64,000 nt of DNA from Membranipora membranacea. Its lineage: Eukaryota; Bryozoa; Gymnolaemata; Cheilostomatida; Membraniporidae. The notes under the pieces are model-generated. The model was given only the letters and a program-made list of their open reading frames with translations, searched no databases and was not told the origin of the DNA. Position numbers and translations under genes: made by a program. The DNA is taken from positions 9,362,001 to 9,426,000 of the forward strand of contig OU612075.1 in the NCBI GenBank assembly GCA_914767715.1. The letters are read 5' to 3'. The stretch's first letter is position 1, and every line of letters starts with the position of its first letter. This document shows, piece after piece, positions 1 through 64,000 of this stretch.

Positions 1-343
1 CCTGAAATGCAATAAAACTTTAATGGGCTGTTCGGAGGCCCATTATGATGTGTTTATAAGAGGGGCCCTGTTTGTGGTCGATTGTTGGTATATTTCTTAT
101 ATAATTGACATTTAACTGGTTCATTGAATTTCAGCCGCTCAAGTCAGCAGCTGCGCATCATCCACTAAATGAAAATGAGGCTATTCGTGCAGCATGCATC
201 AGCCAATTGATACCTCAAAAAATCAGTATAGGCCTCTCCGATTATGTGCGATGCCATCACACTTATTTGCTTCCCTCTTTTCTCGTTGATGACCCAATGA
301 CCATATTCTGCTGTGAACTATTGTGATACTCTGTCTGTTTTAG
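1..343. other. Intron or upstream DNA, no exon recognised
   Basis: This lies left of the first collagen exon seen. The splice acceptor at 341-343 shows that at least one earlier exon exists, and it should carry the signal peptide. A 73-codon open frame at 105-326 has no signal-peptide character and no splice donor that fits the next exon, so I do not take it as that exon. Confidence 0.6.
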
Positions 344-406
344 GCCTGTGGGGAGAGAGGATGTGATATGCCATGTGACCTGTGTAAAGGCATCAGAGGG
401 ATCAAG
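344..406 (+). CDS. Collagen IV exon with N-terminal 7S cysteine cluster
   Basis: Twenty-one codons reading [20 protein letters not shown] then K, between a TAG acceptor and a GTAAGA donor, phase 0 at both ends. Four cysteines ahead of the first Gly-X-Y repeats match the 7S region, through which four collagen IV protomers join by disulfide and lysine-derived links. A further lone cysteine followed by Asn-Gly-Thr occurs in exon 4982-5044, a place where vertebrate chains also have Cys near the 7S end. The Asn-Gly-Thr could be N-glycosylated. Confidence 0.8.
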
Positions 407-3400
407 GTAAGACTCATTATAATCTTGAGTTATCGAATACCTTAATGGATGTGGGGGTTGAGACAGCCACCCTCAAGTTATATTTGGTGTGTAGGGAAAA
501 AGAAAAATGCATCCTGGTGGACCCTATACGCAATTCTACAAATAGAGTTGATCTAGAAACTCCAGCAAATTGTTGATGAATACTCGACCAGGGTCCGATT
601 CGATCGGTCAATTTATGAATATCAAGCCCTTGTTTGGTCCAATTCTCAAATGAAAGAATCAACTAATATGAGTCAAGGTGCTGCTATTACGCAGCGCCCT
701 GTTTGAACTTGAAATTGGCAAATAATTTATTTGGACCGTGACTCTTGAACCCTTCCTGCTATAATTCTTTCCACGCACAATCGATCGTCATCTTGCACTA
801 AGCATTTGTAAACATATCCATCACAATCACAACAGAGGAAGAGAAAAATAATCCATCGATAACTTCTATTTTTATTTGTGTTGCCAAATTTGATAACCAA
901 ATCGTTCTAAACATGAAAATGACTAAAAACAGTGATTTCTGCAATTTCCTAACATCTGGTTGACACCTTATGGCACAAAAACAGAAACTTGCAATCTACT
1001 TTCCAATCATTCCTGCTGAAAACTCGCTGCACTGTATGGCTAATATCACTCAACTATCTCCTTCTGCATGCCTTCTGCATTGATAGCTTCAAATATACCA
1101 TGATTGTTGATGCTAATGGTTTGCAACTGCCAAAATTGTTTTCAAGGAAGTTTATAGTCAAAGCCATGAGTGCACAGCCAAATACCGAGGTTATTGTTCT
1201 TAAAAACAATAACCTACTATGAGGTAATGACTATGGCAGCATTTTTGTTGAGTAACTCAGGTAGATTATAGCGGCAATTACTGAGCAATTAGAAAATACT
1301 TAGCTATTCCCATTGAGTATATCGGCAGCCATCAAATTAACATTTATACCTGAATGCTGGAGTTGGTTACGTTAAGATAGCAATGATGAAATGTATCTAA
1401 GTGCTTCTGATTATTTCCAAATCTAACATAAGTCTGCCGCTTGGTCAATAACAGCAACTGACTCACACCTTAAAACTTAGAAAACAAAAAGTAGGAGTAA
1501 AGTTAGCATCTCCTTTGCAACAAGTGCGGGTAGAAATGTTCAAATCCCATTTGGGCGCATAGACCTTTTAAATAATGGTCAAGCAATCCATGAGTCAATT
1601 ACAAACATAGTTTAATCAGAGACTAGATATATCTATAGTCTCTGGTTTAATTTTGTCTTTCTTTCTCCAGAGTGTTTATATCACAAGAAGTTTAAACAAT
1701 GGCGAACAAAGTTTTTATAAAACTTTTCATTATCTCCCTTGCTGGTGCATGTTTGTAAAGTGCGGATAGAAATATTGCGTGTGCCCTAAAATTTCTCAAC
1801 TTATGGTAATGCGATCCATGGGTCAATGATGAACAAAGATGAATCTAGTAATCTTGCTCCAAATTGTTCACATCAAATAAGAAATTTTCCCTTTAAATAA
1901 AATTTCATGTTATCTCCCTTGCTGCTGGCTTGTAAAGACGACTCCTGCAAACCTTGCAATTTTTTCTCTCAATGGCTTGATGTCCATGACATGATGTGGT
2001 CGCAATTTGGTTATAATAGGAATGATGATGTAACAACTTGGTATCACCCTGTGATCAAGATTCTGAGAGAAAGGGCCTCAAAATTAAATAATGCTAATCA
2101 ACACCTTGGTTCATTAACATCTTATCCCATTATTTAAGAGTCAAGAATGGTCAAACGCTGACCACAAAGATTCAAAGGCAATAGATATATAGATAAAGAT
2201 AGATAAAGATAAAACTATATGGTAGCATTAACAGTGGCTGCCATTGATAAGAAGGTCCAAATATCATTAAGTGGGTTAGAGGCTGTTTGTGGCTTTCTTC
2301 TAATCTTAACTGTTTACTAGAAATGACTATTTATCTGATATGTTTGACAATGAATGTTATGTAACACATGGACAGTATTCTTAGAAGAAAACCACCAAAA
2401 ATCTTTAAGTGGACACAAGTTCTGACACATGTGGTTGGCAGATATGTTTGATGTCTGATGATGAAAAATGTCATACTTTGCAGCTGCCATCTTCAGAATA
2501 ATAAGTTGAACTGTTTTCGTTTAAATGTACAACGGGTTAGTAAAGATTATCTTTGATGCCCATATAGCATAGTTAAAATATACTATATTAATGTGTATGT
2601 GTAGGTAGAATATACTGTAATCAATGATGTATTAAGTATCCTTGCTGTAATAATGAAAATCACCCTTTTGTTGCATAGCGTCTGCCTGCCATATAAAAAA
2701 GAAACACAAATTCACGCATGCAAATTCCAGCATTCATGGTGAAATGATAATGCTGAATTAGATTTTATTTGTTATAACCTTCCAAATTTCCATAAGATTA
2801 CTGTTTACTGTTTTACTGATTACCATACTCCTCACAGTAAAAATCATCTTATAAAAAAATTAATCTTAGACATTGATGGATAAGATGTGAAAGTAAGAAG
2901 GTGATTAACCAATTAGCCCAGAAGTTATGAGTGAAAAACCATGGTGAGAAGCATGTTGGTCCTACGGTAGTGCTTCTGTGCTATGGCTATGGACAAGTAG
3001 ATTGTATATTTGTTATGATCCAAAAGACCTATCAAAATTCTATATTTCATTGTAGGGTAATATCGGTTTGCCTGGGTTACGAGGACTCTCCGGTATGCCC
3101 GGGGATCTCGGACCGATTGGTCTACCAGGGCCTGTTGGTATTAACGGAGAATTTGGAGACTTTGGAGCCGTCGGTGCTAAAGGTGATCGGGTAAGTGGGA
3201 ATTGGTCATCTCGATTTAACAGTTCACTTAATTCAAACCTCTGGGGAGCACAAAAATCTGTCCTAAATAAGCAGAGTCTTTATTGAGTGATATTAGAATG
3301 CATTGAGATCTGGCTGAAGGGACCAATTTTCCTTGTCTTAATTAACAGGAGTTCTGAATTATAAAGTCTGCATTAACCAGCTCACACTGTATATATGTTT

Positions 3401-6400
3401 GCTGTTGGCTTTACAGGGGTAACTAACTACCATTTTGATTTTCTAAGATCAAAAAACTCCAAACTTAGATGCTCTTTCGACTGTAGCACAAATTTTCTCT
3501 TTAATTAAACCTGAATTAAGTTTAGACCTAGCCTTGTCATGCAGCTACTTCTATTGTTTTGGGAGGAGCTGCGTGACAAGGCTAGTTTAGACCTACATGG
3601 ATGGATGTACACATTTCAAGGCTTACATGATCATGTAAACCGCAAGCAAACTTCTCTAATAGTTTTGACAACTAATTACATTAGTTTCTCTAATTTTGTG
3701 GTTTGAGAGGTATTGCTAATGCTAGGTATTTATGACCTGTATTTTCGTTTATTTATATACACCTGTGATTTGGCTACTCATCTCACACCGCCGCCTCCCT
3801 GATGAACAGTTTTTGCGGACAGATAATGTATCAAGTTTCGATCACATCTTTTTTGTCTTCCATCTATCCTTTTTACAACTAAAATGCAAAGATGAGTCAT
3901 TGCCTTATGTCCGCGGATAGCTCATTTGAGTCTGCAGAGCATTTGTGAAAACACCGATTTCGGACTTCTAGGGACCACCATAATTTGTCCTAAATAAGCA
4001 AAGTCTAAATTGAATGACTTGAGATTTGGCTCAATGGATCAACATTCCTTGTATGAATTAGGCATTCTGTATTTAGCAAATAACCTAATTAATTTCAGTA
4101 TTACTTTTTTTTAAATGCTCAGGAGACTGTATCCATCCAATGCAACATATTTATGGACTGCAGTCTAACATACGAACACCCTACAAGGTTTACGCTTCCC
4201 ATGATTTGTAATCATACAGCTTTGCAAACTCACAAATTCTTGTGATAACACAGATATGGTAAAGCGAACTTCGCCCATACCTTGCATAGCAATATACATG
4301 TGTAAGGTATTCTGATATCTGAGATTGTAGGAATTTCGTTTGCTGCAAAAGGTCATCATCAGCTGTTGCTTTCACACCCGAAGTTTTAATGAAGTTTTAA
4401 TACGGAAAATTGCCTTAAAAAAACAGCAATATGGGTTTTACAAAACAGATTGTAGATTTTTATTGCTTATTATTGTCTGGTCTGGCCTGGCTGTCTTCCT
4501 TCTGTGATTACTCGCGACCTGTAATGAAGCAAGGTCGGACATTTCACACATGGCTCGTCTGTATAGGCAGCTTAATCCAAACTGTTAAAGTATGAGAGCT
4601 TTGAAAGTTCATTTCTTCTTGTAGGGACCAAATGGCAGAACTGGAAGTATCGGAGTGCCTGGATTGGATGTAAGTTTTCTTCTCGTATTCCTTTCTTACA
4701 AAAATCTAAAATACGTGATTTGGTTTTGGTTCATCATTTCTTCTTTAGTTTATGATGCCATATGGGCATAAAACAGAATGCCACTATGGTTTTCCGATCC
4801 AAAATTGTAAAATTCTGATCTTCGCTCATAAAAGTGAAACTCTTGGACACAGAGAGCTTAAAATTCCTGGCGATGTTATCAACACCACTTTCAACTCTAC
4901 CGAACAAAAAAGAAGCTCATGCAACTCATAAAGATGATGACAGACTTGTAAGTTATGTGACGCTTTGATTCCTGTTTTCAGGGTCTACCAGGAATGAGCG
5001 GACCTTCAGGGTCTCAAGGATTAGCTGGGTGCAACGGAACAGTGGTATGTCTTACTCAAATACATTACGTTATTTACGTTATGTTATTTACGTTACGTTA
5101 TTTACGTTGTGTAGGTTTTTGCCCAAGTTTACTTATGATGTCATACTCCATGTTTTATACTGTGTGTGTCGGGTAGTTCTTATCTTTGTGTGATATCTGT
5201 CATAAAAAAGTAGATGCTGCCAAGTAATATAAAGCTGTGTAAGTATTTCAAATATTTCCTGCGCTGTAAAAAAGTGACATTGTGTTGACAGGCAGTCGGG
5301 CATATTTGTTCCTATGCTGCTGTTTTATTTCACAACTTCTTCTGATCCAGTTTGTTGAATCACAACCGGAATAAACTGATACTCGATTTGAGAACATAGT
5401 TTTAATAACTGGAAAGCTTCAATCATCTGATCTGCAGTCTCAAAGTTATGGACAATCTTAGACAAAGTATGTCGGCCCCAAACAAATGTGCCCTTCTTTT
5501 GACCTGTGTTTTAATTCCCTACAAAATGTGTTTATTCTTAAATGATCAGATTTCACGGATTTAAGACACTGTCCTTCGTCCGATTCACTTAATTTTGCAT
5601 ATGGTTTAGACGTCTCCCACTCACATTTACTTCCGATTTTGCCCAGGGTCCTGCCTGATGCTGATGACGCAGTCAGTTAAATTTAGTATTTTAGTGAATC
5701 AACTACCGACACAATTTGCGAATCTGCAGATCTTGAGTAGGAAATTCTTAATTCGGCAGCCACATCCTCTGTGCTGTAATCTTCAGACATAGAATATTTT
5801 ATGTTCCACACCTAAATATCTTTTGCCAAAAAGGAAATTAAGACATCATCAAATTTCCGCAGCAACTCAGCCACTTGGTAATCCTTTTTGGCAGAAATAC
5901 CTGTGACACCCAAATGGAGGAAGTATCATCTTGTAGTCTCATCTGCCAAAAAAAGCATTACCGGGCAAATTGAGCCAAGTAATGATAAATAAATTTTCAA
6001 CTTCTGTCCTTTTGATGCTGTGTTTTAGGGAAATGCTGGTGCTACTGGTCGTGATGGAGGTGCTGGCAATCGGGGAGAGCCGGGTGTTTCAGGGCCACGT
6101 GGACGCAAAGTAAGTATGAGCATACTCTTTCGAAGCTTGTATCGTACTGATTATTGACTGGATACTTAGTTTGCGAGCCACGAGTAAGGCCTGCCTAATA
6201 CCAGATATACATACAAATTAATTTTAATGCCCCAAACAAGTACATGAATACCTGTAGTACAATCGAACAGACTACCTGATGCTGTAATTCAATTAAAACA
6301 TTAATATCCTCAAATGGGTCCTGCTTTTACCTTGCATGTAATTTACTACATGTTAAAACCATTACACAGCTATCCGTTACTAAAAAACACACAGTGACTC

Positions 6401-9400
6401 AGGCATTGTTGAGCAAAAAGTCCAAGGAAATTTTCTGAAACCATGAACTGATTGCCGTATGATGCATATGAAGACATTTTTTAGGATCTTAGATATAGAA
6501 CCTGCAACTGTGGAGCTCAATATGCTTACCCTACCCTTGGTGATGCTGGGAACCTTGCTTTGTAAACCATGTTTATTATGTTTGTTTATAGGGAGAGCCA
6601 GGAGAGGCTATTGGAGCAGTGCGACCTGGTGAGAGAGGAGATCCTGGATTCAGTGGTTCACCTGTGAGTACTTAAAAGACAACATGCAATTTTTGCACAA
6701 TATCAAAATTGAGTTCAATGTTGACATTCTTACATTTGGGCTTGATATCGGACTGAGAATCATCTAAAACATATGCGTATGTCTTCTAAATTAAGTCAGC
6801 ATTAGATCACAGAGTTAGGATATATCCTTGCTCTGTGATTAGATAATAATTTGCTTACAGCACATCTTTGTGTTATAATAAAACCTTTGTTAGATTATGA
6901 AGATCGCTTTATTATAGGAAGTAGGTCCTAGGGTTAGCCAGTACAAAGTGTTTTGGGGCCTCACGACATCAAAGTCTGCCTGCATAAATAACGAAACACA
7001 GGAAGGCGTTACATGTTTTAGCACCAACAACAATCCACAACTCCCAATTTTAAGTGGTTTACGCTGTGTAAAATTGCGTAACGCAAAGCTTAGTCTCCAT
7101 TGTTTTGTTATTTTTGTTGTTGGTTAGGTCAACTCGGGTTTTTTGGTGACTTGTTGGTTCTGTTACTCACTGTCATAACAGCTATCACACCTCTGTATTA
7201 TTGTGATTTGGAAAAGGCAGCGCCACATTGCTTTCCTTGTTCTGCATCAAGATTATCTGTAGGCCTTACTTGTAGTTTTTGTCCTCATTATTGTCTGCTT
7301 TGGGCAATTTTGGTCTCAAAGTTTTGGACATGCCATATGACGCGCTATGTTTTTCTGTCTGCTTTCAGGGATCAATTGGAATAGATGGACGCCCTGGTTT
7401 TGATGGAGATCAAGGATTCGATGGACTCTATGGCCCAAAAGTAAGTTTTGATTCATCAAGATTTCTTAAAAATTTTCATTAAATGTTTGGGACGCAATAC
7501 TTTAAAAATACAAGATGCATATCATGATGTGAGATATCTCAGGTTACTGTGGTCAGTTACAAAACCTGATGTGCCTGAGCTTCCAACATGCTAACCAGTT
7601 ATATTAAAACCTATGGTGCATGTCATACATCAACTCTCATTGTGAACAAATTGGCCACTGCCAAGATTTCAGAGTTGTTTCACATGAAATGGTTTGGAAT
7701 TCATAATGGAGTTGGTGGTATTTGTGGTTTCTGCAGCAAAAATGTTTAAATATGATGAACCATCCTTTTATCTTGATGCCTCTATTCATAAATTTGCTGC
7801 AAGTGGGGAAGTCAGCATGGGTGCTGCAAGCAAGCTTAGAAGATGCCGGCTTCCTATACCTGACCTCAGTTTGTTTATAATTTAACATGATCGAGCAGCT
7901 GCAAATAGAGTTTGATAATCTTTAGAAGGCTAATTCCAAACGGGTAGCTGTTATGGACTAAGTAATCCGCTTGGTGCTAATTACCGATATTATCATTACC
8001 AACAAAGTAGGCTAAACTTTGCATCATACCTGTGGATCTGATCAGTTTGATCGCTGACTCAAGCTTGATCTGATCTAGGCAGCATCTTTCATAAGATGCA
8101 AAGGCCATCCACACAACATAAAACAGACATTACGGAATAAATTGTGATAAAATAGTCATCAACGGGTCACTAACTCTTTGACTTAGCCCACATTTAATGG
8201 GTTTGATTCATTGATGAAAAATTCACTTAGGATGTAAATAGACAGCAGTCCATAAAGCAGACATTTCCTGTAACATCAACAACATCAAATAGCAAAACGG
8301 TGAATGCACTTTTCCGCACAGGACAATGCGCCGAGCTCTCGTATCCATGCGAACCGCATTTTGACAAGTTGATCAAAATCTGAAAGTGGGAATAACTTCC
8401 GATCGGTCAACTTGCGGTACATTTTACCTAGACGCCCTGAGAGTCAGTTACCTTTCGCCTGAACCACCAAACCACATATTCTGTCAAGTCTAGTCAGTCA
8501 TTAAGCGCCAACAGTCGAAGGAAACATCATAAAGAGCTTTAAGAGGAATCATACGATGTCGTGATGAGCCAAGTTTAAGTGTTTCTTATAATTCGTTCCA
8601 AAACATCTGAGTCCTATTTGAAATCAGACCCAGCCTCAAAGAGGATCATTGATGGAAAGCTGCCGCAAAAACAGGTGAACACACCCATTGACTGACAACG
8701 TACATAAAATTCGGATTTAAATTTTATCTTCTCATTGATTGAGTCATGTAATAAACTTTAAATCTGGACTATAAAAATGTATCCGTTTTGCAAAAGGTGA
8801 GCATCCTGTGGCATCGACTCAGGCCGCAAAACTGTGACCTCCTGGCCTCTGTTAAAAGTAGCACACCGGCAGTTTCTCAAGCAGACTAATTTCCCAGATA
8901 ATAAAATTTTCTATTAATTTCCCACACCAATTTTCATATCCGATTCTGCAGCATTGTGTTAAGTAAGTTTACGTAAGCCTGTCATTTTTTCTGCCTAATT
9001 TGACATGTAAAGTTTACTGGTTTACATAATATTTGGTAATATGTAGGTTTTACACATGGCCCCCCTGCGTCTGCACATTTTAAATGGGCCTGCTGCCCTG
9101 CTGATGATAACGCTGCCATTGTTTAGTGAATGCTGCCTAATAGACTGACATGTGTCAATGTATAACCTCCAGTCATAAATCAATTCATCTCACGCTGCAG
9201 CGCTCTCATCATCCCAGCTGCTGCCCCCAAAATGGGCCAAATCAACTGCAGACTTTGACTTCGGATTTCTGGGTCATCGATAGGTTAAGTTGGACCGCAT
9301 TTTGGTTTTCCTTTTTCTCGCTCAAGGACATGTAGTAAATGCGCTATGATGTCATTAATTTTAACCAATTTTATTCAGGAAGCAAAACAGTGCCATGAGG

Positions 9401-12400
9401 TTGCCAAAAAATTAAAGTTCTCATTTTGACACTGCGAAAAAAAATTGTATTTCATTTTGATGGAAACCATTGCCTGATGTTCTTTACAATTGGTGCAGGT
9501 ATTCCCATAGAAATTGGCGCAATATGTGGATGCTATTTTTGATAATGATATCAGACATATTGTCCTACATTATTGTAGAGCAATCGAGATGCCCAAAATA
9601 ACTCATTTATTTGCTGCATAGTCTGATATTGAATCCTCCTTTTTTTTTACAATTCACAATTCTGCTATGAAATTCATTAAACAAGGAGTTAGTGTCTAGT
9701 ATCAAATCTTGTTGCATAAGATGACACGATGTTGGCATTACAATGTCACGTCGAGGCCTCCAAGCTAAAAGTTTGTAAAGTTCACACCCAGATAATAAGA
9801 CATAGTTCTATTATTATTGTAAAATATCACGAGTATTGGTTTACAGGCAGTTGACAAAATCCCATGTGTCATTTAAGATTCTAAGTTTTACGCTGTTGCC
9901 ATTTCGAAAAGACTTTGAAGCAATATCGCTGTACATTATTGAAGAAGTTGCTTAATGTCTGGCTTGCCCTTCACTATGATGTCTTGAAATTGGCCGCTGT
10001 GCATTGCCATATATCATGATTACATTGTCTGGGGTCGGTAAGAAAACGCTTGATTAATCAATTTGCCCAGGGAAGTTTTTTATCCACAACTTTTTATCTA
10101 GGCAGGGTAAAGCAACTCTTATTTGTAACAATGTTTGAGATAAACTTAGCCATATGGAACTAACAATTTGTAAAATATTTAGATTCAAAACACTTAAAAA
10201 TAAATTTGAGTCTAATGCAACAGGTTTTAATTTTCAATTTTTTCAAATTTTTGAAACAGGTTTTAATTTTCAAAGCTAAATTAAGTACCTTGGTTTGTTT
10301 ATAAACTTTTAGAAAAATGTCGGTCACAGCTGTTTTATAATGAGCTGCTGCTTCTCGGGTAAAATTAAGTTCCTCAGTTTATGAGGAGCCCAAAAGGCCA
10401 GAAATTAAATTGGTTATACAATTTGATTAATTGAGCATCAATTAAGTTAGAAATTATTACATCATGGTATCCCAAATGGCGCCTATCTCCTCAGCCTCGA
10501 CTATAAAATTTAGAACTGTGCATCCAATATTGGCAATATTGTGCTGATGAGTGCAGTTGTTCCTTCAATACATTTTGTAGGTCCTGCAGATATTTAGGGC
10601 TAAGCATTCAGTTGATGCCCTGACCCCATCATACACTGAGAGCTTTGTTATGAGATGTTATAAAGTATATTGTAAATAATTATGGGAACAATTACGGTGC
10701 ATTTATGCTATGCAATATACTGCACTTAGCACAAATTTATGTGAGGCTATAACACAAAAATTCTACCTGCTTCCTTTTACTATTAGAACATATAAACAAA
10801 GCTCTCACACAAGGCAGCATTATTACCCAGATCAAGGGAGGAAACGCTGTCTTTCACTGCTGGCAGCACTATGCATATAAGCTGACAGCTGGCCTGCCAC
10901 TGCTGACCTCAATTTAACTCTTGGTTCAAGGCCTCAAGGTTTTGTATACTTTAGAGACCGGCTCTTTATGGAAAATGCACTTGTATAAATTTATATTATT
11001 AATAACCTTTACACGTCATGGAACCTCTGGTACTCTTCTTGAGGTGTGTTTAGTCTACCATCAAGAAAAGTGCAACCAGTTGATTCAAATGAAAGCAGCC
11101 CACACTTTAAAATAGAGCCAATCCTGAGTGCTAGAATTTTCTGTTCACCCCAACTTGGATGAGAACATTGATGAATATTTTGAATCGATGAATATGCTCA
11201 CAATTGAGTATTCCAACAAAATTATGTTATTCGAGTTGTGTTCTCCTGTAAAGTGAGTGGACAACTGCCAAGTTGTTGGTTTTAAAAAAATGTACCTATA
11301 ATGAATGGTAAAAGTCTGAAAAGTTATTATGTTGTTAATTCAATCTTCCATCTTTGTGGTGCCATTTTAAATCAGCAGTCAATTTAATATCATTATCCGA
11401 TCACTGCAAAAATACATAGAGTAGCATATGGATTGATCTCGTACTATAATATGCTGATCATAGTATTTTCTGCTATTTAGCAATGTGCTTTAAAGTAATG
11501 TAACAAGTGGGGGATAATCATCAGATTCGAGGATAGAAAACTGATTCAATTCTAAAAGGTGATCAGATCTGTGCCGGAAATAAGCTATAAAATTTTCTTG
11601 TTTACAGGGTGAGCAAGGAGATGAGGGAGAATCAGGTTACAAAGGATTGATGGGGGCACCTAGTGACGAGATTCCAGGAGAAGATGTGAGTATTTCATCA
11701 TTTTATTATTATTATCCACATCATAAAAAAAACTATACAGGGTCAAGAGTTAGCCATGGGATCACAATTCCTAATTTATGCATGATTTGTACACCCTTAC
11801 AGCATTTATTGTTTCTGAATCTGAAATACTCTCTGCATTCAATCATATTGGTTGAGTTTGGGAATTTGGATTGGATGAATATAATAGAGAGTAGATTTAA
11901 TTCACTGGCCAATGCCGATATGTTTTTTGGATTTTACAATGCTGCGTTCTCACAAGTTCATCGATGAGGTCTAACAGATGTAGGTATCCCAAACTGACTC
12001 ACTGATCTGATGCATCACAATTATATCAAATATCCTTGGCCGATCAAATAGTCAAAATCTCAAAAAATGATGGTTGCAGGAAAGATCAGTCTTGTCAAGC
12101 TTTGTTGGGGGGGGGGGGGGGAGGGGTGGCCGAGGGCAGAGCAAAGCTTGTTGACTCTTATTTTCTAACTGTCCAGAAGAGAGCTGACTCCTAGAGGAGT
12201 AACCCTCTTAGAGTCTTTGTATGTGATAGGACGTCTTGATTATCGATCACTGATTTTTGTTATCGTATGATACTGTAGGGTGATGATGGTGATGTAGGAT
12301 TACCCGGACCACCAGGTAGTTTAGAGATAACTGAGACAGATACAGTCTACACTGGACCTCCAGGTAAGCCTCATATTCTGAATCAGTTAGCCGTGTCAAA

Positions 12401-15400
12401 TTTAACACTGACTTCAAGATTACACTGTTATCAGGTGTATCTCTGATCGTTCAAGACACTTTAGTACGAGTACCTAACATATACCCGCCCCCAATTAGAA
12501 AAAATTGTACTTGGGTCGTCACACCAAGTCACTTGAGATAGATTAATGCTAAGTGAATAAGTCCACTCTTTTTCGATCAGAGATATACAAGCAATAGTAT
12601 ATTACATGATCAATGTGATTAAATTTAACGTTATCTTTTTTATAACGTGTTTGCTTGTTTCCTCTTTTTTTGGCCCTATTTCAAAAAATATTTCACTATT
12701 GAAATGATAAAAACTGTCAATAAAATTGAAATCTCATCGGTCTTAACCCCATGTTTTGACCAAACCAAGTTTGGTCCATTTGCCTGCATTCAGTGTTGCT
12801 TCCCCTCCACTGGTAACGCGGCAGGCAAAGGTGTGACCATTGGAAGAGGAGTAAAGTGAAATTCAGGCAAACTGTATCACACTTGATCTATGTTTTGACC
12901 AATCGACACAATAGGATAATACAAAACTTTTCTGCTCACCTTATATGAAGCACAAGGTGTCATCAACTTATTCCTATCGGTGATAAAACTGTGGTTCCTT
13001 CAATTTGTTGCCTGACTCAGAAAACTTGCAGTTATATTTTGTTGCAGTTGAATATCTTATATTTGTGCATATATATATTTTTTGTTGTTTTTGAGGTCAA
13101 CATGTTGTTAGTTTATTTGGTTTAAAACATACTTGTATGGAAACCGTGTAATAATAATATCTATTGCAGGTCGCGATGGACGCACTGGCACACGTGGTAA
13201 TACTGGTGATCGTGGATTTCAAGGCATCAAGGGACCTAGTGGGAGAGACGGATTCCCCGGCCGCAAAGGTAAGTTTGGACATAGTTCTGTACTGCCTTCA
13301 GCTTTCGACCGATTAGCGACGTAACATAACATAACAAATTACATCGTAGACGCCATAAAAACAGTGAAAGATAACTGAAAAAGTTAATAAAAGGGGCTAA
13401 ACAAAGTAGGGCTATGACAGCGTTTCTGACACAGAATCAGTTGTGAGATAATGCATATTGTGCATTAATTTGAATAATATGAATAATTTGTAACTTCTGT
13501 AAATGTGTACGAACCCGTACAAGACTCAAAGGAACCTCCTCTGATGAATGTTTTTATTTGATGGCTGGTTTATTACTACCAACGAAAAAAATGTCGGAAA
13601 TTTGTTGCTAACACTAGCAAATATGAAAAAGAAGGCATAGGAAAAACGATGTCTGTCGCATTATAAAATTTAATGGCATTCAATGTTAATATCACATGGT
13701 TCAAATAACTGTCTGAATGATTATCTGGCCTGAGGAGACCTGGTTAAACCTCTAACAAATCCCACTACCACAATAATGCGCGATAGTGCATCTACAATCA
13801 TTGAGCCAACTTACAGTTCACAACAAGTCCTTGTTCTCTAAGATTGCTCTTCACACTCAATCACACAAACTGCATCCTCTACTTTACTAATCACAGAAAT
13901 TTGTACCTTATGATATTATTTCCACTATTACATAACTTTATGATATTCATCGCTTATGGTGGGATCTAGATAACCATCCTCAATAGGTATTTCCACATAG
14001 ATAAATTAATATAGCCCTTGTTTTTTTCCTACTCAAAATAACACAGGATTAAATGTTGTTTGTTTTTGATGGTTTATAACTGATGAGTCACAAAAATATA
14101 TATGTGTATGGTGATAACATAGTACCAATGTGAACATCAGGATATCAAAAATAGTACCAGGAAACCACAAAAATCATTCCCATTACACATCAGGAAATAA
14201 TATCACAGTTACTCAAAGAAATTCGTAGTTTTGCTTGCAGCTTCAAACATATTGGGATAAAAATGATCAATCATAATGTTGATATATTTTAAACTTTATT
14301 TTTACAATTAGTTTTGCTTGCAGCTTCAAACATATTGGGATAACAATGATCAATAATAATGTTGATATATTTTAAACTTTATTTTTACAATTAGGAGTAC
14401 CTTTATAGAGTCATGTTTTACACTAAAGTTGATGTGTGACAATTAAACGTTGTCTAAAAAGAAAAAGGTAGAGTAACAAAGTACCCTCTCCCTATGATTT
14501 AAGAATGCCGCAAAATCCTTCCATACCACTCTGCTTATTCATTTGTTTGTAACTGGGATTCTGCCAACGTTTTGATCATAATACAAAAATGAACCATATG
14601 CATGAAAACAATGATAAGGTTGCAAAGGCTGCGTTACGCAGACACTTAGTGGAAATACACCAGATCCTGGCTCAAATAGGATAGAAAAAAGGTAAAAACC
14701 TGTGATCTGGGCGTTATAATCCTCTCCCAAATTCTCCGGTGCGCAGAATGGCTTTTGTCAAGATCAAAATAGACTGAGGTATGATGAAATAAAAGGTCAT
14801 ATAAACCTGTTTGTACCAGTAGTAGTTCTAGTAGTTTGTAGGTCACAACAATCAATCACAAGGCCATAGTAGGGTTCATGTGGTTATTGGATGCTGGTCT
14901 CCAACGGAATCAGTTAGTTATGAGAATGTCTCAGTTTCATACACCGGAGTCGCTTCCAGCGTCAACGAGGAAAAATTACATCAACCGATGTCGCTCGAGA
15001 TAAATCCACATCAACTGCTGCTGCATTGTAGGAGAAGCTGATTATTGGATGCTGGCCTCCCAAGGTATCAGTTAGTTATGAGAATGTCTCAGTTTCATAC
15101 ACCGGAGTCGCTTCCAGCGTCAATGAGGGAAAATCACATCAACCGATGTCGCTTGAGACAAATCCACATCAACTGCTGCTGCATGAGACAGATCAACTAA
15201 CCTCCTCCTACTATCGACATCGGCTACATCTTAGACCTTTTTGGCAAATCGACATCCATCTTAGACCGCTTAGGCAAGTCTACATCCATCTTAGACTGCT
15301 TAGGCACGTCTACATCCATCTTAGACTGCTTGGACAAATCTATATCTAAATCTACCTCTGCTGTCAGATGACAGTACTCCCCTTTATGACCTCTTCCTGA

Positions 15401-18400
15401 CTTACTAGATTGGCCGGCCGTGGGACGGGGGGCAAAGTCTGGGGGGCTCAGACTAGCTCCAGACTGATGTTTCTGGATATACCTGGTTGATTGTTTAGCT
15501 ACAATAAGAAGAAAACATGGAACGTTCAGCATCTCCTGTCACGAAGCAAACAAAATCAAATAATTATCTGCTGAAGTATTTACCAATGTGTATGTGCTTT
15601 GGCTAGAGCTGTTCAAGCTTTTTTAATCAGTGTACATAACTTACTTGATATAGTTCCCATTTACTTCTTTCTCAAACTAAAATTTGTGTGCAGTATCCAG
15701 AAACACAGTTGAGTTTTTAATGATACAATAACTACAGCCACATGCCTTTTGTACGCTCCGCTAGAGGAAATGATGAGGAAACATGAATAATCATCATGTT
15801 TTTTAACTGAGAGTTAATCACCGTGAGAGTGATTACAACAACAACCTAGAGTTTTATTCTAGCTGCTGTTGCAATAACCATCGTAACCAATATTCTGTGT
15901 GATTGTGTCAATCAATTCCAAAGTGGTGATTTTTTGGTATGGTACTAGATTGTTTCACAGAGTAAGGATAAATATATATCCTTACTTTATGATTGTTTCA
16001 GGAAATCATTTATTGGCTAATCATATAGCTATAGAGTATTCGATGGTATTTATATTATGACTTTGCTATAGCAGGGGCTTGATAATTGGGGGTGGGTGAA
16101 ATCAAACTGATTTTCATATATTACTGACTTGCTTGACCTATATTAAGCGTGTCATTATAAAGAAAGTTGAGGTGAACTATATCATAGTTACTTTATTTGG
16201 TGACTATCATCTAACTAAATCATCTTAAGGCATGGCTGTGTGTCGGTGCCGAGATGAGGTGTAAGGCTGCATTACACATTTGCGCTGAACTGAGGCCTTT
16301 CTACATATCTTTCCCCCTATCCTCCAGTCATTTTTCCTTCTTCGGCGATACATGCTTTCTAGTACGTAACATTGTTTAGGATCATTGTGGCAACGCTCAT
16401 TGGTGTATTCAAACTGACCATAGCATGGTAATAACTTTCATCAATATTGTTCCGATGCAATGTTACCAAGAGGCCATCAACAGTCAGCAGTAAAACTGCT
16501 TTAGGCAATACAACAACTTTAATAAACGACCGGAACAAGAAGTTTTGCCAAAAAGTGACGGGTTGAAAAAATATTTAAAAAATATATAACAAAAATTGGA
16601 TATATGGAAGGAGGAAAATATTTTTAAAACATTAAGCGAAAGCTTTCGATTTCACACTGTTCTACAATATAGCATGATCTGTATATATGCATGGCGTTTT
16701 TCAAGATATGGAATAATTGGGAATGTAAGATATTTCATAAATAATTGATTATGAGAATAAAGAGACTCAATGGGCACCGAATTGCCAAAAAAAACTATCA
16801 CAGGTACTTGGGTAAAAATTATTCAAAATGGGCAGTTCAGTATTTGCTTGCAACTGCTCAGTCACATCCGGTCTTCCAACACAGTCGCCCCCACTGCTTC
16901 CGCCTTAGTCACATCCACCCCCTCCACTAGAGCTGCATCCACCACTGCCGCCTCCACTGCTGCAATCCCCTCCTCCAAATGAAAAGCCTCCTCCAAAGCC
17001 AAAGCTATTACCGGTGGAGCTAGAGCTATATCCCCCTGAGTATCCACCCTTTGAGTATCGGCTCTTTGATGATCTGTAGCCGCCACTAGACTGAGATTTC
17101 TTCTCCTTCTTCTTTGCTAATTTTGCTGGAAAATGTATAGGAACTGAAAATATCAAGTCATTCATTATTATGAAAAGATAACGTGCAATGATATACATTA
17201 ATTAGAAAGCACTGCATATTGAATATAGATGTGTTTGGAATGGATTATGCCTCTGCCTCTCCATATGAATTTAAGATAACCATTGTATATTACTTACAAG
17301 TTGATATCCCCATGATTGTATACTTGTACACAGATAAAGCCGTTTCGTAGGTCTTCTAGTTCTAGCCAAGTAGATTGTTGAATTGTGAATGATGACTACT
17401 GATGTAGGGTCTACCTTTATGTGTTCTGTTTGAGGAAATCAACATGGAAAACTACTGAAAACTTGTAAATAAGGGATTCTCCCCATTCCCCTATTCTTGT
17501 CACAAGAGAGTTAGGCATCAATGTGAAATTCCACTCACATATGGTACTGTATTATACTGATTATACAGTTGACTGATTAGAAAGAATTAAAAATGATATC
17601 GCAAAAATTGCAACATATTATTGCTTCAATGATTCACATTAGGTTTTGTTATTTGTGACTGTACAGTAAAAATTCCATAGGATATATGTTAAATGGATGA
17701 TAAGGGTATAACATTATCAAAGGTTATAAATACATCTTGACTATTGAGAAGGGAAATTTTCCCCCATTTACTAACTAACATTATCTTTTGAGTAGAAGAG
17801 TATATCCTGGTCATGCACTAACAATCATGATCATTTACTATAAGTCAAAGAGGCTCCAAAATTGTATCCGAACATGACAATTATGACAATAGGTAAATTC
17901 GCGCCCTTGGTATCTATATTAAATAATCATTAATCATAATCATTTTCATGGGGAGTCCAACTGAATAGATTTTATGATTAGGTATACGGTTTTTCAATGA
18001 TATTGACATGAGACTTAGAATTATCTCCTCATTGGTAATAGGGAGACAACTTGAATTCAAGTTGGATTCAGTTAGATTTCCCCATGAAAATGATTATGAT
18101 TAATGATTATTTAATATAGATACCAAGGGCCGAATTTACCTATTGATCAAGATCTTAACCTGTTTTGCTAAGTAGGATTTAATCATGGTAAAGGCTAGCC
18201 TTGTCACAGGTTACCAAAAAAGTAGCTGCGTGACATGGCCAGGTTAAGGCACGTGATTGAGAATGGTCCGACCTGACATAGAATCATGATACAAGGGAAC
18301 ACCCAATCATGGCGCAAAAAAAGTATGGAGAATTGAAACAACTTTCTTTACTCTAAATCACCCACAATGTCAGCATCTAAATGGCATGTATGATGTTATT

Positions 18401-21400
18401 CTTGCTGACTTTGCATCATTCAAGATAATCCAAAAATGTATCTAGCATTTAACTTCAATCCAAATTCTATTATGTGATATCCATTAATAACTTACAGTGT
18501 CGTGACACTTGTTTTGAACAAAAATTGTTGTTTGAGTTGCAGGAAATGGAAAAAACCTGTTTTAGATGATATTCTATTCAGAATAATAGTTCGTCAGCTG
18601 TGTCCTCTCATCAAAGAGTAAGGATATATCCTTACTCTTGGGTCATATTCTCTTAGGTATTTGGCGACACAGATTGTGACATGGGCATGGCCTGAACTTA
18701 TTCACTCTACTGGCAAGCTATGCAAAAGTGGCGCAAATATAATCCGAAGTTTTGTCGGTTTGGTTCGATATGCGATGTGTGGTAGAGATCTAAAATTTCC
18801 CTACCGATGCCTGAGGAGTGAGGAGTGGCTTGTCCAGTTTCTGGCAGCTTGCTGCACTCTTCTGCACTCTCTATGTCCTAGTATTTTATGGCCTAACACT
18901 TTTCGGACGCTGTCAAGTTTCTCGGACACACTCTTGGTGTGAGGATTAAGGCACCTCTCAACTTTTCTAACGGCCAGCCAAATCTTTTGTGTTTTATTAA
19001 GCAGTAAGACCAAGCACTGTGTCTTAGATTCATGGTTGGGCTTCATACACTACCTGGACTAATTTGACATTACAACTGTCATTGAAACATATATCTTGTT
19101 CTTGAATCTAAATCAATGCTTAGTAGTATTTTCATCTCATCAAAAAGTTAAGATTTTGGAAAAGGTATGTCAGTAAAGTGGCGTTGTGTACGTGGAAATA
19201 AAAATTGACAAATCTCAAAGCCAAGAGGTGGTACCTGAGAGCTGGACTCTTCAATGATTTCAGCTTGGCAGACAGCTATGTCCACAATGCTGCTATTTGA
19301 TATGATACACTTACCTGAAATAGTTTTGGCATTCAAATGGTTACCATTAACCATTAAATATTGATAATAATCAGGTTATGAGCTGAATCCCATGTTCACC
19401 AACAAAATGAGTCCCAACAAGATATTATGCCAACTGGATATGATATTTCTATCAATAAGACTGATTTGGGAGGTTAACAATTGTATTCTTGGAAATGAAA
19501 AGGAAATGAAGATGAAAATTTAAAAACAAGCATACTGTATATACACATTACACATAGCATAAAAACTGATGTCCGACATGAAAATGATTATGAGCATTTA
19601 GTGTGCTTCTTGGAATAAACCTACACTGTAGGTTGTTCTGCACTATAATTTACATGGCTTTGGTTTTGACAATAAGATCACAGCATAGGTGACCAGCGAT
19701 CAGCTTAAACTAAGGCAACCATTTCCGTTCTTAAAACAGATTGGAATGGAGTATTCAATAATAATGGATAATAATATAAATGCAATTAAAGCTATCACAG
19801 CTACTCTTGGAAAAAAAGAATGAAAATGAAAATAAGTGTTTAAACTTCTGCTTATAAATGTTCAGTCACATCCACAGCTTCCCCCAGAGTCGCCTCCACC
19901 ACCACCGCCTGAGTCACATCCGCCCCCTCCACTAGAGCTACCTCCACCACTGTCACCTCCACTGCTGCAATCCCCTCCTCCAAATGAGTAACCTCCCCCG
20001 TAATCATAGTTATTACTGGTAGAGCTGGAGCTATATCCGCCCGAGTAACCACCCCCTGAGTAGCCGCTCCTTGATGAACTGTATCCACCACTAGACCGAT
20101 ATTTCTTGTTATTCTTCTTGGCCAGTTTTGCTGCAAATAGTTATAATACGATACAATAAAATAAGAACCGAATCACTGTACAGAATGAGCTTCTCATAAT
20201 TGAAGCGTTTAACAGCCGATGTTTATGGCTGAAGCTTCGAATATCATCAGTTGACAATTGACATACATTCAATAATCGTTATCAGTAGAAATTACTGCTG
20301 GTGTGGTAGATGTCTAAGGGGGTGATCTGCCCTAAAACAAGTTTAAACCAGTGTGCCTGCATACTAGTGGCTCCCCTTCCACTGGTCACGCCGTAGGCAG
20401 AAGGCCCTTTTGGATCAAACTTGGTCTAGATCTGCCCCTGCATATGATCTAACTGAAATATTACTTACAAGTTGATATCCCCATTGTAGTACTTTGGTTT
20501 ATTCTGTTCTCTGTGTACAGTTTTTGTTGATTTGCTAGTTATATCCAAGTAGACTGTTGAATTCTGAATGATAGCTTAACATGTTTGGCTTTCACTTTTA
20601 TGTGTTTTCTATGAGGAAATCAACATGGAAAACTACTGAGAATTTGTAAACAGGGGGTTTCCCCTTTCCATGTCACTAGAGAGTGAGTCACGATTGAGTG
20701 ATAGCCGTATGTAGAATGCAACATTATACTGTACTGTATATCATTGACTATACCGCTTGATGATGATCTTGTTATTTTTCATGACGTAATTATTGCGACA
20801 CCCTGATAAGAAATAGTAAACACGGATGTCACGCGTTTGGTTGATCACAACACTATGCGATTAGAATCACGATTGTGATTATACAGTGATGTTACACAGG
20901 ATGCACAGAGCAACTGAAGGGGAATTCTCTCAATTATTCTCAGGGCTAAAAATTTGTTTTCATGTTGTGATTGACGTAGTAAAGATCTGTGGAAATTTAA
21001 GAAATATTACAATTTAATGATATTATCCTTGAGAAAGGATATAAATGTAGTTGGGGCTTGTCAGGTGAATCATTAGCGTATAATGCAATCTATCCGTGGT
21101 ATATGATCAATCCTAGCTCATGTTTGGTCCAGTTTGCCTGAATTCGGAGTTGCTTCCCCACTACTGTCTGCAGATCATGCTGCATCAAAAACAAAGCACC
21201 TCATTGCTCTATTTTGTGACTCACACAAATCTAATCAATACAACTCCATAACATTTAACGCCAGAGAAAATATGAATTAGCTATTGCACAGTTTTATTTT
21301 AATATGTTGGGATAGTCAGAAGAAGATCACAATAAGATATACAATTTGATACAATGAAAAGAATTTTCTCGGTGGAAAAGTCAAATAGGTAGACATCGAA

Positions 21401-24400
21401 CTTGTGAGAACAACAAAATAACTAAACAAAATTCCCTCACTCATTTCACTGTGTATTGATACCGGCTATTCAGACAATAATTACCTATCATGCTCTTCAT
21501 CTGTAAGTTTCGCGTTCTTTTCATCCAGCTCATATGGCAAGAACATGGTAATTTACAAAACAGTTGTTCAAATACACAGCTACTATTTTTTTAAAGTGCT
21601 AAATCTGTAGCAGTAGTCAGACAGCTGTTTAGTTTAATCATCATAGCTTCCACCACCACCACCACCACCGCCACAGGGACTAGACCTGCCCCCTCCAGCA
21701 GGGCTGGATCTGCCACCGTATGAACTGTATCCTCCCCCACCCCCTCCACTATAGGAACTTGTGGTATGTCCTCCTCCTCCCCCTCCCGAGCTACCTCCGT
21801 AATCATTGGAACTCGACACAGCATTACTACCATGATCTGTTGAGCTGGTTATGACTGTACCACCTCCCGTAGAGCTCTCAGTCACACAATCCTTGCTGCT
21901 GTCACCTGCTGTGTCTGCTTTAGTAACGGCAGGGCTAGCGTCATCACAGTCCGCTGTCACTGCCGAGTCATCGTTTGCTGTGACTGCTGCTGAGTTATTC
22001 TCAGTTATCCCTGCCACCTCATCGTCATCATCATAGTCATCATCATCATCACTTTCTACAAAACAGAAAAGTCTATAGTTAGTATGAAAAGCTTCTCTGC
22101 AACTTTCAGTCTCAGTACTCGATGATATCTGTACCTAAATTTTTTTTTAATACTTTTATTGGCATCATAATCATTTTTAAGAAAAAAATGCTTTTTGTTA
22201 AGTGCCAAGAGAAGAAAGGAAAAAAAAGCAATTGTATGTGAAGTGCGCTAATAGACTCATCGCTCTTAAAGACTACAGGAAGACCATAATAAAGTGGTAG
22301 CATCGATACCTCATAGATGAGAAGGGAGGACAATTTCTAACAATTTTTACCACAAAGCTCTATGAAATTTTCTCACTGTAAAAATATTGCACAACTACTG
22401 CAGAACTACCTGCTAGACTGAAAATTGCTTTGGTGCTTCTGTAGTCTGAAATCTTAAAAGTTTTGTGACGCATATAATATCGACTTTGTTCATTTACCTG
22501 TAACTTTTACATGCAATTTCAGTCAGTACAGTGTATGAGTATATAATTAATGACCAGGGCTTGAGAGGGAAAACATGCATTTATTACAGTGTAATAATAG
22601 AGTAATTGTAGAGTCTGCGCTTATGGGGTCACCTGCCTTGATAAAATCGCAAAATAATCTCACAAGCATCAATAACACTGTCAGATTACATAACTCAGAC
22701 AATCTATAACAGCAGTGGTCTACCCATTCACATAAACTCAGTAACCCTTGTCTACTGGTGCACCAATTCTGAACTGACATGTGCTGTTAATTCCACCCAG
22801 AGGCAATAAAAGAATTTACTTAACAAGACAGAATAACTTATAAATAATCTCACAATGTATAACCTGAATAGGAATGGTCAACTCAATTTTACACCTCCAC
22901 ACCATTCTGCCTGCATGATAGCCTTGTGACATAGTCTATCTCTGCAACACAGCAATGGTGGCGCTGCTTTCAAACAAGAATTCAGAGTTCTAGAGGTATA
23001 AAAGCCAGCGCTCCATTTGGGCCCAAATGTTTCTATATTATGGGTTTCCATTGTTTTCCCAATTTGGGTACTCAGTTTAGGTGAATTAATTTAGGCCCTA
23101 TGCTGCTGCAGAGACGATCGTATGCCTCAACAGTTTGCACATACGCACAGTGCCTCTACACAGCTACCATGGTGATCTGACATTCCTCTCTGATCACAGA
23201 CTAACTTTACAAAGTTAGCTTCTCACCAACACCAATACGTTGGGCAGAATTTTGGGAGATGCTTCTTCACCACCATGGCACAATCGGCCAAGTTTATAAG
23301 CCAAGTCATCCGCATTCTGTCTTCTTTTGGAGCAGCTGACCAGAGTAACGAGAACAACTCCAAATGCAAATATAAGAAATGAAAATGCAATTCAATCCCC
23401 ACTCAACATTTAGATATTGCTAATCTCATGTTGATACAGTCAATGATTGAGGTATATTATTCTTCTTTGCCTCACATTAACAATTTACCTCTCCTTTTGT
23501 TGGTTGCTACTGCTTTTCCTCCCACTTTTCCTTTCCTCTCTTTCTTCTTCTTTTTTCTCTTTTCTGGAAATATAGTAGAACTGGTTAAATATCTCCATAA
23601 AGTTGCGACATAGCTTTCTGAGAAGATTATAACGTAAACCCTATCAAGAGCCTGAGCTAGTCCAATATCCACTACTCTGACCTCCCCTTCCACACTGGTC
23701 CGGGAGGGAATACCGAGTACGCTAACTGACTGCAAAAACTTATCAACTCAACAAACACAAAATATAAAGGATGCAACTGACACACTAGACATCTGTATGC
23801 ACAAAATCTAATAATATCTAGTGAAGATCTTACCTGCTGACAATAAATTGCCCATACTGTCTGTCTGTCTGTCTGTCTGCTGATGTAGCTTCACTGGATA
23901 TACTTTACTTAGGATATGACGAATCAGTATTGTAAATCGAAGCCTCTCTTGAGAATATTAACGAGATTACAAGCTCGTAGTGCTAAGCTACTTATCCTCT
24001 CACCGTACTTTTACTGTGATGGGTTACGACTAAAAACAGTGAGACGAAAGTGATATCCTTCAGACGTTGTATTAAAAAGCAGCAGTCTGCAATCTATAAT
24101 TTGCAAGCAATCAGCAACCTACATGAAATGAAAATTTCACACAAATACTTAGCCTTAGGATCTTTACTTCTATATGTATTGCGATGAATAACAGGCAAGG
24201 CCTCATTGACAAGCAAAGCATTTGGTGCTTAGACTATATTTTCTAGGTAACTGAACTTGTTGAACATTCTGATAAATGAGATGCTACATTAAATTCAAGA
24301 ACAATGTAATCATCCCGTGGGTGTTATTCATAGTTCATACCCACCAGTACAGAGTTACATATGACCTCACTAGACAGCTTTGTTTATGTATGATATTGTG

Positions 24401-27400
24401 CTGATAACCATGACAATGATATTGATATGCTGATTATCACATACACTGACGTAATAACCATGTTCTCACATTATATGTGTGATATAATTTGGTATACACA
24501 TTGGTGTGTGAAATATGGTCTGATACGCAAGCAGCTGACACACTGATATCTATATTGTGTGAGCTGTAAGGCATCTAGATCGTAATTTTGAGGATTGGCT
24601 GAGTTTTCTCATATTATGATTGGACCAGAAGAATGCTATATTAGAAATCGTGCTAGTGCAAAACCAATTAACTACAAGCTTTTCAACACAACTCATGTTA
24701 TTCATTACTAATCATCTCTGAACAGTATGTTTTAATAGTTTAATAACATAAAAAATATATTCACTCTCAAGCCAACCTTACTTTGTAACAACATAATTAG
24801 GCAGATTAAATAAAATTGTTTTTCGCCACCAACAAAAATTATACTCTAACATTACTAAACGTAGATTTGAGGACTCCCTGCAAGCTCATCATCCACATGA
24901 TATGTAGTGAGCCACTATCCTCAATCACGTATAAACAAATTAATAAAAGTGTTGACACATTATTATAAAGTCATAGTTTTGATGAGAGTTGCCCTCTTGT
25001 TGTTTAAGGGGAAACAAGTTCTGTAGCAACGGATATCAACTTGTAACTACAGCCATCTTTTGTGTGTCTACATTATCGATGCTATCCAGTTGAGATGATA
25101 TTTAATCTAATCTTTAAATCTCTAGTTATTACATTATGTTATGTTTTCTTGTCCAGGAGCACCTGGTGTCCAAGGACCACCTGGAGTAACTGGAAAACTG
25201 GGAAGGAAAGGATTTGCTGGAGTTGATGGAGGACAAGGACCACAGGGAGAGAAGGGATACCCTGGAAGTGATGGATTTGGTGGCAGATCTGGTGCTAAGG
25301 GAGAACCTGGACTACAGGGTCCTCCAGGTAAATTATTTTGGACTTTCTTTGAAACTGCTTCCGGTTTTCAGTGATTGAGTGAATAAGTGATCAGACTCAT
25401 TTTCATTGGGTGTATATTTTTATGTTTCTCGCATCTGATAGCTAGTCTCTGTCAGTCTCCTTACTGCGCAAAGTAAACCAATCAAGCTATATGAATTAGA
25501 GAAGCATTCAACAATAAAATAACTAGAAATTCCGCGATCTTAAATGCCACAAAACTTCAGGGGTGTGGATGATATACACCCAGGTTGTCGGTTGAGTTTA
25601 TGATGGATGCCAATTTGCGATGTCATTATAAGTGCAAATTAAAATGGCTGTCCTTTCTATGCCACCTATGAGGTAGACATCCGGAGATATTGTTGTCCTA
25701 TTATGTGGCAGAACTCCCCCCACAATTATTTTTAGTGAATACAGCCATAGAATATAACGTAACAAACATGTTATAATTGTGGTATATTTATATATATTAT
25801 ATAAAAATAAGGGCCTCCCCACGCTCCCTTCTTGCTTTTTTTAATCTGTCCTCACCAGAATTTGAGCATGGGCTGAGATCAAACACTCCCACCGCTCAGA
25901 CACACTGGGCCGCTAAAGCTTGCAAAGCTCAGTGCGAAATAATCCAGGTGGTTAAATTTAATGATGTAGTGGGTGTAAGTAGCAATAAATAGGTACCAAA
26001 ACAAAACAAGTTAAACCACCAAGTAGTAAAAGAGATAATTGTGTCATAAAATCTGTCTTCACCGGGATTTGAACTCGGTCTGGTCTCTCGCGCAACAAGC
26101 ATGTTAAAATTGTGGTATATATATATAATTGTACATTGTATATAATTGTATATAATTGAATATAATATATAATTGTATATATCATATTATATAATTGTAT
26201 ATAATATATAATTGTGTATAATATGTATATAAATGTATATATTATATAAATGTATATCATATATAATTGAATATATTATACAATTGTATATTTATGATAA
26301 AATTATATATATTATATTATCGTATTTAAGATATACTTGTAAATATTATATAATTGTATTTAAGATATAATTGTATATAATATGTTATTATATATATTAT
26401 AAAATTGTATATAATGTATAATTGTATATAATATTTAATTGTATATAATATATAATTGCATAGAATATTTAATTGTTTATGATATATAATTGCATATAAT
26501 ATTTAATTGTACATAATATATAATTGTATGTAATGTATGTATGTATATAACAAAACAAGTTAAACCACCAAGAAATAAAAAAGACGAAATGTAAATTCAA
26601 TCATTTTTTTTAAGTCAACCTTTTTTGTTTTTTATAAGGGCACTTTTGGAAAATATTTTTTTGAAAATGATCCCCATTCACCCCTGCTCTTTTTTTGGTC
26701 CCAACCGGGAATTGAACCTGGGCCGCTATTCACCCCTGCTCTTTTTTTGGTCCCAACCGGAAATTGAACCTGGGCCACTGGCACTGGGATTGAGCACAAT
26801 TGCCACTCGGCCATCCGAGCCGCTGAAGCTTACTGATTTTCAGTGATGTATGTTGGAGATATATGGGTAAAGTAGGCTGTTTTTTAATTTTTAATTAATT
26901 TCAAGCTTTCATGGCATAAATCAGACAAAAAAATATAAATAGCACACCCTCATCTGGTTTTACTACACATACGTGGTAGAACACAGGACTGTGATTCAGC
27001 CATTTGTTTCAAAAACACTTTTTGATAAAGTGATATGAGGCACTGGCTTGGGTTTTGTATACACATGCGTTTATCATAAACACAAAACTGAAGTTTTGTG
27101 GATTACGGTGATAGATTATAAGGAATGGAAAAAGGCAACTAGGATTAACTTTACTTTGATAGAATATTTATTGGCGATAGTACAACGTTATAAAATGTAA
27201 AATATATTCATTTTGTTTCTTCAGGCCCACAGGGACCCAAAGGCAGAGAGGGTATATTCATGCCTGGAGTAAAGGGAGCTGATGGGGCTCAGGGTGCCAG
27301 AGGACTACAAGGTGAGTTTTGTTTAATTGTCAATACCATTTCACTTTGGCGTTGTCTTTGACTTTGATGTTTACGTGGATGTTTATGTGTATGTTGATGT

Positions 27401-29360
27401 TGATGTTTATGTGGATGTTTACATGGATGTTGATGTGGTTGTTGATGTTAATGTCAATGCTGATTTTGATGTTGTTGGCAGAGCAGACTCTTTGGGCACT
27501 AATAGAGCTGTTTTCTTGTAAATGAACTTGTACTACTTGGATCTATCAAACATTACAGCACAGGCCCCCTATTCTGTTTCTGATTAGGCATGCAGCCCTG
27601 GATTATTGACATTGACCTTAAAGCAGTGCAAGGCTTTGTTTATTTTGCTATGTTGTTGATTGACAATAGGTATCGATGGTGACCCTGGTTTTAAGGGAGG
27701 ACTAGGCGCACCAGGTAGGGATGGATTGGAAGGAGCTAAGGGTTACAAGGGAGAACCTGGAAGGACTGGAGCTGATGGAAGACCTGGTGAACCCGGCAAA
27801 TCTCCCAAAGGTATGACTTGTCATATGAAAGTGTTGGAATAGAAGGGTTCTAAATGTGTGGCATTTTGTTCTGCCTTGCCATGTTCAACCAATCTACTGA
27901 TGGCATACCACATATTATGTTATATATATATATATATATATATATTAAATATTATAATATATATACCATATATTACATTATCCTCCCTGGTATCATCGTC
28001 CCAGTCAGACTACTTGGCAATATTCCGTATTATTCACAGCACGATTTATCACTGAAAGCCAATGTTTTCTTCACAACGTATTATTATGGCGAACAAAATA
28101 CTAGCCACATGGAACGATAAAGTGACTAATTATAGATGAGTAGATTGTAAGAATTGTCTAACCCTGCCGATACGTTTTGCTAAATGCTTTGTCCTCATGC
28201 TTTTTCAGGTCAGACAGGAGACGCTGGCATCCCAGGCTCTGATGGGCGCGCTGGTGCACCTGGTCTGCCAGGTTTGAAGGGTAACATGGGAGATATTGGT
28301 CCATCCGGTCGGACTACCACAGGGAGACCTGGACGTGATGGTTTCCCAGGCTTGAATGGTAACAAAGGGTAAGACAACCACACTTTGTGCTTATAAGTAT
28401 TGGATATTTGCCTGAAACTGAAATATATATTATGTTCTTTGCGTAAGACCAGTGGACGAAAACTGAAATTGTACTTATCTGAAGTGATCATCAATCAACA
28501 GGTGCTACATTGAGATTTATCAATGCAAACATAATGAACCTTGCCCTCATTAATTTAAATGGAATTTTGTTATTTTTAGTCTTGCGGGAGACCGGGGAGT
28601 TAAGGGATTTCAGGGAGTACGAGGAGAACCTGGTAATTACGAAGGTACTGAGACAAGACTCGGACCCAAGGGAGATACTGGAGAAGATGGATTACCTGGA
28701 TTCCCTGGACAACCCGGACCTAAGGGATTTCTAGGTAAGAGACTTCTATTTATTTGGTTCCTGCATCCAGTGAAAATTGAAACTCAGACATAAATTGACA
28801 AAAAAAAATAGTGCAGCGGAATGGTCACGTAGTCGGGGACTAGTGTGGTGACCATCCGATTTATCTAGTTTGGAACTACTGCCCAACCAAGAACTCAGGC
28901 AGGGCAGTCACTCTGACTTTGGAACATGAGTTTTACTTCTAGATGACCAATCAAGACTTCATCTAGATTTTCAGAAAAGTTTTTCTTCATGGAAAACAAA
29001 TTACGTTTCATTTTAAAATACAAGCACTGGTATTATATTTGAACTAGGGACTATAGATAGTCTACCCAATAAACTAACTCCCTCCCAATGTTCAGGAAAT
29101 AGCTATTTTTTTCTCCAGGAATCAAGGGAGAGAACTGTGACTTCTGTCCTGATGGCCCATCGGGACGTAAAGGAGAGGGTGGTGATTTTGGCATGCCTGG
29201 TTTACCCGGTGACAGAGGAGAATCTGGATTCCCTGGTTCGTCCGGTGCTAAAGGATATAGAGGAAGGAGAGGTCGCCCCGGCGCAAAAGGTTTTCCTGTG
29301 AGTAAAACACTCATATCTTGCTCATTGAGTGATTGATTGATTAGTTGGTTGCTTGGTTGG

Positions 29361-29394
<34 letters not shown>

Positions 29395-32300
29395 ACTTTA
29401 TTGATATCCATCTGAATACATTGAAAACGTATTTGATTGGTCTGATTTACGATAGTAAAATAATGACTGATGACTGTAATTGCTGACAACAATTTTTCCT
29501 AAAATGCATATCTGCTTTTCTCATACAAGTTGGGTTCGTCCAAAGTAATTACCATTCAGCAACTAGTTAGTCATAGTAAAGTACTATAATTATTTTTCTT
29601 GATAGCAATATTGCTCAAAATTCTGCTTTGTTTGGACAAATATTCTTGTTCAACCTTTTATTGTTGATCATGGTCCTAGCATAATGCTCGATAGAGTTTG
29701 ATTATTTAAGTACTCATGTATTTTAGGGCCTGAGTGGCAGACCTGGATTGCCAGGATTTTCCGGGCTGAAGGGAGAGATCGGAGACATGATCCTGATGCC
29801 TCCTAGTAATCCCTTACCGGGTCAGAAGGGAGAACCTGGATTTGTAGGATTAAATGGAGCACCTGGAGAATTTGGTGACCCTGGTGTGCCGGGAGAGTTT
29901 GGAAGAACTGGCTTCACTGGTTAGTTCTCATTAGCTATGATAATGTGATATGATAATGAGTTCCCCACAAACATTCTTCATTGATTCACTTTGTTCTCTG
30001 GCTTATCTTTGGTAACTTCCGTTCCCTTTAGACAGTCCAGGGATATACTTTATTTATCAGCAGATTGGCCGATAATATATTGGGACAAGGAAAGATCAAA
30101 TAAAAAAGCTTAATTTTAATAATTCCCTAAATCACATCCAAAACAAACTGATGGAGCCATCTTATGACAACTGAGTTGGTCATATGACCTATCCCATGCT
30201 TCTGCCAACACAGAAGTTGGCAGCCTCCCTGGTAGCACAACAACGTAAACACATTGATTATAAAAAATACTGAGAGCTAGAAGTGATGGATTGAGATGCT
30301 CATCAGCACCCAGGGGTGGCTTCATGCTGCTGGGGCTGGCCATGAGGAGGCTGTACTAGTGAAGGCCTCGAAACTGCGCTTGACTCATGGTTTCTAGCTG
30401 AAGACATGTGTGTTGTGCAGTGGTATTAGCACTGCTGTGTTGTATCTATTATAAATAACAAATATATCAATCAGGGCCACAGGGAGATAGAGGGACACCT
30501 GGGCGAGGTGGTATAGATGGAAGACATGGAGCACCTGGAATTCCTGGTAAGCGTGGAGACAGAGGAGATAGTATAGATGGTTACAGAGGAGGAGAGGGAG
30601 ACAATGGAATGCCTGGCATCCCAGGTGATAGAGGAAGAACAGGTCCCAAAGGTATGTCTTAAGACGTCTGAAGAAGAAGGTGTACTGACAGAATTTAGAA
30701 TCAGATGGTTTTTTTCTGTAGTGTATTTGATGTGTACAGATAAATAATATCTGAGTTGTTTAAACTTCTTCTTGTTCTTTGACATTAACCTTAAGAAATG
30801 AAACAGCATATCAACAGTTGAAATCATGAACATACATGTTGAATTTAAATGCAGAGGCATAAGTGTTGAGAGAGATCTTTAAATCTTGAACTAGATTGAA
30901 GGGTTCTGTTAAGGTGGCCTTTGGCACGGTTAGACGGATATCAGAAATTATTAAATATTAAATATGAAAATAGAGAGTCATCACAAACTTAATAGATCAT
31001 AGTGCTGTAATGATTGTATTCTCTATGACCAACAGGAGAGCAAGGAGATGTGCCAACAGGAGTTAGAGCTCGCGATGGAGACGCTGGATATGAGGGCTTC
31101 CCTGGAATGCCAGGAAGACCTGGGATCCCAGGCCCTAAAGGTTGGTGTGGATGAATGGATCAATTAGGCTTAGTATTTGAGTGTTCAGTCCTTTCAACAA
31201 AATAAAGAGCTAATGACTAGAATCTCAGCTTGTTGAAATAGAGTGAAACTGTCCCCGAATCTTTTTCCACAAACCTAGCTAGACATATGCCCCCCCCCCC
31301 AACATTTCATGGAACAGAAATTGATAAGACCCCACTTTTTATGTCATGTTTTACTTTTGCGGGACGGGGGGGGGGGGGGTCAAGTTTCACGCGCACACTA
31401 CAGGGCAAGCCAAGGTGAACATACCTAAATGATTCATTTATATCAATTTTTAGGTAGAGATGGCGAGCCCGGTGAAGATGGATTTCCTGGGCTTGTCGGT
31501 CCAAGAGGAGACCGTGGTGGTGATGGAGCTGATGGATTTTCAGGTATTAAAGGTGAGCCAGGAACTCCAGGCTTCCGTGGATTACCAGGACGACAGGGTA
31601 ACAGAGGAGATATCGGATTCCGCGGGCTCAAGGGAGATACCGGATTACCAGGCTTACGTGGAGCTCCTGTGAGTATTTTACTCGAGTTTCTTACAATGTG
31701 CAATGACGCATACACACTGATGACATGATATACTATTGCATGTTTATCTCTGATCGATAGAGAGTGAACTGGTTCACTATGACAAGGAATTCAGTGTGAC
31801 TTCCCAAGTTCAATTTTACTAGTTAGGGGCGGTTACATGTTAGGTACTCGTACTAAATTGACTCTAACAATCAGAGATACACATGATAATAGTATAGTCA
31901 CATATCACATACCATTATCATCAGTCTCTGAATGGTCTAATCTGTACCGTGTTAGGGACCAGATGGTAGAATAATCAGCGGACAGAAGGGAGAGACTGGA
32001 GAGAAAGGACGACAAGGTCTGCCAGGAGAAGAAGGTCTTCAGGGACAAGGGGGAGAGCGTGGTGACTTTGGAAGAGATGGTAACCGTGGCGAACCAGGTA
32101 TGCTTTTCAAATTGTCTGCTCTTTGCTATTGTAGGTGTGGCCTAAGTTTGTCAATGTCTCAACCGCCTGCCTTTATATCCTTTTTCTTAATTATAAGTGA
32201 TGTGTGGGTGAGCTCAATAATAGAAAATCTATACTCTTGTTTTATCACTCAAGGTTTTAAAAACCCCGATATGCTAAATGAGAGGCTGGATCATCAAGAT

Positions 32301-35300
32301 AATTTCATGAAAAATATTTATTGAAGAAAATGGCAGTACCAATATTACTAGATTACACAACACTGATCTTCTAATTTATAGGGTCACCGGGACCTGATGG
32401 ATTAGACGGATTACCCGGACTGGATGGAGATGCTGGTAGACCTGGCTCACCAGGACGTGGTGGAGTAAAGGGAGAGAGTGGAGAGGATGGAGTTGATGGT
32501 ATGTTTGACCCTCATACTGTTATAGGCATGTTTTGTACGATGGAATCAGATGCTTAATCAAGCCAGTTTTCAAGAAGTATATTTCTCTGTTGTATATTTG
32601 ATAAGATAGAAAGTTGATCTTACTAATTGAATGAAGGTAGAGTCTGTTACTATCTGGACCTATACTACTTAAAACAAAATGTGATGATTAATCCCACCAT
32701 CACACTTGATGAGAAGTGGAAACTTAGCACAATGTGAGACACTTTATGCACAAAGATAAGACTAACCTGACTTTCATTCTGTTCCTCTCTTGTATCCAGG
32801 TTTTCCAGGTAACAAGGGATTGACTGGTGATGACGGAAGACCTGGATTCCCTGGAGTTGCAGGACAGAAGGGTTACCTTGGAATTGATGGTGAGGGAGGC
32901 TTACCTGGTATTGATGGAGGAAGGGGAAGACCTGGTCGCGCAGGCCTTGATGGTCTTCCTGGATTAACAGGTGAGTCCATTTATATTACATCATATTATA
33001 TGTACAGTTTGATACTTCAAATCAGACTTAATAATTCAGAACTCCTGTCAATTTAGACAATTGTCCCGTCGGCCAAATTTCAACACATTTTAGTTTCACA
33101 TATTCCAAAGATTGATGATTGATCGATTGATTGTATGATTCACCGACCCACCAACAGATTGTAGTATTACATGATTGACAAATATCAGACAGCGTGGTCG
33201 GGTTCGTGTTTGAATTTGAGCCCTTCCTACAATGAAAGTCTGTAGGATTTTGTTAATGGTTTCTCAAATATATCAAAGGTATGGATGGCTCGCCAGGAGC
33301 AGATGGATTTCCTGGCATTGCAGGGGAGCCAGGTACCCGAGGATCTGATGGTGAGCCTGGAGTGCGGGGAGCAACTGGTGACAGAGGAGATGACGGAGGG
33401 TTCGGAACACCAGGTAAGACTTTTTCAGATCCATCCATATGATTCTATATACATGTTTTTGCATAAGTGATACTGTCATGGTAGATATAATAAACTCTAA
33501 ACTCTGAAGCTGTTCGTAAACAGACATTCACTAAATTTTTTTTGTCAGCTTGGTACATATATTGATAAGAAAGCATTATTTTCAACAGGCCATGTTAAAT
33601 GAGCTGAAAATCATCTAAATTGCACTGAAACACAAGAACTAAAGCTGGCCAATTTAACTGGCTCTTTTACTAGGGAGATTTTTTTCATGAGATAATTTTT
33701 TATAGGCAGAGATGGGGCTGATGGAGATGAAGGTAGACCCGGTCTGCCAGGCAGAATTGGCTTCCCTGGAGATGATGGTTTACCAGGCTTCCCAGGAGCT
33801 GTTGGTGACTCAGGAAGAGATGGCTTCCCTGGTGGTGCTGGAAGGCGAGGTGTTGCAGGAGTCAAGGGATTCCGTGGATTGCCTGGTGATAGAGGCTCAG
33901 ATGACTTTGGATTTAGAGGTATATATTGAGAGTACCGCATATCTATGCTGATATTTGAAATGCCTACAATTAACCCAAGGGTGATGATGTAGGTCCATAT
34001 TTTTAGATGGCTCAGCTATAACTTCAAATCACTCCATGTTGAAATGAAATTTCATGTCAGCTGAATGAAAGATTTCTTCATCTTCGACTGTATTCAAACT
34101 GTATCACAACCATAGAAATAAAATCTCTTTTCATGTCTATGATCACAATATGCAAGGTTAAATAGGTCAGAATATGGAATTACAGTGCCATTTGCATTCT
34201 ATTGGCCAGCAATCAGAATTAATTTGATCACAAGAGTTTCAATTTAATTAATATGCCATGCACATTTATTTAGTCAATATGTTTCATGGTTGCTCTAGGT
34301 CCAAGAGGTAAGGAAACATATATTTAATAGCAACTCTAACTTTCAGCACTCTATAGAAACCGATTGTACACAACTCTAATGAAATATTGTTTTTCTAAAC
34401 ATAAATTGCACATTCAGATTGTGTTTTGTCGCACTTTTTCTGACATTACTCAGTGGTGCGCCGTTGTAGTCATAATGCACCAAAAAGTATCTGATTAGTT
34501 GCTATTTGATCGAGTGCATACTTTGCATATAACAAAAAAACACAGTGGTTCAAAAATTCAATTTTGTTAAAAAGCTTGCCCAACTGCATTGAAAGTTTTC
34601 AAATGAGCTGTCATGCATAGAGTAAAGTTTCATTATATCTACATGGAGTTAATGGGACTAGGAAGTAAATTGTTAAGTTCTTTGCTGAATGCTCAATAAT
34701 TAAATGAACTTTGTTCTGGAGACTGGATTACGGGATTTAATCTTTCTTAGTGAAACTAGGTAACTATAAAGGGTACAATATTGTCTTTGTTGTTTTCAAA
34801 CAGGACAACCCGGAGACAGTGGACTGCAGGGACTCGATGGCCTCCCTGGTAGGTTTGGTGATAGAGGAGACGATGGCTTGCCCGGTCCAGTAGGATTTAA
34901 GGGAATAACCGGAGATGACGGACTTCCAGGTTCACCAGGAAGGAGAGGTGAAAATGGACAACCAGGTCTACGTGGAGCTGCTGGCGACAGAGGACTGACT
35001 GGTCTCCCAGGCCGAGATGGATTTGATGTAAGTTTCAGCATCAGTCATATCTCTGCTCGCATGTCAGAATCATAACCTTACAGGCGGCAAAGTAACATTA
35101 TCAATGGCTGTAGGAAATTGATTAACTTCCAAATATGGTCAGTCATGAACTATTTGCACAGTCGGAATAAGAATGCAATGTAATGCAATGTAATGCAATG
35201 TAATGCAATTCAATACAATGCAATGTAATGTGTAAAGTAATGTACCTTATAGTCCCAACAGTCACCTGATATGGTTGTCTTTGTTCTGCAGGGTATACCT

Positions 35301-38300
35301 GGAGCTAAGGGATTCCAAGGTATCGGCGGAGATGATGGACGGCCTGGTTTGCCAGGATTAGATGGTGCCCGAGGATTGAGAGGAGATGAAGGTACTCAAG
35401 GAGCACGTGGAGATAGAGGAGAGGATGGGCGCTTTGGTAAGTTCTAGCTCACTAAAGCTTCCTTACCACAATGATTTGAGTTTAGCCTAAATCTTTATGA
35501 GATATATCCATAGACAAAACACTATGCCTATATATATGGATGCATCACTTTGGTGATTTACATACATTTTAATTGTGGGAGTTTATTATGTGGATATTTA
35601 TCGATTCTGTCATATTTAAAGGTGGACGCAGAGGTAAGAAAAAAGAAATAATCAAAGCTGTAATATCACTTTTATTCTGAAACTCATCACATCTCATAGT
35701 TTCACAGCACAAAAGTGGTGTTGGTTTCTGAATCCTGCTGAAGACGTACCATTTGTAGTATGGCTCTGAGCAAAACATTTACAAAATGCATTCATACAAA
35801 GATTGAGAAACCAAATAACAACTTTCTATACATAATATTCTAGGAAAACAAACCTCAAGATGGTTGAGACATATCAATAACGCTCCATCTACTTCTCGAC
35901 CCGACCCAATGGTATTTAAAAAATAAACACAGTCTTGGTGTATTTAGCTAGCCAAAAACTTTTTTTCAACTTTCTGGAACCAGCAAACAATGCCGTACGA
36001 GTCTTAATAGTAGGAGTAGGAGTAGTTGAGGTTTGTTTTTCATGAGAATAAACATCACTTTGGATTGTTAGTCTGCACTGTAAGTATTGCACACATTGTG
36101 AATAAGAAGTTGATACTAGCGACATCAGAGTGCAGTTGTCTGGTGCAGAGGTGTGAAAACTATCATGAATCATAAGGCGTAGACTTCACCGCGGCACCAA
36201 TTGCACCATCTCATTTGCAAAACCATTCTGCATTACCATTTTGCAATACTATTTGCAATACATTGCGCCAACACATGTTCTTATTTGCTTCTTGCATTGA
36301 TTGGTGTTAAATAAAGTTCATATTATATTATTATCTCTCCATCTCACAATCTCCCTTGTAAGATTTAACTGGCACCATTTCATTCCATTGTTAAAATTCC
36401 ATGAAGGTGTCTCATCTATCTATGTCCATGTCTGTCTTAGGGGAGAAAGGAGACAGTGGAAGAGATGGATTCCCTGGACGTAAGGGATCACGTGGTAGTG
36501 ATGGTGACCGAGGACTAGATGGATTACCAGGATTAAGTGGCGTCACCGGAGAGCCTGGACCGATAGGCCGCCCAGGAAGACCTGGATCAGATGGATTCCC
36601 AGGTGAATTCCATAAATATATATAAGCCACCTTTTGTACATATGCTGGTACCTACTTACTTTAACTGTTGGATTGCTGACGAGAGTCTATATTTGAACAA
36701 CTCATCAAAGTTTGATCTACTCAAATTTCATCATTTTATTGAGGACAAGGCCCTATTCAAATTGATAATTTCAGGCTTTTTTCTATTAATCGAGGACATT
36801 CACTCCCGGGAAACAAGAGCATTCATCTTTGGGCTTTTTGTCTTTTTCAAATCAGGATTGGATGGTGTCAAAGGTGGAAAGGGAGCTAAGGGAGCCAATG
36901 GTAATGCTAATGGTGGTATCCGCGGTGAACGAGGTGATGATGGACTAGATGGACGCCCTGGTCTCCCTGGCTCTAAGGGAGAGCGTGGAGATGATGGATT
37001 AGATGGTATCCCAGGACCAGTCGGAGATTCACTATCAGGAGAGTCAGGTGTGAGAGGTGAAAATGGCCAAGATGGAGGTGATGGTAAGTATTGATAACAT
37101 TGTCTACTCAATATAGGATTGTCCGTCAGAGTTATTCAGGTCAATTTCTAACTTAGAGATTGTATCAGAAGCTGCCCCTCATTATAGGAAGTGTTAAACA
37201 GATGAGACCATGAATTTGCAGTTTTTAATATGGTTTTGTTGGATCTCAAACAAACAAAGACCTTAATTATTACGTCGTTGTTGGAATTTCTATGTCTAGA
37301 GTTTTTGTATTACTTATCCCCCCTTACCCAATTTTTTGCTACCACCGTTGTTATGGGTTTTCCTGCTGTATTACAGTTTGGCGCAAAGGTTTGTAACATT
37401 TGGTTTTGATTTTTACACGGACACTTTTTTCCGTGTACCTGCACTCCTCTCACAGATAAACATGCCCAAGTTCTTAACATAGCACATCTAGACCTTCATA
37501 ATGCACCTGAAATCACTTGACAGTTAATTAAGAGCTCTGAGTCTCTGCCAGTGGCATTCCGTTAACAACCACCATCCCATCATGGTGTGTGGTTGATTAT
37601 GGAATGCCACCACCAGGGACTCGGCAGAGTTTGAGCATTTGAACTGCTCTACAGTTAATAAATGTTGACACCTAATCCGCGAGTAATTCACATATTAGTT
37701 GCACCAAAGCTCACGCAAATTTGCTGGGTAGATTAAGTTAATGTGAAATATGCACTATAATCTCAATTAATCTCAATATCACATTAACTCAATCTACGGA
37801 ATAAATGGTACTATAGTACCATTTATTCTGTTATTACTACTTGTGTCACCAGTACCACCCATATATAACTCTATCTTTCTCTCTCTATATGGTATAGCTG
37901 TTTGAACTCAGTCATGTATGACTTCATGACAAGTTGGGAAGTAAAGTGACCAAATACAGGTGCTCTATGAACATCTTAGCGCAATTCAGCGATCGTCAAA
38001 AGACAACCGCATTTGGATACTAAGTTCCTCACTGATCACTGAGGTGGTTGAGAATGAATACCATTTTCTAACTATCAGGGTGTCTGGTGTGATACCTCTC
38101 ACCTGAGTCAAGCAGAGTCGCTGAATGCTCACACCGCACAGCTATAAACAGTTACCAATTTTAAACATCAAACCCTTTATGTTAACTCTTGGTTCTTATT
38201 TGTTAATTCTATTGATGATAATATTGTTCATCTACTTGTTACTCGAAGGACCCCGTGGTGAGGATGGTGAGCCTGGTTTCCCAGGAAGAAGTGGTGTTAA

Positions 38301-41300
38301 GGGTGCTAAGGGTGAGAGAGGAGAGAACGGATTCCCTGGTCGAAGAGGATTTGATGGAACCCCTGGACAACCTGGCACACCTGGCAGTGATGTAAGTTCC
38401 ATTACTGTGAGGGACCAAGTTCTGGGAGGGAGTGATATATTACCATATTCATCATTTGCCCCACCGTGATAACTGTCATTCTGAATACCGATCAGTTTAT
38501 CCACCCCGTCTTCTTTTTATACACTGCTCTGCTTTCATGGTATTCATATTACCATATATATGTATTATGAAAGATTGACAATATTTTTGCATTGATTTGT
38601 TCAGGGAAACCCTGGATCAGATGGATTTCCTGGTGAGAAGGGAGACCGAGGTGATGATGGAGCACCTGGATACCCAGGCTCTGATGGAGAGGATGGCAGG
38701 ATGGGAATAGATGGCGAAAGTGGGGACCCGGGCAGGGATGGAGAAAAAGGTGAGTTCTGAGTGCTAACCTTCACTCTAGCAAACCGATTAGAATTAATTC
38801 CATATTTTCGCAAAGATCAATATAACACACAAAGAAACTTATTTATGCAAAAAAAATTAATCTAGATTATTTTGTGCTACAAAGCAAATACACTAATTTT
38901 CCGGTCAGGGATTATCCCCTATCACAGTGGGATTCGGAAGTCTTTTTTTTATTGGCACTCTTTGACATGCCATAGCGATCCTTTTCAGTTAATATGGCAG
39001 CAAAACTTGAAGAAAAGTTCATGAGTTTTCTAAAGCGAGATATTTCTTGCTTTTGAGAGGCTAAATTTTGTACCACACTTTGCTGATACCATGGTTTCAG
39101 CTCTCTGAATTGTTTCAAATAAAAGCTACCAAGGAAAGTTGCGCTTAACTGGTTAATCTCAATTGACAGGTCGTCGTGGTCAGGAAGGAGAAAAGGGAGA
39201 CAGGCCATCAGATACCGCTCGGCCTAAAGGTTTAACAGGTCCACCAGGTGATGATGGTTTTCCAGGACGACGTGGTAGTGATGGATTGATGGGCACCCCC
39301 GGCAGCCAGGGACTAAAGGGCGATCAAGGTAAATATATACATCATATAATATATACATAAATACATCCCATCAATTAATTACTTGATGTGAATTAAGCAA
39401 GATCATATCATCAATTTGCGTTTGTATTGAAGGGTTTTAATCATCTTTTCCCTACTTTTTTCAATTTTACGGGTAAAAAGCTGTTTATTTTTGTTTCAAG
39501 GTATGCCTGGGTTGCCAGGACTTGATGGAAGACCAGGTAACAATGGATTCCCTGGTCAGCCTGGCACAAAAGGTCAACGTGGAAGTGATGGTTATCCTGG
39601 TACTGACGGCCTGCCTGGTTTAGATGGAGTGCAGGGTGATCCAGGTCGACTCGGAGGCCACGCTGGCATGCTCATGGCAGTGTGAGTCGTAGATATATAT
39701 ATATATGTTGGCCCTGCTTGGCTGGCGGGAGGGCACCCAACAGCCAATCAGATCACAACACATTAGCTAAGATAGATATGTTTTTGTTTTGTTTGTGATT
39801 ACTATAATTTGTATCCTTCAATGTTGATGATAAGACTTCTCAGCCAAAGATGTGCTTTTTTTTAGTAAAATAATTGATCAAAACTGCAGCGGTGTGGTCT
39901 GATAGTCTACGCCAGAGAGATCGAGACTAGACTGGCGACCATCGGATTAAACAAAGCTGAGACCACCCCAATCTGAATAGCGACTGGGAAACTCCATCTA
40001 CCAAATGCCCACTACACACCATCCCCCCTCCCAAAAAGCCTCTGCCAGCTTAGCTTGTCTGAGAGCTTATCTCATCTACCAAAGTTTCCTCCCTGAAATC
40101 TCCCCACAGCTGCACATTTAAACACAAAATAGGTGGTTTTTTCCATCGATCATTGTCCTCTGAATCGTAAATGACTGTTTTCATGTTTATAGGCACAGCC
40201 AGACAACACGTATCCCGCAATGCCCTGATGGAACAAACAGACTGTGGACGGGATATTCTCTGCTCTTCACCCAGGGCAATGGATACACTCACGGACAAGA
40301 CTTAGGTATGTCCCATTTACTAAACAAACACTGGCTGTACCCGCTGCATTGTTGTATACAATAGGGCTAGATAATCATGATGACCGGGTTTTTTCCTCAA
40401 TTTAACTGCCCAAGACAAACTACGTAAAGCCCTGTTTATGACAAAACAGAGGGTGGGCTGCCCCTAAAGAGGGACGCAAGTTGCCCGGAGTCCTCGTACT
40501 GAGGGTGTGATACATCCTAGTCAACTAGAATGCATCCTAGAGGTGAGGCCATGGTGAGCCTCCTAATCATAAGTGTGCAGCAAGCTGCCAGAAACTGAAA
40601 CAGGCACTAATCAGCCATTGGCAGTGACACTTTGATCTTAGCCAATAGGCCGAAAAGCGATGCTATTTTTGTACATAAAGCTTGAGAAGATCTTGCGTAT
40701 AACGTCTACCCTCAGGCTAAGTGCCCTAACTTACCTTTAGCTGACCATCTGTGTGTAAGTGTGCATTATTACTTGCCTCTATTTAGTAACAGTGAATCTC
40801 CAAGAGCTTGTGATGATGAGGGCTCTTAACCTTTATCCCTCTTCCGCACCTTCTTATATACTTAAATACTAATTTTAATACTTATATATATACTTTTATT
40901 TTCAACCAAAGTCATCTCATTAAAATTGTTTTGCACTCAGTGCCAGAAAAAAATAGGATAAAAAAAAACAGAAAGAAGATAATCTTATTCATTATTTTAC
41001 TATTGAATAAAATACATATATTTTAGGTGACACAGGAAGTTGTCTGAGGAAGTTCAGCGTCATGCCGTTTATGTTCTGTAATATAAACGGTAGATGTACA
41101 GTATCGAGCAGGAACGATTACTCCTACTGGCTAGCTACTGACGAACCTATGACCGCCATGATGGGTCCCTTCGAAGGACCAATTATTGGTTAGATATTTG
41201 TTTGTCATCATTTCGAACAATTCACTTAGATGTGATTTGTTTTTTTTAAGACGTTTATTATTATAAATTCGCATCTCAACAATGTTCTTCCAAGTATGTC

Positions 41301-42948
41301 TGTCAATTAGACCACAAAATAAAAAAAATAAAAAATATAATACAATAGGATAAAAGACAAGGAACTATGGCTCCAAGATTCTGACTAATAACCTCTCTGT
41401 TTGACGTTCACTTTGACAATCTTGATCAACATTGTTCACTGAGATATGTCATAGTTTCATCATGCAGTAGATGGCAATGGCTGGCGAGCAAGACCTATGG
41501 TAAATTTCTTATTTTTTGAATAAACATGTAGCAGTGAGTAGCATATTTTGATTGTGAATCCCTCAGTATTTTGAAAGTGTGTCTATGTATTTTTTTACAG
41601 GAAAGTATGTAAGCCGATGCTCTGTGTGTGAGACACCTTCTAAGACTATAGCTGTACATAGTCAAAATACTACTATACCAGACTGTCCAGTAGGATGGAC
41701 CTCAATGAATATTGGTTACTCATTTGCTATGGTAAGGTTTATGCTTCAAAACCCTTATGCATTGCCGATCACTTGGACTACTTTGTCACTTAGCTCGGAT
41801 GATTATAGACTATATGATTTAAAATCTGGCAGAGAAATCTGTCCGATTAATTGGTCATGTAAATTTGCCCTAACAACCTTGTCTGAAAAAAACCTCTTAG
41901 ATAAACCAATCAACTCAACATAATTTTTCTTATTCATTCATCAAATACTATTTGCAAACATTGAAGCTAAAGGTAAATGTTCCCGCCGTCTATATATAAT
42001 ACCGAGTATAATATAATATGAAATTTATTTTACACCGATCAATGTAATAAACAAATAGGACCATGTGTTTAGAAAAATCAACAAAAAGAAACAATAAGAA
42101 GGCAGGTATTGATGTGTTTAGGTGTATTCATAAAAAAAGCTATTTCCGCAAAGAGCTTAAATATATATTATAATGAAACTTAATGCATATTATAAATATT
42201 ATAATTGCAGGCGTCCGGTGCTGGTGCTCAGGCAGCAGGACAGGACCTACAATCTCCAGGCTCATGTCTGCCCGAGTTCAGAGCTTCACCGTTTATAGAA
42301 TGTCACGGAAAAGGTGAGGAAAGAATAAAACACTTTTTTTATTGTATTTTGGAAACGGAGAGTCCACAGCTATTTAGAGAGTATTTTTACAGAGCTTATC
42401 AGCCAATCTGTACCAATTAATCCTTACCATCTTTGATATGAAGTGGCTGTCTTTACACCCTGATTGCTGGGAGGATATGTGTAGTGATTAGCGTGACATG
42501 GTCAGACATTTCTAGTAACAATGTTTTGCTACCTTTGGTGTCTGGCAATGATAACATTGAGGTATGGCATAAGAAGAGGTTCAAGTCAGCAATCAATTAT
42601 CATAGTTGTTAAGCCAACCCTTCACTGTCTGCTATGACCTGGAGCAGGGTGTCAAACCCATGGTTGGCTGCTTAGGAAGGAAACATGCTAGGATTAGCCA
42701 TATCTCTGACATCATCGATAAACTAATTATTTTTTATAATGTACATTGTTATATTATATATTATATTTCTTCGTGAATTTATTTCCACAGGACACTGTAA
42801 CTACTATGCAACAGGACTAGCGTTTTATATGAGCTCCATAGCGCCAAATCAACAGTTCCAAATGCCAATGAAGGTGACTAACAAACAAAGAACACTGAAA
42901 GAGAACATATCAAGATGTAATGTTTGTATGAGACAGTATTCTCGTTAA
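344..42948 (+). CDS. Collagen type IV alpha chain, 5' partial, about 40 exons
   Basis: Extracellular network-forming collagen of basement membranes. Exons as read: 344-406, 3056-3190, 4625-4669, 4982-5044, 6029-6109, 6592-6663, 7369-7440, 11608-11685, 12279-12363, 13170-13268, 25157-25327, 27225-27311, 27670-27810, 28209-28368, 28580-28734, 29119-29297, 29727-29919, 30475-30651, 31036-31140, 31454-31668, 31956-32097, 32382-32498, 32800-32970, 33279-33413, 33706-33918, 34299-34307 (9 bases), 34804-35027, 35292-35436, 35622-35633 (12 bases, doubtful), 36441-36602, 36856-37083, 38249-38391, 38605-38749, 39170-39328, 39501-39681, 40193-40305, 41027-41188, 41601-41731, 42211-42313, 42791-42948. 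They total 5229 bases, 1742 residues plus stop, with phase continuous at every junction. The order is a 7S cysteine cluster, an interrupted Gly-X-Y helix, then a 12-cysteine NC1 domain. Vertebrate chains are near 1670-1700 residues, so size fits. Helix interruptions occur in exons 6592, 11608, 12279, 28209, 28580, 29119, 29727 and 39170, as expected for type IV and unlike fibrillar collagens. NC1 resembles the alpha1-like rather than the alpha2-like class. The signal-peptide exon is outside the window. Confidence 0.96.
407..3055 (+). other. Collagen intron, 2.6 kb
   Basis: No exon, RNA gene or strong repeat recognised. Two partly similar stretches, near 1500-1620 and 1740-1830, share the motif of an AAGTGCGG run followed by a GTCAA and CAATCCATG/CGATCCATG pattern, so an old local duplication is likely. 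Confidence 0.5.
3056..7440 (+). other. Collagen IV exons 2-7, first Gly-X-Y segment, phase-0 introns
   Basis: Six short exons of 135, 45, 63, 81, 72 and 72 bases, each starting on an intact glycine codon (GGN) and ending on a complete codon. Introns between them hold a short hairpin at 3520-3595 (arms CTAGCCTTGTCA / TGACAAGGCTAG), one at 6806-6839 and nothing else that I can name. Confidence 0.85.
7441..11607 (+). other. Collagen intron, 4.2 kb
   Basis: No gene recognised on either strand. Open frames here (for example 7637-7888 minus, 9150-9335 plus) lack homology, splice logic and codon bias. The intron is bounded by phase-0 exons that join in frame, so no exon is required inside it. Confidence 0.55.
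12420..12603 (+). repeat. MITE-like element, family 1, copy A
   Basis: Inverted ends read GTATCTCTGATCG on the left and CGATCAGAGATATAC on the right, extended by an imperfect ATACTATTGC arm. Inside are GTACGAGTACCTAACATATA and GTCGTCACACCAA, shared with the copies at 31728-31896 and 60443-60614. No coding capacity. Non-autonomous DNA transposon is inferred from the inverted ends, the small size and the dispersal. Confidence 0.7.
12768..12845. repeat. Hairpin repeat, family 2, fragment
   Basis: Contains TTTGGTCCATTTGCCTGCAT and TTGCTTCCCCTCCACTGGT, matching the complete hairpin at 44402-44526 and the pieces at 20341-20424 and 21121-21186. Confidence 0.6.
14229..14394. repeat. 83-base tandem duplication
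   Basis: Two near-identical 83-base units, each starting TTTTGCTTGCAGCTTCAAAC and ending TTTTTACAATTAG. They differ at only a few bases, so the duplication is recent. Confidence 0.85.
14884..15195. repeat. 158-base tandem duplication beside gene A
   Basis: Two units of 158 bases beginning TTATTGGATGCTGG. On the minus strand each unit contains a frame reading VDVDLS followed by ATSVDVIFP, close to the [10 protein letters not shown] repeat of the gene at 15224-15660, so the unit derives from that gene's 3' end. Confidence 0.8.
15224..15660 (-). CDS. Gene A: small Met-Gly protein with ten-residue acidic/basic repeats
   Basis: Two exons on the minus strand: 15645-15660 (16 bases) and 15224-15498, with a 146-base intron bounded by GTAAGT and a TTGTAG acceptor. 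Product 96 residues. It starts MGTISTKQSTRY; Gly2 with Thr6 and Lys7 fits the N-myristoyltransferase consensus, suggesting a membrane-anchored cytosolic protein. A Pro/Ser stretch follows, then about four tandem copies of [10 protein letters not shown] (30-base DNA period, 15237-15355), ending at the stop. Past the stop, in another frame, the repeat pattern carries on, so the original tail may have been longer. It has no clear Gly/Tyr region, unlike genes B-D, but shares start, exon form, strand and location with them. Function unknown. Confidence 0.7.
15661..16904. other. Between genes A and B, collagen host intron
   Basis: Holds a small hairpin at 15958-15988 (AGTAAGGATA / TATCCTTACT) and otherwise no gene or repeat that I recognise. 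Promoter of gene A should lie just right of 15660. Confidence 0.5.
16905..17313 (-). CDS. Gene B: Met-Gly, lysine-rich, Gly/Ser/Tyr/Cys-rich protein
   Basis: Minus strand, exons 17298-17313 (16 bases) and 16905-17125. The intron runs from GTAAGT to TTCCAG. Product 78 residues. N-terminus [15 protein letters not shown] fits N-myristoylation (Gly2, Ser6, Lys7) followed by a polybasic patch, the usual two-part plasma-membrane signal. The rest is low complexity: GGY and SSS repeats, then a Gly-rich tail with three cysteines ending Gly-Cys-Asp. Exon 1 is identical in protein to that of gene C, and sequence upstream of the start (near 17400-17480) also matches that upstream of C, so B and C arose by duplication of a unit that included the promoter. 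Function unknown. Confidence 0.78.
17888..18144. mobile_element. MITE with about 65-base terminal inverted repeats
   Basis: The left end GGTAAATTCG and right end CGAATTTACC are flanked by TA on both sides. The arms continue as near-perfect inverted repeats through TATCTATATTAAATAATCAT and CATTTTCATGGGGA to about 17967 and back from about 18068. The 100-base centre has no coding capacity. The TA flanks suggest a Tc1/mariner- or PIF-type element mobilised in trans; that class is inferred. Confidence 0.85.
18615..18638. repeat. 24-base perfect palindrome
   Basis: Arm AGAGTAAGGATA followed by its exact reverse complement. Close relatives at 15958-15988 and 6806-6839 share the AAGGATATATCCTT core. 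Confidence 0.85.
19862..20484 (-). CDS. Gene C: paralogue of gene B
   Basis: Minus strand, exons 20469-20484 (16 bases) and 19862-20130, GTAAGT donor and TTGCAG acceptor. Product 94 residues, starting [17 protein letters not shown]: the N-myristoylation consensus with Ser6 and a polybasic run. The middle reads as Gly/Ser/Tyr repeats ([27 protein letters not shown]), resembling the [G/S]Y[G/S] low-complexity regions of FUS-like proteins. The tail adds a second Gly/Asp/Cys block absent from B and ends Cys-Gly-Cys-Asp. Exon 2 length differs from B only by such repeat blocks. Function unknown; membrane tethering is inferred. Confidence 0.8.
20341..20424. repeat. Hairpin repeat, family 2, copy
   Basis: Shares GTGTGCCTGCAT, CCCCTTCCACTGGTCACGC and TTGGATCAAACTTGG with the family seen whole at 44402-44526. 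It lies in the promoter side of gene C. Confidence 0.6.
21121..21186. repeat. Hairpin repeat, family 2, fragment
   Basis: Half element with TTTGGTCCAGTTTGCCTG and TTCGGAGTTGCTTCCCC. Confidence 0.6.
21288..21300 (-). promoter_or_regulatory. Possible polyadenylation signal of gene D
   Basis: AATAAA on the minus strand, about 340 bases past the stop of gene D. Chosen by position only. Confidence 0.35.
21634..23855 (-). CDS. Gene D: Met-Gly protein with polybasic, acidic and Gly-rich blocks
   Basis: Minus strand, three exons: 23834-23855 (22 bases), 23489-23563 and 21634-22055, all with GT/AG ends and joining in frame. Product 172 residues. It starts MGNLLSA (Gly2, Ser6: N-myristoylation consensus), then a strongly basic block with EKRKKKKK, then a sudden acidic run of nine aspartates around one tyrosine, then a Thr/Ala/Asp-rich middle, and finally a Gly/Ser/Tyr tail with long glycine runs ending Ser-Tyr-Asp-Asp. 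Same logic as B and C (anchor, basic patch, Gly/Tyr tail), with an extra basic exon and an acidic insert. The nearest known architecture is MARCKS-like (myristoyl plus basic effector), but no sequence match is claimed. A CTGT run lies just upstream of the start. Confidence 0.7.
22056..23488 (-). other. Intron 2 of gene D
   Basis: No gene or repeat recognised; the frame at 22547-22780 minus looks like chance. A short stretch near 22990-23060 is less AT-rich than its surroundings. Confidence 0.45.
23861..23880. repeat. (CTGT)n simple repeat
   Basis: Five CTGT units directly upstream of the start codon of gene D, so in its 5' leader or promoter. Confidence 0.85.
23881..25156. other. Right end of the collagen host intron
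   Basis: Presumed promoter side of gene D, then the collagen acceptor at 25154-25156. No other feature recognised. Confidence 0.45.
25850..25925 (-). repeat. tRNA-derived SINE piece
   Basis: On the minus strand it reads GCTTTAGCGGCCCAGTGTGT then TCTGAGCGGTGG (A-box like), and later a degenerate B box near GCTCAAATTCTGG. Its acceptor-like start matches the element at 26677-26830. Confidence 0.5.
26055..26105 (-). repeat. tRNA-derived SINE piece with good B box
   Basis: Minus strand contains GAGTTCAAATCCCGG, close to the tRNA B-box/T-arm consensus. The A-box half is not present. Confidence 0.5.
26108..26550. repeat. AT minisatellite
   Basis: About 440 bases of near-pure A/T built from variants of TATAATTGTATATAATA. 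Frames here are artefacts. Confidence 0.9.
26677..26830 (-). repeat. tRNA-derived SINE with duplicated 3' half
   Basis: Minus strand: GGATGGCCGAGTGGC (A box of a Leu/Ser-type tRNA) and GGTTCAATTTCCGG (B box), 38 or so bases apart. The B-box half together with the following GGGACCAAAAAAAGAGCAGG tail is present twice, at 26677-26728 and 26729-26780, a 52-base tandem repeat. Confidence 0.7.
27350..27475. repeat. Degenerate GATGTT hexamer array
   Basis: Repeats of GTTGATGTT / GTGGATGTTTA. It yields chance open frames of alternating Asp-Val, not a gene. Confidence 0.85.
27919..27966. repeat. (TA)n microsatellite
   Basis: Run of TA in the collagen intron right of exon 27670-27810. Confidence 0.85.
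29325..29396. repeat. (TTGA)n microsatellite
   Basis: About a dozen TTGA units with a few variants, in the intron right of exon 29119-29297. Confidence 0.9.
31728..31896 (-). repeat. MITE-like element, family 1, copy B (inverted)
   Basis: Begins ATACTATTGCATGTTTATCT and ends ATCAGAGATACACATGATAA. The interior TTAGGTACTCGTACTAAATT is the reverse complement of the interior of copies A and C. Confidence 0.7.
34299..34307 (+). CDS. 9-base collagen microexon encoding one Gly-Pro-Arg triplet
   Basis: GTCCAAGAG between TTGCTCTAG and GTAAGGAA. The flanking exons end with a lone G (33918) and start with GA (34804). Inserting these nine bases keeps phase 1 and adds exactly one Gly-Pro-Arg triplet to the repeat. 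Without it the frame is also kept, so it could be skipped in some transcripts. Confidence 0.6.
35186..35236. repeat. (GTAATGCAAT)n short tandem repeat
   Basis: Four to five copies of a ten-base unit, ending in variants, within the intron before exon 35292-35436. Confidence 0.9.
35622..35633 (+). CDS. Possible 12-base collagen microexon (Gly-Gly-Arg-Arg)
   Basis: GTGGACGCAGAG between an AAAG acceptor and a GTAAGA donor, fitting phase 1 on both sides. It would add four residues, not three, giving a one-residue slip in the Gly-X-Y register. The acceptor is weak (TTTAAAG). Less certain than the 9-base one. Confidence 0.35.
37551..37610. repeat. Hairpin repeat, family 3, copy
   Basis: GTGGCATTCCGTTAACAACC pairs with GGTTGATTATGGAATGCCAC. 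Followed by the shared tail CGGCAGAGTTTGAGC. Relatives at 57402-57446, 60062-60132 and 60741-60800. Confidence 0.75.
37799..37828. repeat. 30-base perfect palindrome
   Basis: Arm GAATAAATGGTACTA directly followed by its exact reverse complement. Confidence 0.9.
39700..39782. repeat. Dispersed repeat, family 4, copy
   Basis: Shares a CACCCAACA..CCAATCAGATC..AACACATTAGCTAA pattern with 47818-47890 and 50040-50118. Its origin is not clear. Confidence 0.5.
40193..42948 (+). CDS. Collagen IV NC1 domain, five exons
   Basis: Exons 40193-40305, 41027-41188, 41601-41731, 42211-42313 and 42791-42948 with stop TAA at 42946-42948. The domain begins at Val-His-Ser-Gln across the 39681/40193 junction. 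It is made of two C4 subdomains, each with six cysteines in the family order (QC, GSC, FC, RC, SRC-x-VC; then DC, GSC, IEC, HC, SRC-x-VC). Clear signatures: [57 protein letters not shown]1 drives chain selection, trimerisation and head-to-head joining of protomers. By ungapped comparison with recalled human alpha1, Met93 and Lys211 of the sulfilimine bond both appear to be kept. Confidence 0.95.
40306..41026 (+). other. NC1 intron
   Basis: Near 40580-40605 it shares GCAGCAAGCTGCCAGAAACT with a stretch near 18835-18860 (opposite strand). Nothing else named. Confidence 0.4.
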
Positions 42949-43284
42949 ACCATGACAAGAAAAAAAACTGTGTTATATTTACATGATGCAACTTACTGGT
43001 GAAAGAACTGATAGTTTTATCAAAGAGAAATGAAATTATGTGAGCGGATGATCTTGTTTTGAACTTTGAACTTTGGAGGGGTCAGAGTTTATGTAAGAAT
43101 CTTGAAGTAAGTTGCGTTATTGGTTATAAGCTTTTCATAGGTTTTAATTATATGTGTGTCTGTGTGCACACAATACTGCTGATCGAAATTAGTATATTGC
43201 TTTCCAAGATTGCATTTTTACTTAACTTTCAAAATTTGGTTTATTGAAAATTAGTTATCACCGGAACCTAAAATGTTGTACTGC

Positions 43285-43290
43285 AATAAA
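43285..43290 (+). promoter_or_regulatory. Collagen polyadenylation signal
   Basis: First AATAAA after the collagen stop, 337 bases downstream, in an AT-rich 3' region. Confidence 0.6.
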
Positions 43291-45062
43291 AATCTGATGA
43301 CAGCCTTAAAAAATTACAGAATCACATTTTTATTGTAAATATTTTTATACACTATTGTAATCACTGTTTTCTAAATTGACCGTAGAGATATTATTGTATT
43401 TTGAAAATGGAGAAACTGTAGCTATTTAGGGAGTCTTTTAGTATGACCCTCGTCGCAGGTTGTATTTTGGGGGTTTATTATTCCGGCATATTGGTTTTCT
43501 TAAATTTTTTTCATAATAAAACTGCCTACGGCTCAATGAAATAGCCATTCTTTCCTTTGTTTTATCTGGAAATTGGAAAATTTTGGGTGGGGCTTCCCAG
43601 AGGATCTGGAGTTTTGGCCGCTGAATCATCCACTGTACTCACCTTCTTCAAGCTAGACCCATTGATATATACTGAAATTGAAGAATTAATCTGACCCTCA
43701 ACAAGCACATGGCAATTTATGTGTGGTTAAAGGAATGCATTTCTTCTATTTGATTGATCCTGTTGTTCGGTATGGTATGCTACAGCCGGCCACTAGTAAA
43801 ACTTTTATCAAATAGTGGAGTATCAAGCTTATAGCTCTATATGCGTTATAATTGCTTGTCAAAGAAAGCCAGCCAATTGCTATAAAAAGCTAAAGGAATA
43901 CTCATCAAAATGTCATTATTAAATGATGTAGCAGTTAGCTAACGACTGCGCAGTCCACTTTGAGGGTAAGACAGAGAAACATACTATTCTACTTTTAATT
44001 GTGGTCTTGACGCAATCAGCTGACCTGAAGGAAAAGGAACCCCCGAATCTCTTATCATATAACAAGAATCTGTATACTGACTTCTGCCGAAACCTACTAA
44101 TGAACTTAAACTCAGGATTATATAATGTTAAATTCATTGCCATACATCAGCTGCAATTACTAAGTAGAAGTAGAAAATGAAGAAGATGCAACGGATGAAC
44201 TGCTCCACCTCACTCAACTGTCATGTCAACACATATTCTCTGCTCTCCTCCGTAAGTCAGCACTAAAATAGAATTTGTTTCACACAACAATTGTAGTGCA
44301 GCACAGTGTAACGGTCATCTATTCTCTCCGTTTTCCTACTTCCTGCAGTAATGACCCATCTCTTTCATCAGAGCCCCTTTGCTGTTCAGATTAGGCTTAG
44401 TTTTGATCCATCTGCCTGCGTTCGGAGTTGCCCCCCTACACTGGTCATGCTGCAGGCCCTGCCACTGGTCCTACAGCGTAACCAGTGGAGGGGGAGGCAA
44501 CTCCAAATGCAGGCAAATGGATCAAACTAGTCTGTCAATTTTTTTAATGCAACCAACAGCACAACAACAACAACCAACAGCCTGCGAAAAGGGATGTTAA
44601 ATACTTATCAACAGACAATTTAAAGGAAAGCTGAGCCTTCTGTTACCAGCAAAGTCACCCTATTCCTGACAGTTAAACTTAGTTTGGAGCAAATTTCTAG
44701 ATTAGTGCTGTTTCTTTATTTCATAATATATTTATTGGGAAGCAGATCTTTGAAGAAAGCCTGTGATATGACACTTCAGATAGGTAACATAAGTGTGATA
44801 CAAAAATAAACGTAAAAAAACTCTCCACTTATTTCATCCTTCGCCCTGTTTCGCACAAACAAGAGCACTTCTCCCACAAATAATTTTCTGTTGATGTTCG
44901 TTGTGCATATTTATGAAAATGGTATACTTCCGAGTAAGACTTCATAATGATTATAAAAATAATAATTTAGAGCGCATAAAATATGCTGCGTTGTGACTGA
45001 AATTGTACCAGTGGATGGATCCAGTAATGAGATACGCTTACACTCCCATTGAATTGAAATGT
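43291..45062. other. Convergent intergenic region, collagen IV and ELMOD2
   Basis: Contains 3' flanks of both genes, the complete hairpin at 44402-44526 and minus-strand AATAAA motifs at 44715-44720 and 44731-44736, suitable as the ELMOD2 polyadenylation signals about 330-350 bases past its stop. No gene recognised. Confidence 0.6.
44402..44526. mobile_element. Hairpin repeat, family 2, complete copy
   Basis: Arms of about 50 bases: left TTTGATCCATCTGCCTGCGT then TCGGAGTTGCCCCCCTACAC, right GGCAACTCCAAATGCAGGCA then AATGGATCAAA. A 25-base centre has TGCAGGCCCTGCC. A foldback MITE is likely. Partial copies at 12768, 20341 and 21121. Confidence 0.75.
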
Positions 45063-48000
45063 TCAGCATTCCTGCACGACTAGATTACTTTTCTCAGAGG
45101 TCAGACACAGCTTGACATTAGGCTTACATAACTCAGCAGTTAGTTGCTCTTCATATTTCTTTCTTATTTCGTTGAATTGCATAATGTTTGGTTTTTCGCT
45201 CATCCACAGCTTGTCAAAGTCAATAAGGATGTAACCTACAAAACAAAAGAGATATCAGTGTAGTAAGTAGACGCTGTTGAGTCATTTTGGGTTTGAAGTT
45301 CAGAATCATCTTCTCTTACATAATTAGGAGACATAACTCCAGAAAACTGATTAGATGCAAGTAATAGAATGATTAATTATGGCCATACTCGACAACAGGG
45401 AGGGTTTGAAATGTTGAAATGTACAAGGAAAAAGCATAAAAACACCCAGCACTGTACACACTCCCCAGCACAGAGCAGGTTTTTGACAAGAAAAGGAAAT
45501 CAGTACTGTTATTGGTATTCAAGGCTTCCAGTCCAAAATATGCAAACAATCTCATAGCTATTTAGCTTAGCAATTCTTTCTTATTCTTTGCTGTTAGGAG
45601 ATGGTACAAGAAGGTTACTGTTACTCACAATAAAGCTCGTGAAAGTCTGTCATCGTAGGGAACTTCTTATCCAGATTATAGAAATGTGACTTCAGAGCTC
45701 CATTTTTGAAAAATCTAATGCACAGCTCCGTCATATTTATACCAACGATGGCAAACGAATACCTAAAACACATAAAGATATATAAATATGGTTATTGGTA
45801 ATAATACTTATATGTATTTTAACCTGCGGATTAAATATTTTATGTCGGTCACAAACATATTGTACTCATGAATATCGAGAACTAAATCAACCGACTCTAA
45901 CAGCACAGATCAAATTTGGTCCACGTAGCCTGACTGTTATGATTCAAAATTATACATGAGTACTCACCCATATTTAGGATGGTTGGAATGTAGTAAAGTT
46001 TGTCGAGCTATCTCGTTGTGTTGCGTGCTAAAATACCTACAAACACACAGACAGACAGTGAAGCAACATTAGTTTAGTACTTCAGGACATACAATTCGGG
46101 TTGGATGAAACAAAATCAGAATTAAAAGACAAGCACACCCTGTAGGCTCCCTCCCCAGCATGAAGAGTGTTAAACCTGTCAATGTAAATAGAAATAAGAA
46201 AAAAAAATGTTGCATTTAAAATTTATATCCTCTAAATTAAATTGAGGTGACAGTGTGTAATGATACTTTACTACCTTATAGTTGGAGTATCATGACATGA
46301 AAATATGATCATTCATGGATTTAATCATACACTGTAATAACAACTAACAGAACCAAGGAGTTACAGACATAGAATTAATAATATATATAATAATGTTATT
46401 ATTTAGTCTATGGTAAGAAACAACATTCATATAGCCTCATTTCCACATTAAAATTTATCATCAGGAGATACTGTGGTACACTGCAATATACTATGAAATG
46501 AAAGAGACTGAGGCTATTTATGTTGCATCTCCTTGTCTCTAACTCAATTAAGTGTGTTATTTACGCATACCTGAGATTTTCAAAGCCTAGCAGGCCCATA
46601 CCCCTGAAGTCCGTAGCTGGATCCGCCCCTTGGAAGCCGATATCACCCCATTGTCTGGTGAACCTTTGTTCTAATGGCTCATCGGGCTTCAAGACCTTCC
46701 ACAGCTGAAAGAAAGACCAAGTATTATACCAAGGAAGTAAGAGAAGGCAATGCAACATGAACACAACATGATAATTACTTGATGTCTAAACAAATTACTG
46801 TGCTACAGACAAGTCAACACTACATATTGCCAATCAATGAAGCCAAAATTCAGACGCCGATCAAACTATCGGATGAACACAACATGATAAGACGACTCAG
46901 GCAACAGACGAGGAAGTTTATCGTACATGATTTCTGCGACATCGTCAGTATCTTATAATTTACAATGAGATATGACACAGCATACATCGCTGAATTTAGA
47001 AAGTTCAACTTTAATTCACACTCATGTAAAGCCAGCTAGGCAATATTTGCAAGAAAATCAACAAATTGAGTGCCAAGCTCAACCGATGATACCCTGGAGG
47101 ATTTAATATTAGCTCGAGTTGGCTTAGCTAGTTTATGGGTGGCCTGATGTTAGCCTGCTCTAATTTTAGCTAGCCGAGTTGGGAGTTTTTATGAAGTATG
47201 AAGGTCATGTAAATGTTAGCTAGCTACAAATTTTTTGCTAGTTCAGGCCTGTATGTAAAGGCGAACCTCTCCCCTTCCCAAAACTTTACTCCTCTAGGGC
47301 AGTTTATACTATTTAAGTGGTTGCGAAGGAATCAGGTTTTTGGTATCATTCGGGAGTTCTCAGTCTAATTTAGGAAACCTGATACCTTCACAAGCACTTT
47401 AAATAAGAGACTATAAACAAGCTTACATCAAGTAGCTGGTTGACATGCTTGCCCTCCTCATATTTTTCAGTTCTGAGAAGCTCAATCTCATCCGTTAGTT
47501 GAGAGTAGCCAGTCATCCTCTCCATGCATTCTGTGAAGCGTGGTCTGAATCTGTAAATACAAAATATTAGTAAACAATAATATATAAAAATGTATCGTTG
47601 TATACATAAAATATTGTATACAAAAGAAGTAAACAATAATATATATGACTATTGTTATTTACATAAAAGAGAATATAAGAAAGAAGCCATGAAATTGGCC
47701 CTGATTGGCTGAAAAGAGCCAATTCCAGGTCAGAAGGTACTTTCCTGAAAGTACTTATTGATATTATAGTGAATATGGAAGTAAGTCAGGGTCCGTATCA
47801 GTTTCAATAGGTAATTTTAGAGTGACCTGGCTTTGGATCTCTTTCCCACCCAACATCCAATCTGATCAGAGTCAACACATTGGCTAATACACAAAACCAA
47901 CATGAAAAAAATATATAAAAAAGAAAAAACCAGCATTGATTTCTGATTGCAAAGCAAGCCTTTACACAGATAACATTGTGGGGGACAGGGTTCGTAGTCA

Positions 48001-50682
48001 AGTAAAAGGTTCAATTCAACATGTGCCGATAAGATAAACATCAACTTTACATCAACATGAGGAAGTCCCATGATAGACAATTTCCAACACATATGAACTG
48101 CCACAGGCCAACACTCCCTAGTTCTGTTTATAAGGATAATATCATAGAGTTCTACGATATAGCATATTAAAAACCAATTAAGATTTCCACTGCCCTAGGA
48201 TGGAAGTGATCATATAATAGTATTATTAGGGTTTAGCAGGACTTGTGTTTATTTTCCTACGCTCATGGAACACTCATGGAACGATATATGAGAGAAGCAT
48301 CTCCTATTATAGCCTGTTTTTACCTCATTATTTAACGGAAGTCTGCATTTTAAGGTGGGTAGTGATCCTTAAATACACAGGCTCATCTGCCGGTATTGGC
48401 TATTCTCCTTCAAAAAAGTAGTCAGGGGCTTTTGACAATGTTTGAAGGGCTGCACAACAGTAGATCAACTATACCTATCTTTCATGATCAGATCAGACTA
48501 GGATACGGGTTAGCCAGTGCCGAAAAGAAAAGATTCCAGGCAGGAAAATAAGATTCAAGTCCTTCTCTGGCTCATGATCCAGTTCACCATAACTTATCTA
48601 CTGCTACTTAATTCATTTGAATACTTCCAACAAAGTGGCAGCAGTAAACTCGTCAGTGACCAGCCACTGATCATACTTACATAGGATGTTTTTCATGCAC
48701 TATCTTTTTGGCTTGCATCACATCTTCGATTCTCTCTGATAGTGATTTTTCAGACCTCTTCTCTTTGAGAGCCTGACATTCTCTAAGCTTGGATTTGTCC
48801 ACTGAGAGTTCTGTAAGAATATGAATCATATAAAGCCAGTTAGTAATGAGAAGTGGCCATGTGTTTTGTTAATGCGTTTGATGTAGTAACTTTGAACAGA
48901 TGTCAGCACAATTAAAAATCTTCAAGGAACTCACAAGCAAAAGGTGGACAAAAAAAATGTGATAAAAAATAATGAAAAGGATTTTGATTTGGATAGGCAC
49001 AATTTTTTTACATCAGTAAACACACTGCTTATGGGAGGTGTTAGAGATCCAATCGAATGTACACATAGTACGAAGTGAACAAACCAGATGATAATATTAA
49101 ATGTTCCAGGTTATACTATGGCTAAAAACTAAGGCTGTACGACCCTGTTCCAACCTTCCTCAGACCCCTCCATCTTTCCCAAATTGGTAATTTCTCTTAT
49201 AGGCTATGTGTTTGAAAATAATCGAGACACTTTAACACAAGTCGGTGAGCAGAAAATACTAACAATAGGGCAACGACCATAAACATATGGATACTTATTT
49301 TCATTTAACCAATATTTACTATATATTTATTTATGTTTATACTTGAACAAGATGAATATAATGTATAATGTATAATATAATATATAATATAATGTCTCAC
49401 CGGTTTTGATAGTTCTGTAGGCGCCGGGTTGTTCCTCGTATTGGATCCTGAGAAGTTCACATCTCCCCGTTACCTTGTGTATAATCCACTTCCACATCGA
49501 GTGTAACGTCAGGTTAAACAGCTGGTTAACATACAAGTATATCTGAAACATCCAATAAAAAAAATGTATACAGCTCACGTCACTCGGTCTACGCAAGATC
49601 ACCAGACTAACTCAAATCAGAGCTCGATTTCTATGTGAAACTACGAGTTCTGGTTTTAAAAGCAAAGAAGGAAATTTTTGTCTGCGATGCTAGACAACAA
49701 GATAATGCCTTTTGCATGATCTGCCAGTTAAACTTGTCTTCTCAATAAGCAGAAGGTAGACAAAAGTGTTTCTATACAGTGCTATGTTGAAATGTACAAC
49801 AAGTGTTTATAAAAGCGAGGTCTGGAAAAACTATATTTCTCTAGAAATTAAAGACAATCTCACATATACTAATAAGTGTGGTGTACAATTTTTGGAAATT
49901 GCATTATACAGCATACAAGCAATCAGGTCCGCCTCAAGTTCCTCCCCAACAATAAACTGGTATACTATGAGAGGCTATGTTTTACCACTCAAACTCTTGT
50001 GTTGACTGGGGACAGTCATCAATCAGGATTAAAAATGTGTCTAGCCATCGTGTTGTCTCTAATTGGTGGGTTAAATGGGCCCCCACCCATCCAGCCAATA
50101 AGAGCCAACACATTAGGTAGGAAGTGTGCCCGCATGGGCAATTAAGCAGCGGAATGGAGCAGAATTGCAAAAGCAATTTCCTATCCCTTTTTTTGACAAC
50201 GGAATGGTGGCAAAGGATTACTGCGCAATAATAAACTGGAAGCGCCATGTGTTTTACTTAGCAGGAATGATACTGAGTGAGGCTGATTTTTTGCTGGCAA
50301 GTACTGGGGCTACTTGGAAAGTTCAGGGAGGAAGAAATGTATAAATATGGTTACCTTATTAGCCTTGACGCCTACAGCGAGTACAGTAAAATTATTGAAT
50401 AAAATGTACTGCACACAACTATAAAAGTTTCTATAACTTTAGCAGCAGCAAAATGCATAAAGTTAATGATTATAAATACTGCTACCTTGTAGCACTGCTC
50501 CTAATAGTTTTCATTATCCGATTAGGAAACGTGAAGCCTACGTATCAGTTTCATACAATACTACAATTAAAGGCTTACTGAGTGAGAAGTAACAATGATG
50601 TAAGCTGTAGGCAACAGTAGATAGATGCAGACAACTCAAATATGCTTAGAATGCATCTGCAGTAGATACTTACCTGATACAT
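45063..50682 (-). CDS. ELMOD2: ELMO domain protein, ELMOD2-type Arf/Arl GAP
   Basis: Eight coding exons on the minus strand: 50674-50682 (start codon plus two codons), 49401-49542, 48681-48810, 47427-47550, 46571-46704, 45968-46036, 45629-45762, 45063-45235. All have GT/AG ends and join in frame; product 304 residues (human ELMOD2 is near 293). The N-terminal part has LYVNQLFNLTLHSMWKWI then KVTGRCELLRI, as in ELMOD1/2. The ELMO core has WGDIGFQGADPATDFRGMGL, a full match to the family GAP consensus including the catalytic arginine after Asp-Phe, and then NHPKYGYSFAIVGINMTEL. The short link from NHPK to GYSFAIVG is of ELMOD2 type; ELMOD1 has a longer insert. ELMOD proteins activate GTP hydrolysis by Arl2 and Arfs at ER, lipid droplets and mitochondria. 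The start is the only ATG fitting exon 1; the acceptor TTTCAG at 49543-49545 argues against starting inside exon 2. Confidence 0.93.
47551..48680 (-). other. ELMOD2 intron
   Basis: Holds a family-4 repeat copy at 47818-47890 and no gene. Confidence 0.5.
47818..47890. repeat. Dispersed repeat, family 4, copy
   Basis: CCCACCCAACATCCAATCTG then AACACATTGGCTAA, matching 39700-39782 and 50040-50118. Confidence 0.5.
49543..50673 (-). other. ELMOD2 intron 1
   Basis: Contains a family-4 repeat copy at 50040-50118 (GCCCCCACCCATCCAGCCAA then AACACATTAGGTAGG) and otherwise nothing recognised. The frames here are chance. Confidence 0.5.
50040..50118. repeat. Dispersed repeat, family 4, copy
   Basis: Shares the CACCCA..CCAGCCAATAAGAGCCAACA..CATTAGGTA pattern with 39700-39782. 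Confidence 0.45.
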
Positions 50683-51750
50683 TTATCTTGTGAATGAACG
50701 ATATCTTGCTATGTGTTTTTAGAATAAGAAGCTCGTCTGGCAGAGCAGCAGATGAAGTATGCGTATGTCTTATCTGAGATACCTGTGTGTGTGGAAACAA
50801 CAACGCTATGTATAACAAACAATCTTACAGAGCTATAATAACATATGATTGGTTCAGTAACCAGTCTGTCAACAAACTGGACAGCGAAGCTTGATAATCT
50901 TATGTGACAGCATTGCTGGTCCTAGCTGGAGCTGTAATTGTATACCCATACTATACTATACATACATACTACTAAAATTGTTGTAGTTCTACTACCTACA
51001 GTAGTACAGTACTCCTACTACTCTACTGCAAAACATAATATATTTATATCTAGCCTACAAGTTAGTATGTATTTTATTATGTTGTCAAAATGACTTGCTG
51101 GTAACTATCTCTTATAAAACATAGGTTGTGACTCACTTTACTCTAGTCTAGTCAAGCAGTTAACAAACAACGTGATTTATTTACTAACTCAGTCAGTAAC
51201 TGAAGATAAAGTTTTAGTAGGTATTGATAAAAATTATACACCTCATTTTGTCAAAGTGTGAGCAATCCTCACCTATCTGAGAGATATAGCTATCAATGTT
51301 CCTGGGCCTGCTTCCTCAAAAATCAATATATTCATATGATCTTGCCTATAATCTTGGCAACATCATCCTGTTATCAACAGCATTATAAGAATGTGAGTCA
51401 CAGGAAGTAGCTCATACTGAGTCTTCCAGGTACATGTGTAGCATTTATTTACTTTTCTTTTACTTGATAAATATATTGCCAAATGATTTGTATTTTTTAT
51501 TGATAAATGTTCTGTTTTTTCTGTGTAACTTATATCTTTCGAAACTAAATCAATATTTAAATAGACAGGAACTTTTTAGGAATTTCCCAAGATAAGTTTG
51601 GAGGTCAACCAAGAATTTCAGATTTTTGTCGGATCTGAGGCTAACCATCTTGTCATCTTACAAACTCAGTCAGTGTGTAGTTCCAAGTTCATCATGGCTA
51701 AAGGCCAACAACAAGTAAATACAGTTATTTTGTCAATTTTAGCTGGGAAA
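50683..51750. promoter_or_regulatory. Divergent promoter region, ELMOD2 and TMEM131
   Basis: 1.07 kb between the two start codons, in opposite directions, so it must hold both promoters and 5' leaders unless non-coding exons lie elsewhere. It is AT-rich with no CpG-island character and no TATA element that I would name. It includes a stretch of TACTAC repeats near 50965-51025. Confidence 0.6.
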
Positions 51751-54700
51751 ATGGTGGAAAGAAGGTCATCATGGCTGACTCTATGTATTATCTTAGTCAA
51801 CTCATTTTCATCCCAGTGCTCTTCAGCTGCTAATAATGGAGAAGGTAAGAAGAAACAGGAGAAGAGACTAGATATTCATATTATTATTCATTGCAGTTGT
51901 TTGGTTTCATTTTGTGACACTCACTGACTCACTGGGTTGGCCTACACTACCTACTGTTACTCCCACTCACTCACTCACTCACTTGTTTTTTGTATTTACA
52001 AAAACCAATATCACTCTTAAGCTGTGAGCCTGAACTCAATAACATATCAGCAGTGTAGCTAAACTACTGGTCACAGGGCTGATGAGTAAGTTTCACTGAG
52101 AAAACCTCCCACACTTTCACAGTTGAAAGTTTCACATTCAAAAGTGTCCACCATGAGATGATATTGAAGATAAATTGAACTCATCATAATTTAATTTAAG
52201 ATAGTTCTCAGTAAGAAAGTGCTCTAGTCGACTAATTAAAGCCAAAGCCAGTCTTAGTGTATCTATCTGTGTTTGAACTGCCAAGAACAACAGTCGCAGC
52301 TATTCTACAGTTTGTTTTTCTAAGTTACCTATTTCTAGTATTGTTTACTGATTGTTTTGTTTTGCCCTCCTGAGTCAAGCTACTAGCACTAGGCTATTAA
52401 CTGTGTTACAGCCTGCAGATGATCTGGCTCATCTGGGATGTAAGGGATTCGAGGACGTACAATCGAGGTTGGCATTGGTAGCATTCTCTCTGTTGTTTCA
52501 AGTTTACAATGTATAACCATCAATTCATTCTTATTGTAGTTTTTATACAGACAGACAATGAATTGAGGTTCATGATTGACGGCATCCCACTACCAGTAAG
52601 TACAGTCTAACTTAGGTTACCTTGATTAGAATCACGGATGTTTACTCCTGGCATCATATCATAGGTATGAACTCGGAATCGCAGTCATATTTAAAATATG
52701 CCCGCCGAGTTCATGGTATGCTCAAGACCTCAAACTGCCATTTGCGTTCCTAGTACCAAAATCATATCCAACAACATTTAACGAGAGCATGGAACTGACT
52801 ACAGATCTGGATTAACGAACTTGATTGTCCATGAGAGCAAGGAGTCAAAGATTCTTTTACACCTAGATGATCATTACCTCTACCCATGGTGCAGTCTAGT
52901 CGTTGAGCTTTGTGACATGAGTCGAATCAACTAAGCCAGCGTAAGTTGATGGTAGGAGGGGGTTTGGTTGCCTCCATTTGGCAAGCATGTGTAGTAGTTC
53001 CTCTAGATTTATAAGTCATGAATTGATCTTGCTTCCCATTATCACACATTGTGATGAAACTGAATCTGCACCAAGGATCAACACCCCCAACTAGTATGAC
53101 TTTTCCAGTTACTAAGCTCTATAAGATGGGCTTGAAAGATATCATAGACTCAGTAGGAGCAATATACACCCAAGGGTGCTGGGGGCTGGAACAGACAACC
53201 TTGCTCGAACCAACGTCTCCTGCGGTACCAGATACCTGGCAGTGTATAGCAAGTGCCCTAACTGATAATGCCAACTCACCATCTCCAGTATTAGTTAAAA
53301 AGAAGAACCTCTGCGACTGTTGTTGCAGGGGTGCCTACAAATCTGTTACGTTTGACAATATTGTTTTCCTTTTACTCTGTAGATTAGTGCAGCAGACTCT
53401 CTTATATTATCAGAGAAAGGGTGAGTACTTGCTAGATACATACTTAGTAACTAAATACTTACTAGATACTTACTAGATAGTAGAAATCAACCGGTTTCTA
53501 TAAACTATAAGGATAGAAAGACTTAGGCCCTAACCATGTAATTTTAAGATGTGAGGTTTAAAAAAAGAGCTATTCATTTGTCATATACTTAAAGTCTTCT
53601 GCTGAAGTAGCCATGAATTAGTCTGAGGGGGTCATTCAATTAAAATCTGGCAAAGTCACTTTCTGATCGCACCTGGGTGAGAAAGACCTGCTAGGAGTCT
53701 AGTTTCCAAATAGTTGACTCACTGAATGAGTGAACAATTTGGTAATGGATTTGCAAGGCTTGTCATCAAAGTTATTGCGATGATTTGACTCAAAACATCT
53801 GGTCCAGTCTAACTGAAAACCTTCTCAACACTTAGTAAGTTTTGTTGAGACCAGGCTTACTATGTGATAGCAGACTGTATTTACCAAAAGTCTGAGCAGA
53901 ATGCTGTCTAGCAAACCATCTCATTGCTAGGCCTATATGTAGGTCAACTCATCTAAACAGATAAGTTCCCACTTTTTCCAATCTGGAAGCTGGTGTCCTG
54001 TGCCTATTTGAAATTACCGACCAAGCCCATTTAACAACCCAACATGCTTAACCTAAGCTGTAAAGTCAGCCGTTGTTTAACCTTATTTGACTTGACCAGC
54101 AATAAATCTGTCCAAACTTCAGAATTCTAAAAACTTATGAAGGGATAAGCCTTGTGTATGTTGGAGCAATTGTACTATACAAATTAACAAGAGTTTCCCA
54201 ATAATACATCACTAATTTACCATTATAAGAGTGGTTAGATGGGTCAAGGAGCTGTGAGTAGAAACTGCTACGGGTCTTTCAACACCATTAGAATGTTAGA
54301 AATAATTCACTATGATGTGCTAAGATGTATTATTTCTCTTGTAGCAACTGAAAAGTGTTACTCATTAAATAAAGAAGAATTTTATGATTGTTTTACCAGA
54401 AGATCTTCCTAATTTACAGCCATCAATACAGCTAAAGACTGTCAACAAACAGTATAGCTTTTGTATACAATGTTTTATCTCAAATATTGAAATTTTACCA
54501 TTTGTCTGAGTTTTAAATTTCGTCAGCAGCTGAAATTTTATTAGTTATGAAGTCAACTTGATACTCCTGCTGCCGTACAGTACATAATAAGTTGACAATA
54601 TTGTCAGCGTTCACTGTAGACCTTCACAATAGAATATATGCTACCCTCATGCATTATTCAATAGTGTATTATTGATTTGAGTTTAAACTGAATAATAATA

Positions 54701-57700
54701 GTAATGGTGATGGTATCGACTAATTTTTTGTACTCATATTGTTAAATGGCTTGATGCTCATTGTTTCACAGATTTAGATTTCCAATATTATCCTACATTA
54801 TCCTACATGCACACATCCGACATAACACTGCTGCTGTGTAGTTTATGTTGATGTGTCCATATTAGAGTCTGAAATTCTTTGAATTTCAGTTTCAGTATAA
54901 CAATCCCTCACAGCCATCAGAAAGTTAAATAGTTGCAGAAAATGTATATTAATGAGCGTTTTCTATTACTGTCATGCTGCTATGTTGGCTAAGGAACAAA
55001 GAGTTGAACCACCATCATGTGTGCAGGCCCTATTGTATTATATTTTCTGTAATTGCAGTGGCTATACTCGGAAGGACCATCGGTTACCGATAGCTCTTCA
55101 ACCAACAACCCTAGACTTTGACACACAGTGAGTTTGAACACAACTATATTCACTCACGGGGGGGGGGGGTACAAAATATAAATGACGTGTTGTGTTGACA
55201 ACAACAAACAACCGGAATAAGCAGTCGCAAGAATCTCGCAATATCCAGTGTCATTAGCAACTTGTTACTACTATATACCATCTTCTCTCTATTGCATGAA
55301 TAGCTTGTAATACTGATGCTGCCATATGATGACGACGGAAACTTTCCATTATCCTTTGTCAGCTTCAGTGTTTCTAAGATTGCATTCATAATTTCCTTCA
55401 CTACTAGATACATGCTTTGATACCCTTGAGGAGTAAATCACTCACAGGCCTGAAATAGTTAAATTTATAGCTAACAATTAATCAACCTCATTATTTATAT
55501 AAACTCCCACCACAGCTTGATAAAATTAGTGCTAGCCAATATTAAGTACCCCTCAAAACTAGCTGAATTAAACTCTAGCTAATATTTACTCTTCGAGTGT
55601 CAATGCCATCACGTATATATGACCCTAGATCCACATGGTAAGCTTTTTTCCTGCTATAGACTCATGTCTTGTCGTATGGAAATTTGGTAGGACGCCTCGA
55701 CTAACTGTCACCTCATCCAAGCTATCACATATATGTGCCTCATCATAACTTTACTCCCATGTATTCTAGTTTATCTGCTTAAGGGTATATAAGTGTCATT
55801 GCTGTTGACCCACATAGTGTATGTATATCGTTGTTAGTGTATCCCTCTGTACTTGTAGACCTGTCGGCATGCCGTCGTTGCGGCGAGTCACAATAACAAA
55901 CAGACTGAAGACAGAGTCCTTACATCTGGTATCTATAAGCGGTAGTACGCCTCACTTTCACTGCTCATTCTTCAAAGATAAGGTAAGTCAAGGTGTAAGT
56001 TACTGTTACTCCTCGGGTAAGTGTAGGCGTTTAGTTCACATGCAACAACATTGTTGCCCTGACCAAAATGCGTCTAGGTGGGGGGGTGGGGGGCACAAGA
56101 GTCTGGGGGGCTCAGACAACAGTGTTGGCATGTAAAATACTATCAATGTAGGCATTTAATTCAGCTACAATACATTGTTGGCTTTTAAAATACTGACGCA
56201 ATTTTAACAACTCGGGACGTTGATAATGTATCATCTATCTCGGCACAGTTTGCGCGCTGTAACTACTCGGGGGGGGGGGGGAGGGCCCAATTACCTAGCT
56301 AGAGCGAATTATGTAAGATAATATGTTTAATTGCTCTTATTTCATATTTAAAAGTCCCTATGTAATTTAAATTGTTACACGTGACAGCATTCTCTTTGCA
56401 TTCCAGTATACAGAGCACTCCAGAGTCCATCACTTTCTGCTCAAATAAGTGAGAGTTTGAAATAAATTACTTGAAGGGCCACATGGCCTAAGCATGTTGC
56501 CTCAATTGCCAGGAAATTGAACTTTTGAAGCGTTGAAATTATCAAGCTTTCATTGCACTCTACAGAATACTTTTTTTAACGGACAAAGTTGCAATCATGT
56601 AAATTTTTTGTTAATTAAACACAATGAGTGAGGTTTTTTGTCAACTGAATCAGTTTTCTCACGTTTCGATGTCAGATTTGCAAAAACTTGTTCTTTTGAG
56701 CAATAATTAAATCCATTGAATTCCGATTTCCTCATAAAGGTAATCTGCTTGGTTGCAGGTAATTCTCGACTGTGAGCAATTTTTTGCCAATAATCCCAGC
56801 TCAATTATCTCAGACTTTATAGAACAAAGATACTTAGGTTCCTCATTACCTCATTACTATGCTCATCACACCTTGTAGAACATCACACCTTGTAGAACTT
56901 GTGGGTGGCAGAATAAATAAAAATATATGACATCAATCTCATGCCTTCTCTTTATTTGGCAGGCAATCCGTTCAGATTACTGTCAGATATCGGTGGAAGT
57001 CTGTCGGTTGGCACATCTGACCAAAACTAAATCGGTTATTTACCATTTCCGTCTCCCTAGCCTTCAAATGTTTGTTTGTTGGCACCACGTGGATATAAGT
57101 AAAAGTATTTATAGTTAATTTGGACGCAACAAAGTTATATTCGTCCTTATAGGAAATAGCCAATATGCCTACAAAACCATTGAATATTATAAATTTGAAT
57201 TTAATGCTCAACCTGCCAGTAAACAGCTCCAGCATGTCAACTAATGACGGAAATCATGTAAAAATTTGTCAGAAATATCCTGAAAATACCATCTGTGTCG
57301 TTTGAAATCCTTCATTCACCCGGATAAGATACTGTACGCCTAACCGTCATAGTCTGTTCATGCAGTAGTAAAAGGGTTCAAAGTGTTGCCCGCTTACTTA
57401 TAGTGGCATTCCGTTATTTTTCGAAGTGTGATAATGGAATGCCACTACCAACGACCCGGGCAGAGTTTGAGCCCTTTAACTGCTCATACAGCTTGGAGTT
57501 TCTGCGCATTGTAAGAGAGGTAGACACCCGAGGGTGCTGGGGGCTGGACTAATCAACCTTGAAAACTCCCCCATTGGGACTCCTGCGGCACCAATCGCCC
57601 GGTGAGATGGTGCAATCGGTTAGGGCGCTTGCTATTCACCGCCAGGCGATTGATGCTGCGGGCGTTGTGGGTTGAGTTTCTACGCCTTGTATTATCTTAC

Positions 57701-60700
57701 CATCTCTAAACAATGATCTCTAATCTATTGTAGGTGTTACAGCCTGGTAGGAACACTACATTCGATGTGGTGTTCTTAGCTCGGCAAATTGGCAATGTAG
57801 AACACGCGCTCAAAATACAAACAGACCACGGGGTGTTCATGTACCACGTAAGTTAGAATGCCTCATGTACCTATGGTTTCTTTTAGGCTATATGTATTGC
57901 AAAAGTTTTGTAGAGAATCGTCTCTCAATACACTGGCAGTCTGACGGGCTTACTTTATAAAATTTTCTGACAGATTACTACCATTATATGCTAAATCAAA
58001 TTTGTTGGGGGGGGGGCTCTGAATACGATGGGTGCCATATATCGCCTGTATTCTGACTGATTTATTCCATCATCTATCTCAGTCCCCTTCATAAGACAAG
58101 ACACACACTGGCAGTCATCAATTGTATATTCTGTGATCTTCCTATAAGCATCTAAGCCTAGGTTTTTGGAGTAAGGAGAGCTTATGTTTGCAACATGCCG
58201 CAATCTGTTCTGCAGCAATCTGTTCTGCAGCTTGATTGGTGACTGCTTTAACCATTAGACAGTCAGCATTGCTGACTAACTGCTGATGTGTACTTTTAAT
58301 TTCATCTCATATTTCCTGCAGGCAACTTTTGGCAAGCATAACAAACACAAGACTTCTTAGACTCTGTTAAATCAGGAAGTACTCTTATGATTGAAAGCTG
58401 CCCTCTGTTTTGGTATTTGATTCCCAAAATAATTTGACCTTGACAAGCCTGTTGTTGTTTCAGGGTCTATAGTGAATTGAAATCAATAGGTCTTTCATAA
58501 ACTGGAGCATATAGTGTTCAAAGACAAAGCTGTATTAGAATTGAAATCATTATGGCTTTTTTTCAGTTTGACTATCCATGCCAACATTCAACACTCTGCA
58601 TCACAACAGAGTATTGAAAGTGGCCCAAATGTAGCCCTGTTCACACGGCCGTGTGAACAGGGCTAGCCCAGATGTACTTGATGAATATGCGTATTCACCC
58701 TTGATTTTGATCAAAATTTTACTGCAAATACCCTGAAGGAATGAATAACAGCAATCATCCTTCATTTTTGTAAGCTAAGGTTGAAAAACTCTTAGCCTCC
58801 ATACTCTTCCCCCCCAGCCCAACAGCCCCTTGACGTGAGAAGATATATAATGTGATGAAGTTTTGTAAATGTTGGCTCGCCGTAAATTTGCCTATTTCAA
58901 GCATGTGCATAAGCAAACTTTTCCTCCATCAAATACACTACTCCTCATGCGGTTAATAAAATTTTACCACCTCACAAAAATACCGGAGCTCACTTGAAGA
59001 GGACATTGGTTAATCCGAGATTCTCTTTTATTGCAGGTGTTCGGGGTGGGCGTGAGTAACCCTTATAGATTGAAGCCATTGTTAGGAGCGAGGGTACCTG
59101 TAAACACAAGCTACAGTCCTATTATAAGTATGCACAACCCATTCAGTAACTCCTTACATGTAGTAGAGATGTTCTCTAGTGGTGGGAGTCTTCACCTGGA
59201 GTTACCTACTGGAGCAGCAGAGGCTAGTCATAATATGTGGGTGAGTGTCAGGCTACAAACGCAGTTAGCTTTAGAAGTTACTCCCCCTTTTGTTGATGTT
59301 CACAGATCAGAAGAAGGATATCGGAATCAGGCAATTGAATGTATAGTAGACAGTATATCACACTTTCCGAGTCCGATGGTTGGTAAGCCCATCATGGGTG
59401 TCAGATTTAGCCAAATTATTGCTAGACCTTAACCTTAGGCTATATTGGCACCCTGTATTATGATCTGTATTCTGGTAAGTGTAAGTTTGTAAGTAGGTAG
59501 TGAGTTGGTAGGAATGCTGTATGGACGTGAAAGAAAACACTGCAATTTTCCCCCATCCATACGTAACATTTTATTAATGTGATTACACATATAGATTGTC
59601 TTTTTGTAGGAAATAAAACCATATGAAACAAAACCTGTTATGCGAGCCACATTTATAGCGAGTCAAGTCAAAAATGAAACAGGCTATATCCGTATAAGAA
59701 CCAAGTCTCAATATGGTGAGTTATTCATTGTTAATTAAATAATATTATAAGAACCAAGTCTCAATATGGTGGGTTATTCATAGTTAATCAAATAATATTA
59801 TTGTAATGTTTTGTGTCCTTCTGAACATTCGATCGAGGGTTTGGAGGTTTGACACGAAAATAAAACTACGCCTTCAAATATCCCTCATCATACATAGAAA
59901 CAAAGATCTGTGCTGCTTTCCTTCATTAACTCCCTTAAATTAAATTTATTTTGTCACTTGGCAGCTAATTATGAGCTATTGGTCCCATTGTTAAAATTCA
60001 CTCAGACCAGCCTCCAGCCATAGAGAAGTCTAAGCGCTCCAATTTTGTCTGGATTGCAGGAAGCGGCATTTCATTATTCACCATTACCCAACAATATTTT
60101 GATTGGAAAGTGGTTAATAATGAAATGCCACTACCAGCAATCTGGGCAGAATTTTAACACTAAGATCCTGAGTCTTGTGTCTCAATCCAGCACTACCGGC
60201 TGTCCACCTCACCTGATGTTGAAAATTGTTATTCTTCCTCAGGTAAAGATGAGTTATTAGTTGTACCGTTAGAAGTGGAGGTCTCTGGTTCTCCTGGGAT
60301 ATACTCTCCACAGCACATACTAGATTTCGGAGTACTACATACACAGAGCGAACCTAAATCTATCCCTGTCTTTGTTATAAACAACAGTATCAAACCTATA
60401 GAGATCACTGTAAGTACCTAGTATCCACACAAACATCGAGACTACACTATCAATATGTGTATCTCTGATCGTTAGAGTCAATTTAGTGCGAGTACCTAAC
60501 ATGTACCCGTTTAAATGAAGTCGGGTCGTCACACCAAATTCCTTGTGATGGTACTCATGCGAAGTGAATTAATTCACTCTCTATCGATCAGTGATATACC
60601 AGCAATAGTATATCACCACCATCAGTATCAAAGGCTCAGGTATACTTTTCGGTAAGAAATAATCTGCTATGATTTTCAAGACAAAGCCTTATTTAGTTTG

Positions 60701-63519
60701 ATTGCTCAAATTCTGTCTGGTATGCTGGTAGCTGAATTACATTGTTGACCACTTTCCAATCTCATCACTGATTGTGATGTGGTTGATAATGGAAAGCCAC
60801 TTCCATACTGCCTAACCCTGCTAGTATTGGGTGATAATCCAAGGGGATGTAAATTTGATTGTATTTGATACATTTAAAAAGTGTTTTATCCATCCTCCCT
60901 GGTTTCATCGAGAGCCAAAGCTGGTAGGCATAAGCCTTGTAGTGTGTTTACTTTTTTTATTTTGTTTTACTCCCCAAAACAAAAGAAGTAGCCGCGTGAC
61001 AAAGCCAGGTAGGCATGGTGGTACATTCAGATTTTAAGATGCAACTAAAATGAGTTGTAATATATTCAAACATAAGAAAAACTTTTTACAAGCTATTAAC
61101 TCTACTCTTCCATCTAATATCGTGGACAAGTGTTTTAGTATCTTTGTACTTGGTTAATATTATGTTTTATTGAGTAATAACTATGCAATGATAGACACTT
61201 AGTAAGCCCATTGTTTAGCATAGTCCTGCAGATCTACATTATCATCCTGTCAAATACATGAGACAAAAGTTAACAAGAGAAAATCAATAAATGTATTCAT
61301 CGATCTATTATTGTTTGTACTAAGTGCTGTAAAACGGGTGGAATTTTAAACAAAGTTGGGTTTGAATTTCTACCTGGCAGTATTTGTTCGTTTTTTTTAT
61401 TGCCTGTGTCAGTGTGGCAGGGTGATATGTGCAAAGTAATGTCTTGAAACTTGGACATTGATTTAAATCATTGTATGCGTCCCAGGGACAATTTAGTTGC
61501 AAAAAAAGTAACATTGCAATCTCCATTGTCGCGGCTCTTTTCTGCTGGTAGTAGCTGATTTTAGTAGTTGTAAGTTAGAGGACTTTGATGTCAAGCGATA
61601 CTTCAGCACTGCGAGAATGTAATCTGGGCTCATCAGCTAAGCTGACCTCCAGTAATTTACAAGCAACTCCTGTCAAATATTTTTCACATCCCCAGGCACA
61701 CCCATTCATTGACGTCACTGTCAGCTAACTATTTTAAAGCATAATATCATACATTGTATTTCAATCAGAGCTGACCTTCACTAAAATGAGCTTTATGTGA
61801 TTCTGCGATCTAAAATTTAACTCTGACCAGAACCATATAAACTAAGTTGTTTTAGTTGAGGAGTGAGCTCTCAAGCTTGTCTACCTGTGTAAATTTAAAA
61901 AAAACTATGAATAATGTGCTTTTTTCTGTTGAAGTAAATGACACAGTGATTACAAATTTAGATGTCATATGAAAAAACTAAAAGAGCTACAACATTCTTA
62001 ATTAATACACAATATGTTCTGAAAAACAAAAAATAAGTGGTAAACTCATTGATATGAATATGATTGTATATCAGTGGGTAAACTGAGTAAGTCATAGATT
62101 TGTATAACATGAAATAGTGATAAGTAAATACGATTTTGCTGCCGACAGCCTACATGCGCGAATAAAGCAACCATCTCACACAATCTGTCACATTGTTTTA
62201 TTGTAGGATATAACGGTGGAGTCATCTACACGACATATCAGCGTAGACTTCCAGCCGTCATACGCCCAGCCTGATATGGACCAGGTACATATGATAGGTC
62301 TAGTGACATACAGTGCAAGGTCAGCACCTAGAAAGCAGATAGATAAAGGTTACGTTACTATAACAACTAGAGGTAGCAATAAACTGAAGATACCCTACCA
62401 GGCCGAGGTGCAACAAGGGTAAGTCTGAAATATTTATTGGTTTCAGAGTTAAGTATTATATAGAGTTAAGTATATATATATAAGGAGCCATTTTTTACAC
62501 TATTTTATTTGGCAGATATATCATCCGTGCCAAAAACTATTACGGCAAAATTCAGGGGGAAATGTTTGGAGGATGGATCCATTAAAACATCCTTAAACCA
62601 TCTACTGCCATACCCATACACTTAATTTACTACTTGAAATATTAGGTGTATGTTGTGGTAGCCACCATAGCTGCAGTTGACTTAATAGGTTTGGAGATCT
62701 AGTCACAATTTCTGTACAGCATTGCAGATATCCATAAATCAAATAAGAATCCCAGTGCCTATGCAATTGGGCAGATCATTGCTTGAGGTTTGTAAGTGGA
62801 TAAGTTTAAAGCAGTTAGTGTGTTACCTACTGTTGCAATAAGTCTCTTCGTCTAAACTTGACCATACATTGTGAATAATGTCATGGCTATGCTTTTAAGT
62901 TTCTAGGATGTCAGTCACACTGCCTTTTGTTGCCAGCCTAACCCTTTTGGAGCACCAAAGACAGAGCAAATCTTGCTAAAATGCATCATATATATTAACT
63001 AATTAATTGCTCAATATGGTCAAAGAGGCATATCAGTCTTTGCAACTTCAAAAACCTTCTTCCGAGTTTATGACAAAAGTCTTTTTGAGAGATCAGTCAA
63101 AATTTTAGAATATCAATGATATACCAAATATCAAAATACATACATAATATCATATTATTTATGTGTTTTGATACTCAATTTGATACATCTTTGACGTAAC
63201 AAAAAAGTTCATCCTTCATTGGCGGCTGTTAAAAGGGACTTTAGGTCAGATTCACATCCTCATTTCCTGACCAGGTTGATAGATCAACCAATATTGAATC
63301 CGTACATATGCTCCATTTTGCCGCCAAATACATCATGCATCAATCTTTCACTGCTGTCTTTATTGTAGAACTATGAAGGTAGAGACAGAGCAGTTAATAG
63401 TTCACACATCACACATAGACCAGGCCTCCGATCTCGTTCGCTCTTTGTTTGTGAAGAACACATTCAGTGAGCCTTTAGTAGTTTATAACATCACTATGGC
63501 TGAATGCAGCTGGCTCAAG
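51751..63519 (+). CDS. TMEM131 family protein, 3' partial
   Basis: Twelve exons read, 454 codons: 51751-51844, 52419-52456, 52551-52595, 53383-53420, 55059-55127, 55859-55982, 57734-57847, 59037-59240, 59610-59715, 60243-60409, 62207-62418, 63369-63519; the last ends at a GTAAGT donor and the gene leaves the window. Exon 1 codes a signal peptide (VERRSSW then LTLCIILVNSF); an in-frame ATG at 51694 is an alternative start. Family signatures: LQPTTLDF, SISGSTPHFHCSFFKDK, FDVVFLARQIGNVE, VFGVGVSNPYRLKPLLGARV, VVEMFSSGGSLHLELPTG, GIYSPQHILDFG and KLKIPYQAEV. These are the PapD-like/immunoglobulin-like lumenal repeats of TMEM131 and TMEM131L. Human and worm TMEM131 proteins bind procollagen in the ER and recruit TRAPP for its export. 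The transmembrane segment and cytosolic tail lie beyond the window. Whether TMEM131 or TMEM131L is the closer match I cannot say. Exons 2-4 are short and less conserved, so their limits are less sure (exon 2 donor taken as GTACAA to keep frame). Confidence 0.93.
51960..51983. repeat. (CACT)n microsatellite
   Basis: Short CTCACTCACT run in intron 1 of the TMEM131 gene. Confidence 0.85.
53165..53286 (-). repeat. tRNA-derived SINE
   Basis: Minus strand: GTTGGCATTATCAGTTAGGG (A box with D-loop) and TTGGTTCGAGCAAGG (B box), then a tail with CCCAGCACCCTTGGGTGTA that also occurs at 57522-57546. Position in TMEM131 intron 3. An open frame at 53051-53476 runs across it and is not a gene. Confidence 0.65.
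53421..55058 (+). other. TMEM131 intron 4
   Basis: 1.6 kb without recognised features; a direct repeat TTATCCTACA occurs twice near 54790-54806. Confidence 0.5.
56260..56283. repeat. Poly-G tract
   Basis: About 14 G in a row. Similar tracts at 12107-12121, 31366-31379, 55159-55168 and 58006-58016; all in introns. Confidence 0.85.
57402..57446. repeat. Hairpin repeat, family 3, copy
   Basis: AGTGGCATTCCGTTAT pairs with ATAATGGAATGCCACT; the tail GGGCAGAGTTTGAGC is as at 37551-37610. Confidence 0.75.
57522..57692 (+). repeat. tRNA-derived SINE
   Basis: tRNA-like part at 57598-57690: GAGATGGTGCAATCGGTTAG (A box and D-loop), GGGCGCTTGCTATTCACCGC (anticodon arm region), GTGGGTTGAGTTTC (degenerate B box). 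Preceded by the CACCCGAGGGTGCTGGGGGC block also found, inverted in relation to the tRNA part, at 53165-53286. Confidence 0.65.
57848..59036 (+). other. TMEM131 intron 7
   Basis: Contains the 34-base palindrome at 58632-58665 and a poly-G tract at 58006-58016. No exon needed for frame. Confidence 0.55.
58632..58665. repeat. 34-base perfect palindrome
   Basis: Arm TAGCCCTGTTCACACGG directly followed by its exact reverse complement. Confidence 0.9.
59694..59799. repeat. 53-base tandem duplication over a splice donor
   Basis: Two units starting ATAAGAACCAAGTCTCAATA. The first carries the 3' end of TMEM131 exon 59610-59715 and its GTGAGT donor. The second repeats the exon end in the intron with a weaker GTGGGT. 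Confidence 0.85.
60062..60132. repeat. Hairpin repeat, family 3, copy
   Basis: GCGGCATTTCATTATT pairs with AATAATGAAATGCC; tail CTGGGCAGAATTTTAAC. Confidence 0.65.
60443..60614 (+). repeat. MITE-like element, family 1, copy C
   Basis: GTGTATCTCTGATCG on the left, CGATCAGTGATATACC on the right, interior GTGCGAGTACCTAACATGTA and GTCGTCACACCAAATTCC, same orientation as copy A. Confidence 0.7.
60741..60800. repeat. Hairpin repeat, family 3, diverged copy
   Basis: TTGACCACTTTCCAATCTCA and GTGGTTGATAATGGAAAGCC match the family in its loop side. Confidence 0.45.
60801..62206 (+). other. TMEM131 intron 10, right part
   Basis: Includes a fragment AGTAGCCGCGTGACAAAGCC at about 60988 that matches the small hairpin at 3520-3595. 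Nothing else named. Confidence 0.45.
62419..63368 (+). other. TMEM131 intron 11
   Basis: No feature recognised. Confidence 0.5.
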
Positions 63520-64000
63520 GTAAGTGTTAGGTGATGCAATGCTTGTCAAGACAGGCTACTTTAACTGACAATGGTTGTTGCTTATCCTGCAAAGTTTGTT
63601 CCAAATTTTCTTTTACCGAAATGATGTGGTCTCACTATGGCACCTTTTCGAATAGATCGTTTGTTCTCTTCTCAGCTCCAATATCAATTAAATAATTTCA
63701 ATATGAATTTCAATCGGCTATCGTACAGCTATTGCTGTTTCTTTTCATTTGGTCTTTTGTTCACCTTCAAGGTTGAGCCAAACCTTCAAGCAAAATGAGT
63801 ATGTTGTGTTTATCACAATGCCGTTTCCTCATTCAATACAACGATATATATTTGTACGGGGAAGGTCACAAAAAATTAGAAAATATAAGACTCATGAGTC
63901 ATAACAAGGTCTTTGCATACTTGTCAAGGCAAAGTAAACTAAAAATACTGCACAGCTTTAACCCTGGAGGGTGTATTCACTTAGATGGACATTTGGCATA
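63520..64000 (+). other. TMEM131 intron, running off the window
   Basis: No exon recognised in the last 480 bases; the following exon must begin with a complete codon (phase 0). Confidence 0.55.

Follow-up and report, generated by a model that had tools for sequence, protein, structure and literature searches.

A nested antisense cluster of small genes in a collagen IV intron of the bryozoan Membranipora membranacea

In animal introns, nested antisense genes occur as whole small genes on the strand opposite to that of the host. The locus described here differs from the usual arrangement in having several candidates in a single intron, with one N-terminal motif in common. Proteins with a Src-type SH4 N-terminus start with MG..S/T-K, followed by basic residues. 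Two of the products at this locus, B and C, are similar in that they start with MGISTSKLAKK, but none of the four (A to D) has an SH3, SH2 or kinase domain by Pfam scan, and they are only 78–172 aa long. As far as the description in PMC7752083 goes, MARCKS and other myristoyl-electrostatic switch proteins resemble B, C and D in combining an N-terminal myristoylation motif and a polybasic stretch with an otherwise hydrophilic, low-complexity sequence; in MARCKS, however, the basic patch lies mid-protein, whereas here it adjoins the N-terminus and the tail is made of Gly, Ser, Tyr and Cys. The MARCKS Pfam model gave no match in A–D at E ≤1 (beyond about 0.1, most matches are lost to the HMMER filters). 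The Leishmania HASPs, in outline acylated hydrophilic proteins with amino-acid repeats, come nearest to A, although they belong to another phylum, B–D lack such repeats, and the likeness is one of description alone.

The window (the whole stretch of 64,000 nucleotides that was analyzed) includes a collagen IV intron, downstream of which lie the NC1 exons (Pfam C4) of the same gene. Among the other gaps between collagen blocks, 15 of 30 were resolved as introns, with a median of 313 bp and a maximum of 4167 bp. Runs of four or more G-X-Y triplets are absent from the three plus-strand frames of 13286–25155, and the window has no tRNA and no Rfam family at gathering score. (A bacterial promoter scan was set aside as irrelevant to an animal genome.) The minus strand of the intron carries four spliced open frames, A–D, each starting with Met-Gly and having Ser or Thr at residue 6 (Table 1). 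An earlier note had described these frames, and their starts, reading frames and consensus splice sites could all be rebuilt from the sequence. It gave the introns of A (15499–15644), B (17126–17297) and C (20131–20468) exactly; for D, the single intron 22056–23833 is wrong and is actually two, 23833–23564 and 23488–22056. The locus is a nested antisense cluster of two to four small genes, comprising two duplicates under selection, one probable gene and one doubtful one.

Table 1. Features of the host intron and of the nested frames (window positions).
Feature	Position	Strand	Remarks
Host collagen IV intron	13269–25156	+	phase 1, GTAAGT...CCAG, 11,888 bp
Gene A exon 1	15645–15660	-	MGTIS|T, 16 nt
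Gene A exon 2	15224–15498	-	remainder of 96-aa frame; 30-bp tandem repeats (minisatellite) in tail
Dispersed ~41-nt motif in A exon 2	15416–15456	-	also elsewhere in genome
Gene B exon 1	17298–17313	-	MGIST|S, same sequence as C exon 1
Gene B exon 2	16905–17125	-	Lys-rich patch and Gly/Ser/Tyr/Cys tail
Upstream block of B, common to C	17343–17517	-	75% identity
Gene C exon 1	20469–20484	-	MGIST|S
Gene C exon 2	19862–20130	-	completes 94-aa frame
Upstream block of C, common to B	20522–20690	-	counterpart of B block
Gene D exon 1	23834–23855	-	MGNLLSA, next codon split; 22 nt
Gene D exon 2	23489–23563	-	75 nt, phase 1-1, Lys/Arg-rich patch; absent from earlier intron list
Gene D exon 3	21634–22055	-	acidic stretch, then Gly/Ser/Tyr tail

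The firmest part of the cluster is the pair B and C, which are tandem duplicates, protein-coding and under purifying selection. Their products, of 78 and 94 aa, both begin with MGISTS, and B ends before C where a TAA replaces a TCA. The first exons are identical at all 16 nucleotides and the second exons at 183 of 221, with no gaps over the length of B, while the introns can be aligned only with heavy gapping. Of the 37 differences in 78 codons, 21 fall at third positions, leaving 62 of 78 residues identical where 53.2 would be expected under neutrality (P 0.00025; dN 0.107, dS 0.479), a result that comes from one duplicate pair in one species. The homology extends into an upstream block (E 1.8e-26) that matches only at B and C in a search of the genome itself, with no third copy.

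D is probably coding as well. It has three exons and encodes 172 aa, and the genome search returned D alone. Its glycine codons are mixed (GGA 15, GGT 13, GGG 5, GGC 4), and all 28 DNA repeat pairs detected in exon 3 keep the reading frame; third positions account for 99 of their 192 differences, in a count that includes overlapping pairs more than once. A 9-codon repeat test of this exon gave nothing in any of the six frames. (One 8-codon pair, picked by eye, keeps 7 of 8 residues across 8 base changes and counts for little.) Such internal-repeat tests, the kind applied to both A and D, are weak: in B, which is selected as coding, only 4 of 17 differences of this kind are at third positions.

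Could four such starts in one intron be accidental? The earlier note had argued that the repeated architecture was not chance, and the counts agree. All four frames match the pattern MG[^EDRKHPFYW]..[ST][^P], which is the PROSITE/NMT consensus: Gly2, a permitted residue 3, Ser or Thr at 6 and no Pro at 7, with Lys7 in A–C. A rule requiring this pattern, a first coding exon of 10–39 nt, a GTAAG or GTGAG donor and a product of at least 70 aa, set down post hoc when the finding was already known, picks out exactly four loci when both strands of the whole window are scanned, namely A, B, C and D. It finds 0.225 loci per window in first-order Markov sequences (40 sequences, maximum 2), 0.125 in second-order ones (200 sequences, maximum 2) and none in 18 stretches of 10 kb each from elsewhere in this genome (180 kb in all; four of the stretches flank the window). 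Among ATG models with a short first exon, MG with Ser/Thr6 occurs in 4 of 6 on the minus strand of the host intron vs 0 of 164 elsewhere (Fisher test, 4.5e-7, or 1.3e-5 with B and C entered once). A point against the favored reading is that an MG start of any kind is found in 8 of the 164 background models.

The most serious rival explanation, to which we give somewhat less than an even chance, is that only B and C (perhaps also D) are genes and that A is a chance frame running across a dispersed motif and a minisatellite. The ~41-nt motif recurs at window positions 56117–56088 and at L018 and L014, and A has 28 weak matches in the genome (E 0.018 to 3). Of these, 27 fall within residues 4–53, 13 contain internal stops and none is a clear second copy. 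A second 30-bp array lies beyond the stop of A (15131–15194), with a weak DVDL-like match (E 0.35), and the region upstream of A is not clearly similar to that of B (P 0.19) or of C (P 0.02). On the other hand, A obeys the rule that B and C obey, which no locus in the 180 kb elsewhere does, and its exon 1 length (16 nt) and intron phase are those of B and C. Repeat units 3 and 4 of A differ at five sites, and each of these changes is synonymous (P 0.0003, uncorrected for some 18 choices of frame and pair), whereas the two other successive comparisons give 2 synonymous changes to 3 and 0 to 2. A is the weakest of the four frames and is perhaps a gene.

A second, unlikely alternative makes A–D a single family that arose by duplication of the first "anchor" exon, the tail exons having later been replaced or having diverged. 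A, B and C do have a common 16-nt coding first exon that ends in phase 1 before GTAAGT, and the exon 1 region of A scores above shuffles in each comparison (P 0.003 with B and 0.007 with C; 0 of 300 shuffles with D), in a test that the ATGGG and donor common to them inflate. The tail of D also matches that of C by tblastn (E 1.7e-8), although without correction for composition, which may explain the match entirely. However, exon 1 of D, at 22 nt, is unlike that of B (P 0.57) or of C (P 0.28), and upstream neither A nor D shows a likeness to B and C that stands out (best P 0.02). The earlier note's description of a family without a recognized name stands insofar as the searches that were run returned no relative, but homology that goes further than composition was seen for B and C alone.

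Pfam gave nothing above the curated cut-off for A–D; matches below it, to Bac_rhamnosid_C in A (E 0.017) and to AP3D1 (E 0.057) and TFIIF_alpha (E 0.46) in D, were set aside as due to chance or composition. Protein database searches yielded no match at E ≤0.01 among 7,586 candidates for C and none at E ≤0.1 among 504 candidates for D residues 1–130, and the B/C alignment had no relative among viral and prokaryote contigs. In a control search, the NC1 part of a crude collagen query taken from the window retrieved 19 animal proteins at E ≤1e-10 among 84 candidates, with 64% identity at best. Since the control found animals yet no close relative of this bryozoan, the lack of homologues says little in favor of a lineage-restricted origin. 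Literature searches on nested or myristoylated low-complexity genes gave nothing relevant by title.

What might the proteins do? The reading that we favor, and consider rather likely, is that B, C, D and perhaps A are nested orphan genes for small, hydrophilic, probably disordered, low-complexity proteins anchored to the membrane by myristate and basic residues. The Lys-rich patch that the earlier note had placed after the start of B, C and D is indeed present, giving net charges over residues 2–32 of +9, +7 and +12, respectively, the patch of D being on the additional 75-nt exon. There is no hydrophobic run of more than three residues in the proteins. Once Met1 had been removed, Gly2 would be free to be N-myristoylated, and the myristate and adjoining basic patch would together tether the protein to the acidic inner leaflet, in the manner of the MARCKS and Src signals; the Gly/Ser/Tyr/Cys tail, displayed at the membrane, could then form a self-associating surface, and phosphorylation of Ser or Tyr beside the basic patch could release it. 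We infer that the frames are transcribed and their products myristoylated, membrane-localized and functional in their tails, the anchoring being predicted from the motif. It is improbable that these are instead real low-complexity proteins lacking myristate, with a nuclear or RNA-binding basic patch and an hnRNP-like Gly/Tyr/Ser tail, since, although nuclear condensate proteins would presumably also fit Lys-rich N-termini and Gly/Ser/Tyr tails, Gly2 with Ser/Thr6 is present in 4 of 4 frames against none of the 164 background models, and residues 1–11 of B and C are invariant while 8 of the next 20 differ.

In a little-studied phylum, it is seldom that orphan genes are caught with selection acting on a tandem pair inside the intron of another gene. 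If confirmed, the membrane-anchored reading would provide a compact case of new disordered proteins arising at one site in a basement-membrane collagen gene. The cluster can be checked at once against an existing M. membranacea poly(A) RNA-Seq run, ERR6464929 (PMC10290214).

It is also conceivable, but very unlikely, that the locus is modular, with anchor exons joining several tails and D dropping its basic cassette, to yield a set of membrane-tethered low-complexity proteins; their output would perhaps be co-regulated with the transcription of collagen IV or run counter to it. Every internal junction of A–D is in phase 1, so an anchor exon can join more than one downstream tail in frame; skipping of D exon 2 preserves the frame, and B exon 1 joined to A exon 2 gives an open model.

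Within one intron of a collagen IV gene lie four minus-strand spliced open frames, A (96 aa), B (78 aa), C (94 aa) and D (172 aa), all reconstructed from the sequence. Do their shared starts (MGTIST, MGISTS, MGISTS and MGNLLS) amount to more than coincidence? A rule asking for Met-Gly, none of E, D, R, K, H, P, F, Y or W at residue 3, Ser/Thr at residue 6, no Pro at residue 7, a first coding exon of 10–39 nt, a GTAAG or GTGAG donor, an open second exon and a product of at least 70 aa matched exactly these four loci in the window. Simulated windows gave means of 0.225 (40 first-order Markov) and 0.125 (200 second-order Markov), and no match came up in 18 pieces of this genome, each 10 kb long and 4 of them flanking the window. 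Without the demand for MG, the minus strand of the intron had 6 ATG models with short first exons, compared with 41 over the remainder of the window and 123 in the control stretches, 164 in total. MG with Ser/Thr6 occurred in 4/6 of the former and 0/164 of the latter (Fisher 4.5e-7; 1.3e-5 with B and C as one; 4.3e-4 without A too), and MG of any kind in 4/6 versus 8/164 (Fisher 2.0e-4), values that are optimistic because the finding itself served as the template for the rule. By that rule, the shared start exceeds chance, as the earlier note had proposed.

Support for coding differs among the four: it is strong in B and C, fair in D, weak in A. Judging from their sequences, B and C are tandem duplicates that are under selection as proteins. 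Exon 1 is identical (16/16) and exon 2 matches at 183/221 positions without gaps over the length of B. The introns (172 and 338 nt) can be aligned only with heavy gapping, partly because that of C holds a dispersed repeat, which also helps to account for its greater length. The 37 coding differences fall 6/10/21 on codon positions 1/2/3 (dN 0.107, dS 0.479; Nei-Gojobori). The two proteins agree at 62 of 78 residues where neutrality predicts 53.2 (P 0.00025), and a stop arises in 82% of the neutral simulations. Both have the same residues 1–11, and in the tail three of the changes swap Phe and Tyr. B ends in TAA where C has TCA, and the similarity runs some 30 to 60 bases further; B is therefore probably a shortened form. 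A conserved block lies 5' of both start codons. In searches of the 339,339,785-base assembly (the window is contig 11, 9,362,001-9,426,000), which pass over very common words so that family counts are lower bounds, this block matched as DNA only at B and C (2 candidates), and with protein C as query the sole matches among 3 candidates scored were B and C. The assembly is taken to be tzMemMemb1 (GCA_914767715.1), described in PMC10290214 as the genome of the sea mat Membranipora membranacea. Upstream of B is a perfect 52-nt inverted repeat, by its appearance a small element of the foldback or MITE type.

Features of the collagen IV intron and its surroundings (window positions unless another stretch, L007 to L023, is named)
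Feature	Position	Strand	Detail
Host intron of collagen IV gene	13269-25156	+	11,888 bp; GTAAGT donor, CCAG acceptor
Pfam C4/NC1 matches	~40.2-41.7 kb	+	collagen IV gene
A, B, C first coding exon		-	16 nt, ends in phase 1; rebuilt model
D		-	three exons: first 22 nt, second 75 nt (symmetric); rebuilt model
~41-nt dispersed motif (GTCTGAGCCCCCCAGAC...)	15416-15456, 56088-56117 (-); L018:7207-7247; L014:2545-2583		first copy inside A exon 2, read 15456-15416 (-)
158-nt tandem copies	14884-15184		two, 93% alike
52-nt inverted repeat	17903-17954 and 18079-18130		arms 124 nt apart
Dispersed repeat in C intron	20325-20404; 12762-12831; 44470-44531; L007, L019, L023
TMEM131 Ig-like domain exon	58998-59429	+	PF24495, E 2.3e-23

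D is probably protein-coding as well. The four frames and their introns stand as previously described except here: the single intron placed at 22056-23833 was wrong, since it skips a 75-nt exon encoding a 25-residue Lys patch and so would lose the very patch that the earlier note describes. Because the frame stays open with or without this exon, its skipping could give a genuine isoform. Exon 3 is open for 166 codons, stop to stop, and D draws on several Gly codons instead of repeating a single triplet. In comparisons within D, not between species, 28/28 exon 3 DNA repeat pairs (at least 17/24) are in frame, and third positions account for 99/192 differences (with overlapping pairs entering the tally more than once); a separate tally of repeats along the full coding sequence had 11 in frame against 1 out. 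In a count of this kind, differences at third positions numbered 29/59 in D, 15/31 in A, 51/120 in C and 4/17 in B, and this last value makes the measure a weak one. With D as query, the genome search had no matches beyond exons 2 and 3 of D itself.

A is doubtful as a gene. Its exon 2 contains a dispersed motif, a small hairpin-like repeat, and the four copies compared have little or no similarity around them. Protein A has 28 weak genome matches besides itself (E 0.018 to 3; 30 candidates scored), 27 within residues 4–53 and 13 with internal stops. A 30-bp minisatellite makes up the tail, which has a faint match in another 30-bp array 3' of the stop. Five changes separate repeat units 3 and 4; they are all synonymous in the A frame, which is true of none of the other five frames (P 0.0003, uncorrected for the frames and pairs examined). 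The other successive pairs have 2 synonymous versus 3 non-synonymous and 0 versus 2. Just downstream of A are two tandem copies, both traversed by plus-strand open frames.

Descent of all four from one family is a possible but less likely reading. The sequence around exon 1 of A beats shuffles against B (P 0.003), C (P 0.007) and D (0/300 shuffles), a likeness that the common start and donor inflate, and the tails of D and C match at E 1.7e-8, uncorrected for composition; however, D around exon 1 is unlike both B (P 0.57) and C (P 0.28). A to D fit no Pfam family, in keeping with the earlier view that they have no recognised name, so that none of them is assigned to MARCKS or Src. A limited literature search for nested or myristoylated low-complexity genes found no similar case.

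What might such proteins do? No strongly hydrophobic run exceeds 3 residues, and A to D appear to lack a signal peptide or membrane span; they should therefore be cytosolic unless lipidated. The N-myristoyltransferase consensus is Gly2 and Ser/Thr6 with a preference for Lys7, with which Gly2 and Ser/Thr6 of all four, and Lys7 of A to C, agree. Myristoylation at Gly2 would pair with basic residues for membrane binding; net charge over residues 2–32 is +9 in B, +7 in C, +12 in D and +3 in A. c-Src carries myristate. According to PMC7752083, the membrane signal of MARCKS is two-part, myristate plus basic residues, and phosphorylation near the basic residues lowers membrane binding of MARCKS and c-Src. 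Ser/Tyr residues adjoin and interrupt the basic patch of B and C, where phosphorylation might act as a similar switch. The tails, in the least certain step, may be self-associating surfaces. Membrane-anchored low-complexity proteins are the best available, if unproved, reading of A to D.

The host gene, on the plus strand, has an NC1 that is at best 64% identical to animal collagen IV. The G-X-Y frame is kept across the host intron when GGCCGCAAAG is joined to GAGCACCTGG, and no run of at least 4 G-X-Y triplets occurs in the three plus frames of 13286-25155. The intron is exceptional within this gene, because the other gaps between collagen blocks (n = 30; the 15 resolved automatically as introns have a median of 313 and a maximum of 4,167 bp) reach at most 4,167 bp. 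An exon for a TMEM131 Ig-like domain lies 3' of this host gene. Proteins of the TMEM131 type take part in collagen secretion, and the neighbourhood may therefore be functional.
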